NCBI GenBank assembly: GCA_011523425.1
Contig: WTGU01000040.1
Coordinates: forward strand, 1-64,000
Direction of reading: 5' to 3'
Length of the DNA: 64,000 nucleotides
From: Alphaproteobacteria bacterium
GTDB lineage: Bacteria > Pseudomonadota > Alphaproteobacteria > UBA828
Below, piece after piece: positions 1 to 64,000 of the stretch. Position numbers and translations under genes: made by a program. The notes beneath the pieces are model-generated. The model was not told the origin of the DNA, ran no database searches, and was given only the letters and a program-made list of their open reading frames with translations. Numbering within the stretch: the stretch's first letter is position 1; each line of letters starts with the position of its first letter.

Positions 1-9
1 CCCGTTACT

Positions 10-37
10 CCCTCTCCGCCCCCGGGGGCGGAGAGGG
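10..37. repeat. Perfect 28-bp intergenic palindrome
   Basis: Positions 10-23 (CCCTCTCCGCCCCC) are the exact reverse complement of 24-37, and the sequence runs on into GGGGTGAGGTGGGGG. The same layout, a GC palindrome followed by a GGGGTGAGG tail, is a common dispersed intergenic repeat in GC-rich proteobacteria. As RNA it would form a strong hairpin and could terminate transcription coming from the hydrolase gene at 129-782, although there is no T-tract. The rest of 1-128 shows no gene. Confidence 0.6.
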
Positions 38-128
38 CCGGGGTGAGGTGGGGGAAGCGCGAGCGGCACTGCACGAGGAGTGGGCACCCGCGGCAACTCG
101 CTGCGATCGTGCCTGAACGAAGAGTGCG

Positions 129-782
129 CTAGGACGTGCCGGCGCTCTCCAGGCGGCCGACGACGTAGCTCTCGACCCGCTTCGACAGCGCGGCCAGCTG
201 GCTCTCGTAGAAGTGGCCGGCGCCCTCGATGATGTCGTAGTCGATCTCGATCTGGCGCTGGCTCTGCAGCCGGCCGGCGAGCTCCGCCACTTCGGGCTCG
301 GGCACCAGCTCGTCGGCGCCGCCATGGACGATCAGCCCGGACGACGGGCACGGCGCCAGGAAGGTGAAGTCGAACTTGTTGGCCGGTGGCGAGACCGCGA
401 CGAAGCCCTCGATCTCCGGCCGGCGCATGAGGAGCTGCATGGCGATCCAGGCGCCGAAGGAGAAGCCGGCGATCCAGCAGCGGTCGGCCCCCGGATTCTG
501 GATCTGCAGCCAGTCGAGCACGGCGGCGGCGTCGCTCAGCTCGCCCTGCCCGTGGTCGTACTCGCCCTGCGAGCGGCCCACGCCGCGGAAGTTGAAGCGG
601 ATGACCGAGAACGACTGGCGGCGGAAGGTGTGGTAGAGCGCGTGAACGATCTTGTTGTTCATCGTGCCGCCGTGCTGCGGATGCGGGTGCAGCATGAGCG
701 CGATGGGGGCGCGCGGATCCTCGGCCTGGTTGTAGCGCGCCTGGAGACGGCCCTCGGGCCCGCTGATCATCACTTCCGGCAT
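129..782 (-). CDS. Alpha/beta hydrolase of the COG2945 type
   Basis: This is a cytoplasmic alpha/beta-hydrolase fold protein of 217 residues. The nucleophile elbow GFSFG sits near residue 100 and carries the presumed catalytic Ser. HGGADELVP near residue 150 supplies the Asp and EGAGHFYE near residue 185 supplies the His, so the triad appears intact. The early HPHPQHGGTMNN and the FNFRGVGRSQG stretch are typical of the small COG2945 hydrolases, whose substrates are mostly unknown. The open frame extends to 839, but homology begins at the ATG at 780-782 (MPEVMISGPEGRL), which I take as the start. It is transcribed away from cysE. The substrate, ester or otherwise, cannot be read from the sequence. 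Confidence 0.85.
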   Translation of the reverse strand: MPEVMISGPEGRLQARYNQAEDPRAPIALMLHPHPQHGGTMNNKIVHALYHTFRRQSFSVIRFNFRGVGRSQGEYDHGQGELSDAAAVLDWLQIQNPGADRCWIAGFSFGAWIAMQLLMRRPEIEGFVAVSPPANKFDFTFLAPCPSSGLIVHGGADELVPEPEVAELAGRLQSQRQIEIDYDIIEGAGHFYESQLAALSKRVESYVVGRLESAGTS

Positions 783-883
783 GGGCAAGACACGGTTTCG
801 GGGCGCTTCAGCGTGGAATCCTGGCGCAGACGGTAGCATGGCGGGAGGCGAGCCTCCGCCGCGGCGCGCCGGGCGCTGCGCAT

Positions 884-908
884 ATACTTGACCCCGGGAG
901 TCGGGAAC
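884..908 (+). promoter_or_regulatory. IscR type-1-like operator
   Basis: ATACTTGAC, six bases, then AGTCGGG matches the 2Fe-2S-IscR type-1 consensus known from E. coli (ATASYYGAC-N6-AGTCRRSTAT) at 9 of 9 positions in the left half and 7 of 10 in the right half. It covers the -35 box of the promoter at 888-916, so bound regulator would block RNA polymerase. An IscR-like gene lies 0.9 kb downstream in the same operon, which suggests autorepression. The match is by eye and binding is inferred. Confidence 0.6.
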
Positions 909-916
909 TCTATATC
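888..916 (+). promoter_or_regulatory. Sigma-70-type promoter of the cysE-iscR-desulfurase-fdx operon
   Basis: TTGACC at 888-893 and TATATC at 911-916 are separated by exactly 17 bp. The predicted transcript starts near 923 and leaves a leader of about 65 nt before cysE at 989. This is one of the best promoter matches in the window and is the only obvious one upstream of the operon. Confidence 0.6.
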
Positions 917-988
917 CCGTCGAACACCCGGGATGACCGGCCCGCGGCGGCGCCCTGCGCCGGCCATTGATATACGGACGGCAGCGCC

Positions 989-1783
989 ATGTTCAAGCGT
1001 ATTTGGGAAGATATCGGCTGCGTGTTCGGCCGCGACCCGGCCGTCCGCTCCCGGATCGAGGTGTTTTTCTGCTATCCCGGCTTCCACGCGCTGCTCTTCT
1101 ACCACGTGGCGCACCGGCTCTGGCAGAGCGGGTTCAAGCTGCTCGGCCGTTTCGTCTCCCATGTCGGCCGCGTGCTTACGGGCATCGAGATCCACCCCGG
1201 CGCGCAGATCGGCCGCCGCCTCTTCATCGACCACGGCATGGGCGTGGTCATCGGCGAGACCTCGGTGATCGGCGACGACGTGACGCTCTATCACCAGGTC
1301 ACGCTCGGCGGCGTCACCTGGTCGCCCGGCAAGCGCCATCCGACGCTGGGCAACGGCGTGGTCATCGGCGCGGGCGCCCAGGTGCTGGGGCCGATCACCG
1401 TGGGGCGCGACGCGCGCATCGGTGCCAACGCCGTGGTGCTGAAGGACGTACCGCCCGGCGCCACCATGGTCGGCATTCCGGCGCGGGCGGCGGGGCCCAC
1501 CGCGGCGAAGACGGACGCCTCCAGCTTCGACGCCTACGGCACGCCGTCCCCCGACATCGCGGACCCCACGACCCGCGCCGTCGACCGCCTGCTGGCCGAG
1601 GTCGAGGCGCTGCGGACGCGCGTGGACGAGCTGGAGCGCCCCGGCGCCGCCCCGCAGGAGCCGGCCGCGCCGGCAGACGGCGGCGGCGAGGCCGGCGGAG
1701 AGACGGCGGGCGACGGGGCCAACGAGGCCGAGGAGGCCGCCGAGTCCGCCACGCCGCTCGGCCGCCGCGCCGCGAGCGGCTAG
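989..1783 (+). CDS. cysE: Serine O-acetyltransferase
   Basis: It transfers acetyl from acetyl-CoA to L-serine, giving O-acetylserine, the carbon skeleton for cysteine. The protein has 264 residues. A short helical N-terminal part (1-65) is followed by left-handed beta-helix hexapeptide repeats (about 66-165). The catalytic DHG (D81-H82) and the second His in RHPTLG (H118) are present, as is the family-typical VGIPAR near 161-166. The short N-terminus places it in the EpsC/short bacterial class, not the longer E. coli CysE class. Residues 171-264 form an extra tail: an amphipathic helix (about 195-217), then Ala/Gly/Glu/Pro low complexity, which is not needed for catalysis. It is the first gene of an operon with iscR, a desulfurase and ferredoxin, so cysteine supply is co-expressed with its use as sulfur donor. 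Confidence 0.95.
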
Positions 1784-1805
1784 GCGCCGCCGGCGGAGCC
1801 ACCCC

Positions 1806-2294
1806 GTGAAGCTCGGCACGAAGGGCCGCTACGCGGTCATGGCGATGGCGGAGCTCGCGCTCCGCAGCGGCGGCTCGGACCGGGCCCGGCCCGTCACCCT
1901 CGCCGAGATCGCGGCAGGCCAAGAGATTTCGCAGTCCTATCTGGAGCAGCTCTTCGGCCGCCTGCGCCGGGCGGGACTGGTGCGGAGCGCGCGCGGGCCG
2001 GGCGGCGGCTACCGCCTGGCGCGGCCTGCGGCCGAGCTCAGGATCGCCGATATCGTCGTCGCGGTCGATGAGAACCTGCGCGCCACGCGCTGCCCGCCGG
2101 ATGCCCAGAGCGGCTGCATGAAGGACGCGAGCCGCTGCATCACCCACGATCTGTGGGACGAGCTCGGCATCCACATCCACCAGTTTCTCGACGCCGTCTC
2201 GCTCGAGGACGTCTGCGCCGGCCGGGTCCTCGGCATGAGCGGCAGGCTGGCGGGGGGCGGCGCGCGCGTGCTGGCGGAGCAGGCGGCGGAATGA
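1806..2294 (+). CDS. iscR: Rrf2-family iron-sulfur regulator, IscR-like
   Basis: This is a 162-residue DNA-binding repressor/activator with an N-terminal winged helix (MKLGTKGRYAVMAM, then ISQSYLEQLF and RGPGGGYRL, about residues 1-75). Three cysteines, C96, C104 and C111, followed by H114 keep the Cys-X2-His end of the E. coli IscR cluster site (C98/C104/H107), so it probably carries a 2Fe-2S cluster. The Cys-Cys gaps (7 and 6) are slightly wider than in E. coli (5 and 5). The start is GTG. Its stop overlaps the start of the desulfurase gene (ATGA at 2291-2294). The type-1-like operator at 884-908 is its likely own target. It could also be a general Rrf2 member, but the Cys/His pattern and neighbours favour IscR. 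Confidence 0.88.
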   Translation: MKLGTKGRYAVMAMAELALRSGGSDRARPVTLAEIAAGQEISQSYLEQLFGRLRRAGLVRSARGPGGGYRLARPAAELRIADIVVAVDENLRATRCPPDAQSGCMKDASRCITHDLWDELGIHIHQFLDAVSLEDVCAGRVLGMSGRLAGGGARVLAEQAAE

Positions 2295-3457
2295 GCGCTG
2301 CAATGAGCGACTCAGGCCCCATCTATCTCGACTACAACGCCACCGCGCCGGCGAAGCCCGAGGTGGTGGAGGCGGTGGCGGACGCGCTCGCGCTCGCCGG
2401 CAACCCGTCGTCGGTGCACGGCTTCGGCCGCGACGTGCGCAAGCGCATCGAGGACGCCCGCGAGGAGATCGCGGCGCTGCTGGGCTGCGCCCCGCCCGAG
2501 CTGGTCTTCACCGCTGGCGGCACCGAGGCCAACAACACGGCGCTCCGGGGCGCCGGCCGGCGGGCCCTCATCGTCAGCGCCGTCGAGCACCCGGCCGTGC
2601 TCCGTACCGCCGAGGCCTGCGCCGACGAGCTCGTGGTCCTGCCGGTGGACGGCGACGGCCTGCTCGACATGGCCGCGCTCGATGCGGCGCTGGCCGCGCA
2701 CGGGCCGGACGCGCTGGTCTCGGTGATGCTGGCCAACAACGAGACGGGCGTGATCCAGCCGGTGGCCGAGATCGCGGCGCGGGCACGGGCCGCCGGCGCG
2801 CTGGTCCATTGCGACGCGGTGCAGGCGCCGGGGCGGATTCGGGTCTCCTTCGCCGGGCTCGGCATCGACATGATGAGCGTCGCCGCCCACAAGTTCGCCG
2901 GGCCCAAGGGGATCGGCGCGCTGGTGGTGCGGGCGGGGCTCGAGATCGCGCCGCTGGTTACCGGCGGCGGGCAGGAGCGGGGCCTGCGCGGCGGCACGGA
3001 GAACGCCGCCGGCATCGTCGGCTTCGGCCGGGCCGCGGCGCTCGCCCATGACGACCTCGCGCGCGCCGGCGAGATCGCCGCCATGCGCGACCGGCTGGAG
3101 GCGCGGCTGCGCGAGACCGAGCCTGCCGTCGTCGTCTTCAGCGAAGGGGCCGCGCGCCTGCCCAACACGAGCTGCGTCACCATGCCCGGCGTGCAGAGCG
3201 AGACCCAGGTGATGGGCCTCGACCTCGCCGGCGTCGCGGTGAGCGCCGGCTCCGCCTGCTCGTCCGGCAGGGTCGAGGCGAGCCACGTGCTGCGCGCGCT
3301 CGGCGCATCGGACGCGGTCGGCGGCTGCGCCATCCGCGTCAGCACGGGATGGGCCACGACCGGGGACGAGATCGAGCGCTTCCTCGGCGCCTGGCGGGCG
3401 CTCTACGCCGGCCTCACCAACCGCTGGAAGGCCGGCGTCTCGGCCGCTGCAGGATAG
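2291..3457 (+). CDS. Cysteine desulfurase (NifS/IscS class V aminotransferase)
   Basis: This PLP enzyme removes sulfur from L-cysteine as a protein persulfide for Fe-S cluster assembly and tRNA thiolation. With the ATG at 2291 it has 388 residues, normal for the family. Visible features are YLDYNATAP at the N-terminus, His100 in SAVEHP (cofactor stacking), Lys201 in AAHKFAGPKG (the PLP Schiff base) and Cys323 in SAGSACSSG on the mobile catalytic loop. The short SACSSG loop fits the group-I NifS/IscS type. No iscU, hscA or suf gene is nearby, so the scaffold must be encoded elsewhere. A second in-frame ATG at 2303 is possible. Start and stop overlap iscR, so translation is probably coupled. 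Confidence 0.93.
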   Translation: MSAAMSDSGPIYLDYNATAPAKPEVVEAVADALALAGNPSSVHGFGRDVRKRIEDAREEIAALLGCAPPELVFTAGGTEANNTALRGAGRRALIVSAVEHPAVLRTAEACADELVVLPVDGDGLLDMAALDAALAAHGPDALVSVMLANNETGVIQPVAEIAARARAAGALVHCDAVQAPGRIRVSFAGLGIDMMSVAAHKFAGPKGIGALVVRAGLEIAPLVTGGGQERGLRGGTENAAGIVGFGRAAALAHDDLARAGEIAAMRDRLEARLRETEPAVVVFSEGAARLPNTSCVTMPGVQSETQVMGLDLAGVAVSAGSACSSGRVEASHVLRALGASDAVGGCAIRVSTGWATTGDEIERFLGAWRALYAGLTNRWKAGVSAAAG

Positions 3458-3480
3458 AAGTCGCCCGGCCCGTGCCCTCC

Positions 3481-3798
3481 ATGACCTTCATCGACGCCTG
3501 CGGCACGCGCCACGAGGTCGAGGCGCCGCTGGGCGATTCCGTACTGGACATCGCCTTCCGCCACGGCATCGACATCGAGGGCGCGTGCGAAGGCGCGATG
3601 GCATGCTCCACCTGCCACGTGATCGTCGATCCCGCCTGGTTCGGCAAGCTCGAGGAGATGTGCGAGGACGAGGAGGACATGCTCGACCTCGCCCTCGGCC
3701 TCACGCGGACCTCGCGGCTCGGCTGCCAGATCGTCATCACCGAGGCGCTCGACGGGCTGGTGGTGACGCTCCCGGAAGAGACCAGCAACATGATGTGA
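3481..3798 (+). CDS. fdx: 2Fe-2S ferredoxin, adrenodoxin/ISC type
   Basis: This 105-residue electron carrier has the vertebrate-type (adrenodoxin) cluster motif: C36-X5-C42-X2-C45 and a fourth Cys in SRLGCQI near residue 82. The C-terminal stretch GLVVTLPEE is typical of the bacterial Fdx that supplies electrons during ISC cluster assembly. The acidic segment EEMCEDEEDMLD is the usual partner-binding helix. It follows the desulfurase by 23 bp in the same operon, which supports a role in Fe-S biogenesis over a P450 partner. The ATG at 3481 is chosen; a GTG nine bases upstream is in frame. Confidence 0.92.
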   Translation: MTFIDACGTRHEVEAPLGDSVLDIAFRHGIDIEGACEGAMACSTCHVIVDPAWFGKLEEMCEDEEDMLDLALGLTRTSRLGCQIVITEALDGLVVTLPEETSNMM

Positions 3799-3845
3799 CG
3801 GGCCCCGCGCCCGGCCCCCAAAGAGATGTGCGAGGAGGGACGGCG

Positions 3846-4529
3846 ATGCAGGCGGGCGACGCGGGATTCTTCGCAGGCCTGCGCGAGGCCGCAGGCGAGG
3901 CGTGGCGCGCCTATGTCGAGCATCCCTTCGTCCGGGGCCTCGGCGACGGCAGCCTGCCGGAGGCCGCGTTCCGCCACTACCTGGTGCAGGACTACCTCTT
4001 CCTGATCCAGTTCGCCCGCGCCTACGGGCTCGCCGCCTACAAGGCGGACAGCCTGGCCGAAATCCGGGAGGCCTCGGCCGGCCTCAAGGCCCTCGTCGAG
4101 GTCGAGATGGACCTGCACCGCGCCTACTGCGCCGAGTGGGGGCTGGACGAGGCGGTGCTCGAAGCGGTCGAGGCCGACGGCGCCACGCTGGCCTATACCT
4201 CCTACGTGCTGGAGCGCGGGCTCGCGGGCGACCTGCTGGACCTGCGGGTGGCGCTCGCGCCCTGCGTCGTCGGCTACGGCGAGATCGGCGCGCGCCTCGC
4301 CGCCGACCCCGCTACCCGCACGGACGGCAATCCCTATGCGCCCTGGATCGCGATGTATGCCGGAAGCGAATACCAGGCGCTCGTCCGGGCGGAGGTCGAC
4401 GCTCTCGAAGCGCTCGCGGCCCGGCGCGGCGGGCAGGCCCGCCTCGGCGCGCTCGCCGGCACCTTCCGCGCGGCGACGCGGCTCGAGACCGCGTTCTGGC
4501 AGGCCGGCCTCGACGCCGCCGGGGCCTGA
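3846..4529 (+). CDS. TenA-like thiaminase II / thiamin salvage aminohydrolase
   Basis: The TenA family hydrolyses thiamin breakdown products (aminopyrimidines) for salvage of the HMP part of thiamin. The protein has 227 residues in one all-helical heme-oxygenase-like fold. Conserved positions that can be seen are Asp49 in VQDYLFL, the Tyr in ATLAYTSYVLERG (114-124), Cys140 in ALAPCVVGYGEIG at the place of the catalytic cysteine of TenA_C members, and Glu214 in TRLETAFW. A ribosome site (GAGGGACGG) precedes the ATG. It lies 47 bp after fdx and is probably co-transcribed. I see no TPP riboswitch in that short gap. Substrate specificity is inferred from the family. Confidence 0.85.
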   Translation: MQAGDAGFFAGLREAAGEAWRAYVEHPFVRGLGDGSLPEAAFRHYLVQDYLFLIQFARAYGLAAYKADSLAEIREASAGLKALVEVEMDLHRAYCAEWGLDEAVLEAVEADGATLAYTSYVLERGLAGDLLDLRVALAPCVVGYGEIGARLAADPATRTDGNPYAPWIAMYAGSEYQALVRAEVDALEALAARRGGQARLGALAGTFRAATRLETAFWQAGLDAAGA

Positions 4530-4571
4530 GGCCGCACGCGGAACCCTTTTCACGTCACGGCCGGGGTGACC

Positions 4572-4622
4572 CCGGACCATGGTGCGGTTCACGGCGCTTG
4601 GCGCGGGTGCCAGGGTGGCGCC
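4572..4622 (+). promoter_or_regulatory. Conserved leader of DUF3486 cassette 1 (palindrome plus RBS hairpin)
   Basis: These 51 bp match the leader of cassette 2 (32819-32869) at all but a few positions, far better than the genes that follow. It opens with a palindrome around CCATGG (4572-4587; one mismatch pair here, perfect in copy 2). Bases 4593-4622 can fold: GGCGCT pairs with GGCGCC and TGG with CCA, with the likely ribosome site GGGTGG trapped in a bulge just before the ATG at 4623. One of the differences from copy 2 (C to T at 4598) keeps pairing as G-U. A DNA operator, an autoregulated RNA leader or an element end are all possible. The frame is open through it from a GTG at 4566, so an extended protein cannot be excluded. 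Confidence 0.6.
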
Positions 4623-5210
4623 ATGACGAACACGAGCGATTGGGCACCGCCGGTCGGGAGGGGTAGGCGCTCGTCGCTCGAGCGGCTGCCGTCCGCGCTG
4701 CGCGAAACCGTCGACACGGCGATCGCCGACGGCGCCACCCTCACCGAGATCGCGGCCCTCATCCGCGCCGAGGGCGGCACCTGCTCGCGCTCGGCCATCG
4801 CGCGCTATGCCAGGCGGCTGCGCGGCCTGCTCCGCTTGCAGCACGAGGCCGACCGCATGGCGGAGGGATGGGTTCGGACGCTGGCCGAGCGTGTCGAGGG
4901 CGGCGCGAGCGCGCCCATGATCGAGGCCGTGCGGTCGCTGGTGCTGCGCTCCCTGGCCGATCTCGGTGAGAGGGAGGACGCGGTGCCGACGGAGGAGATC
5001 GCCCGCCTCGCGCTCGTGGTGCGTCGCCTCGAAAGCGCCGATCAGACCCGCGTCGCACGGGAACACGCGGCGAAGGAAGCCGCCCGTGCCGCCGGCGGCA
5101 AGAAGCTGAAGCCCCTCACACCGGAGGCGGTCGCCACCATCCGCAAGGCCGTCGAGGGAGAGTTCGGGCTTCAGCTGCGGCGCGAGCAGGGCGAGGAGGT
5201 GTATTGGTGA
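4623..5210 (+). CDS. Solitary DUF3486 protein (phage Mu gp27-like), copy 1
   Basis: The protein has 195 residues. RRSSLERLPSALR (15-27) followed by DGATLTEIAALI and GGTCSRSAIARYARR (37-65) matches the N-terminal helix-turn-helix of DUF3486, the Mu gp27-like family usually found beside the large terminase gene in Mu-like phages. It is therefore a likely DNA-binding, small-terminase-like protein. The rest is helical and charged, ending in LTPEAVATIRKAVEGEFG. About 31 of 40 residues at 29-68 equal copy 2 (32261-32818). No other phage gene is near, so this is not a prophage. A ten-base phased repeat array starts 10 bp after its stop. The start is taken at the ATG after the conserved leader; the GTG at 4566 would add 19 residues. 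The function in the cell is unknown. Confidence 0.8.
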   Translation: MTNTSDWAPPVGRGRRSSLERLPSALRETVDTAIADGATLTEIAALIRAEGGTCSRSAIARYARRLRGLLRLQHEADRMAEGWVRTLAERVEGGASAPMIEAVRSLVLRSLADLGEREDAVPTEEIARLALVVRRLESADQTRVAREHAAKEAARAAGGKKLKPLTPEAVATIRKAVEGEFGLQLRREQGEEVYW

Positions 5211-5220
5211 TGCCCGCCCT

Positions 5221-5275
5221 GCGCAGTGCCACCTTGTGCCACTTCGTGCCGCTTTGTGCCGGATTGTGCCGCCTA
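5221..5275 (+). repeat. GTGCC decamer array of cassette 1
   Basis: GTGCC occurs at 5226, 5236, 5246, 5256 and 5266, exactly 10 bp apart, usually preceded by TT or TC (for example CTTGTGCCAC, TTTGTGCCGG). All copies thus lie on one face of the helix. The same kind of array follows copy 2 of the gene. It is non-coding, between the DUF3486 stop and mnmA, and an A/T-rich stretch (TAACAAATTAATT) follows. Binding by the adjacent HTH protein is a reasonable inference only. Confidence 0.8.
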
Positions 5276-5293
5276 ACAAATTAATTGGGGTCC

Positions 5294-5323
5294 GTGCCAC
5301 TTCGCGGCCCCGCCGCCCGGCCG
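5294..5323 (+). repeat. 30-bp end box of cassette 1
   Basis: This block begins GTGCCACTTCGCGG and ends CGCCCGGCCG. All 30 bases are identical to 32113-32142 in the opposite strand, and identity stops right after it. It lies 28 bp beyond the last phased GTGCC. With the leader it defines the limits of the repeated unit. It may be a terminator, a protein site or an element end. It is not coding in any convincing frame. Confidence 0.75.
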
Positions 5324-5377
5324 CACGCCGCCCGCGCGTGTCTTGCGCCCCTCCGGCGCGCGCCTATAGTGCGCGCC

Positions 5378-6568
5378 ATGTCCTCAGCCAGCCTCGACCT
5401 TGACCTCGGCATCGCCGGGCCGCGGCGCGAGACGCGCGTCGCGGTGGCGATGTCCGGCGGCGTCGATTCGTCGGTCGCCGCGGCCCTGCTCGCCGAGGCG
5501 GGCTACGAGGTCTTCGGCATCACGCTCCGACTCTACGCAGAGGACGCGTCGCGCACCCGGCCCGGCGCCTGCTGCGCCGGCCAGGACATCTACGACGCCC
5601 GCCGGGTCGCCGACCGGCTCGGCATCCGCCACTACGTCCTCGACTACGAGGCGCGCTTCCGCGAGGCGGTGATCGAGGACTTCGCCGATTCCTACCTGCG
5701 CGGCGAGACTCCGATCCCCTGCGTGCGCTGCAACGAGCGCGTCAAGTTCCGCGACCTGCTGGCGCTCGCCCGCGATCTCGGCGCCGACGCGCTCGCCACC
5801 GGCCACTATGCGCGGCGCATCGCGGGCCCGGCGGGGCCCGAGCTGCACCGGGCGGTCGATCGCGGCAGGGACCAGAGCTACTTCCTCTTCGCCACCACCC
5901 CGGCGCAGCTCGAGTTCCTGCGCTTCCCCCTCGGCGCGCTCGCCAAGGAGCGGGTGCGGGCGGAGGCGGCGCGCCTCGGCCTCGCGGTCGCGGGCAAGCC
6001 CGACAGCCAAGACATCTGCTTCGTGCCCGCAGGCCGCTATGCCGGCGTGATCGAGCGGCTCCGCCCCGGCGCCGCCGAGCCCGGCGCCATCGTGGACGAG
6101 GAGGGCCGCGTGCTCGGCCGCCACCGGGGCATCATCCACTTCACCGTGGGCCAGCGGCGCGGTCTCGGCATCGCGGGGCCCGCGCCGCTCTACGTGCTGT
6201 CGGTCGATGCCGCGCGCCGCGAGGTGGTCGTCGGCCCGCAGGCGGCGCTGCTGCGCGACCGCGTCTTCACCGGCCCGCTGGCCTGGATCGGCGGCGATCC
6301 GCCGGCGCCGGGCGAGGAGCGGGCGGTGGTGGCGCGGCTCCGCTCCGGCCATCCCGGCGCGCCGGCGCTGCTGCGCACGAGTGCCGACGGCGCCGCCGAG
6401 GTCGCGCTGGAGGAGCCGGAGCCCGCGACCGCGCCGGGGCAGGCCTGCGTTCTCTACGACGCCGACCGGATGCTGGGCGGCGGCTGGATCACCGGCACCG
6501 GCCGGAGCGCTACGCTCGCCGCCGCAAGCCCGGACGCCGCCCGGCTGGACCGGGTGGCGGCTGCCTGA
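5378..6568 (+). CDS. mnmA: tRNA-specific 2-thiouridylase
   Basis: It makes 2-thiouridine at wobble U34 of tRNA Lys/Glu/Gln, using ATP and a persulfide relayed from a cysteine desulfurase. The protein has 396 residues. The PP-loop SGGVDSS is at 26-32, a CC pair lies in ACCAGQD (65-66), the first catalytic Cys is C118 in [11 protein letters not shown], and the second is C214 in [15 protein letters not shown]-terminal beta-barrel follows. The ATG at 5378 is preceded by TATAGT at 5364-5369, a possible -10 box. The desulfurase and cysE lie 2-4 kb upstream, though the DUF3486 cassette separates them. tRNA-Glu(UUC), one of its substrates, is encoded at 62272-62346. Confidence 0.96.
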
Positions 6569-6587
6569 GAGCGGCCCGCGGCACACC

Positions 6588-7799
6588 GTGAGCGAGCCCC
6601 GGCTGATCACCGAGAGCGGGGCGCTGGCCGCCCTCTGCGCGGCCTGGCGCGAGGCGGACTTCCTCACCGTCGATACCGAGTTCATGCGCGAGAACACCTA
6701 TCGCGCCCGCCTCTGCCTGCTGCAGATCGGCCCGCCCGAGGGCGAGCCGGTGGCGGTGGACCCGCTCGCCGACGGCATCGACCTCGGCCCCCTCTACGAT
6801 CTGCTGGCGCGGGCGCCGGTGCTCAAGGTCTTCCACGCCGCGCGGCAGGACGTCGAAGTGCTGCTGCCGCTCGCCGGCGGGATTCCCGGCCCCCTCTTCG
6901 ACACGCAGATCGCGGCCATGGTCTGCGGCTTCGGCGACTCGGTCGGCTACGAGACGCTGGTGGCGAAGCTCGCGCGCGGGCGCATCGACAAGACCCAGCG
7001 CTTCACCGACTGGTCGCGCCGGCCGCTGACGGAGCGCCAGTTGCGCTACGCGCTCTCCGACGTGAGCCACCTGCGCGTCGTCTACGAGAAGCTCGCGGCG
7101 GAGCTGGAGCGCACCGGGCGGCGCTCCTGGCTCGACGAGGAGCTCGCGGTGCTCACCGACCGCGCCACCTACGAGGCGCCGCCCGAGGAGGCGTGGCGGC
7201 GGATCAAGGTGCGGGGCGGCAACCGGCGCTTCCTCGCGGTGCTGCGCGAGCTCGCGGCCTGGCGCGAGGTCGAGGCGGCGCGCCGCGACAAGCCGCGCGC
7301 CTGGGTACTGAAGGACACCGCGCTGAGCGAGATCGCGGCGCAGCGCCCGCGCACGGTGGCCGAGCTCGCCAAGCTGCGCTCGGTGAGCCAGCGCACCGCC
7401 GAGGGCGCCACCGGCGCGGCCGTCCTCGATGCGGTGAAGCGCGCGCTCGCGCTCCCCGACGATGCGTGCCCGCGCCCGCCGTCCAAGCCCGACGGGCCGG
7501 CGCCCCCCGGCGCGCTCACCGACCTGCTCAAGGTGCTGCTCGCCTTCAAGAGCGAGGAGAGCGGCGTGGCGCGCAAGCTGATCGCGAGCGCCGAGGACCT
7601 GGAGCGGATCGCGCGCGGGGCGATGGCGGACGTGCCGGCGCTGCAGGGCTGGCGGCGTGCCCTCTTCGGCGACGCCGCGCTCGACCTCGTGAACGGGCGC
7701 CTCGCGCTCTCGGTGGAGCGGGGCACGCTGCGTCTGCTCCCCTGCGACGGCGCGGGGGGTGGTGGCGCCAACCGCAGGGACGCCGCGGAGCGCCCGTGA
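6588..7799 (+). CDS. rnd: Ribonuclease D
   Basis: This 3'-5' exoribonuclease of the DEDD family trims tRNA and other stable RNA ends. The protein has 403 residues from the GTG at 6588. Exo I is TVDTEF (D29, E31), Exo II is HAARQDVEVL, and Exo III is YALSDVSHL with its Tyr, so it is of the DEDDy class. Two HRDC-like helical domains follow (about 200-370). The length is slightly above E. coli RNase D and typical for alphaproteobacteria. It follows mnmA by 19 bp and its stop overlaps the next GTG, so the genes form one unit. Confidence 0.95.
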   Translation: MSEPRLITESGALAALCAAWREADFLTVDTEFMRENTYRARLCLLQIGPPEGEPVAVDPLADGIDLGPLYDLLARAPVLKVFHAARQDVEVLLPLAGGIPGPLFDTQIAAMVCGFGDSVGYETLVAKLARGRIDKTQRFTDWSRRPLTERQLRYALSDVSHLRVVYEKLAAELERTGRRSWLDEELAVLTDRATYEAPPEEAWRRIKVRGGNRRFLAVLRELAAWREVEAARRDKPRAWVLKDTALSEIAAQRPRTVAELAKLRSVSQRTAEGATGAAVLDAVKRALALPDDACPRPPSKPDGPAPPGALTDLLKVLLAFKSEESGVARKLIASAEDLERIARGAMADVPALQGWRRALFGDAALDLVNGRLALSVERGTLRLLPCDGAGGGGANRRDAAERP

Positions 7800-8641
7800 G
7801 CGCGCCCGCGACGGCCTGGTTCCACCCGACGCGGCTCACGAGCGCCGATCCGCCGTCCTTCTCCCGCATCGGGCCCACCCGCCCGGATCCCCGCTTCGTG
7901 CTGGTGTGCGACCACGCGAGCAACGCGGTGCCGGCCCACATGAGGCGCCTCGGCCTCGATCAGGCGGAGCTCGACCGCCACATCGGCTGGGACATCGGCG
8001 CGGCGATGGTCACCGAGTCCCTCAGCGCCCGGCTCGATGCGCCGGCCTTCCTCTCGGGCTATTCGCGCCTGGTGGTCGACTGCAACCGCCCGCCCGGCAG
8101 CCCCACCGCCATGCCCGCCGTGAGCGACGGCACGGCCGTGCCGGCCAACCGGGCGATCTCGCCGGCCGAAGCCGCGGCGCGGACGGAGACGTTCTTCCGC
8201 CCCTATCACGACGCCATCGCCGCCTGCCTCGATCGCGCGGTGGCGGCGGGCGCGGTGCCGATGCTGGTGGCGGTCCACAGCTTCACGCCGGTGTTCGGCG
8301 GCGTCGCCCGGCCGTGGGAGGTGGGACTCCTCTACGAGCACGACGACCGGCTGGTGGAGCCGCTGAGGGAGGCTCTCTGCGCGCTCCGCCCGGGGCTCAC
8401 CGTCGGCGACAACGAGCCCTACGCCATCGTCGGCCCGTCGGACTATTCCATACCGGTGCACGGCCAGGGCCGCGGCCTGCCGCATATCGAGATCGAGCTG
8501 CGCCAGGACCTGATCGGCGAGCGGGGGGGCGCGGAGGCCTGGGCGGCGACGCTTGCCGCCGCCCTCCTGCGCGTGCGCGCGGCGCTGGCGCCGCTCGCCG
8601 TCGAGCACCGGGTGCCGCGCGGCGCCGCGGGCGCGGCGTGA
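7796..8641 (+). CDS. N-formylglutamate amidohydrolase family protein
   Basis: The family is a zinc amidohydrolase that cleaves N-formyl-L-glutamate or similar formyl/acyl amino acids, best known from histidine degradation (HutG). The 281-residue protein shows VCDHASNAVP near the N-terminus with the metal His, DIGAA, VVDCNRPPGS, AVHSFTPVF with another metal His, and PHIEIELRQDL near the C-terminus. No other hut gene is present, so a role in histidine breakdown is not supported by context. The GTG start overlaps the rnd stop by four bases (7796-7799), which suggests coupled translation. Confidence 0.9.
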   Translation: MSAPATAWFHPTRLTSADPPSFSRIGPTRPDPRFVLVCDHASNAVPAHMRRLGLDQAELDRHIGWDIGAAMVTESLSARLDAPAFLSGYSRLVVDCNRPPGSPTAMPAVSDGTAVPANRAISPAEAAARTETFFRPYHDAIAACLDRAVAAGAVPMLVAVHSFTPVFGGVARPWEVGLLYEHDDRLVEPLREALCALRPGLTVGDNEPYAIVGPSDYSIPVHGQGRGLPHIEIELRQDLIGERGGAEAWAATLAAALLRVRAALAPLAVEHRVPRGAAGAA

Positions 8642-8656
8642 CACCCGGTCAGGCCG

Positions 8657-9316
8657 TTATTCGGGCTGCGGCACGATCCGCAGATAGGGCTTGGGCGCCT
8701 TCCAGCCGCCGGGGAAGGCCTTCCTCGCATCCTCGTCGGAGACCGCCGGCACGATGATCACGTCCTCGCCCTGCTTCCAGTTCACCGGCGTCGCCACCTT
8801 GTGCTTGGCCGTGAGCTGGCAGGAATCGAGCACGCGCAGCACCTCGTCGAAGTTGCGGCCGGTGCTCATGGGGTAGGTGAGGGAGAGCTTGATCTTCTTG
8901 TCGGGGCCGACGAGGAAGACGGTGCGGACGGTGAGGTTGTCCACCGCCGTGCGTCCCTCGGAGGTGGTGCCCGCGCCCGCCGGCAGCATCTCGTAGAGGG
9001 TCGCGATCTTCAGCTCCGGGTCGCCGATCAGCGGGTAGTTGACCGCGTGGCCCTGGGTCTCCTCGATGTCCTTCGACCACGCGCGGTGGTCGCTCACGCC
9101 GTCGACGCTGAGGCCGAGGACCTTGCAGTTGCGCTTCTCGAACTCCGACTTGAGGCCGGCCATGTAGCCGAGCTCGGTGGTGCAGACCGGCGTGAAATCC
9201 TTGGGATGGGAGAAGAGAATCGCCCAGCCGTCGCCGATCCAGTCGTGGAAGTCGATCGATCCTTCGGTGGTCTCCGCCGTGAAGTTGGGTGCTTCGTCGC
9301 CAATTCTCAGCGCCAT
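8657..9316 (-). CDS. 1-Cys peroxiredoxin (Prx6 class)
   Basis: It reduces hydrogen peroxide and organic peroxides. The protein has 219 residues, the usual Prx6 length. The peroxidatic Cys is C45 in HPKDFTPVCTTELG; the PVCTTE form is characteristic of Prx6. The C-terminal domain contains GEDVIIVPAVSDEDARKAFPGG and KPYLRIVPQP, also typical of this class. A strong ribosome site (AGGAGGAG) sits 8-9 bp before the ATG at 9314-9316. A second peroxiredoxin of another class lies 177 bp upstream on the same strand. The two may be expressed together under oxidative stress, but no OxyR site can be named. Confidence 0.95.
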   Translation of the reverse strand: MALRIGDEAPNFTAETTEGSIDFHDWIGDGWAILFSHPKDFTPVCTTELGYMAGLKSEFEKRNCKVLGLSVDGVSDHRAWSKDIEETQGHAVNYPLIGDPELKIATLYEMLPAGAGTTSEGRTAVDNLTVRTVFLVGPDKKIKLSLTYPMSTGRNFDEVLRVLDSCQLTAKHKVATPVNWKQGEDVIIVPAVSDEDARKAFPGGWKAPKPYLRIVPQPE

Positions 9317-9493
9317 CGCCCTATGTCTCCTCCTGAGCTTCCGCGCGCCGGCCGCGAATCCGGGCCGGCCGCCGTTCCGAAACGGGGTCGAGCGACCCCA
9401 CGCGCGCCGTGCGGCCGCCGATGCCTGACAATGTGGTGCGCGCGGCCCGCCGCGCAAGCGCCTTTTGCGGGGGCTGCGTCGGGGGCAGCCGGA

Positions 9494-9979
9494 TCAGAGC
9501 TGCGAGAGCATGTGCTCCGCGCTGCTCACGTCCATCTCCGCCGGGTTCTCCTCCACGTTGAGGACGGTCACCGTGCCGTCGTCGATGATCATGGAGAAGC
9601 GGGTCGTCCGCTCGCCGAGGCCGAAGCCGGTGCCGTCGAGGGTGAGCCCCGTCGCCCGCGCGAACTCGCCGTTGCCGTCCGCCAGCATGTCGATGGTGCC
9701 GGCGGCCGAGGTGTCCTCGCCCCACTTCTTCATCACGAACGCGTCGTTGACCGAGACGCAGGCGATCTGGTCGACGCCCTTGGCCCTGAGCGCGTCCGCC
9801 TGCGCCAGGAAGCTCGGCACGTGCTTGGCCGAGCAGGTCGGCGTGAACGCGCCGGGGACCGCGAAGAGCGCGGTCTTCTTGCCCGCGAGATACGCGTCGC
9901 TCGAGACGTCCGTGAGCCCGTCTGCGGTCAGCTGCTTGAAGTTGACAGAGGGCACCTTGTCGCCCGCGCTGATTGCCAT
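9494..9979 (-). CDS. Peroxiredoxin, Prx5 class
   Basis: This 161-residue thiol peroxidase has the Prx5 signature VPGAFTPTCSAKHVPSF, with peroxidatic C49. WGEDTSAAGTIDMLADGNGEFARATGL and the downstream RTTRFSMIIDDG are the other family blocks. C74 in IACVSVND is present at the place used by some Prx5 proteins in glutathione/glutaredoxin-linked turnover. The ATG is preceded by GAGGAGAGGGAG. It is transcribed ahead of the Prx6 gene, and two classes of peroxiredoxin side by side suggest complementary peroxide substrates. No glutaredoxin fusion is seen. Confidence 0.94.
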   Translation of the reverse strand: MAISAGDKVPSVNFKQLTADGLTDVSSDAYLAGKKTALFAVPGAFTPTCSAKHVPSFLAQADALRAKGVDQIACVSVNDAFVMKKWGEDTSAAGTIDMLADGNGEFARATGLTLDGTGFGLGERTTRFSMIIDDGTVTVLNVEENPAEMDVSSAEHMLSQL

Positions 9980-10199
9980 AATCTCCCTCTCCTCTCGGAT
10001 GTCCGGTTGCCGGGCCGGGCCCGGTTGCGGCGCACTATGCGAAGAGCGCGGCGGGAATGCAAACCCCCGCGTCCCTGTCTGGGCGCCGGCACCCGGGCCG
10101 CGTCTCCCGGCTCCCTTTTTCCGCCGCGAGCGGCCGTGCTAGGGAGTCCCGCAGTATGACGCGGCGCGACGAAGGAGGCCCCGTGCGGGCGCTCGGGCG

Positions 10200-12647
10200 A
10201 TGACGGAGGCGTTCCCCACCCAGGCCGAGACAGTCATCGTCGGCGGCGGCATCGTCGGCTGCAGCATCGCCTATCACCTGACCAAGCTCGGGCGGCGGGA
10301 CGTGGTGCTGCTGGAGCGCGGGCACCTCACCGGCGGCACCTCGTGGCACGCGGCCGGCCTGGTCAACCAGCTCCGCGCCACCTCCACGCTGACGGAGCTC
10401 GCCCGCTACGCCGTCGGCCTTTACGAATCGCTGGAGGCCGAGACCGGCCAGGCGACCGGCTTCCGCCGCAAGGGCAGCCTCCCCGTCGCCCGGACCGACG
10501 CCCGGCTGACCGAGATCAGGCGCATGGCGGCGCTCGGCGACTGCTTCGGCGTCGAGGCCTACGAGGTCGGGCTGAACGAGGTGAAGGCGCTCTATCCGCT
10601 GATGGACGTCTCCCGCATCAAGGGCGCCATCTACATCCCCGGCGACGGCCAGACCAATCCGGTCGATACCGCCATGGCGCTCGCAAAGGGCGCGCGCACG
10701 GGCGGCGCGCGCATCGTCGAGGAGACCGAGGTCACCGGCTTCGAGCGCCGCAACGGGGCCGTCGCGGGCGTCCGCACCGCGCGCGGCACCATCGCCTGCG
10801 AGACCGTCGTCAACTGCGGCGGCATCTGGGCCCGCGAGATCGGCCTGATGGCGGGGGTGCGCGTGCCGCTCCATGCGGCCGAGCACATGTACGTCGTCAC
10901 CGAGCCGATCGAGGGCCTCTCGCCCGATACACCGATCGTCCGCGACACCGACGGCTTCGTCTACGTGAAGGAGGACGCAGGCCGCCTTCTCGTCGGCTCC
11001 TTCGAGCCCGAGGCCAAGCCGCTGCCGCTGGAGAAGCTGCCGGCGGGCGCCGAGTTCATCGAGCTGCCGGAGGACTGGGAGCATTTCGAGGCGCCCATGA
11101 CCAACGCCATCCAGCTCCTGCCGGTGCTCGAGCAGGCGCCCATCCGCCAGTTCCTGAACGGGCCGGAGAGCTTCACGCCCGACAACAGGTTCGTGCTCGG
11201 CGAGGCGCCGGAGCTCGCGCGCTTCTTCGTTGCCGCCGGCTTCAACTCGCAGGGCATTCTCAGCGCTCCCGGCGCCGGCAAGGTGATGGCGGAGTGGATC
11301 GTCGAGGGCCAGCCGACCGTGGACCTCGCCGAGCTCGACATCTCCCGCTTCGCAAGCTTCCAGAACAACCGCCGCTATCTCGCCGACCGCACGCGGGAGA
11401 GCCTGGGCCTGCTCTTCGCGACGCACTGGCCCCATCGCCAGGTGGAGACGGCGCGTCCGGTGCGGCTCAGCCCGCTGCACGCCCGCCTTGCCGCCCACAA
11501 CGCCTGCTTCGGCGAGACCGCAGGCTGGGAGCGCGCCAACTGGTTCGCGCCCGAAGGCGTCGAGCCGGCCTACGAATACGCCTGGGGCCGGCAGAACTGG
11601 TTCGACTGCGTCGGCGAGGAGCACCGCGCCGTGCGCGAGGCCGTCGGCATCCTCGACATGAGCTCCTTCGCCAAGTACCTGGTCCAGGGCCCCGATGCCG
11701 AGCGCGAGCTGCAGCGCATCTGCGCCAACGACGTCGCGGTGCCGGCGGGCAGGATCGTCTACACCCAGCTCCTCAATCGGCGGGGCGGGATCGAGGCCGA
11801 TCTCACGGTCACCCGGCTCGCGGAGGATCGCTACCTGGTGGTGACGGCGACCGCCTCGCAGCGGCGCGATCTCACCTGGATCGAGCGCAACCTGAGCGCG
11901 GGCGCGCGGGTCTATCTGACGGACGTGACCTCGGGCTCGGGCGTCCTCGCCGTGATGGGTCCCGATGCCCGGACGCTGCTCGGGCGGGTGAGCGACGCCG
12001 ACCTCTCCGGCGAGGCCTTCCCCTTCGGCACCAGCCGGGAGATCGACGTCGGCTACGCCCCGGCCCGGGCCATGCGCGTCTCCTACGTCGGCGAGCTCGG
12101 CTGGGAGCTGCACCTCGCCACCGAGTTCGTCGTGCCGGTGTTCGACCGGCTGCTGGAGGCGGGCGCCGATCTCGGTGTCAGGCTCTGCGGCATGCACGCG
12201 ATGGATTCGCTCCGGAGCGAGAAGGGCTACCGCCACTGGGGCCACGACATCACCCCGGCCGAGACGCCGCTGGAGGCGGGCCTCGGCTTCGCCGTCTCGT
12301 TCAGGAAGGAAACCGCCTTCATCGGCCGCGAGGCGCTGGAGCGCCAGCGGGCGGAAGGCCTCCGCCAGCGCCTCGTTCACGTGCGCCTCGATGCGCCCGA
12401 GCCGCTGATGTTCCACGACGAGACGATCTACCGGGACGGCCGGGTCGCGGGCCGCATCACCTCTGCCGCCTTCGGCTACAGCCTCGGGCGGCCGGTCGGC
12501 ATGGGCTACCTCGAGAGCGAGCGCCCACGCTCCTGGCAGGCGCTCGACGACGGCGCCTACGAGGTCGACATCGCCGGCGAGCGCGTACCGGCGACGGTGT
12601 CGCTCAGGCCCTTCTACGATCCCGCCGGCGCGCGGCTCCGGGGCTGA
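10200..12647 (+). CDS. FAD-dependent dimethylglycine/sarcosine dehydrogenase-like protein
   Basis: It is predicted to demethylate N-methylated glycines oxidatively and pass the one-carbon unit to tetrahydrofolate. The protein has 815 residues and three parts. An N-terminal DAO-type FAD domain (about 1-390) carries GGGIVGCSIAYHL and the HAAGLVNQLR flavin-linking region; the family His is in SWHAAG. A connecting FAO_M segment (about 390-440) follows. The C-terminal GcvT/aminomethyltransferase domain (about 450-815) carries GVLAVMGPDART and GYVGELGWELH-like blocks. Close relatives are annotated as DMGDH, SARDH or PDPR, and the sequence does not decide between them. The acyl-CoA synthetase starts 19 bp later. 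Confidence 0.9.
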   Translation: MTEAFPTQAETVIVGGGIVGCSIAYHLTKLGRRDVVLLERGHLTGGTSWHAAGLVNQLRATSTLTELARYAVGLYESLEAETGQATGFRRKGSLPVARTDARLTEIRRMAALGDCFGVEAYEVGLNEVKALYPLMDVSRIKGAIYIPGDGQTNPVDTAMALAKGARTGGARIVEETEVTGFERRNGAVAGVRTARGTIACETVVNCGGIWAREIGLMAGVRVPLHAAEHMYVVTEPIEGLSPDTPIVRDTDGFVYVKEDAGRLLVGSFEPEAKPLPLEKLPAGAEFIELPEDWEHFEAPMTNAIQLLPVLEQAPIRQFLNGPESFTPDNRFVLGEAPELARFFVAAGFNSQGILSAPGAGKVMAEWIVEGQPTVDLAELDISRFASFQNNRRYLADRTRESLGLLFATHWPHRQVETARPVRLSPLHARLAAHNACFGETAGWERANWFAPEGVEPAYEYAWGRQNWFDCVGEEHRAVREAVGILDMSSFAKYLVQGPDAERELQRICANDVAVPAGRIVYTQLLNRRGGIEADLTVTRLAEDRYLVVTATASQRRDLTWIERNLSAGARVYLTDVTSGSGVLAVMGPDARTLLGRVSDADLSGEAFPFGTSREIDVGYAPARAMRVSYVGELGWELHLATEFVVPVFDRLLEAGADLGVRLCGMHAMDSLRSEKGYRHWGHDITPAETPLEAGLGFAVSFRKETAFIGREALERQRAEGLRQRLVHVRLDAPEPLMFHDETIYRDGRVAGRITSAAFGYSLGRPVGMGYLESERPRSWQALDDGAYEVDIAGERVPATVSLRPFYDPAGARLRG

Positions 12648-12666
12648 GGGAGGGCACGCAAGCACC

Positions 12667-14351
12667 ATGGGCGAGTGGTACCCGAAGGAGCGACTGGGCG
12701 ACCTGCCGGCCGAGGCGGCCCGGCGCTGGGGCGCGCGCGAGGCGCTGATCTGCGACGGCCGCCGCTGGACCTACGGCGCCTTCGACAGGGAGGTCGACCG
12801 CGTCGCCAAGGGCCTGATCGCGCTCGGCGTGGAGCCGGGCGAGCACGTCGCGCTCTGGATGAACAACCGGGCGGAGTGGCTCTTCCTAACCTTCGCCATC
12901 GCCAAGGTCGGCGCCGTGCTGGTGCCGCTCAACACCCGCTACCGCACCGACGACGTGGCCTACACCGTGCGCCAGTCCGACAGCGGCACCTGGATCAGCG
13001 TCGACCGCTCCGGCCCGGTGGACTACGCCGCCATGCTGGCGGACGTGCTACCCGGCCTCGCGGCCCAGGACCCGCGCGCGGCGGCCATCGAGGGCTTCCC
13101 CAGGCTGCGCCGGCTCGTCGCGGTCGGCGAACACGCCGTGCCCGGCATGCTGGGCTGGGAGGCGATGCTGGCCGCGGGCGAGGCGGTGAGCGACGCCGCG
13201 CTCGGCGCCCGCGCGCGCGCGGTCGATCCCGACGAGCCCGTGATGATCGGCTACACCTCGGGCACCACCGGGCATCCCAAGGGCGTGCTGCACACTCACG
13301 TGATGATCCGCAACATGCGCGAGCGGGCCAACCGGATCGGCCTCACCTTCGAGGACGTGATCGTCAACCCGCTGCCGCTCTTCCACATGTACGGCTTCAG
13401 CGAGGCCGGGCTGATCGCGGTGATCGCAGGCGCCAGGCACGTGCTGCTGGACCGCTTCGACGCCGACGAGTGCATGCGCCTTGTCGAGGCCGAGAAGGGC
13501 ACCGTCACCCACGGCTTCGATACCCACTACAAGGAGTATCTGGATTCGCTTGCGCGCACCCCGCGCGACATCTCCAGCCTCCGCTTCGGCACCTTCCCGT
13601 CCGGCATGACAAGCTCGGCCCGCATCGCGCGGCGCGTGCAGGCCGAGATGGTGCCGACCTTCACCGGCTGGGGCATGACCGAGACCTTCACCTTCGCCAC
13701 CATGTCCTTCGGCACGTCGACGCCCGAGCAGCGCTCGGACGCCTCGGGCTTCCCGGCGCCGGGCTTCGAGATCAGGATCGTCGATCCCGAGAGCGGCCGG
13801 GAGGTGGCGGTGGGCCAGGAGGGCGAGCTCCTGATCCGCGGCTACATGATCACCCGGGGCTACTACGAAAAGCCCGAGGAGACCGCCGAGGCCATCGACG
13901 GCGACGGCTGGCTCCATACCGGGGACACTGTGGTGCTCCGCGCCGACGGGCACATCCGCTTCGTCGGCCGCTTCAAGGACCAGCTCAGGGTCGGCGGCGA
14001 GAACGTGGCGCCGGCGGAGGTCGAGGCCTTCCTCATGGCCCACGAGGCGATCGACCAGGTGGCGGTGGTGGGCTACCCGGACGCGCGGCTGGGAGAGGTC
14101 GCCGTCGCCTTCGTCGTCCCGGCTGCAGGCGCGACCGTCACGAGCGCCGACGTCGCCGCCTTCTGCAAGGGCCGGATCGCGAGCTTCAAGGCGCCGCGCC
14201 ACGCGCTCCCGCTCGACGCCTTCCCCATGACCGCGAGCGGCAAGGTGCAGAAGCACAGGCTCCGCGCGCTCGCGCTCGACCTGCTGGGCGATCCGAGGAC
14301 GGATGCGGATGCGAAGCCGGCGGCCGGCCGGGCCGCCGAGGGGGCACTTCG

Positions 14352-14355
<4 letters not shown>
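12667..14355 (+). CDS. Acyl-CoA synthetase (AMP-forming, FadD3/long-chain type)
   Basis: The family activates a carboxylic acid with ATP and joins it to CoA. The protein has 562 residues with the P-loop [11 protein letters not shown] near 195-205, the acyl-site LPLFHMYGF, the adenylate motif [11 protein letters not shown], then [19 protein letters not shown] and the hinge [14 protein letters not shown]. The last Lys sits in [12 protein letters not shown] near 535. All catalytic motifs are present. The chain length or aromatic nature of the substrate cannot be read off. It follows the DMGDH-like gene closely and its stop overlaps the stop of aconitase (14352-14355) on the other strand. Confidence 0.92.
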
Positions 14356-17048
<2,693 letters not shown>

Positions 17049-17107
17049 CGGGCTGCTCCTTCTTCCGGCGCCGCGAGCGGGGCGCGCGGCCTTCTTGCCG
17101 CACGCGC

Positions 17108-17881
17108 ATGCCGCCGATAGGCTCGGCGTTCCCGGTTCTTCTAGGCTTGACCGGAGAGGGGTGCAAGATTCCCGGCCCGGATAACGGCGCGCCCGGCGCG
17201 GCCCGCTTCGAGGCGCAGGACGTGGCCTGCATTCGCGGCGAGCGCCCGGTCTTCTCCGGGGTCTCGTTCAGCCTGGAGCCCGGCGGCGCGCTCGCGCTCG
17301 TCGGCGCCAACGGCGCGGGCAAGTCGAGCCTGCTCCGCATCCTGGCGGGCCTCCTCGGGCGCGCGGGCGGCACGCTCCGCTGGGACGGCGCCCCGCTGGA
17401 CGACGACTGGCCTGCCCATCGCAGCCGGCTCCACTACGTCGGCCATCTCGACGCGGTGAAGCCGACGCTCACCGCCACCGAGACCCTGGACGGCTGGGCC
17501 CATCTGCGGGGTCGCGCGCGGGCCGAGGCGGGTGCGCTCGCGGCGCTCGGGATCGAGGACCTCGCCGACGTGCCAGGGCGCTACCTCTCGGCAGGACAGC
17601 GGCGGCGGCTCGCGCTCGCGCGCCTGTTGGCGACGCCGGCGCCGCTCTGGCTGCTCGACGAGCCCACGGTCACGCTCGATGCCGAGGCGACCGCGCGCGT
17701 CGCCGCCATGATCGCCCGGCACCGGTCGGATGGCGGCATGGCGGTCGTGGCCACCCACGGGGAGCTCGCGCTCGAGGGCGCCCGGCGTCTCGATCTCGAC
17801 CGCCACGCGATCGCCGCCGATGCACTGCTGGCCGGCGACGAGACCGGAGCGGGGCCGGAGCCGGAGCACGAGGCGTGGTAG
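17108..17881 (+). CDS. ccmA: Cytochrome c maturation ATP-binding protein CcmA
   Basis: It is the ATPase of the CcmABCD system that releases heme-bound CcmE during type I cytochrome c biogenesis. The protein has 257 residues as drawn. Walker A is GANGAGKSS (66-74), the signature is [15 protein letters not shown], and Walker B is LWLLDEPTV, followed by the VVATHG switch. Real homology starts near residue 33, so the true start may be later than the ATG at 17108; a TTG at 17147 is one in-frame option. The stop overlaps the GTG of ccmB. The order ccmA-ccmB-ccmC is the standard one. Confidence 0.93.
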
Positions 17882-18543
17882 GCGTGTTCTTCCGCCTCGT
17901 GGGCCGTGAGCTCACGCTCGCGGTGCGGGGCGGCATCGGCTCCCTGATGGCGGTCGTCTTCTTCGTCCTTGCCGTGACCCTCTTTCCCCTCGGCGTCGGG
18001 CCCGAGCTCGGCCTGCTCAGCCGCATAGCGCCCGGCGTCGTCTGGGTGGCGGCGCTGCTCGCGGCGCTGCTCTCGCTCGACCGCCTCTTCGTCGCCGACC
18101 ATGAGGACGGCAGCCTCGAGCTGCTGATGCTCGGCGCGCTGCCGCTGGAATTCGTGGTGCTGGCCAAGACAGCGGCGCACTGGCTCACCACCGGGCTGCC
18201 GCTCGCGGCCGCGGCGCCGGTGCTGGCGATCCTGCTGAACATGAGCGTGGACGGGCTCGTCGTCCTGGTCGTCTCGCTCCTGCTGGGCACGCCGCTCCTC
18301 AGCCTCATCGGCGCCGTCGGCGCGGCGCTGACCGTCAGCCTGCGGCGCGGCGGCGCGCTGATCGCGCTTCTGGTCTTGCCGCTCTATGTTCCGGTTCTCA
18401 TATTCGGCGTGGGCGCGGTCGAGGGCGCCGTGCTCGATGTCGGCGTGCGCGCCAACCTGTCCATCCTCGCGGGCGGGCTGGTAGGCGCGCTGGTGCTCGG
18501 CCCGCTGGCGGCGGCGGCGGCGCTGCGCATGACGGCGGAATAG
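17875..18543 (+). CDS. ccmB: Heme exporter protein CcmB
   Basis: This is the integral membrane partner of CcmA. The protein has 222 residues with six predicted hydrophobic segments. Family blocks include RELTLAVRGG at the N-terminus, FPLGVGPE, GVVWVAALLAALLSLDRLF, and the DGSLELLMLGALPLEFVVLAK loop. LPLYVPVLIFGVGAV lies in the fifth segment. The GTG start overlaps the last codons of ccmA (17875-17881), the usual arrangement for stoichiometric translation. Confidence 0.95.
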   Translation: MVGVFFRLVGRELTLAVRGGIGSLMAVVFFVLAVTLFPLGVGPELGLLSRIAPGVVWVAALLAALLSLDRLFVADHEDGSLELLMLGALPLEFVVLAKTAAHWLTTGLPLAAAAPVLAILLNMSVDGLVVLVVSLLLGTPLLSLIGAVGAALTVSLRRGGALIALLVLPLYVPVLIFGVGAVEGAVLDVGVRANLSILAGGLVGALVLGPLAAAAALRMTAE

Positions 18544-18556
18544 GTCGGAAGCGACG

Positions 18557-19330
18557 ATGGCGACGCGGGCGACGGGTGCCACGAGGCGGGCGAAGGCCGG
18601 ATGGACGAGCATCCACTTCTTCGCCAATCCCGCGCGCTTCCTGCGGGCGGCCCGCGCGGTCTATCCCTGGGCCGCGGCGGCGACGGCGGCGCTGATCGCG
18701 GCCGGTCTCGTGCTTGGCCTCTACGTGGCGCCGCCCGACTACCAGCAGGGCGATGCCTACCGCATCATCTTCGTCCACGTGCCGGCGGCGTGGATGTCGC
18801 TCTTCGTCTATGTCGTGATCGCGCTGTGCAGCGCGGCCGGCCTCGTCTGGCGCCATCCGCTGGCGGACCTGGTGGCCAGGTCGAGCGCGCCGATCGGTGC
18901 CGCCTTCACCCTCATCACGCTCTTGAGCGGCTCGCTCTGGGGCCAGCCGATGTGGGGCACGTGGTGGGTGTGGGACGCGCGACTCACGTCGATGCTGGTG
19001 CTGCTCTTCCTCTATCTCGGCTATATCGCGCTGCACGCCGCCTTCGACGATCCGGCCAAGGGCGCCCGCGCCGCCGCGATCCTGGCGCTGGTGGGCGTGG
19101 TCAACGTCCCCATCGTCAAGTTCTCCGTGGACTGGTGGAACACGCTGCACCAGCCGGCGACGATCTCGAAGATCGACAGCCCCTCGATCGACAGCTCCAT
19201 GGTGGCGCCGCTGCTGCTCATGGCGGCGGGCTTCATGGCCTACTACCTGACGGTGCTGATCCCGCGGGTGCGGGCCGAGATCGCGCGCCGCCGCATCCGC
19301 AACCTGCGGCTGGCCCAGGTCTCACGGTAG
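18557..19330 (+). CDS. ccmC: Heme exporter protein CcmC
   Basis: CcmC presents heme to CcmE in the periplasm. The protein has 257 residues and six membrane segments. The tryptophan-rich heme loop GQPMWGTWWVWDARLTS is near 135-150, flanked by periplasmic His residues (HVPAAWMS near 75 and the His in WWNTLHQPAT near 197). It follows ccmB by 13 bp. No ccmD, ccmE or ccmF follows here: the next gene is accA on the other strand, so those genes are elsewhere or ccmD is too small to recognise. The 49 bp to accA hold no clear ORF. Confidence 0.95.
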   Translation: MATRATGATRRAKAGWTSIHFFANPARFLRAARAVYPWAAAATAALIAAGLVLGLYVAPPDYQQGDAYRIIFVHVPAAWMSLFVYVVIALCSAAGLVWRHPLADLVARSSAPIGAAFTLITLLSGSLWGQPMWGTWWVWDARLTSMLVLLFLYLGYIALHAAFDDPAKGARAAAILALVGVVNVPIVKFSVDWWNTLHQPATISKIDSPSIDSSMVAPLLLMAAGFMAYYLTVLIPRVRAEIARRRIRNLRLAQVSR

Positions 19331-19379
19331 CGACCTCTGCCGAGGCTCGCCGCGAAATCGGATCGGTGCGTGTGGGGCG

Positions 19380-20336
19380 CTAGGTCGCGGCGACGGCGCC
19401 GAGCGCCAGGAACTTCTCGCGCCGGAGGCTGCGCAGCGTCGGGCCGTCGCGGTCGCGCAGCCCGGCGAACGCGTCCTCGAGCGCGGCGCCTGCGGCGTCG
19501 ATGGCGCGCGCCGCATCGCGATGGGCGCCTCCCACCGGCTCCGGCACGATCCCGTCGACGACGCCGAGCTCCTGCAGGTCCTCGGCGGTGAGCCGCAGCG
19601 CCTCCGCCGCCGCTTCGGCATGGGCGGCGTCGCGCCACAGGATCGACGCGCACCCCTCCGGCGAGATGACCGAATAGATCGCGTGCTCCATCATCAGCAC
19701 GCTGTTGGCGACGCCGAGCGCGATCGCCCCGCCCGAGCCGCCCTCGCCGATGATCAGCGCCACCACGGGCACCCTGACGTCGAGGCCGGCCTCGATGCAG
19801 CGGGCGATGGCCTCGGCCTGCCCGCGCTCCTCGGCGCCCACGCCGGGATGGGCGCCGGGTGTGTCGATCAGGGTCAGCACCGGGACGTCGAAGCGCTCGG
19901 CCAGCCGCAGCAGGCGGATCGCCTTGCGGTAGCCTTCGGGATTGGCCATGCCGAAGTTGTGCGCGACCCGGCCCTCCGTGTCGGCGCCCTTTTCCTGGCC
20001 GATGATCATGGTGGTGTAGCCGCGCAGGCGCCCCAGCCCGCCGATCACGGCGCGGTCGTCGCCGAAGGCGCGATCGCCCGCGAGCGGCACGAAATCGGTG
20101 ACGAGGCGCTTGATGTAGTCGGTCGCGTGCGGGCGCAGCTGATGGCGGGCGACCTGCGTCTTCTGCCAGGGCGTGAGGCGGCTGTAGGTCTGCTTGAGCA
20201 GGCGGTCAACCTTGCCCTCGAGGCGCGTGACCTCGTCGAGCATGTTGACGCCGCTGTCGTCGCTGAGGTGGCGAAGCTCCTGGAGCTTGCCCTCGATCTC
20301 CGCGATCGGCTTTTCGAAATCGAGATAACTGTTCAT
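19380..20336 (-). CDS. accA: Acetyl-CoA carboxylase carboxyltransferase subunit alpha
   Basis: With AccD it transfers CO2 from biotin to acetyl-CoA, the first step of fatty acid synthesis. The protein has 318 residues. The N-terminal MNSYLDFEKPIAEIEGK is the usual alphaproteobacterial start, so I use the ATG at 20334-20336 even though the frame is open to a GTG at 20423. Core crotonase-fold motifs are PEGYRKAIRLLRLAERF, TLIDTPGAHPGVGAEERGQ and EGGSGGAIALGVAN with the oxyanion glycines, then SVISPEGCASILWRD. It is a stand-alone gene here; accD is not in the window. Confidence 0.97.
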   Translation of the reverse strand: MNSYLDFEKPIAEIEGKLQELRHLSDDSGVNMLDEVTRLEGKVDRLLKQTYSRLTPWQKTQVARHQLRPHATDYIKRLVTDFVPLAGDRAFGDDRAVIGGLGRLRGYTTMIIGQEKGADTEGRVAHNFGMANPEGYRKAIRLLRLAERFDVPVLTLIDTPGAHPGVGAEERGQAEAIARCIEAGLDVRVPVVALIIGEGGSGGAIALGVANSVLMMEHAIYSVISPEGCASILWRDAAHAEAAAEALRLTAEDLQELGVVDGIVPEPVGGAHRDAARAIDAAGAALEDAFAGLRDRDGPTLRSLRREKFLALGAVAAT

Positions 20337-20531
20337 CGACTCGCCCGCTCGCAACGCCTCCTTAATAGCATGAGGCAGGGCCCCGGCAATCGGAACCTCG
20401 TCTCCGTTTGCGTCGTCGTTCACCGGCGTCGCGACGCCGCGTCAGCCCGCTCTCCCGCCGGGACATGGGGGCTCAGGGCGCGAGGCGCAACCCGCGTGCT
20501 GCCCCCTGCGCCGGCCCCGGTCCGAGGGGCC

Positions 20532-21824
20532 TCAGGCGTCGCCTGCGCCGCCCGCACCGCCGCGCGGGCGCGGGATCACGCGCAGCCGGGTGATCTGGTT
20601 GCGCTTGCGGGCGCGGATCTCGAAGGTGAAGCCGTAGAGCGTGAACGATTCACCCACCTCGGGGATCTCCTGCGCTTCGTTCAGCACCAGGCCCGCTATC
20701 GTCGCAGCCTCCTCGTCGGGGAGATCCCAGTCGTAGGCCCGGTTGAGGTCGCGGATCGCGGCGGTGCCGGGAATCAGGAACGAGCCGTCGGGCCTCTCCA
20801 CCGCATCGCCGCCGGCGACGTCGTGTTCGTCCACGATCTCGCCCACGATCTCCTCGATCACGTCTTCCAGGGTCACGAGTCCCATCAGCGAGCCGTACTC
20901 GTCGACGATGAGGGCGACATGCGCCCGTCGCTCGCGGAAGGCGTGGAGCTGCTCGTCGAGCGACGTCGTCTCGGGCACGAACCAGGGCTCCGTCACGATC
21001 GCCATCACGTCGAGGCGCTCGAGGTCGGTGAGGTTGGCGTGCACCGCATGCAGCAGGTCCTTGGCGTGCAGCACGCCGACGATGTTGTCCGGCTCGCTCC
21101 GCCAGACCGGCAGCCGCGTGAACGGGCTTTGCACGACCTGGTCGAGGATGGCGGCGGGCGCCGCATCGGCGTCGATCATCTCCATGGTCTTGCGGTGGGT
21201 CATCACCGAGCCGACGTCGACCTCGTCGAGGTCGAGGATGCTGTGCAGCATGTCGCGCTCGTGCTTGACCATGGCGCCTTCCTGCGCCTGCAGGGTAATG
21301 GTGCCGCGCAGCTCCTCCTCGGCGGCATCAGGCGTCCTCGTCCCCCGGGAGGCACCGGCGGCGCCGAGCGCGGCGGAGACGACCAGCCGCACCGCGCCGA
21401 CGGCGGGCGAGAGCAGCCACACGATGGGGCCGAGCAGCGGCGCCACGCGCAGCGCGAAGCGGTCTGCGTCGCGGATCGCGTAGGTCTTCGGCAGGACCTC
21501 GGCAAAGACCACGATGACCAGCGTCATGCCGATCGTCGCGTAGGCCACGCCGGCATCGCCCACGAACGAGATCAGCACGCTGGTGGCCAGCGCCGAGGCG
21601 AGGATGTTGACGGCGTTGTTGCCCAGCAGGATCGCGCCGATCAGCCGCTCACGGTCGTCGGTGAGCCGCGCGACCGCGCGGGCGCGCCTGTCGCCTGCAC
21701 CGGCGAGATGGTGGATGCGCGGGCGGGAGGCCGCGGTCAATGCGGTCTCCGAGCCGGAGAAGAAGCCGGATAGCGCGATCAGGAGTCCGATCGCGCCGAT
21801 GGAGATGGCAATTTCGGTGGTCAT
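20532..21824 (-). CDS. CNNM/CorC-HlyC family membrane protein with CBS pair
   Basis: This is a predicted Mg2+/Co2+ homeostasis or efflux protein of the inner membrane. The protein has 430 residues. A DUF21 (CNNM) domain with four hydrophobic segments spans about 1-190 (SGFFSGSETALTAASRPR, GNNAVNILASALAT, VVFAEVLPKTYA). A CBS pair follows (about 205-330, with MTHRKTMEMID and VDEYGSLMGLVTLEDVIEEIVGEI). A C-terminal CorC_HlyC FAD-like domain closes it. The ATG at 21822-21824 gives the right N-terminus; the open frame upstream is not coding. It lies 35 bp after aroB on the same strand, an arrangement often seen in alphaproteobacteria. Confidence 0.92.
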   Translation of the reverse strand: MTTEIAISIGAIGLLIALSGFFSGSETALTAASRPRIHHLAGAGDRRARAVARLTDDRERLIGAILLGNNAVNILASALATSVLISFVGDAGVAYATIGMTLVIVVFAEVLPKTYAIRDADRFALRVAPLLGPIVWLLSPAVGAVRLVVSAALGAAGASRGTRTPDAAEEELRGTITLQAQEGAMVKHERDMLHSILDLDEVDVGSVMTHRKTMEMIDADAAPAAILDQVVQSPFTRLPVWRSEPDNIVGVLHAKDLLHAVHANLTDLERLDVMAIVTEPWFVPETTSLDEQLHAFRERRAHVALIVDEYGSLMGLVTLEDVIEEIVGEIVDEHDVAGGDAVERPDGSFLIPGTAAIRDLNRAYDWDLPDEEAATIAGLVLNEAQEIPEVGESFTLYGFTFEIRARKRNQITRLRVIPRPRGGAGGAGDA

Positions 21825-21859
21825 GGCCGTGTCGTCGGGGTTGGGGATTCGTGGTGGGG

Positions 21860-23017
21860 TCAGCGGGTCTCCGCGCGGTCGGGCGATGCGAACGCCCGGT
21901 CGAGCAGGGCGCGGAGCGCCTCCTGCGGGACGTCCCGGCTGAGGAAGGCGCATCCGATGCCACGCGTGAGCACGAACGTCATCCGTCCGTCCTGCACCTT
22001 CTTGTCGCGCTTCATGCGCTCGATCAGCGCGGGCACGTGCCAGCGGAGTGCCGGCAGGTCGCCCGCCTCGCTCGGCAACCCGACGGCGCGGAAGTGCGCC
22101 GCTACCCGGGCGGCATCGTCCGCGCCGCAATGGCTGAGCTCGGCGGAGAGCCGGTGGGCGAGCACGATGCCGCAGGCCACCGCTTCGCCGTGCAGGAGCG
22201 ATCCGTCGTAGCCGGCCTCCGCCTCCAGCGCATGCGCGAACGTGTGGCCCAGATTAAGCAGCGCGCGGCTGCCGCTCTCGCGCTCGTCGCCGGCGACGAT
22301 GCGCGCCTTCGCCCGGCAGGCGTGGGCCACGGCGGTGCGCAGCAGGTCCCGGTCGCCGTCGACGAGGGCCTGGCCGTTGCCTTCGAGCCAGTCGAAGAAG
22401 GCGGGATCGTCGATGAGGCCGTACTTCACGATCTCGGTGTAGCCGGCGAGCCGCTCGCGCGCGGGCAGCGTGTCCAGCGTCGCCACGTCGGCGAGCACCA
22501 GCCTGGGCTGGTAGAAGGTGCCGATCAGGTTCTTGCCGTGGCCGCTGTTCACGCCGGTCTTGCCGCCGACGCCGCTGTCGACCTGGGCGAGAAGCGTCGT
22601 CGGGATCTGAACGAAGGGCACGCCGCGCAGGAGAACGCTGGCGACGAACCCGGTGAGGTCGCCCACCACGCCGCCGCCCAGCGCCACCAGCGCGGTCGTC
22701 CGCTCGATGCCGCGGCCGAGGATCTCCTCCAGCACGTCGGCAAGCGTCGCCAGGTCCTTGCTGCGCTCGCCGGGCTCGACGATCAGCGTGGAGCAGGCGA
22801 AGCCGGCCTCTCTCAGGGCGCCGAGCGTCGCGTCGAGATGGAGGTCCGCGACGACGCGGTCGGTGATGACGACCGCCGAGCGGCCGGGGAGAAGCGGCGC
22901 CAGGCGCTGCCCCGCCTCGCGCAGGAGACCGGCGCCCACCAGCACGTCGTAACTGCGCGCGCCGAGCTCCACGCGCACCGTCTCCCGCTCCGGGTCCGGT
23001 CGTCGGTCGGCGTTCAC
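21860..23017 (-). CDS. aroB: 3-dehydroquinate synthase
   Basis: It catalyses the second step of the shikimate pathway, cyclising DAHP to 3-dehydroquinate with NAD+ and a divalent metal. The protein has 385 residues from a GTG. Family motifs include TLIVEPGERSKDLATL, TALVALGGGVVGDLTGFVAS, FVQIPTTLLAQVDSGVGGKTGVN, and the metal His residues in LNLGHTFAHALE and LLHGEAVACG. All are intact. It starts four bases after the aroK stop, so the two are co-transcribed. The CNNM gene follows. Confidence 0.97.
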   Translation of the reverse strand: MNADRRPDPERETVRVELGARSYDVLVGAGLLREAGQRLAPLLPGRSAVVITDRVVADLHLDATLGALREAGFACSTLIVEPGERSKDLATLADVLEEILGRGIERTTALVALGGGVVGDLTGFVASVLLRGVPFVQIPTTLLAQVDSGVGGKTGVNSGHGKNLIGTFYQPRLVLADVATLDTLPARERLAGYTEIVKYGLIDDPAFFDWLEGNGQALVDGDRDLLRTAVAHACRAKARIVAGDERESGSRALLNLGHTFAHALEAEAGYDGSLLHGEAVACGIVLAHRLSAELSHCGADDAARVAAHFRAVGLPSEAGDLPALRWHVPALIERMKRDKKVQDGRMTFVLTRGIGCAFLSRDVPQEALRALLDRAFASPDRAETR

Positions 23018-23021
23018 CGGG

Positions 23022-23615
23022 TCAGGTCCCGAGGCCGGCCTTCGGCGGGCGCGAGCCCGCCTCCCCCCGCTCCGCCGCGGTATGCGCGGCGAGCGCGTCC
23101 ACGACCATCTGCACCATCTGCTCGTGCGGCCTCTCCATGCTCTCGACGGTGATGTCGGCTTCGGCGTAGACCGGGTGGCGCTCCGCCATCAGCCGCGTGA
23201 GGATGGCCCGCGCGTCGCCGCCGGCGAGCAGCGGGCGGTTGCTGCGCCGCGAGACGCGCGCGAGGAGCAGGTCGAGGTCGGCCTTCAGCCATATGGAGAT
23301 TCCGTTGGCCCGAATCGCCGCGCGGGTTGCGGGATCCATGAACGCGCCGCCGCCGGTTGCCAGCACGTGCGGGGGTCGGGTCAGCAGCCGCGCGATCACC
23401 CGCCGCTCGCCGTCGCGGAACGCCGCCTCTCCGTGCAGCTCGAAAATGTCCGTGATGGTGCATCCCGCTGCCCGCTCGATCTCGGTGTCGGCATCGACGA
23501 ACGGCATGCCGAGCCGGGTGGCGAGGCGGCGGCCGATCGCGCTCTTGCCTGCCCCCATCAGTCCGACCAGAACGATCGTGCGGTCCGTCGGCGGACAACC
23601 CGACCCTGCCGTCAT
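23022..23615 (-). CDS. aroK: Shikimate kinase
   Basis: It phosphorylates shikimate at the 3-OH. The protein has 197 residues from the ATG at 23613-23615. The P-loop is GLMGAGKS (18-25), DADTEIE holds the Mg2+ Asp, FRDGERRV the shikimate-binding Arg, and VLATGGGAF the Gly-rich substrate loop. RRSNRPLL in the lid carries the ATP-contacting Arg. The frame is open to 23720 but the upstream part is not conserved-looking. It is the first gene of aroK-aroB-CNNM. The 167 bp to the divergent small gene at 23783 probably hold both promoters. Confidence 0.95.
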   Translation of the reverse strand: MTAGSGCPPTDRTIVLVGLMGAGKSAIGRRLATRLGMPFVDADTEIERAAGCTITDIFELHGEAAFRDGERRVIARLLTRPPHVLATGGGAFMDPATRAAIRANGISIWLKADLDLLLARVSRRSNRPLLAGGDARAILTRLMAERHPVYAEADITVESMERPHEQMVQMVVDALAAHTAAERGEAGSRPPKAGLGT

Positions 23616-23782
23616 CGGCTCAGCAACGCGCGCCACCGCGCCCGGCCGCGCGTCGTTGAAGCACCGCGCGCGCGCCGATAGACTGCCGCACCGTCGCCAT
23701 AATCCGATTCTACCACACAAGCGACCATTGCCCGCCGACCGTTTCCATCCCGGCGGGCGGCCAGGAGTGAGGGCATACCCCG

Positions 23783-23911
23783 TTGAAAATCCTCGTAATC
23801 GTCCTCCTGCTCATCATCGGTGGCGGGATCGGCTTTCTCCTGACCTGGGACATTCCGCCGCCGGCCGGCCCGGTCGAAAAGGTGCTGTCCAGTGAGCGCT
23901 TCGACACGTGA
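23783..23911 (+). CDS. Small single-span membrane protein, 42 residues
   Basis: The TTG at 23783 opens a frame encoding MKILVIVLLLIIGGGIGF, then LLTWDIPPPAGPVEKVLSSERFDT. Residues 3-20 form one hydrophobic span and the rest is a short tail with WDIPPP. A purine-rich AGGAGTGAGGG lies upstream. Similar tiny membrane proteins ending in a WDIP..P.EK.....RF motif occur upstream of aroK and xerD in related bacteria as far as I recall, but I know no function. The stop overlaps a GTG that can start the next gene (GTGA, 23908-23911), which supports its being translated. TTG is the only sensible start in frame. Confidence 0.65.
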   Translation: MKILVIVLLLIIGGGIGFLLTWDIPPPAGPVEKVLSSERFDT

Positions 23912-25800
23912 GAGCACGCTCGGGTCCTAGCATGGCGGGGCCGCGGAAGACGCGCCGGCGGCTCCCCTGCGGTCTCGCGGGCGCCCTCGCCGCCGCCGGG
24001 TTGCTGGTCGCATCCGCCGGCGAGAGCTTCGGCCAGAGCCAGGACGAGCCGCTTCGGCTAGTGCCCGTCCAGGAGATCGAGCTCGACGATGCCGCCGGCG
24101 CGGCGCCGGCCGACGACTCCTCCTCCACGCCCGCCGCCGAGGCGCTGTCCGAGGGGAATGGGGACGCGAGCGGAGAAGAGGACGTCCGAGCCGGCTCGCA
24201 GGGCGAGGACGGCATCGTGGTCGGCACGCTCGACGCCATCGATCCTGACGCGGCCGGCGTGATCCTGCCGGGGATCGAGCCGTTCCCCGCCGAGGCCTGG
24301 GCGGGATCGCGCCGCGTCAGGATCGAGGCCCTGCTGCCGCGCCTGCCGGGCGCCGTCCGCTCCCCCGCCATGCGACGGCTGGCGCTGGCGCTGCTCGCCT
24401 CGCGGGCGCATCCGCCGGCCGGCGAGGGAGCGCCGGGGACGCTCGTGCTGTCGCGGGCGGAGCGCCTCGCCGCCATGGGCGCGCGCGAGCATGCTCTCGC
24501 CCTGCTGGAGACGGCCGGCCCGCCCGGCGGCAAGGAGGCCGCCGCCCGCATCGGAAGCGAGCGCCACCTCGCGGCGCTCGACTTCGAATCGGCCTGCGAG
24601 CTGGCGCGCGGCAAGGCGAGCCGCGCCGGCGACGGCTACTGGCGCCGCGTGCGCATTCTCTGCCACGCGCAGGGCGGACTGATCGAGGCGGCGATGCTCG
24701 GCCTCGAGCTCCTGCACGAGTCCGACGCGGCGCCCGATGACCCGTTCGACGAGACGATCTACGCCATGGCGGGGCTGGCGGAGCCGGTTCCGGAAGGGCT
24801 CGAGGAGCCCACGCCCCTGCGGGTTGCCGCGTGGCGGCTGGCGCAGTTCCCGATCCCCGCGGAGGCGGTGTCGGCGGCCGCGCCGGACGTGCTGCCGGCC
24901 ATCGCCGGCGCGCCGGAAGTCTCGCCCGCGGTCCGGCTGCTGGCGGCGGAACGCGCCTGGGCCACCGGCGTGCTCCCCATCGAGAGCCTGCGCGGGCTCT
25001 ATCGGGAGATGGCGTTCTCCCCGGAGGAGCGCGCCGAGCCGCTGAGTCAGGGGGTGGGACTGGAGACGCCGCTTCTCCGCGCCCTCCTGTTGCAGGCGGT
25101 CGAGGCGCAGACGGTTCCGACGCTGCGGGCGGAGCTGGTGGCGGCCGCGATCGGCATCGTCAGGGAACAGGCGGCCGAGACGCTCATGGCGCACGCGCTC
25201 GCCGACCTGGTGCGGACGATCCCGCCGGCGCCGGAGCACGGCTGGTTCAGCGGCGTCGCCGGGCGCGTTCTGATGGCGGCCGGCGACAGGGACGCGGCGG
25301 CGGCCTGGTACGCGCTGGCTCGCGCGCAGGCGCCGCGCGATGCCGAGGCGGCGCGCGCCGCGCTGCAGCTCTGGCCGACGCTGCTTCTGAGCGGCGATGT
25401 GGCACCGCCGACGGCGGCCGATTTCGACGCGTGGCTTGCGTTCCGGGAGCAGGACAGCGACCCCGATTTCCTGATCGATCAGATGAATCTGCTGTTGCTT
25501 CTGCTCGGCGCCCTGGAGACCCCGATCGCGCCGGAGATATGGGATCGCGCGCTCTCCTACGAGGTCGAGCAGGGGGCGTGGGAGCCCGCTCCCGTGCTCG
25601 ACCGGGCCCTGCGCGAGGCGGCAGGGGAGGGACGGCTCGGCGAGACCGTTCTGATGGCCCTGCTGCTGCTGGGCGAGAGCGGCCCCGATCGCGCCGGTCT
25701 CGCGGCCGTCGAGACGGTCGTCTCCGCCCTCGTCTCGGTCGGGCTGCAGGAGGAGGCGCGGGCGATCGCCCTGGAGGCGGCGCGCGCGGCGAGGCTGTGA
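23908..25800 (+). CDS. Secreted or periplasmic protein of unknown function
   Basis: The protein has 630 residues. A basic N-terminus and hydrophobic core (about 14-37) followed by ESFGQSQ look like a signal peptide cut near residue 43. Residues 50-115 are acidic and low in order. From about 130 on it is almost entirely alpha-helical, Ala/Leu/Arg/Glu-rich, in helix pairs reminiscent of TPR- or Sel1-type solenoids (for example ALALLETAGPPGG and AWYALARAQAPRDAEAARAAL). I recognise no catalytic motif. The start may be the GTG at 23908, overlapping the small gene, or the ATG at 23932. Its stop overlaps the xerD-like start, so small protein, this protein and recombinase form a tight run. A scaffold role in the periplasm is a guess. 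Confidence 0.75.
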   Translation: MRARSGPSMAGPRKTRRRLPCGLAGALAAAGLLVASAGESFGQSQDEPLRLVPVQEIELDDAAGAAPADDSSSTPAAEALSEGNGDASGEEDVRAGSQGEDGIVVGTLDAIDPDAAGVILPGIEPFPAEAWAGSRRVRIEALLPRLPGAVRSPAMRRLALALLASRAHPPAGEGAPGTLVLSRAERLAAMGAREHALALLETAGPPGGKEAAARIGSERHLAALDFESACELARGKASRAGDGYWRRVRILCHAQGGLIEAAMLGLELLHESDAAPDDPFDETIYAMAGLAEPVPEGLEEPTPLRVAAWRLAQFPIPAEAVSAAAPDVLPAIAGAPEVSPAVRLLAAERAWATGVLPIESLRGLYREMAFSPEERAEPLSQGVGLETPLLRALLLQAVEAQTVPTLRAELVAAAIGIVREQAAETLMAHALADLVRTIPPAPEHGWFSGVAGRVLMAAGDRDAAAAWYALARAQAPRDAEAARAALQLWPTLLLSGDVAPPTAADFDAWLAFREQDSDPDFLIDQMNLLLLLLGALETPIAPEIWDRALSYEVEQGAWEPAPVLDRALREAAGEGRLGETVLMALLLLGESGPDRAGLAAVETVVSALVSVGLQEEARAIALEAARAARL

Positions 25801-26798
25801 CGATCCGGGGACGGACGGCGGTGGCGGCGACGCTGCGCGCAGGCGACGGCGCGGCGATCGAGGCCTTTCTCGAGATGGCGGCGGCGGAGCGCGGGCTCGC
25901 GCGCAACACGCTCGATGCCTATCGGCGCGATCTCGCCTGCTTCGCCGCCCATCTCGCGCCCTCCGGCGTCGCCCTGGCCGAGGCCGGCACCGGGTCGATC
26001 CGGGACTTCGTGGCGGCGCAGCGCCGCGCGGGCATCTCGGCCCGCACCGCCGGGCGCCGGCTCTCCTGCCTGCGCCAGTTCTATCGCTTCCTGCTCACCG
26101 ACGGCCGGCGCGAGGACGACCCGACCGGCCCGGTGGAGTCGCCGGCGCTGCCCCGCACGCTCCCCGGCGTGCTGAGCGAAGACGAGGTCGGGAAGTTGCT
26201 CGCGGCGGCATGGCCCGAGGCCGGCCGTCCGGGGCTCTCGCCCCGGCGCGAGGCGGACGGGCTGCGCCTCAGGGCCATGGTCGAGCTGCTCTACGGCGGC
26301 GGCCTGCGCGTCTCCGAGCTGGTCTCGCTGCCGCTCCATGCGGTCTCGGCCGAGACGCGCACCCTGCTGGTCAGGGGAAAGGGTGGGAAGGAGCGGCTGG
26401 TCCCGCTGGGAGCGCCGGCCCGCCGTGCGCTCGACGCCTACCTCGCGGTGCGCGAGCGCCACCTTGCGGGCGGCGCGCCGTCGCGCTGGCTGTTCCCCTC
26501 GCGCGCCGCGAGCGGCCATCTCACGCGCCACCGCCTGGCGCAGATGCTCAAGGCGCTGGCGCGGGCGGCCGGCATCGAGCCGGGGCGGGTCTCGCCGCAC
26601 GCGCTGCGCCACGCCTTCGCCAGCCACCTGCTCGCCAACGGCGCCGACCTGAGGGCGGTGCAGAAGATGCTGGGCCACGCCGACATCGCGACGACGGAAA
26701 TCTATACCCACGTCCTCGACGAGCGCCTCAGGCGCCTGGTTCAGGCCGGGCATCCTCTCGCGGGCGCCGGCCGGGCGCGCTCCGGAGGTGCGGCGTGA
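25797..26798 (+). CDS. xerD: Site-specific tyrosine recombinase, XerD-like
   Basis: XerC/XerD resolve chromosome dimers at dif during division. The protein has 333 residues: a SAM-like N-terminal DNA-binding domain (about 15-110, LARNTLDAYRRDLACFAAHL), then the catalytic domain. The catalytic residues are Arg in GGGLRVSELVSL, Lys in RGKGGKERLVPL, HALRH, a His in LGHADIATT, and the nucleophile Tyr in EIYTHVL. The GTG start overlaps the previous stop (25797-25800). Assignment to XerD and not XerC rests on overall look and on its position close to aroK and accA, common in Rhodospirillales. No integron or prophage genes are around, so it is likely the housekeeping enzyme. Confidence 0.88.
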   Translation: MTIRGRTAVAATLRAGDGAAIEAFLEMAAAERGLARNTLDAYRRDLACFAAHLAPSGVALAEAGTGSIRDFVAAQRRAGISARTAGRRLSCLRQFYRFLLTDGRREDDPTGPVESPALPRTLPGVLSEDEVGKLLAAAWPEAGRPGLSPRREADGLRLRAMVELLYGGGLRVSELVSLPLHAVSAETRTLLVRGKGGKERLVPLGAPARRALDAYLAVRERHLAGGAPSRWLFPSRAASGHLTRHRLAQMLKALARAAGIEPGRVSPHALRHAFASHLLANGADLRAVQKMLGHADIATTEIYTHVLDERLRRLVQAGHPLAGAGRARSGGAA

Positions 26799-26918
26799 GA
26801 GGAGCGGGCGGACAGGTGCGGCAGGTGCGGCGTGGATTGCGCACGCGGGGGGCGCCGGTTGTCGGCCCGCGACGCGCTGTACTAAGGTCACGAGCGTTCC
26901 GGAAATAGCGGACGGGCG

Positions 26919-28064
26919 ATGAGCGGACAGCGGCCATTCCTGCTTCGCATGAGCCTCTTCCTGGCCCTGGTGGTCGGGGTAGTGGTCGTGCTGATCGACA
27001 CGCTCGCCACCGCCTTCTTCGCCAATGCGGTGCTGAACGGCGTCATCCTCGGCGCCCTGATCATCGGTATCGTCTACAACTTCCGGCAGGTCCTCCTGCT
27101 CAAGCCCGATACCGCCTGGCTCGCGGCGATGAAGAGGGACGACGTGCCGGGGGCGCCGCCGCCCGCCCGCGAGCCGCGCCTGCTGGCGCCGCTCGCGACG
27201 ATGCTCGCCGACAGGCACGGGCGCATGACGCTCTCTGCCGTCTCGTTCCGCAGCGTGCTCGACGGCATCAGCTCCAGGCTCGACGAATCCCGCGACCTCT
27301 CGCGCTACATGATCGGCCTGCTGATCTTCCTCGGCCTGCTCGGTACGTTCTGGGGGCTGCTTCAGACGGTGACCTCGGTGGGCGACGTGATCGGCGACCT
27401 GTCGGTGGCCAACCAGGACCTGATCGGCGTGTTCGACGACCTCAAGGTCGGCCTCGAGGCGCCGCTCGAAGGCATGGGCACGGCCTTCAGCTCGTCGCTC
27501 TTTGGCCTCGCCGGCTCGCTCGTCCTTGGCTTTCTCGAGCTGCAGGCGAGCCAGGCCCAGAACCGGTTCTACAACGAGCTGGAGGACTGGCTGTCCTCCT
27601 ACACGCGGCTCTCCGGCGGCGGGCTGTCGATGGACGGCGACCAGTCGGTTCCGGCCTACGTCAGCGCGCTGCTGGAAAAGACGGCCGACAGCCTCGACGA
27701 GCTGCAGCGAACGCTCGCGCGCGGCGAGGAGCAGCGCGCGTCATCCTCGGCCAACCTGATGTCGCTGACCGAGCGGCTGGCCTCGCTCACGGATCACATG
27801 CGTTCCGAGCAGGACCTGATGGTCAAGCTGGCCGAGAACCAGCTCGAGATGCGGCCGGTGCTGGAGCGCCTGGCGGCCGGCGCCGCCCGGCAGGGCGGCC
27901 TCGACGAGCCGAGCCGCGCGCATCTGCGCAATCTGGACGTCTATGTCACGCGGCTCCTGGAGGAGCTGGTCTCCGGGCGCGAGAAGACGGTCGCCGAGCT
28001 GCGCGGCGAGATCAAGCTTCTCGCCCGGACCATAGCGGCGGTCGCCGAGAACGAGCGTCGCTAG
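26919..28064 (+). CDS. MotA/TolQ/ExbB-like proton-channel protein
   Basis: The protein has 381 residues. Four hydrophobic spans at about 11-31, 38-56, 131-152 and 188-208 match the MotA plan: two close N-terminal helices, a cytoplasmic loop, then two helices rich in small residues (LGTFWGLLQTV and AFSSSLFGLAGSLVLG) that line the ion path. The block GLEAPLEGMGTAFSSSLFGLAGS is the MotA_ExbB family core. A helical cytoplasmic tail of about 170 residues follows, much longer than in ExbB. It precedes a MotB/OmpA-like gene by 24 bp, so they should form one stator-like complex. No flagellar or tol genes are here. ZorA of the Zorya system is a distant look-alike, but zorC/zorD are missing. Confidence 0.85.
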   Translation: MSGQRPFLLRMSLFLALVVGVVVVLIDTLATAFFANAVLNGVILGALIIGIVYNFRQVLLLKPDTAWLAAMKRDDVPGAPPPAREPRLLAPLATMLADRHGRMTLSAVSFRSVLDGISSRLDESRDLSRYMIGLLIFLGLLGTFWGLLQTVTSVGDVIGDLSVANQDLIGVFDDLKVGLEAPLEGMGTAFSSSLFGLAGSLVLGFLELQASQAQNRFYNELEDWLSSYTRLSGGGLSMDGDQSVPAYVSALLEKTADSLDELQRTLARGEEQRASSSANLMSLTERLASLTDHMRSEQDLMVKLAENQLEMRPVLERLAAGAARQGGLDEPSRAHLRNLDVYVTRLLEELVSGREKTVAELRGEIKLLARTIAAVAENERR

Positions 28065-28088
28065 GGGCCAGGCGCGGAGGCCCGCCCG

Positions 28089-29624
28089 GTGTACGCCGCA
28101 TCGCGCCTGAGACGGAGAGGCCAGCGCTCCGACTACTGGCCGGGATTCGTCGACCTCATGTCGACCCTGCTCCTGGTCATGATCTTCCTGCTCGTCGTCT
28201 ACATGCTGGCGCAGTACTTCCTCCAGCGCACGCTGTCGGGCACGAACGACCAGCTCAACGAGCTGTCGGCCCAGATCAGCAGCCTCGCCGAGATGCTGTC
28301 GCTGGAGCAGCAGGCCAACGCCGAGCTCCGGCTCAACATCGCCCAGCTCTCGGCCCAGCTCCAGGCCTCGCTCTCCGAACGCGACCGGCTCAGCGCCGAG
28401 CTCGCCTCGGCGGCCGGCGAGCGCGACACGCTGCGGCTGCGGCTGCGGGACATGACCGGCGAGGGGCAGACCGCGCTGGCCGAGGCCGCCATCGCGCAGC
28501 AGGCCGAGGCCGAGGCAATGCTCCTGATCGAGGCCGGCGAGGAGAAGATCAAGCTTCTGCTCGCCGATCTCGAGCGTCTTCGCCGCGACATCGACGCGCT
28601 GCAGGCGGTGCGTGCCGACCTCGAGGCCAAGGTCGCGACACTCGCCCTGGCGCTGACGGCAAGTCGGGACGAGCTCGCCAAGAGCCAAGACGAGCTCGCC
28701 AGCAGCAGGGACGAGTTCGCACGGAGCCAGGAGGAGCTCGAGGCCAGCCGGGGCGAGCTTCGGCTCAGCCGGGAGCAGATAGAGCTCATCCTCGCCGATC
28801 TGGCGGCGCTCCGCGATACGACGGCGGAGCTCGAGGAGCGCCTCTCGGACGAGCAGGAGCGCACGGTGCTGGCCCAGCGCTCGCTGGAGGAGCGGGAGAT
28901 CCGTCTCGCGGAGGTGCAGGCGCTCCACCTGGCGGCCCAGGTCTCGCTCGCCGACAGCGAATCCGCGCTGAGCGAGAACCGCCAGCTCAGCGCCCGGCAG
29001 CGCGATCAGATCGCCCTGCTCAACCAGCAGATCCTGGCGCTCAGGACCCAGCTCGCGCGCCTCGAGCAGGCCCTCGAAATCTCCGAGCGCAAGAGCGAGG
29101 AGCAGCAGGTGACGATCGCCAACCTGGGCGAACGCCTCAACCTCGCGCTCGCCGCCAAGGTCGAGGAGCTCGCCGCCTACCGCTCCGAGTTCTTCGGCAG
29201 GCTCAGGCAGGTGCTGAGCGACCGGCGCGACTTCACCATCATCGGCGACCGCTTCGTCTTCCAGTCCGAGGTGCTGTTCGCGTCCGCGTCCGACGAGCTC
29301 GGGCAAGAAGGCCAGGACCGGCTGGCCAAGTTCGCGGACATCCTCAAGGAGGTGATGGTCCGAATCCCGACGGACCTGCCGTGGATCCTGCAGGTCGACG
29401 GCCATACCGACAGCCGGCCGATCCAGACGGCGCGCTTCCCCTCGAATTGGGAGCTCTCGTCGGCGCGCGCGATCTCGGTGGTGAACTTCCTCATCGACCG
29501 GGGCATCTCGCCCAGGCACCTGAGCGCCACCGGCTACGGCGAGTTCCAGCCCCTCGATGCGCGCGAGGACGAGATCGCCTACCGCCGCAACCGCCGCATC
29601 GAGCTGAAGCTCACCCAGCGCTAG
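28089..29624 (+). CDS. MotB/OmpA-like protein with long periplasmic coiled coil
   Basis: The protein has 511 residues from a GTG with GGAGG eight bases upstream. A short cytoplasmic N-terminus is followed by one span (about 24-45) that starts right after WPGFVDLM; Asp22 is at the place of the proton-carrying Asp of MotB. Residues about 50-360 are a nearly unbroken coiled coil, including a near-repeat of KSQDELASSRDEF-type heptads. Residues about 395-511 form an OmpA-type peptidoglycan-binding domain (QVDGHTDSRPI, SNWELSSARA, GYGEFQPL). Together with the MotA-like partner it looks like a proton-driven, wall-anchored motor or sensor. Its process is unknown. The coiled coil would hold the wall-binding domain far from the membrane. 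Confidence 0.88.
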   Translation: MYAASRLRRRGQRSDYWPGFVDLMSTLLLVMIFLLVVYMLAQYFLQRTLSGTNDQLNELSAQISSLAEMLSLEQQANAELRLNIAQLSAQLQASLSERDRLSAELASAAGERDTLRLRLRDMTGEGQTALAEAAIAQQAEAEAMLLIEAGEEKIKLLLADLERLRRDIDALQAVRADLEAKVATLALALTASRDELAKSQDELASSRDEFARSQEELEASRGELRLSREQIELILADLAALRDTTAELEERLSDEQERTVLAQRSLEEREIRLAEVQALHLAAQVSLADSESALSENRQLSARQRDQIALLNQQILALRTQLARLEQALEISERKSEEQQVTIANLGERLNLALAAKVEELAAYRSEFFGRLRQVLSDRRDFTIIGDRFVFQSEVLFASASDELGQEGQDRLAKFADILKEVMVRIPTDLPWILQVDGHTDSRPIQTARFPSNWELSSARAISVVNFLIDRGISPRHLSATGYGEFQPLDAREDEIAYRRNRRIELKLTQR

Positions 29625-29630
29625 CGCGGG

Positions 29631-31517
29631 CTACACGGCCGCGCTGCGGGGCGCGGTGCCGAGAGCGTCCGCGGGCGCGTCAAAGGGGTCCGCGCTCGGT
29701 GCCCGCCCGTCGTCGAACTGGAGCGCGGCGAGGCGGGCGTAGAGCCCGCCGCGCGCCATGAGCGCCCGGTGCGTCCCCTCGGCGACGACGCGGCCCTCGT
29801 CCATCACCACGATGCGGTCGGCCTTCTGCACCGTCGCCAGGCGGTGGGCGATGACGATGGTGGTGCGGCCTGCCATGAGGCGCTCCAGCGCCTCCTGCAC
29901 AGCCCGCTCGCTCTCGGCATCGAGGGCGCTCGTCGCCTCGTCGAGCAGCAGCACCGCCGGATTGCGCAGCACGGCGCGGGCGAGCGCGATACGCTGCTTC
30001 TGCCCGCCCGAGAGCCGCGTTCCCCGCTCGCCCAGGAAGGTGTCGAAGCCCTCCGGCAGCGCGTCGAGAAAGGCGGCGGCGTCGGCAGCCTCCGCCGCGG
30101 CGCGCACCTCGCCGTCGCCCGCGTCGGGCCGGCCGAAGCGGATGTTCTCCCAGGCGCTGGCGGCGAAGATTACCGGATCCTGCGGCACCAGCGCGAACGA
30201 GCCGCGCACCGCCTCGAGCGACGCCTCGCGCAGGTCGATCCCGTCGAGCGCGACCCCTCCCGCGTCGGGGTCGTAGAAGCGGAGCAGGAGGTTGAACACG
30301 GTCGACTTGCCCGCGCCGGAGGGACCCACCAGCGCCACCGTCTCGCCCGGCCGGACGGAGAGCGAGAAGCTTTCCAGCGCCGCGGCGTCGGGCCGCGAGG
30401 GGTAGCGGAAGGTGGCGTCGTCAATACGCACCGCGCCCTGCTGCGGCTGCGGCAGCGGCCGGGCCACCGCCGGCGGCGGCGCGAGCGCGGGCTCCTGCCC
30501 GAGCAGCTCGGCGAGCCGCTCGGCAGCGCCGGCGGCGTGCTGCAGGTCGCCGTAGACCTCGCTGAGCGAGCCCACCGAGCCTGCGACCACCACCGCGTAG
30601 AACATGAAGGCGGTCATCTCGCCGCCGGTCATCTCGCCCTGCAGCACGGTGCGGCCCGCGATCCAGAGCACCAGGCCGACGCCGCAGAAGACGAGCAGGA
30701 TGACGATCGCGGTCAGCAGCGCCCGCGCGCGCACGCGGCTGAGCGCTGCCCGGAAGGCCGCCTCGACATGGCCGCTGAAGCGCGCGCCGCTGCTCTCCTC
30801 CTGGCCGAACGCCTGCACGGTGCGAATCCCGCCGAGCGCTTCCTCCAGGTGGCCGGCGACGTCGCCCACGCGGTCCTGGGCGATGCGGGAGTAGCGCCGC
30901 ACCCGGCGGCCGAGCACGACGATGGGGATCACCACCACCGGCACCATCAGCACCACGAAGCCGGTGAGCGTCGGGCTCGTCACCACCAGCATCGCGCTGG
31001 CGCCGAGGAAGAGCAGCAGGTTGCGGATCGCCGACGACGCCTGGTTGCCGATCACCGTCTGCAGCAGGGTGGTGTCGGTGGTGATGCGCGAGAGCAGCTC
31101 GCCCACCTTGTTGATCTCGAAGAAAGCCGGGCTCAGGGAGACGAGGCGGCCGAAGACCGCGCGCCTGAGGTCGGCGATCACCCGCTCGCCGAGCCAGGAG
31201 ACGAGGTAGAAGCGGGTGAAGGTGCCGGCCGCGAGCAGCCCCACCATGCCGGCCATGTACATCAGCGCCTCGTGCAGGCGCGTGGCCTCCTCGCCGCCGA
31301 GGCCGTCGTCGATCAGCACGCGGAGCCCCTGGCCGAGCGCGAGCACCGCCGCGGCGCTGACGCAAAGCGCCACGACAGCGGCGGCGATCACCCAGCGGTA
31401 GGGGCCGAGATAGCGGAAGAGGTGGCGGATCTGGCGGACCTCGCGGCGGGGCGGCAGCGCGGAGGACGGCGTCTCGCCCGCCCGGCGCCGGGACGTGGCG
31501 GAGCCCAGCAGGCTCAC
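29631..31517 (-). CDS. ABC exporter, fused permease-ATPase (MsbA/LmrA type)
   Basis: The protein has 628 residues from a GTG. The transmembrane domain (about 45-340) has six spans starting [19 protein letters not shown]. The nucleotide-binding domain (about 370-600) shows Walker [16 protein letters not shown]-loop VPQDPVIF, signature [15 protein letters not shown], Walker [13 protein letters not shown] and the H-loop IAHRL. Exporters of this type flip lipids or extrude drugs. The substrate is not evident, though the type is close to MsbA-like lipid flippases often annotated ABC transporter/permease. It is convergent with the MotB-like gene (6 bp between stops) and divergent from rpmE. Confidence 0.93.
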
Positions 31518-31563
31518 CCGGCCGGCCCCGTCGCGCGCGCGGCCTGCGCGCAGGAGCGCGGAG

Positions 31564-31608
31564 ACGCTTGCGTCAACGCTTGCGTCGGCGCCGCCGTCTC
31601 TGTATGAA
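31564..31608 (+). promoter_or_regulatory. Probable rpmE promoter with tandem 12-bp motif
   Basis: ACGCTTGCGTC occurs at 31564-31574 and again at 31576-31586, a 12-bp period, and each copy is nearly self-complementary (ACGC-TTGCGT). The second copy supplies TTGCGT (31580-31585) as a -35 box, 17 bp before TATGAA (31603-31608). The start codon of rpmE follows 26 bp later. The overlap of the motif with the -35 suggests a regulator site. No known family motif can be named. Confidence 0.4.
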
Positions 31609-31633
31609 GCCCGCTCGGCAAGCGGGGCCCCCG

Positions 31634-31858
31634 ATGAAGAAAGACATTCATCCCGACTATCACGAGATCACCGTCGTCCGCACGGACGGCAGCACCTTTA
31701 CCACGCGGTCCACGTGGGGCAAGGCCGGCGACACGCTGACGCTCGATATCGACCCGCTGTCGCACCCGGTCTGGACCGGCGGCGCCCAGCGGCTGGTCGA
31801 CCGCGGCGGCCAGGTCTCGCGCTTCAACAAGCGCTTCGGCGACTTCGGCCTGAACTAG
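31634..31858 (+). CDS. rpmE: 50S ribosomal protein L31, cysteine-free form
   Basis: This 74-residue ribosomal protein begins [12 protein letters not shown] and contains [12 protein letters not shown] and [26 protein letters not shown], all typical of the alphaproteobacterial L31. It lacks the CxxC pairs of zinc-binding L31 and is therefore the C-minus form, which does not depend on zinc. Start at the ATG 31634. It stands alone, divergent from the ABC exporter. The palindrome-rich non-coding stretch follows it. Confidence 0.96.
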
Positions 31859-31928
31859 ATCGCTCGCGCCTGAGTCGCTCGCGCCCGGAGGGTCGCGAGC
31901 GCGGCAAGAGAGCGCGCGCCTGCTCCAT

Positions 31929-32090
31929 ATGGATGCCCGGAACAAGTCCGGGCATGACGCCATGTGTGGACGCCCCGCGTGCCTCCCTTTTCGTCATGGC
32001 CGGGCTTGTCCCGGCCATCCACGTCTCTCCGCCTCGCCTGACCTATGGAGATACCCAGAACGAGTCCGGGCAGGTCCGGGCATGACGGCA
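31929..32090. repeat. Cluster of intergenic palindromes, left of DUF3486 cassette 2
   Basis: This fills most of the 402-bp gene-free stretch 31859-32260. Type B (GGATGCCCGG, loop, CCGGGCAT) lies at 31931-31959, type A (CATGGCCGGG-CTTGT-CCCGGCCATC) at about 31992-32023, and a decayed type B at about 32050-32087. Types A and B recur on the other side of the DUF3486 gene at 32900-32985. Such GC-rich palindromes are dispersed in many alphaproteobacterial genomes and resemble BIME/REP units. No transposase is present. Confidence 0.75.
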
Positions 32091-32112
32091 ACGGTGGCCG
32101 GGCAAAAGGGGC

Positions 32113-32142
32113 CGGCCGGGCGGCGGGGCCGCGAAGTGGCAC
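32113..32142 (-). repeat. 30-bp end box of cassette 2
   Basis: On the minus strand this block reads GTGCCACTTCGCGG to CGCCCGGCCG and equals 5294-5323 at all 30 positions. It lies downstream of the second DUF3486 gene, after the decamer array and an A/G-rich spacer, in the same order as in cassette 1. Beyond it the two loci share nothing obvious. Confidence 0.75.
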
Positions 32143-32165
32143 AGCCCCCCCCTCGTTTTTTTATG

Positions 32166-32220
32166 CGGGATATGCCGGGACAACCCGGCACAACCCGGCA
32201 CAAACCGGCACAAGGAGCAC
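32166..32220 (-). repeat. GTGCC decamer array of cassette 2
   Basis: On the plus strand CCGGCACAA occurs at 32185, 32195 and 32205, with a diverged copy CCGGGACAA at 32175 and a weaker one ten bases before that. The step is exactly 10 bp. On the minus strand, reading away from the gene, this is a run of TTGTGCCGG. A further GTGC lies at 32217-32220 on that strand. It starts about 40 bp after the stop of the DUF3486 gene. In cassette 1 the units are less uniform but have the same phase. Confidence 0.8.
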
Positions 32221-32260
32221 GGCCGGAGGAGGGCGGCGGTGCGGCGGAGGCGCGGCGCGC

Positions 32261-32818
32261 TCACCGCGAGAACTCGCATTCGACCGCCCTGCGGATGATG
32301 GCGACGGCCTCGTCCGAGAGCCCCTGGCTGTAGGGAGGCCCGCCGGTGGCGCGGGCCTCGGCCTCGGCCGCCTCGCGTTCGCGCTCGATGCGGAACCTGT
32401 CGGCGCTCTCCAGGCGGTGCACCGCGAGCGCGAGGCGGGCGATCACCGCCGGCGGCACGGGCTCCTCGTTCTCGTCGAGATCGGCCAGGGCGATCAGCGC
32501 CATCTCCCGCAGGGTCTCGATCACGGGCCCGCTGACGGGGCCTCCGTCACACGCCTCCTCCACCCGGGCCAATCCTTGCACGATGCGGCCGGCCTCGTGC
32601 TTCCGGCCGACCATGCCGCGCACCCGCCGGACGTAGCGGGCGACGGCCGAGCGCGAGCAGGAGCCGCCCTCGGCGTGGATGAGGGCCGTGATCTCGTCGA
32701 TGGTGGCGCCGTCGGCGATCGCGGTGTCGACGGAATCGAGCAGCGCGGGCGGCAAGCTCCTCAGGGAGGAGCGTGGGTCGCAGCGGTCTTTCGTGGGTTG
32801 GTCGCTCGTGCTCGTCAT
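32261..32818 (-). CDS. Solitary DUF3486 protein (phage Mu gp27-like), copy 2
   Basis: The protein has 185 residues from the ATG at 32816-32818. RSSLRSLPPALLDSV (16-30), DGATIDEITALIHAEGG and CSRSAVARYVRRVRG (54-68) give the same helix-turn-helix as copy 1, with about 31 of 40 identical residues at 29-68. The C-terminal half is less alike but keeps IARLALxVxRLESAD (126-140) and a final AVAIIRRAVECEF block like copy 1. The shared C-terminal motifs show two full-length, probably functional genes, not a gene and a relic. It points toward copy 1, 27 kb away. A frame open upstream (to 32926) runs through the conserved leader. The role is unknown; the family is a candidate small terminase in Mu-like phages. 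Confidence 0.8.
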   Translation of the reverse strand: MTSTSDQPTKDRCDPRSSLRSLPPALLDSVDTAIADGATIDEITALIHAEGGSCSRSAVARYVRRVRGMVGRKHEAGRIVQGLARVEEACDGGPVSGPVIETLREMALIALADLDENEEPVPPAVIARLALAVHRLESADRFRIEREREAAEAEARATGGPPYSQGLSDEAVAIIRRAVECEFSR

Positions 32819-32869
32819 GGCGCCACCCTGGCACCCGCACCAGGCGCCGTGAACCGCACCATGGTGCGG
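32819..32869 (-). promoter_or_regulatory. Conserved leader of DUF3486 cassette 2
   Basis: This 51-bp sequence precedes the ATG at the same distance as in copy 1. Here the palindrome CCGCACCATGGTGCGG (32854-32869) is perfect. Closer to the gene, GGCGCCTGG and CCAGGGTGGCGCC can form a hairpin that buries the GGGTGG ribosome site. Compared with copy 1 the few differences either keep pairing or lie in the loop or palindrome edge. Conservation at the nucleotide level over this span, and not over the adjacent coding sequence, points to a DNA or RNA function. Confidence 0.6.
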
Positions 32870-32899
32870 GGACTCGAGAGGGGAGGACTCTCTCCGCCA

Positions 32900-32985
32900 C
32901 GTCACGGCCGGGCTTGTCCCGGCCATCCACGTCTCTCGGTCGTACCCGGCCCATATGGATGCCCGGAACAGGTCCGGGCATGGTG
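32900..32985. repeat. Palindromes right of DUF3486 cassette 2
   Basis: Type A (GTCACGGCCGGG-CTTGT-CCCGGCCATC) is at about 32901-32931 and type B (GGATGCCCGG-AACAGG-TCCGGGCAT) at 32957-32983. They repeat, in A-B order, what lies at 31931-32023 in B-A order, so the cassette is framed by palindromes in mirror order. A short A-like sequence (CACGTCACGGCCGGG) also precedes cassette 1 at about 4551. The remaining bases to 33040 show no gene. Confidence 0.7.
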
Positions 32986-33040
32986 GCGTGTGGCGTACGC
33001 AGAGCCGGGCGTAACGGCGTGGGAGCGAGTGACGGGCAGA

Positions 33041-34207
33041 TCAGTCGGCGCTCTCGTCGGAAGAGACCTCCCCGCTCCCAAACTCCGCCCTGATCGCCGC
33101 GCTGTGTTCGCCCAGCGCAGGCACCGGGCGGAGGGGGCGGTCGGCATCGTCGTGGCGGGCCGGTGGCGCCACGATCTCGACCGTGCCGGCGGATGTCGCG
33201 ACCGCCGCCCGGCGAAGCTGCGGGTGCGCCGAGAGCCCGGAAACCTCGTTGAGCCGGCCGAAGGCGATCTGCGCCTCGCCCAGCGCGGCCGCGAGCGAGT
33301 CCATGTCGTGGCGGGCGAAGGCGGCGGCGATGAGCGCGTCCATCTCCGGCCGGTTCGCGAGCCTCGCCGGGTGGCCGGCGAAGCGCGCATCGGTCGCGAG
33401 CGAGGCATCGCCCAGGATGGCCTCGCAGAAGCGCGCCCACTCGCGCTCGTTCTGGATGGCGATCACCATCTGCCCGCCGCAGCCCACGGGGTAGGCGCCG
33501 TAGGGCGCGATCATGGCGTGGCGGAGGCCGGTGCGCGCCGGCGCCTTGCCGCCGTGCTCCAGGTGCAACAGCGGCACGGTCATCCAGTCCGCCATGCCGT
33601 CGAAGAGCGAGAGCGCGATGCCGCCGCCCCGGCCGGTGCGGTGGCGGGCGAGCACGGCCTCGAGGATCGCGCCGTAGGCGTTGAGGCCCGCGCCGATGTC
33701 GCAGACCGAGACGCCGACGCGGCTCGCGGATTCGGGCGTCCCGGTGACTGACGCGATGCCCGATTCGCACTGGATGAGGAAGTCGTAGGCCTTCATCGCG
33801 GCGTAGGGGCCGCTCTCGCCATAGCCGCTGATGTCGCAGGTGACGAGCCGGGGATTCCGCCGCCGCAGTTCGGCCGAGTCGAGGCCGGCGCGGCCTGCGG
33901 CGCCCGGCGCGAGGTTCTGCACGAAGACGTCGGCGTGTGCGATCATGCGCTGCAGCAGGGCGTTGTCGCCCGCGTCCTTGATGTCGAGGACGACCGATTC
34001 CTTGCCGCGGTTGAGCCAGACGAACCAGGCGCACTCGCCGCCCACCACGTGGTCATAGGCGCGGGCGAAGTCGCCCTCCGGCCGCTCGATCTTGATGACG
34101 CGGGCGCCGGCGTCCGCCAGCCGGCTGGTGGCGAAGGGGGCGGCGACGGCCTGCTCCACCGAGACCACCAGGAGGCCGGCGAGCGGGCCGTCGGCGTTCG
34201 CGCTCAC
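33041..34207 (-). CDS. CaiB/BaiF family CoA-transferase
   Basis: Class III CoA-transferases move CoA between carboxylic acids without release. The protein has 388 residues from a GTG. The N-terminal PLAGLLVVSVEQAVAAPF, ADAGARVIKIERPEGDFAR, LNRGKESVVLDIKD and DVFVQNLAPGAAGRAGLD (with the catalytic Asp of the family near residue 105-115) and the later YDFLIQCESGIASVTGTPE and GVSVCDIGAGLNAYGAILEA are all typical. The donor and acceptor acids are unknown. It runs in the same direction as GT25 and an acyl-CoA dehydrogenase, the latter a plausible functional partner in acid catabolism. Confidence 0.92.
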   Translation of the reverse strand: MSANADGPLAGLLVVSVEQAVAAPFATSRLADAGARVIKIERPEGDFARAYDHVVGGECAWFVWLNRGKESVVLDIKDAGDNALLQRMIAHADVFVQNLAPGAAGRAGLDSAELRRRNPRLVTCDISGYGESGPYAAMKAYDFLIQCESGIASVTGTPESASRVGVSVCDIGAGLNAYGAILEAVLARHRTGRGGGIALSLFDGMADWMTVPLLHLEHGGKAPARTGLRHAMIAPYGAYPVGCGGQMVIAIQNEREWARFCEAILGDASLATDARFAGHPARLANRPEMDALIAAAFARHDMDSLAAALGEAQIAFGRLNEVSGLSAHPQLRRAAVATSAGTVEIVAPPARHDDADRPLRPVPALGEHSAAIRAEFGSGEVSSDESAD

Positions 34208-34210
34208 GGC

Positions 34211-34993
34211 TCAGGCCCCGTCGGCCAGCCGGTCGACATAGTGCAGCCGGTGCCGCCGCACCCGGCCGACCATGCGCAAGCCCAGGACGCAGACCCGGTG
34301 GGGCAGCTTGCGCGGGCCGCGCCCGAGCCGCCCGAGCCGGCCCCGCAGCCCGCCCGGCCGCGCGGTCCGCCGCCCCTGGTCGATATCCGACGCACTCCCG
34401 CGCTGCCTGACCAGGGCGGGGAGGACCTGGACCGGGCGCAGGCGCTTCGCCGTGCCGGAGACCCGGAGGTCGAAGAGGGCGAGATCGATCTGCAGGTCCT
34501 GCGCCGCGCAGGCGTCGATCACCGCCGCCGCGGCATCCCGGTCGATGAGGTAGCCGGCGGCGCCCGGGTTGCCGATCACCAGCGCCCGGAGCGCGCGCCC
34601 GTTGGGGGTTGCGCCGCGATGCCGGCCCATGAGCCGGGGCTTGTCGCGCATGGTGTCAAGCTTCACCAGCCGGGTGCCGGCGGGCCACCAGTCGGTCGCC
34701 TCCAGCAGCGCCGCCGTGTCGGCGGCGATCTCGGCGTCGTCTTCCAGCACCAGCGCCGCGGGATGGGAGGTCGCCAGCAGGCGGCGCAGCGCCTCGCAGT
34801 GGCTCAGCACGCAGGCCCGCTCGCTCGGGCTGAGCGGGGTGGCGGGCGCCTGTCGGCGGTCGTCGAGCCGTTCGCCGTCGATCGCGGCGATGCGCTCCGC
34901 CGTCACGCCGATGCGCTCGAGGTTGGCCATGATCGCCTGCAGGCGATCGGGCCGGCGGTCCAGGTTGATGACGTAGGCCGGGAGCTGCGCCAC
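34211..34993 (-). CDS. Glycosyltransferase family 25 protein
   Basis: GT25 enzymes (LgtB/Lex2B type) add galactose or similar sugars to lipooligosaccharide. The protein has 260 residues from a GTG. It shows the family start AYVINLDRRPDRL, then ERACVLSHCEALRRLL, the metal-binding LVLEDDAEI, GAAGYLIDRDAA near 160, and DLALFD. The last 50 residues are rich in Arg and Gly and not conserved-looking. It sits alone between a CoA-transferase and an acyl-CoA dehydrogenase, with no other polysaccharide gene adjacent. The sugar and acceptor are unknown. Confidence 0.85.
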   Translation of the reverse strand: MAQLPAYVINLDRRPDRLQAIMANLERIGVTAERIAAIDGERLDDRRQAPATPLSPSERACVLSHCEALRRLLATSHPAALVLEDDAEIAADTAALLEATDWWPAGTRLVKLDTMRDKPRLMGRHRGATPNGRALRALVIGNPGAAGYLIDRDAAAAVIDACAAQDLQIDLALFDLRVSGTAKRLRPVQVLPALVRQRGSASDIDQGRRTARPGGLRGRLGRLGRGPRKLPHRVCVLGLRMVGRVRRHRLHYVDRLADGA

Positions 34994-35026
34994 TAGCCGC
35001 TCTCGCGCGCGCCCGCCCGGCCTCTC

Positions 35027-36208
35027 TCAGTAGGAGCGCGGCATGCCGAGCACATGCTGGCCGAGATAGGCGAGGATGAGGTTGGTCGAGATCGGGGCGA
35101 CGCGATAGAGCCTGGTCTCGCGGAACTTGCGCTCGACGTCGTACTCCTCGGCGAAGCCGAAGCCGCCGTGGGTCTGGAGGCAGGTGTCGCCGGCCTTCCA
35201 CGAGGCTTCCGACGCGAGCAGCTTCGCCATGTTGGCCTCGGGCCCACAGGCGCGGCCGGCATCGAAGAGGGCTGCGGCCTTGCTCACCATGAGGCGCGCG
35301 GCCTCCATCTGCGCGTAGGCCTCGGCGATGGGGAACTGCACCCCCTGGTTGGCGCCGATGGGGCGGCCGAAGACCTGGCGCTCGGCGGCATAGGCGCTCG
35401 CCTTCTCGATGAACCAGCGGCTGTCGCCGATGCACTCGGCCGCGATCAGGATGCGCTCGGCGTTCATGCCGTCGAGGATGTAGCGGAAGCCCTTGCCCTC
35501 CTCGCCGACGAGGCTCGCCGCCGGGATCACCAGATCGTCGAAGAAGAGCTCGGTCGTGGCGTGGTTGATCATGGTGCGGATCGGCCTGATCTCGAGCCCG
35601 TTGCCGAGGGCGTTCTCCAGCTCGATCAGGAAGACCGAGAGCCCGTCCGTGCGCTTCTTCGTCTCCGCCGCCGGCGTGGTGCGGGCCAGCAGCAGCAGCA
35701 GGTCCGAGTGCTCGGCCCGCGAGATCCACACCTTCTGCCCGTTCACGGTGTAGTCGCCGTCGGCGCGGCGCTCGGCGGTGGTGCGGAGCTGGGTGGTGTC
35801 GGAGCCGGTGGTGGGCTCGGTGACGCCGAAGGCCTGGAGCCGGCGCGCGCCGCTCGCGATCTCCGGCAGGTAAGTTCCCTTCTGCGCCTCGGAGCCGTGC
35901 CTGAGCACCGTGCCCATGGTGTACATCTGGGCGTGGCAGGCGCCGCCGTTGCAGCCGGATGCGTGGATCTCCTCGAGTATCGCCGCCGCCGCGCCGATGC
36001 CGAGGCCGCTGCCGCCGTAGCGCTCCGGGATCAGCGCCGCCAGGAAGCCCGCCTCGGTGAGCGCCTGCACGAACTCCTCCGGGTAGGCGCGCTCGCGGTC
36101 CTTCTCGCGCCAGTACTCGCCGGGATAGCGCGCGCAGAGGGCGCGGACCGGCTCGCGCAGCTCGGCATGGTCCTCGTCGAGGTCGATCAGGGCCGCCCGC
36201 TCGCTCAT
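35027..36208 (-). CDS. Acyl-CoA dehydrogenase
   Basis: This FAD enzyme forms the alpha-beta double bond of acyl-CoAs and hands electrons to ETF. The protein has 393 residues. An N-terminal helical domain with IPERYGGSGLGIG and the flavin motif AFGVTEPTTGSDTTQLRTTA are followed by YTVNGQKVWISRAEHSD, the C-terminal domain with ERQVFGRPIGANQGVQFPIAEAYAQMEAARL, and QTHGGFGFAEEYDVERKFRETRLYRVAPI. The last block carries the usual catalytic Glu region (GFAEEYDVE). Substrate chain length is not evident. Its ATG overlaps the glmS stop (ATGA, 36205-36208), so it is read from the glm transcript. Confidence 0.93.
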   Translation of the reverse strand: MSERAALIDLDEDHAELREPVRALCARYPGEYWREKDRERAYPEEFVQALTEAGFLAALIPERYGGSGLGIGAAAAILEEIHASGCNGGACHAQMYTMGTVLRHGSEAQKGTYLPEIASGARRLQAFGVTEPTTGSDTTQLRTTAERRADGDYTVNGQKVWISRAEHSDLLLLLARTTPAAETKKRTDGLSVFLIELENALGNGLEIRPIRTMINHATTELFFDDLVIPAASLVGEEGKGFRYILDGMNAERILIAAECIGDSRWFIEKASAYAAERQVFGRPIGANQGVQFPIAEAYAQMEAARLMVSKAAALFDAGRACGPEANMAKLLASEASWKAGDTCLQTHGGFGFAEEYDVERKFRETRLYRVAPISTNLILAYLGQHVLGMPRSY

Positions 36209-38028
36209 TCCACCGTGACCGATTTCGCGAGGTTGCGGGGCTGGTCCACGTCGGTCCCCTTGAGCACCGCCACGTGGTAGGCGATGAGCTGGACCGGAAT
36301 GGCGTAGAGGATGGGCGCGACGAAGGGGTCGAGCGAGGGCAGGTCGATGGTCTCCTCGGCCAGCGGCGCCAGCGCCGCACAGCCGCCGCGGTCGCTGATG
36401 ACCACCACGTGGGCGCCGCGGGCCGCAGCCTCCTGCAGGTTCGACGCCGTCTTGTCGAAGAGCGGGCCGGGGGGCGCCACCACGATCACCGGCACGCCCC
36501 GGTCGACCAGCGCGATGGGGCCGTGCTTGAGCTCGCCGGCGGCGAAGCCCTCGGCATGGATGTAGGAGAGCTCCTTCAGCTTGAGCGCCCCTTCGAGCGC
36601 GATGGCGTAGCCGGTGCCGCGGCCGATGTAGAGCACCGTCCCGGCCCGGCGCAGGCTCTCGGCGAGCTCCCGGATGCGCTCGTCGAGGCCCAGCACGTCC
36701 GCCGCCTGGGCCGGCACGTGGGCGAGCGCGGCGGCGAGGCGCGCTTCTTCCGCCGCGTCGATGGCGCCGCGCGCCCGGCCGAGTGCTATGGCGAAGCAGG
36801 CGAGGGTGACGAGCTGGGTGGCGAAGGCCTTGGTCGACGCCACCCCGATCTCGACCCCGGCGTGGGTGGGCAGCACCGCGTCCGCCTCGCGCGCCATGGT
36901 GCTTTCCTGCACGTTGACGACCGCCGCCGTCGGCACCCCGGCCTGCTGCGCGAAGCGCATGGCCGCCAGCGTGTCGGCGGTCTCGCCCGACTGCGAGACG
37001 AAGAGCGCCACGCTGCCGTCCGCCAGCGGCGACGCGCGGTAGCGGAACTCGGACGCGATGTCGACCTCCACCGGAACGCGCGCGGTCTGCTCGATCCAGT
37101 AGCGGGCGGCGAGGCCGGCATAGTAGGAGGTGCCGCAGGCCACCACCGTCACCCGCTCCACCTGCTCCAGCGCGAAGGGGAGGGCGGGCAGCGCGATCCG
37201 CCGCGCGCCCGGATTGTAGTAGGCGCCGAGGGTGTCGCCGATCGCGCCGGGCTGCTCGAAGATCTCCTTCAGCATGTAGTGGCGGTAGGCGCCCTTGCCG
37301 ATCATGGCGCCGTCGTGGGCGGTCTCGCTCAGCGGCCGCCGGACCGGCCGGCCGCCGGAATCGCGTATCTCCGCCGAGCCCGCGCCGAGCACGGCCCAGT
37401 CGCCCTCGTCGAGATAGCTGATGCGGCGGGTGAGGGGGCTGAGCGCGAGCGCGTCGGAGGCGAGATAGGTGGCGTCCTCGCCATGGCCGATCGCGAGCGG
37501 CGAGCCGCGCCGGGCGCCGATCAGCAGGTCCCCGTGTCCGGCGAAGATGATCGCCAGCGCGAACGCGCCCTCGAGCTCCGCCAGCGCGGCGGCGGTGGCC
37601 TCGTCCGGGTCGAGGCCGCGCTCCATGTGCGAATCGATCAGGTGCGGGACCACCTCGGTATCGGTGTCCGAGGCGAGCTCGCGGCCGTCCGCTTCGAGCC
37701 TGGCGCGCAGCTCCTGGTAGTTCTCGATGATGCCGTTGTGGACCACCGCCACGCGGCCGGCGGTGTGCGGGTGGGCGTTGGTCTCGCTGGGCGCGCCGTG
37801 GGTCGCCCAGCGGGTGTGGCCGATGCCCACGGTGCCGGCGACCGGGCGCCGGGCGAGAAGGCGCTCGAGCGCGACGAGCTTGCCCTCGGCACGGCGCAGG
37901 TCGAACGAGCCGTTGGCGAGCGTGGCCAGCCCGGCCGAATCGTAGCCGCGGTACTCGAGCCGCTTCAGCCCGTCGAGGATGTGCGGCGCCGCTTCGTCGC
38001 GGCCGGCGACGCCGATGATTCCGCACAC
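36205..38028 (-). CDS. glmS: Glutamine-fructose-6-phosphate aminotransferase (isomerizing)
   Basis: It makes glucosamine-6-phosphate, the first committed step of UDP-GlcNAc synthesis. The protein has 607 residues. After the GTG start the N-terminal Cys2 (CGIIGVAGRDEAAPHIL) is the glutaminase nucleophile. TRWATHGAPSETNAHPH and HNGIIENYQELR define the glutaminase domain. Two SIS domains follow, with VACGTSYYAGL and SQSGETADTLAAM, and the C-terminal VTVE is the conserved end. It lies 176 bp after glmU on the same strand, with two hairpin repeats between. No glmS ribozyme is recognisable, as expected outside Firmicutes. Confidence 0.97.
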   Translation of the reverse strand: MCGIIGVAGRDEAAPHILDGLKRLEYRGYDSAGLATLANGSFDLRRAEGKLVALERLLARRPVAGTVGIGHTRWATHGAPSETNAHPHTAGRVAVVHNGIIENYQELRARLEADGRELASDTDTEVVPHLIDSHMERGLDPDEATAAALAELEGAFALAIIFAGHGDLLIGARRGSPLAIGHGEDATYLASDALALSPLTRRISYLDEGDWAVLGAGSAEIRDSGGRPVRRPLSETAHDGAMIGKGAYRHYMLKEIFEQPGAIGDTLGAYYNPGARRIALPALPFALEQVERVTVVACGTSYYAGLAARYWIEQTARVPVEVDIASEFRYRASPLADGSVALFVSQSGETADTLAAMRFAQQAGVPTAAVVNVQESTMAREADAVLPTHAGVEIGVASTKAFATQLVTLACFAIALGRARGAIDAAEEARLAAALAHVPAQAADVLGLDERIRELAESLRRAGTVLYIGRGTGYAIALEGALKLKELSYIHAEGFAAGELKHGPIALVDRGVPVIVVAPPGPLFDKTASNLQEAAARGAHVVVISDRGGCAALAPLAEETIDLPSLDPFVAPILYAIPVQLIAYHVAVLKGTDVDQPRNLAKSVTVE

Positions 38029-38062
38029 GCTGCCGGTGCTCCCTCTCCCGTTCGCTCCTAGA

Positions 38063-38087
38063 GCGTATCCGTCTTTGACGGATACGC
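38063..38087. repeat. Perfect hairpin upstream of glmS
   Basis: GCGTATCCGTC and GACGGATACGC form an 11-bp stem with a TTT loop, preceded by CTAGA. It lies 35 bp before the glmS start, inside the glmU-glmS gap. It shares CTAGAGCGT-TCCGT with the element at 38174-38208 and looks like a family of alphaproteobacterial intergenic palindromes. It could attenuate readthrough from glmU. Confidence 0.65.
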
Positions 38088-38173
38088 GACAGGCCGCGAC
38101 TGCGGCCCGCCGCCTATGCGGCGCGCCCGCGCAGGCGCCGGCCGCAGGCCGGCTGCCGTGAGCGACAAAGAGG

Positions 38174-38208
38174 CTAGAGCGTTTCCGTGTAAAGCGAACA
38201 CGCTCTAG
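38174..38208. repeat. Palindromic repeat overlapping the glmU stop
   Basis: CTAGAGCG (38174-38181) and CGCTCTAG (38201-38208) are exact inverted repeats, with a partly paired middle (TTTCCGTGTAAAGCGAACA). The TAG stop of glmU lies within it. The form AGAGCGTTTCCG...CGCTCT is a widespread palindrome in alphaproteobacteria. The 87 bp between the two hairpins hold only GC-rich, uninformative sequence. Confidence 0.65.
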
Positions 38209-39668
38209 TCTCCGGTCGCCTTGGTCAGGCGGCGGGCGCGCCTGCGCGCGGCGGCGCCCTTGCGCTCGCTCTGCTCGCCTCTGGCGACGGCGATGGAATC
38301 CGCCTCCACGTCCTCGGTGATCACGCTGCCGGCGCCCACCACCGCGCCGGGGCCGACGGAGACCGGCGCCACCAGCGCCGAGTTGGAGCCGATGAAGGCG
38401 CCCTCGCCGATCTCGGTCCGGGACTTGGCGTAGCCGTCATAGTTGCAGGTGATGGTGCCGGCGCCGATGTTCGCGCCCGCGCCGACGCCCGCATCGCCGA
38501 CATAGCTCAGATGGTTGATCTTCGCGCCCTCGGCGACCGTGCTGTTCTTCACCTCGACGAAGTTGCCGACGCGCGCGCCCTCGCCGATATCGCTGCCGGG
38601 CCTGAGCCGGGCGAAGGGGCCGATCGCGGCGTGCGCTCCCACCCGCACCCCTTCCAGATGGCTGAAGGGCCTGATCTCGGCGCCGTCGCCGATGGTGACG
38701 CCCGGGCCGATCACCACGTTGGGGCCGATGGTCACGTCGGCGCCGAGCCGCGTGTCGGCGCTGAGCCAGACCGTCGTGGGCTCTACCAGGGTCGTGCCCG
38801 CCTCCATCGCCGCCCGGCGCAGCCTGTCCTGCACCACGCGCTCGGCGGCGGCGAGCTGGATGCGGTCGTTGATTCCCATGACCTCGTCGCCGGGCGCCTC
38901 CGTGATAGTGCAGGTGCCACCTTCGCCTGAGACGATGGCGGGGATGTCGGTCACGTAGTACTCGCCCTTCGCATTGTCGTTGCCGACCGCGTCGATGAGG
39001 GGGAAGAGCCGGCGCCCGTCGATCGCCATGGGGCCCGCGTTGCAGAGCGTGACCGCGCGCTCCGCCTCGCTCGCGCCTGCGGCCTCGACGATGCGCTCCA
39101 GCGTCCCGTCCGGCGCGAGGATGAGCCGGCCGTAGGCGCCCGGCTCCGCCGGGCGGAAGCCCAGCACCGCGGCGGCGGCGCCCACGCTCTCGCGCCGGGC
39201 GCGGACGAGCCCGGCCAGGGTCTCGCCCCGCACCAGCGGCGTGTCCGCGAACATGACCAGCACGTCGCCGGCGAAATCCGCCAGCAGCGGGCGGGCCTGC
39301 GCCACCGCATGCGCCGTGCCGAGCGGCTCCGCCTGCACCACGCAGTCGAGCGGACCTGCGGCTTCCTGCAGCGCGGCGGCCTCGGCCTCGAGCTCCGGCC
39401 CGATCACCAGGACCACGCGCTCTGGCCGGAGCGCCTGGACGTTGGCCAGCACGTGGCCCACCATCGGCCGCCCGGCGAGGGGGTGGAGCACCTTGGGCCG
39501 GGCCGAGCGCATGCGAGTCCCCTTGCCGGCCGCGAGCACGACGCAGGCGAGCCCTTCCACCGGCACGGCGGGGGCCAGCGCGGCGATGAGCGGGCGCGGC
39601 TCGCCGCTGGCGCTCTCGGGCCCGGAGGCCCGGTCCGCAGGGGAGGGATGGGAGACCGCCTGGCTCAC
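38205..39668 (-). CDS. glmU: Bifunctional UDP-N-acetylglucosamine pyrophosphorylase / glucosamine-1-P acetyltransferase
   Basis: It acetylates glucosamine-1-phosphate and then joins it to UMP, giving UDP-GlcNAc. With the GTG at 39668 it has 487 residues. The uridylyltransferase domain begins with LAAGKGTRMRS (45-55) and includes GTAHAV, FADTPLV and KGEYYVTDI. The left-handed beta-helix acetyltransferase domain has the hexapeptides TIGPNVVIGPGVTIGDGA, then EVKNSTVAEGAKINHLSYVGDA and ITCNYDGYAKSRTEIG. I choose the GTG because a promoter with its -10 at 39733-39738 lies over the upstream ATGs, which would then be untranscribed. The N-terminus is about 35 residues longer than in E. coli GlmU. Confidence 0.94.
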   Translation of the reverse strand: MSQAVSHPSPADRASGPESASGEPRPLIAALAPAVPVEGLACVVLAAGKGTRMRSARPKVLHPLAGRPMVGHVLANVQALRPERVVLVIGPELEAEAAALQEAAGPLDCVVQAEPLGTAHAVAQARPLLADFAGDVLVMFADTPLVRGETLAGLVRARRESVGAAAAVLGFRPAEPGAYGRLILAPDGTLERIVEAAGASEAERAVTLCNAGPMAIDGRRLFPLIDAVGNDNAKGEYYVTDIPAIVSGEGGTCTITEAPGDEVMGINDRIQLAAAERVVQDRLRRAAMEAGTTLVEPTTVWLSADTRLGADVTIGPNVVIGPGVTIGDGAEIRPFSHLEGVRVGAHAAIGPFARLRPGSDIGEGARVGNFVEVKNSTVAEGAKINHLSYVGDAGVGAGANIGAGTITCNYDGYAKSRTEIGEGAFIGSNSALVAPVSVGPGAVVGAGSVITEDVEADSIAVARGEQSERKGAAARRRARRLTKATGD

Positions 39669-39732
39669 GCCCAATGTCTCATCTGTTTCGGGATGTCCGG
39701 CGCCGGATCGGTGGGGCCATGCGAGTCCTCTC

Positions 39733-39764
39733 ATCATAGCATGTCCGCCGGCGTTCCTTGTCAA
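39733..39764 (-). promoter_or_regulatory. Probable glmU promoter
   Basis: On the minus strand a perfect TTGACA (39759-39764) is followed by TATGAT (39733-39738, spacing 20) or TGCTAT (39736-39741, spacing 17). Transcription would start near 39727, leaving a leader of about 60 nt before the GTG at 39668. It sits between the divergent glmU and gph genes. Confidence 0.5.
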
Positions 39765-39794
39765 CGGGCGCGCCTTCCCCCACCATCGCCGGCG

Positions 39795-40484
39795 ATGCGA
39801 GAGCATGTGGACGCGGTGCTGCTCGATTTCGACGGGACGCTCGCGGATTCCGCGCCCGACCTCATCGCGGCGCTCAACCGGCTTCTGGAGGAGATGGGCC
39901 ACGCTCCGGTCGCGTTCGCCGGCTTTCGCCAGCGGGCGGGCGAGGGCGCCAAGCGGCTGCTGCTCGCGGCCCTCGCCGCGCAGGGGCAGGAGCGCCCCGA
40001 CGACGCGACGCTGCGGCGTCTGATCGAGACGCTGATCGCCTACTACTTCGAGATCGAGACCGAGAGGATCAGGCTGTTCCCCTCGGTGGCGGCCACGCTG
40101 GAGCGGCTGCGCGACGGCGGCGTCTCGCTCGCCGTCTGCACCAACAGGGGGGAGTGCTCCACGCGCCGGCTGCTCGCCCATTTCGGGATCGACCGCCACG
40201 TAGGCGCGGTGCTGGCGGGCGACACGGTGGCGAAGATGAAGCCCGATCCCGGCCATCTGCGGGAGGCGCTGGCGGCGCTCGGCGCCACGCCCGCGCGCGC
40301 GGTCATGGTTGGCGACAGCGCAGCCGACGTCGATGCGGCGCAGGGCGCGGGCATGCCCGCGATCGTGACGGCCTACGGCTACAGCCCGACGCCCGCGCAC
40401 GCGCTCGGCGCCGACGCCGTGATCGAGGATTTCGCCGAGCTGCCGGCGGCCATCGGCAGGCTGTTCAGAGGGTCCAGCGTCTGA
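39795..40484 (+). CDS. gph: Phosphoglycolate phosphatase, HAD family
   Basis: It dephosphorylates 2-phosphoglycolate. The protein has 229 residues. HAD motif I is LLDFDGTLADS (D11, D13), motif II is the VCTNRG region, Lys lies in AKMKPDPGHL, and motif III/IV is MVGDSAADVDAA. The helical cap between motifs I and II and the EMGHAPV/GFRQRAGEGAKRLL pattern fit the Gph branch. Start at the ATG 39795, divergent from glmU. The 3' end overlaps the 3' end of the convergent nucleotide-sugar dehydrogenase by 20 bp. Other small HAD phosphatases share this look, so the exact substrate is by family. Confidence 0.88.
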   Translation: MREHVDAVLLDFDGTLADSAPDLIAALNRLLEEMGHAPVAFAGFRQRAGEGAKRLLLAALAAQGQERPDDATLRRLIETLIAYYFEIETERIRLFPSVAATLERLRDGGVSLAVCTNRGECSTRRLLAHFGIDRHVGAVLAGDTVAKMKPDPGHLREALAALGATPARAVMVGDSAADVDAAQGAGMPAIVTAYGYSPTPAHALGADAVIEDFAELPAAIGRLFRGSSV

Positions 40485-41724
40485 GGCCCGCCGGCAGCGG
40501 CGTGTCGCGCCACATGTTCTTGATGTCCGCGACGAGGCCGCCCGGCGCCAGCAGGGAGGCGAAGGTGGCGGTGGTAAACGCCCGGTAGGGGGCGTGGGCC
40601 ACGACGCCGAGCACGCAGGCGTAGCCGCCGGCGCCGTCGAGCCCCGGCAGGAGGCGGATGCCGTAGCGTCTCTCCACCTCGTCCGGATCGGCGAAGGGGT
40701 CGTGCACCGCGGTCTCGATGCCGCGCGCAGCCAGCGCCGCGACCATGTCCGGCACCTGGGTGTTGCGGATGTCCGGCACGTTCTCCTTGAAGGTGATGCC
40801 GAGGACGAGCACCGGCCCCGCCGCGCCTTCCAGCCGCCGCTCGATCTGCTCGACGATGAAGGCTCCCATCGCCTCGTTGGTGCGTCGGCTGGCGAGGACG
40901 ATCAGCGGGTCCCTGCCGACCTCTTCCGCGCGGTGCGCCAGATAGTAGGGGTCCACGCCGACGCAGTGCCCGCCGACGAGCCCCGGCCTGAAGTCCAGAA
41001 AATTCCACTTGGTGCGGGCGGCGTCGAGAACGTCGTGGGTGGAGAGCCCGAGCGTGCAGAAGACCTGCGCGACCTCGTTGATGAAGGCGATGTTGACGTC
41101 GCGCTGGGCGTTCTCGATCACCTTGGCGGCCTCGGCGGTGCGGATGTCGCGGGCGATGAAGACGTTGCCGCCGTTGACCGTGCCGTAGAGCGCGGCCAGC
41201 CGCTCGGCGATCTCCGGCGTCTGGCCGGCCACCACCCTGGTGATGTGCTCCAGCCCGTGCGCCGGATCGCCGGGGTTCATCCGCTCCGGCGCATAGCCGA
41301 CGTGGAAGTCCGTGCCGGCGGCGAGCGAGGACGCGCGCTCCAGCTCCGGCACGCAGATGTCCTCGGTGACCCCGGGCCATACCGTGCTCTCGTAGACCAC
41401 GAGCGCGCCCGTGCCGAGGCGCGCGCCGATGGTGCGCGAGGCGGCCAGCACGGCGCCGAGATCGGGGCGCTTCTCCTCGTCGAGCGGCGTCGGCACGGTC
41501 ACGATGAAGACGTCCGCGCCGGCGATGTCGTCCGCCTCTGCGCTGAGCCCCAGCGGGGCGGCGGCGAGGCGCTCGGGCGAGAGCTCGCCGGTGCGGTCCA
41601 GGCCCTTTCTCAGCTCGTCGATGCGGGATGCGCTGATGTCGAAGCCCAGCGTCTCGAAGTGGTGGCTCAGGGCGGCTGCCAGTGGCAGGCCGACATAGCC
41701 GAGACCGATGACCGCAATGCGCAT
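40465..41724 (-). CDS. UDP-N-acetyl-hexosamine 6-dehydrogenase (TviB/WbpA type)
   Basis: It oxidises a UDP-HexNAc to the uronic acid with two NAD+, for surface polysaccharide. The protein has 419 residues. The Rossmann start is GLGYVGLPLAAAL (7-19), followed by VPTPLDEEKRPDL, ESTVWPGVTEDICVPELE, the GYAPERMNPGD loop, Lys/Asn in KVIENAQRDVNIAFINE, and the catalytic Cys254 in GGHCVGVDPYYL. ITFKENVPDIRNT marks the UDP-binding C-terminal domain. The VNPGD-like and KENVPDIRNT blocks fit UDP-GalNAcA/GlcNAcA dehydrogenases better than UDP-glucose dehydrogenase. glmU and glmS, which make its precursor, are close by. Confidence 0.9.
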   Translation of the reverse strand: MRIAVIGLGYVGLPLAAALSHHFETLGFDISASRIDELRKGLDRTGELSPERLAAAPLGLSAEADDIAGADVFIVTVPTPLDEEKRPDLGAVLAASRTIGARLGTGALVVYESTVWPGVTEDICVPELERASSLAAGTDFHVGYAPERMNPGDPAHGLEHITRVVAGQTPEIAERLAALYGTVNGGNVFIARDIRTAEAAKVIENAQRDVNIAFINEVAQVFCTLGLSTHDVLDAARTKWNFLDFRPGLVGGHCVGVDPYYLAHRAEEVGRDPLIVLASRRTNEAMGAFIVEQIERRLEGAAGPVLVLGITFKENVPDIRNTQVPDMVAALAARGIETAVHDPFADPDEVERRYGIRLLPGLDGAGGYACVLGVVAHAPYRAFTTATFASLLAPGGLVADIKNMWRDTPLPAGLRRWTL

Positions 41725-41903
41725 GGATCGATGCCCGAGACGATGAGCGGGACGCGCCCGCGCCTGCGCTCCTCCGGCGTCCGGCCGGCGGCAGGCGCAT
41801 CACTCTATCGCCGATCCGGGCCTGTGCGCGCAACTGCCGGCTCGGCGCCCGTGTCCCCCGCAGCCCTTGCGGCCCGCCCTGCGAGGCGATAACACGAAGG
41901 GCG

Positions 41904-42131
41904 ATGGCACATCGTCCGAGACGTGCGGGCCTGAGAACGAAAGTGGCCGCGCTCGCCGTGGTCCTGCTGCTCGCGGGCAGTCAGGTGGCAGGCTGCGTCA
42001 GCCGCGACGCCGGCGGCGATGCGAACGCTCCCGGCCAGTCCGCCCGGACCGAAGCGCTGATCGCCGCCGCCGCGATCCTGAGCGTCCTGCTCGCCGGTGC
42101 CGCCGCGTCCTCCGAAGGCGGGGGCGAGTAG
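41904..42131 (+). CDS. Small predicted lipoprotein with a second hydrophobic segment
   Basis: The protein has 75 residues. A basic start (MAHRPRRAGLRTK) and hydrophobic core are followed by the lipobox VAGC with Cys31, so lipid attachment after cleavage is predicted. Residues 32-50 are polar, then 51-68 (ALIAAAAILSVLLAGAAA) form another hydrophobic stretch, and SSEGGGE ends it. A ribosome site GAAGGG lies just before the ATG. I recognise no family. It lies alone, divergent from the dehydrogenase and with only three bases between its stop and the stop of the next gene. Confidence 0.65.
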   Translation: MAHRPRRAGLRTKVAALAVVLLLAGSQVAGCVSRDAGGDANAPGQSARTEALIAAAAILSVLLAGAAASSEGGGE

Positions 42132-42134
42132 AGC

Positions 42135-43214
42135 TCAGGCCGGGCCCGAGGCCTTCTCCCAGCCGAGCGCGGCGAGCGCCCGTGCGCGGTCGCCATATTC
42201 GTGGGCGTTGGCCGCGCTCGCATTGCCCTTGAGGCCGCGCGCGTAGACCCCCTGGCAGATCGCCGCCATGCGGAAGAAGGCGAAGGCCATGTAGAAGCGC
42301 CAGTCGGCGATCGGCCCGCGGCCTGCGCGTTCGCAGTAGGCGTCGCGGTAGTCTTCCTCCGCCGGCAGCCCGAGCGCGGCGAAATCGGCGCCGCCGAGCC
42401 CCGGCAGGGCGCTGGCGCCGCGCGGGATCGAGAAGGCCAGGCAGTTGTGGGCGAGGTCGCTCAGCGGGTGGCCGAGGGTGCTGAGCTCCCAGTCCAGCAC
42501 CGCGGCGATGCGGGGCTCCGTGGGATGCACGATCAGGTTGCCGGGCCGGTAGTCGCCGTGGACGATGGTGGTCTCGTCGTCCTCGGGGATGTGATCGGGC
42601 AGCCAGGCGATCAGGCGGTCCATCTCCGCGATCTCGCCGGTCTGCGAGGCCTCGTACTGGCCGCTCCAGCGGCGGATCTGGCGCGCGATGTAGTTGCCTT
42701 CGCGGCCGAAGTCGGCGAGGCCGAGCGCCCGCCAGTCGACCCCGTGCAGGCGCGCCAGCACGTCCGCCATCGAGGCGTAGAGCGCCCGGCGCCGCTCGGG
42801 CGCGAGCGCAGGCCACGCCGGGTCCTGATCGACCGCGCCCTCCACATGGTCCATCACGTAGAACGCCGTGCCGATGATACCCGGGTCCTCGCAGAGGTGG
42901 TGGACCCGCGGCACGGGCACGTCGGTCTCCGCCAGCGCCGCGAGGATGCGGTATTCGCGCTCGACCAGATGGGCCGAGGGCAGCAGCGTGCCCGGCGGCT
43001 TCTTGCGCAGCACGAAGCGGCGCTCCGGCCCCTCGATCAGATAGGTCGGGTTGGACTGGCCGGCCGCGAACTGGCCGATGGCGCCGATCGGCGCGGCCGC
43101 CGGCACATGCGCCGCGAGATAGCGCTCCAGCGCCGCCCGGTCGATGCGGTGCGCCGCGCGCGGGGGCGTAGTCGCCGTTCCTGGGGCCGCTTGCGGCGCT
43201 GCTTCCGAAGGCAT
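42135..43214 (-). CDS. Phosphotransferase of the aminoglycoside/choline kinase fold (ACAD10/11-like)
   Basis: The protein has 359 residues of protein-kinase-like fold. FVLRKKPPGTLLPSAH carries the ATP-binding Lys, then VEREYRILAAL, VPRVHHLCEDPGIIGTAFYVMDHVEG, the Brenner motif TTIVHGDYRPGNLIVHP with the catalytic Asp, and the metal Asp in AVLDWELSTLGHPLSDLA. The pattern matches the kinase domain of mammalian ACAD10/11, which phosphorylates hydroxyacyl-CoAs. In bacteria such genes often neighbour acyl-CoA dehydrogenases; here one lies 6 kb away. Antibiotic resistance is not implied by the fold. Confidence 0.88.
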   Translation of the reverse strand: MPSEAAPQAAPGTATTPPRAAHRIDRAALERYLAAHVPAAAPIGAIGQFAAGQSNPTYLIEGPERRFVLRKKPPGTLLPSAHLVEREYRILAALAETDVPVPRVHHLCEDPGIIGTAFYVMDHVEGAVDQDPAWPALAPERRRALYASMADVLARLHGVDWRALGLADFGREGNYIARQIRRWSGQYEASQTGEIAEMDRLIAWLPDHIPEDDETTIVHGDYRPGNLIVHPTEPRIAAVLDWELSTLGHPLSDLAHNCLAFSIPRGASALPGLGGADFAALGLPAEEDYRDAYCERAGRGPIADWRFYMAFAFFRMAAICQGVYARGLKGNASAANAHEYGDRARALAALGWEKASGPA

Positions 43215-43339
43215 CTGCCAGCCTGACCGTTGCCGGGCCGTCGTTCCGAGCCGTCATTCTAGGGAGCGGCCCCGGCGCCGGCCAGAGTCGACGCGGCGCT
43301 GGCTCCCTCCTATCATCGCGGCCGGCCGGGGAGGGGCGC

Positions 43340-45202
43340 ATGGAGGCGATTGCAGGTCAGGGCGAGGCGGCGACGGGCGCGGCCGGGGCGCAGGGCGCGG
43401 CCGGCGCCGATCCCTTCGGCTTCGAGCTGTTCAGAAACGCCGTCTTCGCCATCGCCGACGAGATGGCGCTCACCGTCTGCCGCACCACCTATTCGGGCGT
43501 GCTGCGCGACAACATGGACTTTTCCACGGCGCTGACCGACGGCGCCGGCCGCCTGATCGCGCAGGGGCTGACGCTGCCGGGGCACCTCGGCTCGGTGCCG
43601 ACGGCGATCGAGGCGGTGCTGCGCCACTACGGCGACGCCATCCATCCCGGCGACGTCTTCATCATGAACGACCCCTTCGACGGCGGCATGCACCTGCCGG
43701 ATATCTTCGTCTTCAAGCCCGTCTTCGACGGGGCGGAGCGGATCGCGTTCGCCGCCACCGTCTGCCACCACGCCGATGTCGGCGGCCGGGTCGCCGGCTC
43801 CAACGCGTCCGATTCCACCGAGATCTACCAGGAGGGCGTGCGCATCCCGCCGCTGCGGCTCTACGACCGGGGCGAGCGCAACGAGACGCTGTTCGCGCTG
43901 CTGGAGAAGAACGTGCGCCTGCCGGTCAAGCTCTTCGGCGACCTGCGCGCCCAGCTCGCCGCCTGCCACATCGCCGAGCGCCAGATCGTCGATCTGGTGC
44001 GCCAGCACGGCGCCGCCGCCACGCGCTTCTACCTGCAGGAGATCATCGACTATGCCGAGCGTCTGACCCGGGCTGCGCTCAGCGAGCTGCCGGACGGCGA
44101 GACCAGCTTCGAGGACTGGATCGACGACGACGGCGTGGACCGGGGCAGGCCGATCAGGCTCCACGTGACGCTGCGCAAGGAGGGCGACAGCCTGCATGCG
44201 GACTGGGCGGGGTCGTCGCCTCAGGTGAAGGGCGCGATCAACAGCACGCTGTCCTGGACCAAGGCCGCCACCTACACGGCGATCCGCTCGGTGCTGCCGC
44301 CGGGCATCCCCAACAACGAGGGCGTCTTCCGCGCCATCACCGTCTCGGCGCCGCCGGGCACCATCACCAACGCCGTGCTGCCGGCGGCCTGCGCAGCCCG
44401 CGGGCTCACCGGGTTCCGCATGGTCGATTGCGCCTTCGGCGCGCTCGCGATGATGTTGCCGGAGAAGGTCTTCGCCGCCTCCGACGGTGGCAACACCGGC
44501 ATCACCATCGGAGGCTACGACGATCAGCGAAGGCCCTTCGTCTACGTCGATTTCACCTGCGGCACCTGGGGCGCCCGGCCCTGGGCCGACGGCCTGGACG
44601 GCAACTCGAACATCTTCGCCAACATGGCCTCCCAGTCGGTCGAGGTGACGGAGGCCGAGTATCCGCTGCAGATCCTCTCCTACGAGTTCGTGCCCGACCG
44701 CGCCGGCGCCGGCCGCTACCGGGGCGGCACGCCCTTCCGCCGCGACTACCGCTTCCTCGAGGCCGAGGGCCTGCTCCAGGTGCGGGCCGACCGCCGCACC
44801 TTCCGGCCCTACGGGCTCTACGGCGGCAGCCCCGGCCAGCCCTCGCGCAACGCGATGAACCCCGGGCCGGAGGAACGTCCGCTGCCGAGCAAGCTCACCG
44901 AGACCATCGTGCAGGGCGACGTCTTCCGCCACGAGCTCGCCGGCGCCGGCGGCTGGGGCGATCCGCTGGAACGCGAGCCCGACGCCGTGCTGCGCGATCT
45001 CCGCAACGAGCTGATCGGCGAGGATGCCGCGCGCGACGACTACGGCGTAATCGTCGACCGCGCCTCCTGGCGGGTCGATCGTCATGCTACCGGGCAACGC
45101 CGGGCGGCGCTCAGGGCCGCGCGCGGGTGGGACGCGCCGCCGGCGGTCTCGCGCGGCGACATGCCGGTGACGCAGGGCCATCCGCCCGAGAGCGAGGCGT
45201 GA
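43340..45202 (+). CDS. Hydantoinase/oxoprolinase subunit B family protein (HyuB)
   Basis: This is the second subunit of an ATP-dependent N-methylhydantoinase, acetone carboxylase or 5-oxoprolinase-type enzyme. The protein has 620 residues. FELFRNAVFAIADEMALTVCRTTYSGVLRDNMDFS-type text at 28-62 is the conserved family start, followed by HPGDVFIMNDPFDGGMHLPD, HHADVGG and PGHLGS. AINSTLSWTKAATYTAIRSVLPPGIPNNEG is the mid-protein block. Residues 1-25 are Ala/Gly-rich and probably not structured. The last codons overlap the GTG of the HyuA gene (45199-45202). The real substrate cannot be decided. Confidence 0.9.
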   Translation: MEAIAGQGEAATGAAGAQGAAGADPFGFELFRNAVFAIADEMALTVCRTTYSGVLRDNMDFSTALTDGAGRLIAQGLTLPGHLGSVPTAIEAVLRHYGDAIHPGDVFIMNDPFDGGMHLPDIFVFKPVFDGAERIAFAATVCHHADVGGRVAGSNASDSTEIYQEGVRIPPLRLYDRGERNETLFALLEKNVRLPVKLFGDLRAQLAACHIAERQIVDLVRQHGAAATRFYLQEIIDYAERLTRAALSELPDGETSFEDWIDDDGVDRGRPIRLHVTLRKEGDSLHADWAGSSPQVKGAINSTLSWTKAATYTAIRSVLPPGIPNNEGVFRAITVSAPPGTITNAVLPAACAARGLTGFRMVDCAFGALAMMLPEKVFAASDGGNTGITIGGYDDQRRPFVYVDFTCGTWGARPWADGLDGNSNIFANMASQSVEVTEAEYPLQILSYEFVPDRAGAGRYRGGTPFRRDYRFLEAEGLLQVRADRRTFRPYGLYGGSPGQPSRNAMNPGPEERPLPSKLTETIVQGDVFRHELAGAGGWGDPLEREPDAVLRDLRNELIGEDAARDDYGVIVDRASWRVDRHATGQRRAALRAARGWDAPPAVSRGDMPVTQGHPPESEA

Positions 45203-47279
45203 GCACCTGGCGCATCGGCGTCGATATCGGCGGCACCTTCACCGATATCGTTCTGCTCGCCGACGACGGCACGGTGGCGACGCGGAAGGTCTCCTCCAGC
45301 GTTGACGACTATGCCCGCGCCATCATGGAGGGGATCGCGTCGCTGGTTGCCGAGCACGGGCTCGAGGCTGCGGCCATCGCCGAGGTCGTGCACGGCACGA
45401 CGGTGGCGAGCAACGCGCTGCTGGAGCGCAAGGGCGCCCGCACCGGCCTCATCGGCACGCGCGGCTTCCGCGACGTGCTGGAGATCCGCAACCTCAGGAT
45501 GCCGCGGCTCTACGACCTCGCCTGGGAGAAGCCGCCGCCGCTGGTCGAGCGCTACCTGCGCGCGGTCGTCGACGAGCGGATCGATGCGGCGGGCCGGGTG
45601 CAGACGGCACTCGACGAGGAAGACGCGACGGCCGCGGTGGAGAGACTCCTCGCGGAGGGGGTGGACGCGATCGCCGTCTGCCTCATCAACTCGTTCGCCA
45701 ACCCGGTCCACGAGCGGGCGCTGGAGGCGATCGTCAAGGAGCGCGCGCCGGGCTGCACTGTCTGCGTCAGCTACGACGTGCTGCCCGAGATCAAGGAGTA
45801 CGAGCGCACGTCCACCACGGTGATCAACACCTACATCAGCCCGATCGTGCAGAGCTATCTCGCGCGCCTGCGGCAGGCCATCGGCGAGCGCTGCGCCGGT
45901 GCCCCTCTGCTCATCATGCAGTCGAACGGCGGCCTCACCTCGGCCGACGAGGCGGCGCGGCGCCCGGTGAACATCGTCGAATCGGGGCCGGCCGGCGGCG
46001 TGGTCGGCGCGCTCGCCATGGCGGACGGTCTCGGTCAGGACAATCTCGTCACCTTCGACATGGGCGGCACCACCGCCAAGGCGGCGCTGATCGAGGGCGG
46101 TGAGGTCAGCCGCTCCAGTGAGTTCCAGGTCGGCGGCGGCATCCTTGCCGGCTCGCGGCTCATGACCGGCGCGGGCTATCTGGTGCGGATGCCGGCCATC
46201 GACCTCGCCGAGGTCGGCGCCGGCGGTGGCTCGCTGATCACCATCGATGCCGGCGGCTCCCTGCAGGTGGGGCCCGAGAGCGCCGGCGCCGAGCCGGGGC
46301 CCGTCTGCTACGGCAAGGGCGGGAGCGCGCCCACCATCACGGACGCCAACGTGGCGCTGGGCTACCTCAATCAGGACTATCTCGTGGGCGGCGCGCTGCC
46401 CATCGACGCCGCCAGCGCGATCCGCGCCCTGAAGCGCCAGATCGCCGCGCCGCTCGGCGTCTCGGTCGAGGAGGCGGCCCACGGCGCCCACCGCATCGTC
46501 GCCTCCAACATGATCCGGGCGATCCGGGCGGTCTCGACCGAGCGCGGCCGCGATCCGCGCGGCTACACCCTCGTCGCCTTCGGCGGCAACGGCCCGGTGT
46601 TCGGCGCCGCCATGGCGCAGGCGCTCGACATCGGCCGCGTGGTGGTGCCGCCGGCGCCGGGCCTCTTCTCCTCCTTCGGCCTGCTCACCGCCGACGTGGA
46701 GCATCACCTCTCGCGCACCTTCCGCGCCCTGCTGCGCGGCCTCGACAAGGAAGCGCTCGCCGCGGCCTGGGATGCGCTCGCAGCGGATGCGGCCGGGCGG
46801 CTCGCGGCGGACGGCTACGACGGGCCGGCGGCCCGGATCGAGCGTCATGCCAGCCTCCACTATCAGGGCCAGACCTACGAGCTCACGGTCCCGGTGCCCG
46901 ACGGGCCCCTCGATGACGCGGCGCTCGCCGCCCTCGAGGAAGCGTTCGGCGCCGAGCACGAGCGCACCTACGGCCACCGCGCCGGCCCGGAGGAGCCGGT
47001 CGAGCTGGTCACGCTCCGGGTGCTTGGCCGGGGGGTGCGCCCCGCCGCGCCGCCGCCCCGCATCGCGCCCCGGCCCGGCACGGCGGAGACGCCCCGCGCC
47101 CGCAGCGCCTACTTCGGCCCGGAAGGCGGCTGGTGCGAGGCCGCCGTCATCGGCCGCGCCGACCTGGCCCGCGAGAGGGAGGGGCCGCTGATCGTCGAGG
47201 AATACGACGCGACCTGCGTCGTCCCGCCCGGCGTGCGCGCCCGGCTCAACGACGCCGGCTGCATCGTGCTCGACGTGGG

Positions 47280-47283
<4 letters not shown>
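45199..47283 (+). CDS. Hydantoinase/oxoprolinase subunit A family protein (HyuA)
   Basis: This is the ATPase subunit of the same enzyme. The protein has 694 residues from a GTG. IGVDIGGTFTDIVLLADDG (phosphate loop, about 6-24), VVHGTTVASNALLERKGA and GLIGTRGFRDVLEIRN form the Hydant_A_N domain. LLIMQSNGGLTSADEA, NIVESGPAGGVVGA and LVTFDMGGTTAKAALIEGG form the ASKHA ATPase core. A C-terminal domain (about 520-694) ends with CVVPPGVRARLN. The order here is B then A. In the genome of such organisms several hyuAB pairs are common, so specificity is open. Its stop overlaps the stop of the convergent SDR gene by four bases. Confidence 0.92.
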
Positions 47284-49314
<2,031 letters not shown>

Positions 49315-49403
49315 GTCGGCGGCCGGGCACGCCGTGTCCCGTCAATTCAGGCCAGCACTGCTGTCTTGACAGCCGGCGGCGCCAGGGTTGATGTCTTCCT
49401 GCC

Positions 49404-49730
49404 ATGGCCGAGCGATTCGCGCGGATTCGCTACCGGATGATCGTCGTGCTGCTGACCTGCGCGCTCGGTCTCCTCTATGTCGGCTATCAGAGCGTGCATG
49501 GCGAGCGCGGGCTGCTCGGCTGGATGCAGCGTTCCGCCGAGCTGGAGCGGACCCGCGCCGAGGTGGCTGCGCTCGCCGCCGAGCGCAGCAGGCTCGAGCG
49601 CCGCGTCTCGCAGCTCCGGACCGACAATCTCGACCTCGACCTGCTCGACCAGGAGGCCCGCCGTCTGCTCAATCTGGGCCATCCCGACGAAGAGGTGGTG
49701 CTTCACCAGGATCCGTCGCCCTCGCGCTGA
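49404..49730 (+). CDS. ftsB: Septum formation initiator FtsB/DivIC family protein
   Basis: This is a small bitopic division protein that links FtsQ and FtsL at the septum. The protein has 108 residues with one membrane span (about 11-31), then a coiled coil from about 42 to 78 (ELERTRAEVAALAAERSRLERRVSQLR in substance), then RTDNLDLDLLDQEARRLLNLGHPDEEVV, a strong family block in alphaproteobacteria. TTGACA at 49366-49371 may be part of a promoter, but no good -10 accompanies it. It sits between eno and pdhA as in many relatives. Confidence 0.92.
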   Translation: MAERFARIRYRMIVVLLTCALGLLYVGYQSVHGERGLLGWMQRSAELERTRAEVAALAAERSRLERRVSQLRTDNLDLDLLDQEARRLLNLGHPDEEVVLHQDPSPSR

Positions 49731-49862
49731 CGGAAAATCCCTTGTCATGGCAAGCAATAGCCGCCTTGCCCTTGTCAGCCTGCGTCGTTTGACCTAGCGT
49801 GCGGTTGGTTCCGTGCCGGCCCGCGGCGTCGCGGCCGGCACCGGCATCGGGCAGAGGGGGAG

Positions 49863-50882
49863 ATGGCGACCGCCAAGAAGAGAGCCCGTGGCGGCGCCGC
49901 GCCCGCGCAGACGACCGCGATGGAGCCCGACGCGCTCCATCGCTCTTACCGCGACATGCTGCTGCTCCGGCGCTTCGAGGAGAAGGCCAGCCAGCTCTAC
50001 GGCATGGGCCTGATCGGCGGCTTCTGCCACCTCTATATCGGGCAGGAGGCCGTCGTCACCGGCGTGCAGTACGCGCTCGAGCCCGGCGATTCGGTGATCA
50101 CCGGCTACCGCTGCCACGCCCACATGCTGGTCGCCGGCGTCCCGCCACGGGACGTCATGGCGGAGCTCACCGGGCGCGCGGCCGGCGCATCGCAGGGCAG
50201 GGGCGGCTCGATGCACCTGTTCGCGCCCGAGCGCGGCTTCTACGGCGGCCACGGCATCGTCGGCGCCCAGGTGCCGCTCGGGGTCGGCCTCGGCTTCGCC
50301 CACAAGTACCGCGCCTCGGACCGCATCTCCGTCACCTATTTCGGCGACGGCGCGGCCAATCAGGGCCAGGTGTTCGAGGCCTTCAACATGGCCGCGCTGT
50401 GGCAGCTCCCGGTGCTCTTCGTGATCGAGAACAACCAGTACGCCATGGGCACCTCGGTGGAGCGCTCGGCGGCGGTCTCCGACCTGCACGAGCGCGGCAG
50501 CGCCTTCGGCATTCCAGGCGGGCGGGTCGACGGGATGGCCGTCGGCGCCGTGCTCCATGCGGCGCGGGAGGCGGTCGCCGCGCTCAGGGCGGGCAAGGGG
50601 CCGCGCCTGCTGGAGATGATGACCTACCGCTATCGCGGCCACTCGATGTCCGATCCGGCGAAGTACAGGAGCCGCGAGGAGGTGAGCAAGGTGCGCGAGG
50701 AACGCGACCCGATCGCCCAGGCGCGGGAGGCGCTGGTCGACGGCGGCCATGCGGACGAGGCGGCGCTCAAGGAGATCGACAAGGAGGTGAGGGCGGTGGT
50801 CAACGATGCCGCCGACTTCGCGCAAGGGGCGCCCGAGCCCGACCCCGCCGCGCTCGCGTCCCACGTCGTCGCCGGCGCCTGA
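49863..50882 (+). CDS. pdhA: Pyruvate dehydrogenase E1 component, alpha subunit
   Basis: Together with PdhB it decarboxylates pyruvate and acetylates the lipoyl arm of E2. The protein has 339 residues. LRRFEEKASQLYGMGLIGGF opens the domain, GYRCHAHMLVAG follows, GRGGSMHLFAPERGFYGGHGIVGAQ precedes the TPP motif GDGAANQGQVFEAFN with its Mg2+ Asn in ENNQYAMG, and YRYRGHSMSDPAKYR near 255 contains the Ser residues of the phosphorylation-loop region of the mitochondrial enzyme. The heterotetramer type (separate alpha and beta) is shared with mitochondria. The start ATG follows GGGGGAG. Confidence 0.97.
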   Translation: MATAKKRARGGAAPAQTTAMEPDALHRSYRDMLLLRRFEEKASQLYGMGLIGGFCHLYIGQEAVVTGVQYALEPGDSVITGYRCHAHMLVAGVPPRDVMAELTGRAAGASQGRGGSMHLFAPERGFYGGHGIVGAQVPLGVGLGFAHKYRASDRISVTYFGDGAANQGQVFEAFNMAALWQLPVLFVIENNQYAMGTSVERSAAVSDLHERGSAFGIPGGRVDGMAVGAVLHAAREAVAALRAGKGPRLLEMMTYRYRGHSMSDPAKYRSREEVSKVREERDPIAQAREALVDGGHADEAALKEIDKEVRAVVNDAADFAQGAPEPDPAALASHVVAGA

Positions 50883-50906
50883 GAGACGCAGGGACGCCGG
50901 CCGGCC

Positions 50907-51890
50907 ATGGTGCAGCAGACCGTTCGCGAGGCGCTCCGCGACGCGATGGCGGAGGAGATGCGGGCCGATCCCGACGTCTTCCTGATGGGTGAGGAGGTCG
51001 CGGAATACCAGGGCGCCTACAAGGTGAGCCAGGGCCTGCTCGACGAGTTCGGCGCCGGCCGCGTGATCGATACGCCGATCACCGAGGCGGGCTTCGCCGG
51101 CATCGGCGTGGGCGCCGCCATGGGCGGGCTCAAGCCCATCGTCGAGTTCATGACCTTCAACTTCGCCATGCAGGCGATGGATCACCTGATCAACTCGGCC
51201 GCGAAGACGCTCTACATGTCCGGCGGCCTGCTGCCGGTGCCGGTGGTCTTTCGCGGCCCCAACGGCGCGGCCGCGCGGGTCGCGGCGCAGCACTCCCAGT
51301 GCTATGCGAGCTGGTTCGCCCATGTGCCGGGCTGGCGGGTGATCGCCCCCTATTCGGCGGCCGACGCCAAGGGGCTGCTCAAGGCCGCCATCCGCGATCC
51401 CAACCCCGTCGTCTTCCTGGAGAACGAGCTTCTCTACGGCCAGAGCTTCGAGGTCCCGGCCGAGGGCGAGCACGTGGTGCCGATCGGCAAGGCCGCGATC
51501 GCGCGCGCCGGCGGCGACGTCACCATCGCCGCCTTCTCGATCATGGTGGGGAACGCGCTGGAGGCGGCGGAGACGCTGGCCGCAGAGGGCATCGAGGCCG
51601 AGGTCGTCGACTTGCGCTCGCTCCGGCCGCTCGACGGCGCGGCCGTGCTGGCCTCGGTGGAGAAGACCAACCGGCTCGTCACGGTGGAGGAGGGCTGGCC
51701 GTTCGCCGGCATCGGCGCCGAGCTTGCCGCGATGGTCATGGAGCGCGCCTTCGATGCGCTCGACGCGCCGGTCGAGCGGGTCTCGGGCGCCGACGTGCCG
51801 ATGCCCTACGCCGCCAGCCTGGAGGCCGCGAGCCTGCCCGGCGCCGCAGACATAGCGGATGCGGCCCGCCGCGCCTGCTACCGAACCTAG
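50907..51890 (+). CDS. pdhB: Pyruvate dehydrogenase E1 component, beta subunit
   Basis: The protein has 327 residues, equal to the mature mitochondrial beta subunit. [37 protein letters not shown] is the family start, with the TPP-contacting Glu in [23 protein letters not shown] and [19 protein letters not shown] follow. The C-terminal transketolase domain has [16 protein letters not shown]. Unlike PdhB of many Rhizobiales and Caulobacter, no lipoyl domain is fused to its N-terminus; the only lipoyl domain of the complex here is on E2. It starts 24 bp after pdhA. Confidence 0.97.
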
Positions 51891-51899
51891 GGAGTCATC

Positions 51900-53207
51900 A
51901 TGCCGATTCAGATTCTGATGCCGGCCCTCTCGCCGACGATGACCGAGGGCAACGTCGCGAGCTGGTTCAAGAACGAGGGCGACCCGGTCGCGGCCGGCGA
52001 TATCCTGTGCGAGATCGAGACCGACAAGGCGACGATGGAGGTGGAGGCGACCGACGAGGGAACCCTCGGCCGGATCGTCGTCCCCGCCGGCACCGAGGGC
52101 GTGGCGGTGAACGCGGTCATCGGGCTGATCCTGGAAGAGGACGAGGACGCCTCTGCGCTCGCCGGCGCCGCGGCCGCCGCGCCGGCCGCAAGCCCCGCTC
52201 CCGCTCCGGCCGAACCTGCGCCCGAGGCGGCGCCCGCCGCGCCGGCGGCGGCGCCGGCTGCCGCACCCGCCGCTGCAGCGGCCGCGCCCGCGCGCGAGCC
52301 CGGTGCGCGCATCTTCGCGAGCCCACTGGCGCGACGCATGGCCAAGCAGGCCGGCCTGGCGCTCGAGGCGATCGCCGGCACCGGCCCCGGCGGGCGCATC
52401 GTGAAGGCCGATATCGAGGCGGCGATCGCAGGGGCCCCCGCCGCCGTTTCCGCTCCTGCCACCGCGCCCGCGCCGGCCCCGGCCGCCGCTCCGACGGCGC
52501 CGGCTGCCCCTGCCGCAGCCGCCTGGGAGGACGTGCCCGCGAGCACCATGCGCAAGGTCATCGCCCAGCGCCTGCAGGAGGCGAAGCGCGACGTGCCGCA
52601 TTTCTACCTGACCGTCGATTGCACGGTCGATGCGCTGCTGGAGACCCGGGCCGAGCTCAACGGCCGCTCCGACGCCTACTCGCTCTCGGTCAACGACTTC
52701 GTGATCCGCGCCGCCGCGCTGGCTCTGCGCAAGGTGCCGGCGGCCAACGCCTCCTGGGTGGACGGCGCGCTCAGGCGCTACGCGAGCGTCGATGTCTCGG
52801 TCGCCGTCGCCATCGAGGACGGGCTGGTGACGCCGATCGTGCGCAATGCGGCCAACAAGGGCCTCGCCGAGATCTCCGCGGAGGTGAAGGAGCTCGCCGG
52901 CCGCGCCCGCGCCAAGCCCATGGGGCTCGCGCCGGAGGAGTACCAGGGCGGCACCTTCAGCGTCTCCAACCTCGGCATGTACGGGATCAGGGAGTTCGCG
53001 GCGATCATCAACCCGCCGCAGTCGATGATCCTCGCCGTCGGCGCGGCCGCGCAGCGGCCCGTGGTCCGGGACGGCGCGCTCGCGGTGGCCACCCAGATGA
53101 CGTGCACGCTCTCGGTCGATCACCGGGTGGTCGACGGCGCCCTCGGCGCCACCTACCTGCAGGCGTTCAAGGGCCTGATCGAAGACCCGCTCACCATGCT
53201 TCTCTAG
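51900..53207 (+). CDS. pdhC: Dihydrolipoamide acetyltransferase, E2 of pyruvate dehydrogenase
   Basis: This core protein of the complex has 435 residues. One lipoyl domain spans 1-80, with the lipoylated Lys43 in ETDKATMEV. A long Ala/Pro hinge lies at about 88-135. A peripheral-subunit-binding domain follows at about 138-178 (FASPLARRMAKQAGLALEAI), then a second Ala/Pro linker. The acetyltransferase domain runs from about 210 to 435, with catalytic His408 and Asp412 in DHRVVDGALG near the end. E. coli AceF has three lipoyl domains; one is standard for alphaproteobacteria and mitochondria. The partner E1 genes lie directly upstream and E3 directly downstream. Confidence 0.97.
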   Translation: MPIQILMPALSPTMTEGNVASWFKNEGDPVAAGDILCEIETDKATMEVEATDEGTLGRIVVPAGTEGVAVNAVIGLILEEDEDASALAGAAAAAPAASPAPAPAEPAPEAAPAAPAAAPAAAPAAAAAAPAREPGARIFASPLARRMAKQAGLALEAIAGTGPGGRIVKADIEAAIAGAPAAVSAPATAPAPAPAAAPTAPAAPAAAAWEDVPASTMRKVIAQRLQEAKRDVPHFYLTVDCTVDALLETRAELNGRSDAYSLSVNDFVIRAAALALRKVPAANASWVDGALRRYASVDVSVAVAIEDGLVTPIVRNAANKGLAEISAEVKELAGRARAKPMGLAPEEYQGGTFSVSNLGMYGIREFAAIINPPQSMILAVGAAAQRPVVRDGALAVATQMTCTLSVDHRVVDGALGATYLQAFKGLIEDPLTMLL

Positions 53208-53256
53208 CGGGAGCCGGCCCCGCCGGCCCCTCACGCATACGAGACCGGAGGACATC

Positions 53257-54660
53257 ATGGCGGATGCGTCCTTTGACGTCGTCATCGTCGGCAGCGGGCC
53301 CGGCGGCTATGTCGCGGCGATCCGTGCCAGCCAGCTCGGGCTCAAGACCGCCGTGGTCGAGAGCGAGCGCCTCGGCGGCATCTGCCTCAACTGGGGCTGC
53401 ATCCCGACCAAGGCGCTGCTCAGGGTCTCCGAGCTTCGCCATACGCTCGGCCGGCTCGGCGAGTTCGGCATCACCGCGGGCGACGTCTCGGTGGACATCG
53501 AGAAGGTCGTCGCCTATTCGCGCGGCGTCGCCGACCAGCTCTCCCTCGGCGTCGCCTACCTGATGAAGAAGAACGACGTGACCGTCATCGAGGGCCGGGG
53601 CCGGCTCGCGGGCCCCGGCGCGCTCGAGGTCGCGAAGGAAGGCGGGGAGGCGCAGACGGTCCGTGCCGCCCACATCATCCTCGCCACCGGCGCACGCGCG
53701 CGGGTGCTGCCGGGGCTCGAGCCCGACGGCACCATGATCTGGACCTACAAGGAGGCGATGGTGCCGCCCGCGCAGCCCGGTACCCTGCTGGTGATCGGTG
53801 GCGGCGCCATCGGCATGGAGTTCGCGAGCTTCTATGCCGATCTCGGCAGCGCCGTCACCGTGGTCGAGCTCCTGCCCCGCATCCTGCCGGTCGAGGACGA
53901 GGAGATCTCCGCCGCCGCGGCCAAGGCGTTCAAGGCGCAGGGCCTGACCATCCACACCGGCGCGCGGGTGACCAGCCTGCAGGCGAGCGGCGGAGCGGTG
54001 CAGGCCGCGATCGAGACCGGCGACGGCAAGACGGAGGAGGCCACCTTCGACCGCGCGATTCTCGCTGCCGGCATCGTCGGCAACGTCGAGGACCTGGGCC
54101 TCGAGGGTACCGGCGTCGTCGTCGAGAAGGGCCACATCCGGACCGACCCCTGGATGGCGACGGGCGAGCCCGGCGTCTACGCCATCGGCGACGTCACCGG
54201 CCCGCCCTGGCTCGCCCACAAGGCCAGCCACGAGGGCGTGCTCTGCGTGGAGAGGATCGCGGGCGCGGACGGCGTCCGCCCGCTCGATACCACCCGGGTG
54301 CCGGCCTGCACCTACTGCCGGCCCCAGGTCGCCTCGGTCGGGCTCACCGAGGCCGCGGCGAAGGAGGCCGGCCACGCGGTCCGCGTCGGGCGCTTCCCCT
54401 TCATCGGCAACGGCAAGGCGATCGCGCTCGGCGAGCCGGAGGGCTTCGTCAAGACCGTGTTCGACGAGGCCACGGGCGAGCTGCTCGGCGCCCACATGAT
54501 CGGGCCCGAGGTGACCGAGCTGATCCAGGGCTACACGGTCGCGCGCACGCTGGAGTGCACCGAGGCGGAGCTCGCCGAGACGATCTTCCCGCATCCCACG
54601 CTTTCCGAGGCGATGCACGAATCGGTGCTTGACGCCTATGGGCGCGTCCTCCACATCTAG
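53257..54660 (+). CDS. lpdA: Dihydrolipoyl dehydrogenase, E3
   Basis: This FAD/NAD disulfide reductase reoxidises dihydrolipoamide. The protein has 467 residues. GSGPGGYVAAIRASQLG binds FAD, GGICLNWGCIPTKALL carries the redox pair CLNWGC, GGGAIGMEFASFYADLG binds NAD, and the dimer-interface HPTLSEAMHES provides the catalytic His-Glu pair. A ribosome site (GGAGGACATC) precedes the ATG. It is the last gene for the complex proper, with lipA 21 bp later. It may also serve oxoglutarate dehydrogenase. Confidence 0.97.
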   Translation: MADASFDVVIVGSGPGGYVAAIRASQLGLKTAVVESERLGGICLNWGCIPTKALLRVSELRHTLGRLGEFGITAGDVSVDIEKVVAYSRGVADQLSLGVAYLMKKNDVTVIEGRGRLAGPGALEVAKEGGEAQTVRAAHIILATGARARVLPGLEPDGTMIWTYKEAMVPPAQPGTLLVIGGGAIGMEFASFYADLGSAVTVVELLPRILPVEDEEISAAAAKAFKAQGLTIHTGARVTSLQASGGAVQAAIETGDGKTEEATFDRAILAAGIVGNVEDLGLEGTGVVVEKGHIRTDPWMATGEPGVYAIGDVTGPPWLAHKASHEGVLCVERIAGADGVRPLDTTRVPACTYCRPQVASVGLTEAAAKEAGHAVRVGRFPFIGNGKAIALGEPEGFVKTVFDEATGELLGAHMIGPEVTELIQGYTVARTLECTEAELAETIFPHPTLSEAMHESVLDAYGRVLHI

Positions 54661-54681
54661 GCGCAAGACGAGGGCGCGCCG

Positions 54682-55623
54682 ATGACGGATTCGCAGGTCA
54701 CACCGCTGAAGCCACGCACCGACCGCCAGCCCAAGCCGGGCTGGCTCCGGGTCAAGGCGCCGACCTCGCCCGCCTACAACGCGACGCGCCGGCTGATGCG
54801 CACGCACCGGCTCAACACCGTGTGCGAGGAGGCCGCCTGCCCCAATATCGGCGAGTGCTGGGCCAAGGGCCACGCGACGGTGATGATCCTGGGCTCGGTC
54901 TGTACCCGGGCGTGCGCCTTCTGCAACGTGAAGACCGGCCGGCCCGATCAGCTCGACCCGCACGAGCCGGACGAGCTGGCCGAGGCGGTCTCGGCGCTCG
55001 GCCTCGACCATGTGGTCATCACCTCGGTCGACCGCGACGACCTCGACGACGGCGGCGCCTTCCAGTTCGTGCGCTGCATCGAGCGTCTGCGCGAGACCGC
55101 GCCCGAGACCACCATCGAGGTGCTGACGCCCGACTTCCGCAACAAGGCGGGCGCGATCGAGGCTGTCGCGGACGCGAAGCCCGACGTCTACAACCACAAT
55201 CTGGAGACGGTGCCGCGCCTCTATACCGAGGTGCGGCCCGGCGCGCGCTACTACCACTCGCTCCGCCTGCTGGATCAGGTGAAGCGCCGCGATCCCTCGA
55301 TCTTCACCAAGTCGGGCGTCATGGTGGGGCTCGGCGAGGAGCGCCGCGAGATCCTCCAGGTGATGGACGACCTGCGCTCGGCGGACGTGGACTTCCTCAC
55401 CATCGGCCAGTACCTGCGCCCGACCGAGCGGCACCACGAGGTGATGCGCTACGTCACGCCGGACGAGTTCGCCGAGTACGAGAAGCTGGCCTACGCCAAG
55501 GGCTTCCTGATGGTGTCCTCCTCGCCGCTCACGCGCTCCTCCTATCACGCAGGCGACGACTTCCGGACGCTCAGGGCCAACCGCGAGGCCAGGCTCGCCG
55601 GCGCCGCCCCCGCCGGCGCCTGA
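54682..55623 (+). CDS. lipA: Lipoyl synthase
   Basis: This radical-SAM enzyme inserts two sulfurs into octanoyl groups on lipoyl domains, such as Lys43 of PdhC. The protein has 313 residues. The auxiliary cluster motif is C48-X4-C53-X5-C59 ([13 protein letters not shown]) and the radical-SAM motif is C74-X3-C78-X2-C81 (CTRACAFC). [12 protein letters not shown] and the RSSY block near 297 ([11 protein letters not shown]), which supplies the Ser ligand of the sacrificial cluster, are present. Placement straight after lpdA ties cofactor making to the complex that needs it. It also depends on Fe-S assembly. Confidence 0.97.
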
Positions 55624-55634
55624 AGGCGCGCCCC

Positions 55635-56099
55635 ATGCCGCAGCACGTCGAGCGTCGCGTCCTCCCCTACAGCTCGGCCCAGATGTTCGATCTCGTGGCC
55701 GAGGTGGAGCGCTATCCCGAGTTCCTCCCCTGGTGCCTCGGCACCCGCGTGACCAGGCGCGAGCCCGGCGAGCCCGGCATCGTCGAGGCCGACATGCTGA
55801 TCGGCTTCATGATGTTCCGCGAGCGCTTCGGCTCCCGCGTGCAGCTTCACCGGGACGACTACCGCATCGAGGTGAACTACACCCACGGCCCCTTCCGCTA
55901 CCTGGTCAACCGCTGGCGCTTCAGCGAGCGGACGGACGGCTGCGAGGTGGACTTCTTCGTCGACTTCGAGTTCCGCTCGCGCCTGCTCAAGCGCGTCATG
56001 GGCGGGCTCTTCGCCGATGCCGTGGACCGCATGGTGCGGGCCTTCGAGGGGCGCGCGCGCCAGCTTTACGGCACCCCCGCCATCGAGGCGACCGGCTAG
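55635..56099 (+). CDS. COQ10/RatA-like START-domain protein
   Basis: The protein has 154 residues of one SRPBCC/START fold. HVERRVLPYSSAQMFDLVAEVERYPEFLPWCLGTRV in substance is the classic Coq10/RatA start, with VNYTHGPFRYLVNRWRF and VDFFVDFEFRSRLLKRVMGGLF later. The family binds ubiquinone or polyprenyl lipids and supports respiration; in E. coli the relative RatA was described as a toxin acting on ribosome association, but the location after lipA in alphaproteobacteria favours the Coq10 role. It starts 11 bp after lipA, so it ends the eno-to-coq10 gene run. Confidence 0.9.
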   Translation: MPQHVERRVLPYSSAQMFDLVAEVERYPEFLPWCLGTRVTRREPGEPGIVEADMLIGFMMFRERFGSRVQLHRDDYRIEVNYTHGPFRYLVNRWRFSERTDGCEVDFFVDFEFRSRLLKRVMGGLFADAVDRMVRAFEGRARQLYGTPAIEATG

Positions 56100-56148
56100 C
56101 CCGCACGCCTCCGGCACGACGCGGGGCGCGGCGAAAGGGAGAACGTCC

Positions 56149-57669
56149 ATGCCGGTCAAGGGTCCCACCGCCGAGCAGATCGTCGAGGTCGGCGCCCAGC
56201 TCGGCATGCGTCTCGACGCGGACGAGGCCGCTCAGTACCTCGCGGCCATGCAGCCGATGCTCGCCGGCTATGACGCGGTCGATTCGATGGCGGACGAGCT
56301 GCCGCAGGTCGCCTGGCCGCGCGTTCCGGGCCACCGGCCCACGGGCGACGAGAACCCCCACAACGGCTGGTACTGGAAGACGGCGATCAAGGGCGCTGCC
56401 GAGGGCAGGCTTGCCGGCAAGAAGGTCGGGATCAAGGACAACATCTGCGTCGCCGGCGTGCCGATGATGAACGGCGCCTCCGTCCTCGAAGGCTACGTGC
56501 CCGAGGTGGACGCCACCGCCGTCCGCCGCATCCTCGACGCGGGCGGCGAGATCGCCGGCAAGACCGCGTGCGAGTATCTCTGCTTCTCCGGCGGGAGCCA
56601 TACCAACGCGACCGGTCTGCCGGTGCAGAATCCGTGGAAGCCCGGCCACACCACCGGCGGCTCCTCCTCGGGCTCGGGCGCGGTGGTCGCCGCCGGCGAC
56701 GTGGAGATGGCGCTGGGCGGCGACCAGGGCGGCTCGATCCGCATTCCGGCGTCGATGTGCGGCGTCGTCGGGCTCAAGCCCACCCACGGGCTCGTTCCCT
56801 ACACGGGCGTGATGCCCATCGAGCTGACCCTCGACCATATCGGCCCGATGACCGACACCGTCGCCAACAACGCGCTGCTGCTGGAGGTGATCGCCGGCGC
56901 CGACGGGCTCGATCCGCGCCAGGCGGGCGTGCCGGAGAGCCCGTCCTACACGGACGCGCTGGAGCAGGGGGCCGAGGGACTGACCATCGGCGTGGTGACG
57001 GAGGGCTTCGGCCACCCCAACGCCGAGCCCGGCGTGGACGAGACGGTGCGCGCCGCCATCGCCCGCTACGAGGCGCTCGGCGCGGCCGTGCGCGAGATCA
57101 GCATCCCCGAGCATCTGGTGGGCGGCGCCGTCTGGACCCCGATCGGGCTCGAGGGCACGGTCGATTGCATGATGAACGGCAACGGCTTCGGCACCAACTG
57201 GAAGGGCCTCTACCTCACCAGCCTGATCGACCGCTACGCCCGCTGGCGCGAGCGGGCCGACGAGTTCCCCCACACGCTGAAGTACGCGATCCTGCTAGGC
57301 CAGTACATGCTGAACCAGTATGGCGGCCGCTACTACGGCAAGGCGCAGAACGTCGCCCGGCGCATCCGCGCGGCCTACGACAGCGCACTCGAAGACTGTG
57401 ACGCGATTGCCATGCCGACGGTGCCGATGGTGGCGACGCCGATCCCGCCGCCGGACGCGCCGATCGACCTCTACATCCAGCGCGCCCACGAGATGCTGAC
57501 GAACACCGCCGTCTTCAACGTCACCGGCCACCCGTCGCTCACCATTCCCTGCGGGCTGAGCGACGGCCTGCCGGTCGGCCTCATGCTGACGGGCCGCCAC
57601 TTCGACGAAGCGACGATCTACCGGGCCGCCCACGCCTACGAGCAGTCGGTCGACTGGCGGACGCTCTGA
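56149..57669 (+). CDS. Amidase of the amidase-signature family
   Basis: It hydrolyses a carboxamide through a Ser-cisSer-Lys triad. The protein has 506 residues. An N-terminal helical extension (about 1-85) precedes the catalytic core, as in Rhodococcus-type amidases found with nitrile hydratases. Lys96 is in VGIKDNI, the cis-Ser in TTGGSSSGSG (near 172), and the nucleophile Ser196 in DQGGSIRIP. No nitrile hydratase gene is adjacent and no gatB/gatC, so it is not the tRNA amidotransferase. The start ATG has GGGAGAAC upstream. The substrate is unknown. Confidence 0.93.
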   Translation: MPVKGPTAEQIVEVGAQLGMRLDADEAAQYLAAMQPMLAGYDAVDSMADELPQVAWPRVPGHRPTGDENPHNGWYWKTAIKGAAEGRLAGKKVGIKDNICVAGVPMMNGASVLEGYVPEVDATAVRRILDAGGEIAGKTACEYLCFSGGSHTNATGLPVQNPWKPGHTTGGSSSGSGAVVAAGDVEMALGGDQGGSIRIPASMCGVVGLKPTHGLVPYTGVMPIELTLDHIGPMTDTVANNALLLEVIAGADGLDPRQAGVPESPSYTDALEQGAEGLTIGVVTEGFGHPNAEPGVDETVRAAIARYEALGAAVREISIPEHLVGGAVWTPIGLEGTVDCMMNGNGFGTNWKGLYLTSLIDRYARWRERADEFPHTLKYAILLGQYMLNQYGGRYYGKAQNVARRIRAAYDSALEDCDAIAMPTVPMVATPIPPPDAPIDLYIQRAHEMLTNTAVFNVTGHPSLTIPCGLSDGLPVGLMLTGRHFDEATIYRAAHAYEQSVDWRTL

Positions 57670-57701
57670 CCGGCGGCATCGACCGAGGGAGAACCCGCGC
57701 C

Positions 57702-58334
57702 ATGATGCTCTACGAGTTTTCGCTCGCGCCCGGCCCGCGTCGGGTGCGCATGTTCATCGCCGAGAAGGGGCTCGAGATCCCCAGCGTGCAGATCAACACC
57801 CGCGAGCGGCAGCAGTTCACCGACGAGTACCGCGCCGTGAACCCCAACTGCATGGTGCCGACTCTGGTGCTCGACGACGGCACGCCCCTCGGCGAGACGG
57901 TCGCCATCTGCCGCTATCTGGAGGAGACCCATCCCGAGCCCAGCCTGATGGGCCGCGACGCCAGGGAGAAGGCGATCATCGAGATGTGGAACCGCCAGGC
58001 CGAGCTCGAGGGCTATCTCGCGGCCGTCGATGCGCTGCGGAACAGCGCGCCGATGTTCGAGGACCGCGGGATTGCCGGTGTGACGGGCGGCGTTCCCCAG
58101 ATCCCGGCGCTCGCCGAGCGTGGCAGGCAGTCCATGGGGCGCTTCTTCGCCAAGCTCGACGGCCGGCTCGCCGAAAGCCGCCACCTCGCCGGCGATGCGT
58201 TCTCCATCGCCGACATCACCGCATTCGTGACGATCGACTTCGCCAAGCGGGCGGAGATCGAGATCCCGGCGGACTGCCCCGACGTCGCCCGCTGGTTCGC
58301 CGCGGTCGGCGAGCGGCCGAGTGCGTCGGCATAG
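57702..58334 (+). CDS. Glutathione S-transferase family protein
   Basis: The protein has 210 residues. An N-terminal thioredoxin-fold domain (about 1-80: LYEFSLAPGPRRVRMFIAEKGLEIP, then NPNCMVPTLVLDDGTPLGETVAICRYLEE) has the cis-Pro of VPTLVL and the GSH-binding ET/ESxAI-like block. The C-terminal helical domain (90-205) has the N-cap SIADITAFVTIDF. It resembles the bacterial theta/beta-like group. It begins 32 bp after the amidase and could be co-transcribed. Substrate unknown. Confidence 0.92.
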   Translation: MMLYEFSLAPGPRRVRMFIAEKGLEIPSVQINTRERQQFTDEYRAVNPNCMVPTLVLDDGTPLGETVAICRYLEETHPEPSLMGRDAREKAIIEMWNRQAELEGYLAAVDALRNSAPMFEDRGIAGVTGGVPQIPALAERGRQSMGRFFAKLDGRLAESRHLAGDAFSIADITAFVTIDFAKRAEIEIPADCPDVARWFAAVGERPSASA

Positions 58335-58373
58335 ACTTGCCGCCATCGTAGGGGCGCGCTAAGGGGTTGGGCG

Positions 58374-58661
58374 ATGGAGGTGCGCATCTACAGGCCGGCG
58401 AAGACGGCGACCCAGTCGGGCCGGGCAAAGACCGCCCGCTGGGTGCTGGAGCACAGCCCGCGCGGGCAACGCGCGGTGGACGACCTCATGGGCTGGACCG
58501 GCTCCGACGACACCACGCAGCAGCTCAGCCTGAGCTTCGCGACGAAGCAGCAGGCGGTCGCCTACGCGAGGCGCCGCGGCCTCGCCTACGTGGTGGAGGA
58601 GCCCCAGACGCGCACGGTCCGGCCCAAGTCCTACGCCGACAACTTCATCCGCAAGACCTGA
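58374..58661 (+). CDS. Complex I accessory subunit, NDUFS4/ETC complex I family
   Basis: This small protein of 95 residues matches the bacterial form of the mitochondrial 18-kDa subunit NDUFS4. VRIYRPAKTATQSGRAKTARWVLEH (2-26 in substance) and GWTGSDDTTQQLSLSFATKQQAVAYARRRGLAY are family hallmarks, and RPKSYADNFI is the conserved end. It attaches to the peripheral arm of NADH:ubiquinone oxidoreductase. It is found almost only in alphaproteobacteria among bacteria, so it is good taxonomic evidence. It stands apart from the nuo genes, as usual. Confidence 0.93.
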   Translation: MEVRIYRPAKTATQSGRAKTARWVLEHSPRGQRAVDDLMGWTGSDDTTQQLSLSFATKQQAVAYARRRGLAYVVEEPQTRTVRPKSYADNFIRKT

Positions 58662-58677
58662 GGCGGCGAGCGACCCC

Positions 58678-59022
58678 TTAGCCGGCCAGGAGAGCGGCCA
58701 GCTTTTCCCGAACCTCGGTCACTACCTGCGGGGGCGCATGAGCGGCAAACCGGGCGCGGCGTGCCTGCCAGTCCAGGCTCCTGATCTGGTCTGAGAGAAC
58801 GACGCCGGTAACGGCGCCGGAATCGGGGAGCGCAACCTCGAACGGATATCCCTTCACCCGGGAGGTGATTGGACAGAACACAGCCAGCCCTGTCTTCTCG
58901 TTGTAGCTTTGCGGGCTCAGGACCAGGGCCGGACGATGGCCAGCCTGTTCATGGCCGGCCTGAGGCGAAAAAGCGAGCCAGACGATATCTCCCGTGTCCG
59001 GGACATATCCTGTCTCTACCAT
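58678..59022 (-). CDS. mazF: MazF-type endoribonuclease toxin
   Basis: MazF cleaves mRNA (and some rRNA/tRNA) at short sequences when free of antitoxin. The protein has 114 residues. GDIVWLAFSPQAGHEQAGHRPALVLSPQ is the family start with the catalytic-site Arg in GHRPALVLS, and CPITSRVKGYPFEV contains the Thr/Ser of the active site. VVLSDQIRSLDWQAR follows. It overlaps the mazE end by seven bases (59016-59022). The closeness to E. coli ChpB/PemK-type proteins is visible, so the label MazF/PemK family is safest. Confidence 0.93.
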   Translation of the reverse strand: MVETGYVPDTGDIVWLAFSPQAGHEQAGHRPALVLSPQSYNEKTGLAVFCPITSRVKGYPFEVALPDSGAVTGVVLSDQIRSLDWQARRARFAAHAPPQVVTEVREKLAALLAG

Positions 59023-59255
59023 TCCTCATTGCCCTGGGAATCGCCGGTGTCCTGCTCGGGATGAAGGTTGTCTTTCGTTACGCGGCTCAGCAGCTCGTCG
59101 AGGTCGTAGGCTCTCTTTCGCATCATGACCCCGTCGCCCTGCGAGGCCATCTCGATGGCGGACCCCTCCGACACTCCCCACTGTTCGGCGATGGCCTTCG
59201 GAATGCGCACCGCCAAGCTGCTGCCCCACTTCCGAACATGCAGATTTGCACCCAT
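59016..59255 (-). CDS. mazE: MazE-type antitoxin
   Basis: The protein has 79 residues. The N-terminal AbrB/SpoVT swapped-hairpin DNA-binding domain (about 1-45) reads LHVRKWGSSLAVRIPKAIAEQWGVSEGSAIEM. The acidic C-terminal tail (about 50-79, EQDTGDSQGNEEW at its end) would wrap around MazF. The start is the ATG at 59253-59255. The gene precedes mazF in the same operon and both are divergent from no other gene; the SMP-30-like gene lies further up on the same strand. The AT-rich palindrome at 59273-59289 is its likely operator. Confidence 0.92.
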   Translation of the reverse strand: MGANLHVRKWGSSLAVRIPKAIAEQWGVSEGSAIEMASQGDGVMMRKRAYDLDELLSRVTKDNLHPEQDTGDSQGNEEW

Positions 59256-59272
59256 GAGATCGCCCCCGGCTG

Positions 59273-59289
59273 TATCTATAATATAGATA
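59273..59289 (-). promoter_or_regulatory. mazEF operator-promoter palindrome
   Basis: TATCTATA and TATAGATA flank one A, an exact inverted repeat lying 18 bp upstream of the mazE start. It is the most A/T-rich spot in this part of the window and contains -10-like hexamers (TATATT, TATTAT on the minus strand), about 16-18 bp after TTGCGT. A palindrome over the -10 box fits autorepression by the MazE-MazF complex, known for this toxin-antitoxin family. Confidence 0.7.
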
Positions 59290-59341
59290 TACCCGGAGGC
59301 GACGCAAAGGGGCAAGGGGGCGGTAGGCGGTGAGTCGCCCC

Positions 59342-60259
59342 TCAGCCGGCGAAGCGGGGCTCCGGGATGCCGCGGATGCCGAGCCCGGTCACCGCGAACA
59401 GCCCGCCGGCGAGGAACTGCGGCTTGGCCTCGACTGCGAACATGTCGTGCACCGCCGGGTGCTGCACGCGCGCCATGGAGGTGACGTAGAGCACGTCGAG
59501 ATCGTCGCCGCCGAACATCACGCTGGTGACGTTCTTCACCGGCATGCCGATGCGGCGCTCCACCGAGCCGTCCGGCGCGTAGCGCACCAGCTCGCCGCCG
59601 ATCACCTGGGCGTTCCAGAGGCAGCCCTCCTCGTCCACGGTGGAGCCGTCGGCGACGCCGGCGTCGTCCTTCGTCGAGGCGAACACCCGCTTGTTGGAGA
59701 GCGTGCCGGTCTCGATGTCGTAGTCGTAAGCCCAGAACTCGTCCTGGAAGCTGTCGGCCAGGTAGAAGGTGCTGTCGTCCGGGCTCCAGCACGGGCCGTT
59801 GGTGCAGATGATGCCGTCGTCCACCCTGGTGACGCTGAGATCGGGGTCGAGCCGCCACAGGCCGCAGATGGTGAGCTCCTCCTTGTCGTCCATGCCGCCG
59901 GCGAAGAAGCGCCCGCGCCGGTCGCACTTGCCGTCGTTGAGTCGGGTGCGCGGCTGCTCGGCGTCGACCTTGGTGATCAGCTCCATTTCCGCCTTGTCGT
60001 AGTCGAAGAAGTAGAACCCGTCGTCCAGCGCCATCACCGCGCCGCCGCCGGCGCGGAGCGCGAGCGCGCCGATGTCGTGCTCGCCGAGAGTCCAGTTCTC
60101 GACCTTGCCGCTCTTCGGGTCCATCCGCCAGAGCTCGGGCTTGTTCACCCGGCGCCCGGTGCCGTCCACCCAGTAGAGCCGGCCCTCGTCCACGTCCCAC
60201 ACCGGGCCTTCGCCCAGATGGTTGCCGCAGTCGAGGATGCACTCGATCCTGATGCTCAT
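59342..60259 (-). CDS. SMP-30/gluconolactonase/LRE family protein
   Basis: This six-bladed beta-propeller lactonase has 305 residues. NHLGEGPVWDVDEGRLYWVDG holds the first metal Glu, RLNDGKCDRRGRFFAGGM the second blade block, and DGIICTNGPCWSPDDSTFYLADS the Asn and Asp ligands. DGSTVDEEGCLWNAQVIGGELVRYAPDG is the late blade. Members hydrolyse aldonolactones such as gluconolactone or galactonolactone. The ATG at 60259 is preferred over the GTG at 60268 because GGAGGGG stands at a proper distance. It is divergent from the RraA-like gene and may work in the same sugar-acid route, an inference only. Confidence 0.9.
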   Translation of the reverse strand: MSIRIECILDCGNHLGEGPVWDVDEGRLYWVDGTGRRVNKPELWRMDPKSGKVENWTLGEHDIGALALRAGGGAVMALDDGFYFFDYDKAEMELITKVDAEQPRTRLNDGKCDRRGRFFAGGMDDKEELTICGLWRLDPDLSVTRVDDGIICTNGPCWSPDDSTFYLADSFQDEFWAYDYDIETGTLSNKRVFASTKDDAGVADGSTVDEEGCLWNAQVIGGELVRYAPDGSVERRIGMPVKNVTSVMFGGDDLDVLYVTSMARVQHPAVHDMFAVEAKPQFLAGGLFAVTGLGIRGIPEPRFAG

Positions 60260-60367
60260 GCGCGTCACCCCTCCGTTTGCCCGATGGTGGCGACCGGGGG
60301 CCCTGCGCGCAAGACCGCCGATTGCCAGCGCTCTGCCGCGCCGCTATGAGGGGGCGGGGAGGGCTCC

Positions 60368-61054
60368 ATGACCGCTCACGACATCGATCTGGCGGCGCTC
60401 GGCCGCTACGACACGCCGACTATCTGCAACGCGCTGCTCGCCGTGGCGCCAGAAGCCGCGCGGCATTCGACCAAGGCGATGCTCCACTGCGCGCGGCCTG
60501 GGCTTCCGCCCATGGTCGGCTACGCCCGCACCACGCTCTACCGGACGCAAGCGCCGGGCGGCCTCGATGCCGAGGGCGAAAGGGCGCAGGACCTCGACTG
60601 GTTCGACTACGTGGCCCGGGGGCCTGCGCCCCGCATCGTCATGGTGCAGGATGCCGACACGCCGCACGCCGCCAGCAACGCGCTCTTCGGCGAGGTGATG
60701 AGCTTCATGCACAGCGCGCTGGGCTGCATCGGCCTCGTCACCAACGGCGCCGTACGCGACGTGGCCGGCATGGCCGAGGGCTTCCAGGTGCTCTGCGGCG
60801 GCATCGCGCCCAACCGCGCCGACTATCACCGCGCCGCCTTCGACTGCGAGGTCAACGTCGCCGGGCTCTACGCCCGCACCGACACCCTTATCCATGCGGA
60901 CGTGAACGGCGCCGTCGCCGTGCCGCCCGCGCTGGTGCCGCAGATCCTCGAGGCGGCGGCCGCGATCACGGCCAAGGAGCAGGCGATCATCGACTTCTGC
61001 CGCGATCCCGCCGTCACGGTCGAGAGCTTCAAGCGCTTCTGGCGCGAGGGCTGA
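60368..61054 (+). CDS. RraA-like / HMG aldolase family protein
   Basis: The protein has 228 residues. YDTPTICNAL opens it, and GEVMSFMHSALGCIGLVTNGAVRDVAGM contains the family core with the Arg-Asp pair (AVRD) that binds metal and oxaloacetate-like substrates in 4-hydroxy-4-methyl-2-oxoglutarate aldolases. RraA itself inhibits RNase E and is shorter, about 160 residues. The longer form and the sugar-acid-type neighbour make an aldolase or decarboxylase more likely. Annotations as dimethylmenaquinone methyltransferase for this family are misnomers. A GATase gene follows after 6 bp. Confidence 0.85.
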   Translation: MTAHDIDLAALGRYDTPTICNALLAVAPEAARHSTKAMLHCARPGLPPMVGYARTTLYRTQAPGGLDAEGERAQDLDWFDYVARGPAPRIVMVQDADTPHAASNALFGEVMSFMHSALGCIGLVTNGAVRDVAGMAEGFQVLCGGIAPNRADYHRAAFDCEVNVAGLYARTDTLIHADVNGAVAVPPALVPQILEAAAAITAKEQAIIDFCRDPAVTVESFKRFWREG

Positions 61055-61060
61055 GCGCCG

Positions 61061-61801
61061 GTGCGCGTCCTCCTGCTGCAGAACCACGAGAACTCCGGGC
61101 CGGGCTATCTGGAGGAGCCGGCGGCGCGGCGCGGCGTGCGGTTCGATCTCTGCATGCCGCACCTCGACGCCGACCACCGCCTGCCGGACGACGAGACGGG
61201 CCATGACGGCTTCCTCCTGATGGGCGGCGCGATGCATGCGGGCCACGTGGAGGAGCATCCCTGGCTCGAGCAGGCGGCCGAGCTGGTGCGCCGCTTCACC
61301 GCCGCCGAGAAGCCGGTACTCGGCGTCTGCCTCGGCTCGCAGATCATCGCGCGCGCCTTCGGCGGGCACTGCTACGACCTGCCCGTGCCGGAGGTGGGCT
61401 TCGTGCCGATCCGGCTGACGGAGGCGGCGCGGGACGATCCGCTGCTCGGCCAGTCCTTCGCCACTCCCCTCCACCTCGCCGAGTTCCACAGTCAGACCTT
61501 CGACCTGCCGGCGGATGCCACTCACCTCATGGCGGGCGATGCGGTGCCGAACCAGGCGTTCCGGCTGGGTGCGGCGACCTATTCCTTCCAGCCCCACTTC
61601 GAGGTGACGCCGCAGATGATGAGGGACTGGGTCGCAATCTCCGACGAGATCGTGCCGACCCACTATCCGACGCTGCCGGACGAGCTGCCGCACCTGCTGC
61701 AGCTCCACCATTGGGGCTCGCACGACTTTTGCTACCGCGTCGGCGACGCCTGGTTCGCCCTCGTCGCGGAGCGGTCGGGGCGCGTCAATTCGGGCGGGTG
61801 A
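61061..61801 (+). CDS. Type 1 glutamine amidotransferase, GuaA-like stand-alone
   Basis: The protein has 246 residues from a GTG six bases after the previous stop. The nucleophile elbow GVCLGSQIIARAFGG has Cys90, and the His-Glu pair is in FQPHFEVT (H179, E181). LLMGGAMHAGHVEEHPWL is the oxyanion and substrate region. Such stand-alone class I GATases act on gamma-glutamyl or amide groups of small molecules (for example YfeJ or PuuD-like proteins). There is no fused synthetase. Together with the RraA-like gene it forms a two-gene unit. The substrate is unknown. Confidence 0.88.
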   Translation: MRVLLLQNHENSGPGYLEEPAARRGVRFDLCMPHLDADHRLPDDETGHDGFLLMGGAMHAGHVEEHPWLEQAAELVRRFTAAEKPVLGVCLGSQIIARAFGGHCYDLPVPEVGFVPIRLTEAARDDPLLGQSFATPLHLAEFHSQTFDLPADATHLMAGDAVPNQAFRLGAATYSFQPHFEVTPQMMRDWVAISDEIVPTHYPTLPDELPHLLQLHHWGSHDFCYRVGDAWFALVAERSGRVNSGG

Positions 61802-61804
61802 CGG

Positions 61805-61822
61805 TGGTGACCCCTACGGGAA
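61805..61822. repeat. 18-bp att-like repeat, distal copy
   Basis: TGGTGACCCCTACGGGAA is identical to 62272-62289, which is the 3' end of the tRNA-Glu gene including its CCA. It lies four bases after the amidotransferase stop. This is what remains at the far end when an element inserts into the 3' end of a tRNA gene and rebuilds it. Confidence 0.75.
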
Positions 61823-61845
61823 CAGCCGAGCGGAGTGGTGACCCG

Positions 61846-62115
61846 CTAGTCCCAAGGTTGCCGGACCGGTCTCCAATGACCAGGTAGTATCAAGTCTTTG
61901 TCGAAGCGGCCTCGAATGATCCTCTGCGGCGGCGCGCCATTAGAGTAGTCCATTGAATACACCCATCCGCAGTAGCCGCACCGCCTCGCGTGCGAAAGCC
62001 AATCACCTTCCAGACCAGCTCTAGCAAGCTGTTCCCGCTTCAACTCATGTTGCGTTGGATTCCCCGCCCTACAATCTTCGGAAGGGCATGGCTTATAGCG
62101 CTTCCTTCGCGGCAT
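61846..62115 (-). CDS. Small zinc-ribbon-like protein of unknown function
   Basis: The protein has 89 residues. Two Cys pairs, C10/C15 (CPSEDC) and C46/C49 (CGYC), could bind one zinc ion, and the N-terminus is basic (MPRRKRYKP). NPTQHELKREQLARAGLEGDWLSHARRCGYCGWVYSMD shows a helix between the pairs in substance. A ribosome site GGGAGAACGAG precedes the ATG at 62113-62115. It is the only gene of the mini-island at tRNA-Glu, with codon use less GC-biased than the neighbours, so it was likely acquired. I do not recognise the family. DNA or RNA binding is a guess. Confidence 0.65.
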   Translation of the reverse strand: MPRRKRYKPCPSEDCRAGNPTQHELKREQLARAGLEGDWLSHARRCGYCGWVYSMDYSNGAPPQRIIRGRFDKDLILPGHWRPVRQPWD

Positions 62116-62271
62116 CTCGTTCTCCCGAAGTCCGCCTGTTGCCCCATATGGGAATTCGAAGCGCAGTTGAGAAGGGGTCTTGAGCGGCCGAGAATCGGCG
62201 GGTCAGGTGTGGGGACAATACCAAATGACCTAAAATTTGTTGTAGTAAAACAATACGTTACTATGTGAACT

Positions 62272-62346
62272 TGGTGACCCCTACGGGAATCGAACCCGTG
62301 TCTCCACCTTGAAAGAGTGGTGTCCTAACCTCTAGACGAAGGGGTC
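62272..62346 (-). tRNA. tRNA-Glu (anticodon UUC)
   Basis: The gene reads 5' GACCCCT from 62346, with acceptor partner AGGGGTC, discriminator A and an encoded CCA (62272-62274). The anticodon arm is CCACT, loop CTTTCAA, GGTGG, which gives anticodon TTC. The T arm ACGGG-TTCGAAT-CCCGT is canonical. It is 75 nt with CCA. Its 3' 18 bases are repeated at 61805-61822. This tRNA is a substrate of MnmA, encoded at 5378. Confidence 0.95.
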
Positions 62347-62430
62347 CATGCCTTGGGCCGCGCCATGTATAAGGCGCGGCGCCCCGGAATCAAGGGCCAT
62401 CGCGGGCGATCCGGGCGGTCGGCGACCCGA

Positions 62431-64000
62431 TCACGGCGGCCCGCCATCGGCCTGCGCGGGCGCCGGCGCGGCGTCGTCGACGTGAAGCTCGACTGCGCGG
62501 GAGCCCCGGCGGCGGTCGAGGCGGAGCCGGCCCGCCAGGTGGAACGGCTCGCCCGCGCCCGCGAGCAGCGCAGTGCCGAGCGCATTGTCGGCCGAGCGGA
62601 AGGCGATGCCCTTGAGCCGCCGGCCGGACGCGCCCGCGAGCTGACAGCGCACATGGCCGCGCCCCACGATATCGGCGCGGAGCAGCCGGGCGCCGGCCAG
62701 GGCGAAGCGGGGCTCGGGATTGCCGGCGCCGTAGGGGCCGGCCGCCTCCAGCATCTCCAGCAGGTCCGCCGTCGCACCTTCCACGGCGAGCGCGCCGTCG
62801 AGCCCGAGGCCGCGGGTTGCGGCCGATTCGTCCGCACCGGCGAGGCGGGAGCGGAAAAAGTCCGAGAGCGCCTCCAGCCGCGACCGCTCCACCGTGAAGC
62901 CCGCCGCCATCGGATGGCCGCCGCCGTTCACCAGCAGGCCCGCCTGTCGCGCGGCAGTGACGGCGGCGCCGATATCCGTGCCCGGCACCGAGCGGCAGGA
63001 GGCCTTGCCGATGCCGCCTTCCCAGGCGACGACGATGGCCGGCCGGTCGTGGCGCTCCCGCAGTCGGCTCGCGACGATGCCGATCACGCCGGCGTGCCAG
63101 GTCTCGCCGTGGGCGAGGACGAAGGGGGCGGGCGACGGGTCCGCCTCCGCCGCGTGCGCCACCTGCTCGATGGCCTCCTCCAGCACCGCCTGCTCGATCG
63201 CCTGGCGCTCGCGGTTCAGCGCATCCAGGCGGCGCGCGATCTCGTCCGCCTGGGCCTCGTCCTCGGTGCTCAGGAGGCGCGCGCCGAGGCTCGCTTCGCC
63301 CACCCGGCCGCCGGCGTTGACGCGGGGGCCGAGAATGAAGCCGAGGTGATAGACCCCCGGCGGCTCCTCCAGCCCGGCAACGTCGCCGAGCGCCCTCAGC
63401 CCCGCGTTGCGCCGCCGCCGCATGACCGTGAGCCCCTGACGCACGAACGCGCGGTTGACGCCGGTGAGCGGCACCACGTCGCAGACGGTGCCGAGCGCCA
63501 CCAGGTCGAGCCATTGCATCAGGTCGGGCTCCGCGCGCCCCGTGCGCTCGCGATACCAGCCCGCCTCGCGCAGGCGCCGGTTGAGCCCGACGACGAGGAG
63601 GAAGGCCACGCCGACCGCGGCGAGCTGGCGGTGGGGGCTCTCCTCGTCCAGCCGGTTGGGATCGATCACGGCGCAGGCGCGCGGCAGCTTCGCCTCGGCG
63701 ATGTGGTGGTCCACCACGATCACGTCGAGGCCAGCGTCGGCGGCGTCCGCCAGCGCGTCGAAGGCGCTGATTCCGCAGTCGACGGTGACGACCACGGCCA
63801 CGCCTTCGCCTGCGAGCTGGCGCATGGCGGCCGCGTTCGGCCCGTAGCCCTCGCGCAGGCGGTCGGGGATGTAGACCACGGGCGCGGTGCCCACAGCCTG
63901 GAAGAAGCGGCTGAGCAGCGCGGCCGAGGTGGCGCCGTCCACGTCGTAGTCGCCGAAGACCGCTATCTTCTCGCCGGCCTCGAGCGCGGCCGCGAGCCGC
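62431..64000 (-). CDS. recJ: Single-stranded-DNA exonuclease RecJ, 5' part outside the window
   Basis: RecJ degrades single-stranded DNA 5' to 3' in recombination and mismatch repair. About 523 codons are visible; the N-terminus lies beyond 64000. The frame enters with IAVFGDYDVDGATSAALL (motif I, metal Asp), then VVTVDCGISA, the DHH motif VVDHHIAEAKLP, GTVCDVVPL, and FILGPRVNAGGR. The DHHA1 domain has LAHGETWHAGVIGIVASRL and NGGGHPMAAGFTV. An OB-fold C-terminus follows, ending in a short Pro/Ala tail. All motifs in the visible part are intact. It is transcribed toward the tRNA-Glu gene, 84 bp away. Confidence 0.96.
   Translation of the reverse strand, partial: RLAAALEAGEKIAVFGDYDVDGATSAALLSRFFQAVGTAPVVYIPDRLREGYGPNAAAMRQLAGEGVAVVVTVDCGISAFDALADAADAGLDVIVVDHHIAEAKLPRACAVIDPNRLDEESPHRQLAAVGVAFLLVVGLNRRLREAGWYRERTGRAEPDLMQWLDLVALGTVCDVVPLTGVNRAFVRQGLTVMRRRRNAGLRALGDVAGLEEPPGVYHLGFILGPRVNAGGRVGEASLGARLLSTEDEAQADEIARRLDALNRERQAIEQAVLEEAIEQVAHAAEADPSPAPFVLAHGETWHAGVIGIVASRLRERHDRPAIVVAWEGGIGKASCRSVPGTDIGAAVTAARQAGLLVNGGGHPMAAGFTVERSRLEALSDFFRSRLAGADESAATRGLGLDGALAVEGATADLLEMLEAAGPYGAGNPEPRFALAGARLLRADIVGRGHVRCQLAGASGRRLKGIAFRSADNALGTALLAGAGEPFHLAGRLRLDRRRGSRAVELHVDDAAPAPAQADGGPP

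Follow-up and report, generated by a model that had tools for sequence, protein, structure and literature searches.

Gene transfer agents (GTAs) of the RcGTA type, found in alphaproteobacteria, combine a phage-derived head-tail operon with accessory genes at several loci, and are kept genus-wide under purifying selection. How GTAs choose the DNA they carry is an open question. The small terminase proteins (TerS) of known GTAs are reported to have no DNA-binding domain, and their packaging is not known to use discrete sites (PMC6854486; PMC11841831). In headful phages, headful packaging starts from a pac site that is recognised by TerS and located in or near terS; one proposal is that TerS rings, their HTHs facing outward, wrap DNA much as a nucleosome does, and how TerS recognises its site has been called unanswered (PMC9611059). 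In the middle promoter Pm of phage Mu, the activator Mor occupies a 16-bp element whose centre is at -43.5 (PMC4390567).

Here we describe two loci in a 64-kb stretch of DNA (the window) that appear, from their sequence, to be parts of a Mu-like phage that has been dismantled. The set carried by this genus shares with the RcGTA type a phage-derived head-tail operon, accessory genes at several loci and conservation across a genus under purifying selection, and differs from it in being Mu-derived, in having a Mor-type promoter and in keeping the portal outside the head-tail operon. Mu-like transposable phages, such as Sinorhizobium phage Aussie and Chromohalobacter phage YPCBV-1, have the Gam, GemA, Mor, lysis, DUF2730, DUF3486, TerL and DUF935 portal families in common with it, and the gene order of one congener locus (G005) resembles theirs. 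Unlike those phages, which have MuA/MuB and one contiguous genome, the genus has its genes spread over several loci with host genes between the modules, has TerS apart from TerL, and has no MuA/MuB between the repressor and Gam and no transposase at the core locus (contig C80). This domesticated, dismantled phage is probably a gene-transfer machine with packaging starts scattered over the chromosome. The genomes compared are all in fragments, and every named record is a MAG; G, C and L numbers below denote genomes, contigs and loci, with G000 for the genome that contains the window.

Two TerS cassettes in the window

Both loci have the same order: a 51-bp leader, a PF11985/TerS gene, a 10-bp-phased GTGCC array, an A/T-richer spacer and a 30-bp box (Table 1). 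An earlier sequence-only reading of the window had placed these parts and their order correctly, with a near-identical leader and an identical end box; the two proteins are 56% identical, and the cassettes are 73% identical in a 767-bp alignment. Every GTGCC run of at least three copies found in the window sits in one of the two cassette arrays, and 30 Markov-3 simulations of 64 kb gave no run above three copies. A different intergenic repeat, of the TCATGCCCGGAC...TGTTCCGGGCATCC form, occurs several times in the flanks of the second cassette (window 31890-33000).

Table 1. Parts of the two cassettes, in window coordinates
Feature	Position	Strand	Remarks
Leader	4572-4622	+	51 bp
16-bp dyad CCGGACCATGGTGCGG, putative Mor-type activator site	4572-4587	+	promoter positions -51 to -36; geometry as Mu Pm (PMC4390567)
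-35-like hexamer TTCACG	4588-4593	+	
-10-like hexamer CAGGGT	4611-4616	+	predicted transcription start = A of ATG, 4623
TerS-like gene (PF11985 Phage_Mu_Gp27 / DUF3486)	4623-5210	+	195 aa
GTGCC array, putative TerS-binding/pac array	5226-5270	+	5 copies in exact 10-bp steps
A/T-richer spacer	5271-5293	+	
30-bp end box	5294-5323	+	opens with one more GTGCC unit
Leader	32819-32869	-	51 bp; few differences from the 4572-4622 leader
16-bp dyad CCGCACCATGGTGCGG, putative Mor-type activator site	32854-32869	-	perfect palindrome
-35-like hexamer TTCACG	32848-32853	-	
-10-like hexamer CAGGGT	32825-32830	-	predicted start at ATG, 32818
TerS-like gene (PF11985)	32261-32818	-	185 aa; C-terminal DNA nearly identical to third copy on C52 (apparent conversion tract)
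GTGCC/GTCCC/ATCCC array	32165-32213	-	10-bp steps; 3 exact GTGCC copies plus GTCCC/ATCCC units
30-bp end box	32113-32142	-	identical to box at 5294-5323

Profile matches identify both 'solitary' genes as encoding the phage protein that starts DNA packaging, each with a matching array of putative sites. PF11985 scores are 69.7 and 59.6 bits for the two window genes, with a further score of 65.4 bits, all above the 28-bit gathering cut-off, and the DUF3486 proteins match PHROG 426 ('terminase small subunit') with E-values from 1.6e-23 to 3e-17. The AF2 model of the TerS-like protein consists of helices throughout, and its N-terminal helical domain is predicted with confidence; in a Foldseek search the TerS proteins of P74-26 and G20C ranked second and fifth among matches that all had E>0.5 and were not significant. 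A third DUF3486 gene in the same genome (C52:29685-30218; L008) shares its leader with the window copies and is accompanied by an ATCCC array. Its C-terminal tract has 90-97% DNA identity to that of the minus-strand window gene, whereas the N-terminal domains and arrays of the two differ; the common tract (window 32261-32400 vs L008) is an apparent gene conversion.

The leader and the dispersed Mu-derived genes

A 24-bp core of the leader has 30 matches in G000 at up to three mismatches, against none for the reversed control, and a shorter core has 55, counting both readings of palindromic copies. Each of the seven congeners has 6-42 copies, and one weak match was found outside the genus among 52 genomes of the family, order and class. 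Across 93 copies with an ATG at equal distance, the conserved elements are the dyad at -51 to -36, T-35/A-32, G-14 (97%), A-11 (99%), T-7 (100%) and the ATG at +1. This pattern suggests a sigma70-type promoter from which a leaderless message would start, its dyad centred at -43.5 as in Pm. Unlike Pm, the leader occurs in many copies, has a G+C-rich dyad and a -35-like element, and is predicted to start transcription at the ATG. Six of the eight genus members have a Mor homolog (C80:60560-60874 in G000), and by analogy with Mu it would bind the leader dyad.

The genes preceded by a leader are those for TerS, portal, the head protease of the capsid operon, lysis and, in G005, TerL, while most leaders have an array but no gene downstream. 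The sequence-only reading had proposed to test whether leader and end box always bracket a DUF3486 gene, and had named conserved parts that occur without the gene as an outcome that would refute it. We found such an outcome for the strict 'cassette' and rejected leader and box as private brackets, because the leader is a predicted promoter common to other genes and to gene-less copies: it occurs about 30 times in the genome, mostly without DUF3486, and the gene is absent from three of the five copies of the end box found at up to three mismatches. At L048:695 (C87) there is a leader-like copy, followed about 85 bp downstream by a gene for a 275-aa protein that starts MASRKQIRANRRNARRSTGPKTAAGKA and has no PHROG match.

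Neither window locus has another phage gene, as had been noted earlier; this is correct locally, but the genome has the remaining phage machinery at other loci, dispersed between host genes (portal on C30, lysis on C124, TerS on C100 and C52, core on C80). The Mu-type portal gene (L045:2032-3180) stands behind a leader, alone between host genes, and its frame ends earlier than those of congener portals; one portal copy with leader is found in seven of the eight genus genomes (leader-portal loci L045, L138, L137, L143 and L144). TerL has a clear leader in G005 (L138) and a degenerate leader-like site on C80. A DUF5675-holin-DUF2730 module follows the leader at L046 and L297-L300 (on C124 in G000), and a head protease-MCP pair does so at L296 and L305 (C80 and G005), with the protease gene also found at L306 (G002).

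The head genes on C80 encode the protease, a scaffold, the major head protein (PHROG 1005, E 3e-68) and Mu gp36, and the tail genes encode Phage_tail_S, a tail terminator, the major tail protein, a 258-aa tape measure, whose length suggests a short tail, DUF1833 and a 1936-aa gpJ-like protein. Genes for TerL, Gam, GemA, Mor and an S24 repressor are on the contig as well. This head-tail operon was found in G000 and G005. A PF10124 search matched G002 only, and the apparent absence of a capsid elsewhere was overturned by another capsid family behind the leader. On C80 (about 36,400-60,900; L296, L303, L304) the operon end adjoins ATP synthase F1 genes, and the repressor, Gam, GemA and Mor genes are nearby.

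Between genomes, dN/dS is 0.12-0.28 for the portal, 0.19-0.36 for TerL and 0.22 for MCP, and lies within roughly 0.1-0.36 for Mor, which indicates that these genes are under purifying selection. From the dispersal of the promoter-linked phage genes and from selection in this range, we conclude that a Mu-like phage has been dismantled and is maintained across the genus. The term 'domesticated', offered earlier as one possibility, is supported because the selected genes include TerL, portal and capsid.

True Mu-like prophages exist alongside the dispersed set in G002 (L139 and L301, on C24 and C30) and G004 (L145, on C628), with contiguous TerS-TerL-portal genes, no leader and no phased array near TerS. 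Their co-existence would suit a satellite-like role, in which the dispersed TerS, TerL and portal divert the packaging of an infecting Mu-like phage to host DNA, as interference or borrowed transduction, without making particles of their own, and replacement of TerS specificity is a known satellite strategy. G000 nevertheless has its own head-tail and lysis genes, with a promoter of the same type, and we regard such capsid hijacking as very unlikely.

Arrays, TerS lineages and empty sites

A phased array lies downstream of 27 of the 37 leaders examined in G000, compared with 2 of 37 upstream controls, and arrays are found at none of the seven leaders of G005, where no TerS was detected. The array motif varies with the TerS lineage and not with the leader: GTGCC in the two window cassettes, ATCCC on C52 and in most copies of G001, G002, G004 and G006, GTCTC on C202 of G007, GTGCC plus AGGCC on C24 and C200 of G007, and GGGCC plus AGGCC on C78 of G006 and C73 of G002. 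TerS pairs with the same motif have a mean identity of 66%, versus 46% for pairs with different motifs (permutation p=0.0005), an association that partly reflects shared descent. DUF3486 genes occur in seven of the eight genus genomes, with a leader at nearly every solitary one. The earlier proposal of a recurrent unit that passes on a small DNA-binding protein together with the sites for it is thus supported by distribution, by motifs that track the TerS lineage and by the empty orthologous sites described below, with binding itself predicted from sequence.

A predicted N-terminal HTH region is present in the TerS-like proteins and linked to the array motif. Close TerS pairs have dN/dS of 0.23-0.73, and the N-terminal 62 codons exceed the rest of the gene in 13 of 14 such pairs, which are non-independent. 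Within genomes dN/dS is near 0.9; we do not claim positive selection from this value because the pairs are too distant.

Cassettes that stand alone in intergenic spaces, and arrays in such numbers, might be expected if TerS-like proteins had taken on a new role in binding or regulating the chromosome, with the arrays as operators or nucleoid sites and no role in packaging. We rate this very unlikely, the least probable of the readings weighed here: the arrays are 3' of the TerS gene and not at promoters, TerS has a conserved C-terminal region (where contact with TerL is usually made), and the genomes concerned also maintain TerL, portal and capsid.

Related genomes with empty sites, which the sequence-only reading had proposed to look for, do exist. 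At the mnmA site G000 has a full cassette, G001 and G002 have a gene-less copy with an ATCCC array, G006 has an array only, and the cassette is absent from the orthologous site in G003, G005 and G007; no clear target-site duplication was seen in the single occupied/empty comparison. Gene-less copies are 230-450 bp long and 72-89% identical to each other, and no TerS remains were found in them, which led us to reject their origin as deleted TerS genes. These properties, together with presence and absence at the mnmA site among congeners, would fit an origin as phage-derived interspersed repeats: MITE-like, non-autonomous elements once spread with a Mu-like phage, in which the arrays would be transposition or recombination sites and TerS a passenger, with most copies now in decay. 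Such elements would not account for an array motif that follows TerS rather than the leader, for TerS genes that remain open in several copies per genome, or for G005, which has leaders but neither TerS nor arrays, and no transposase partner was identified. We consider this origin unlikely.

Candidate packaging starts and related systems

We favour, with moderate confidence, the reading that the cassettes serve as scattered packaging-initiation units. The Mu-like phage to which they belong would be domesticated and kept by the genus in a GTA-like form. The starting points of this reading are known from sequence (gene content, the shared promoter, arrays, co-variation of motif and TerS, selection on core genes, and empty sites), and from these we infer TerS binding, packaging, particle release and the spread of cassettes. 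A Mor-type activator would bind the dyad and turn on the shared promoter at the head/tail, portal, lysis and several TerS genes. Each TerS oligomer would then bind 10-bp-phased arrays of the matching type, beside its own gene as well as in gene-less cassettes across the chromosome, and recruit TerL and portal, which are conserved; from many defined places, with the arrays as pac sites, host DNA would be packaged by the headful mode into particles built from the C80 operon. Counting against this GTA-like reading, most leaders are gene-less and could be relics, the portal frame of G000 ends early, its TerL has a degenerate leader-like site, and the genomes are fragmented.

The arrays can be likened to the pac sites of P22 and SPP1, which TerS recognises in or near terS, although they differ in being 10-bp-phased, present many times per chromosome and of several specificities. 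Helical phasing would fit nucleosome-like wrapping by TerS. Scanned stretches of five Mu-like phages and two prophages had no phased array beside TerS, unlike the cassettes of the genus. We therefore dismissed such arrays as an ordinary neighbour of TerS in Mu-like phages, and the putative pac assignment draws no backing from a phage homolog.

Unlike all known GTA TerS proteins, several TerS here have an apparently intact N-terminal HTH and matching arrays, and we file the system as GTA-like rather than as a GTA member because this putative DNA-binding region is kept. It would be an unusual GTA, since those described are not known to use a DNA-binding TerS or discrete packaging sites. No Mu-derived dispersed GTA or multi-pac GTA was found in the open-access literature; if particles are made, this would be, by that literature, the first GTA-like system in which packaging could start at many addressable sites. 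More tentatively, a GTA with sequence-specific packaging could let TerS-pac units diversify in specificity within one genome and perhaps spread selfishly by biasing which regions are packaged, leaving a natural recognition code between a TerS helix and a 10-bp-phased site. Several TerS lineages, each beside a differently spelled phased array, offer ready matched and mismatched pairs for examining both the wrapping model and such a code.

A search of wider genome contigs with the window TerS protein gave no relatives. With a closer alignment, 16 related loci were found, nearly all in alphaproteobacterial MAGs, which are named Alphaproteobacteria, Rhodospirillales or Defluviicoccus, and one in a MAG named Vicinamibacteria.
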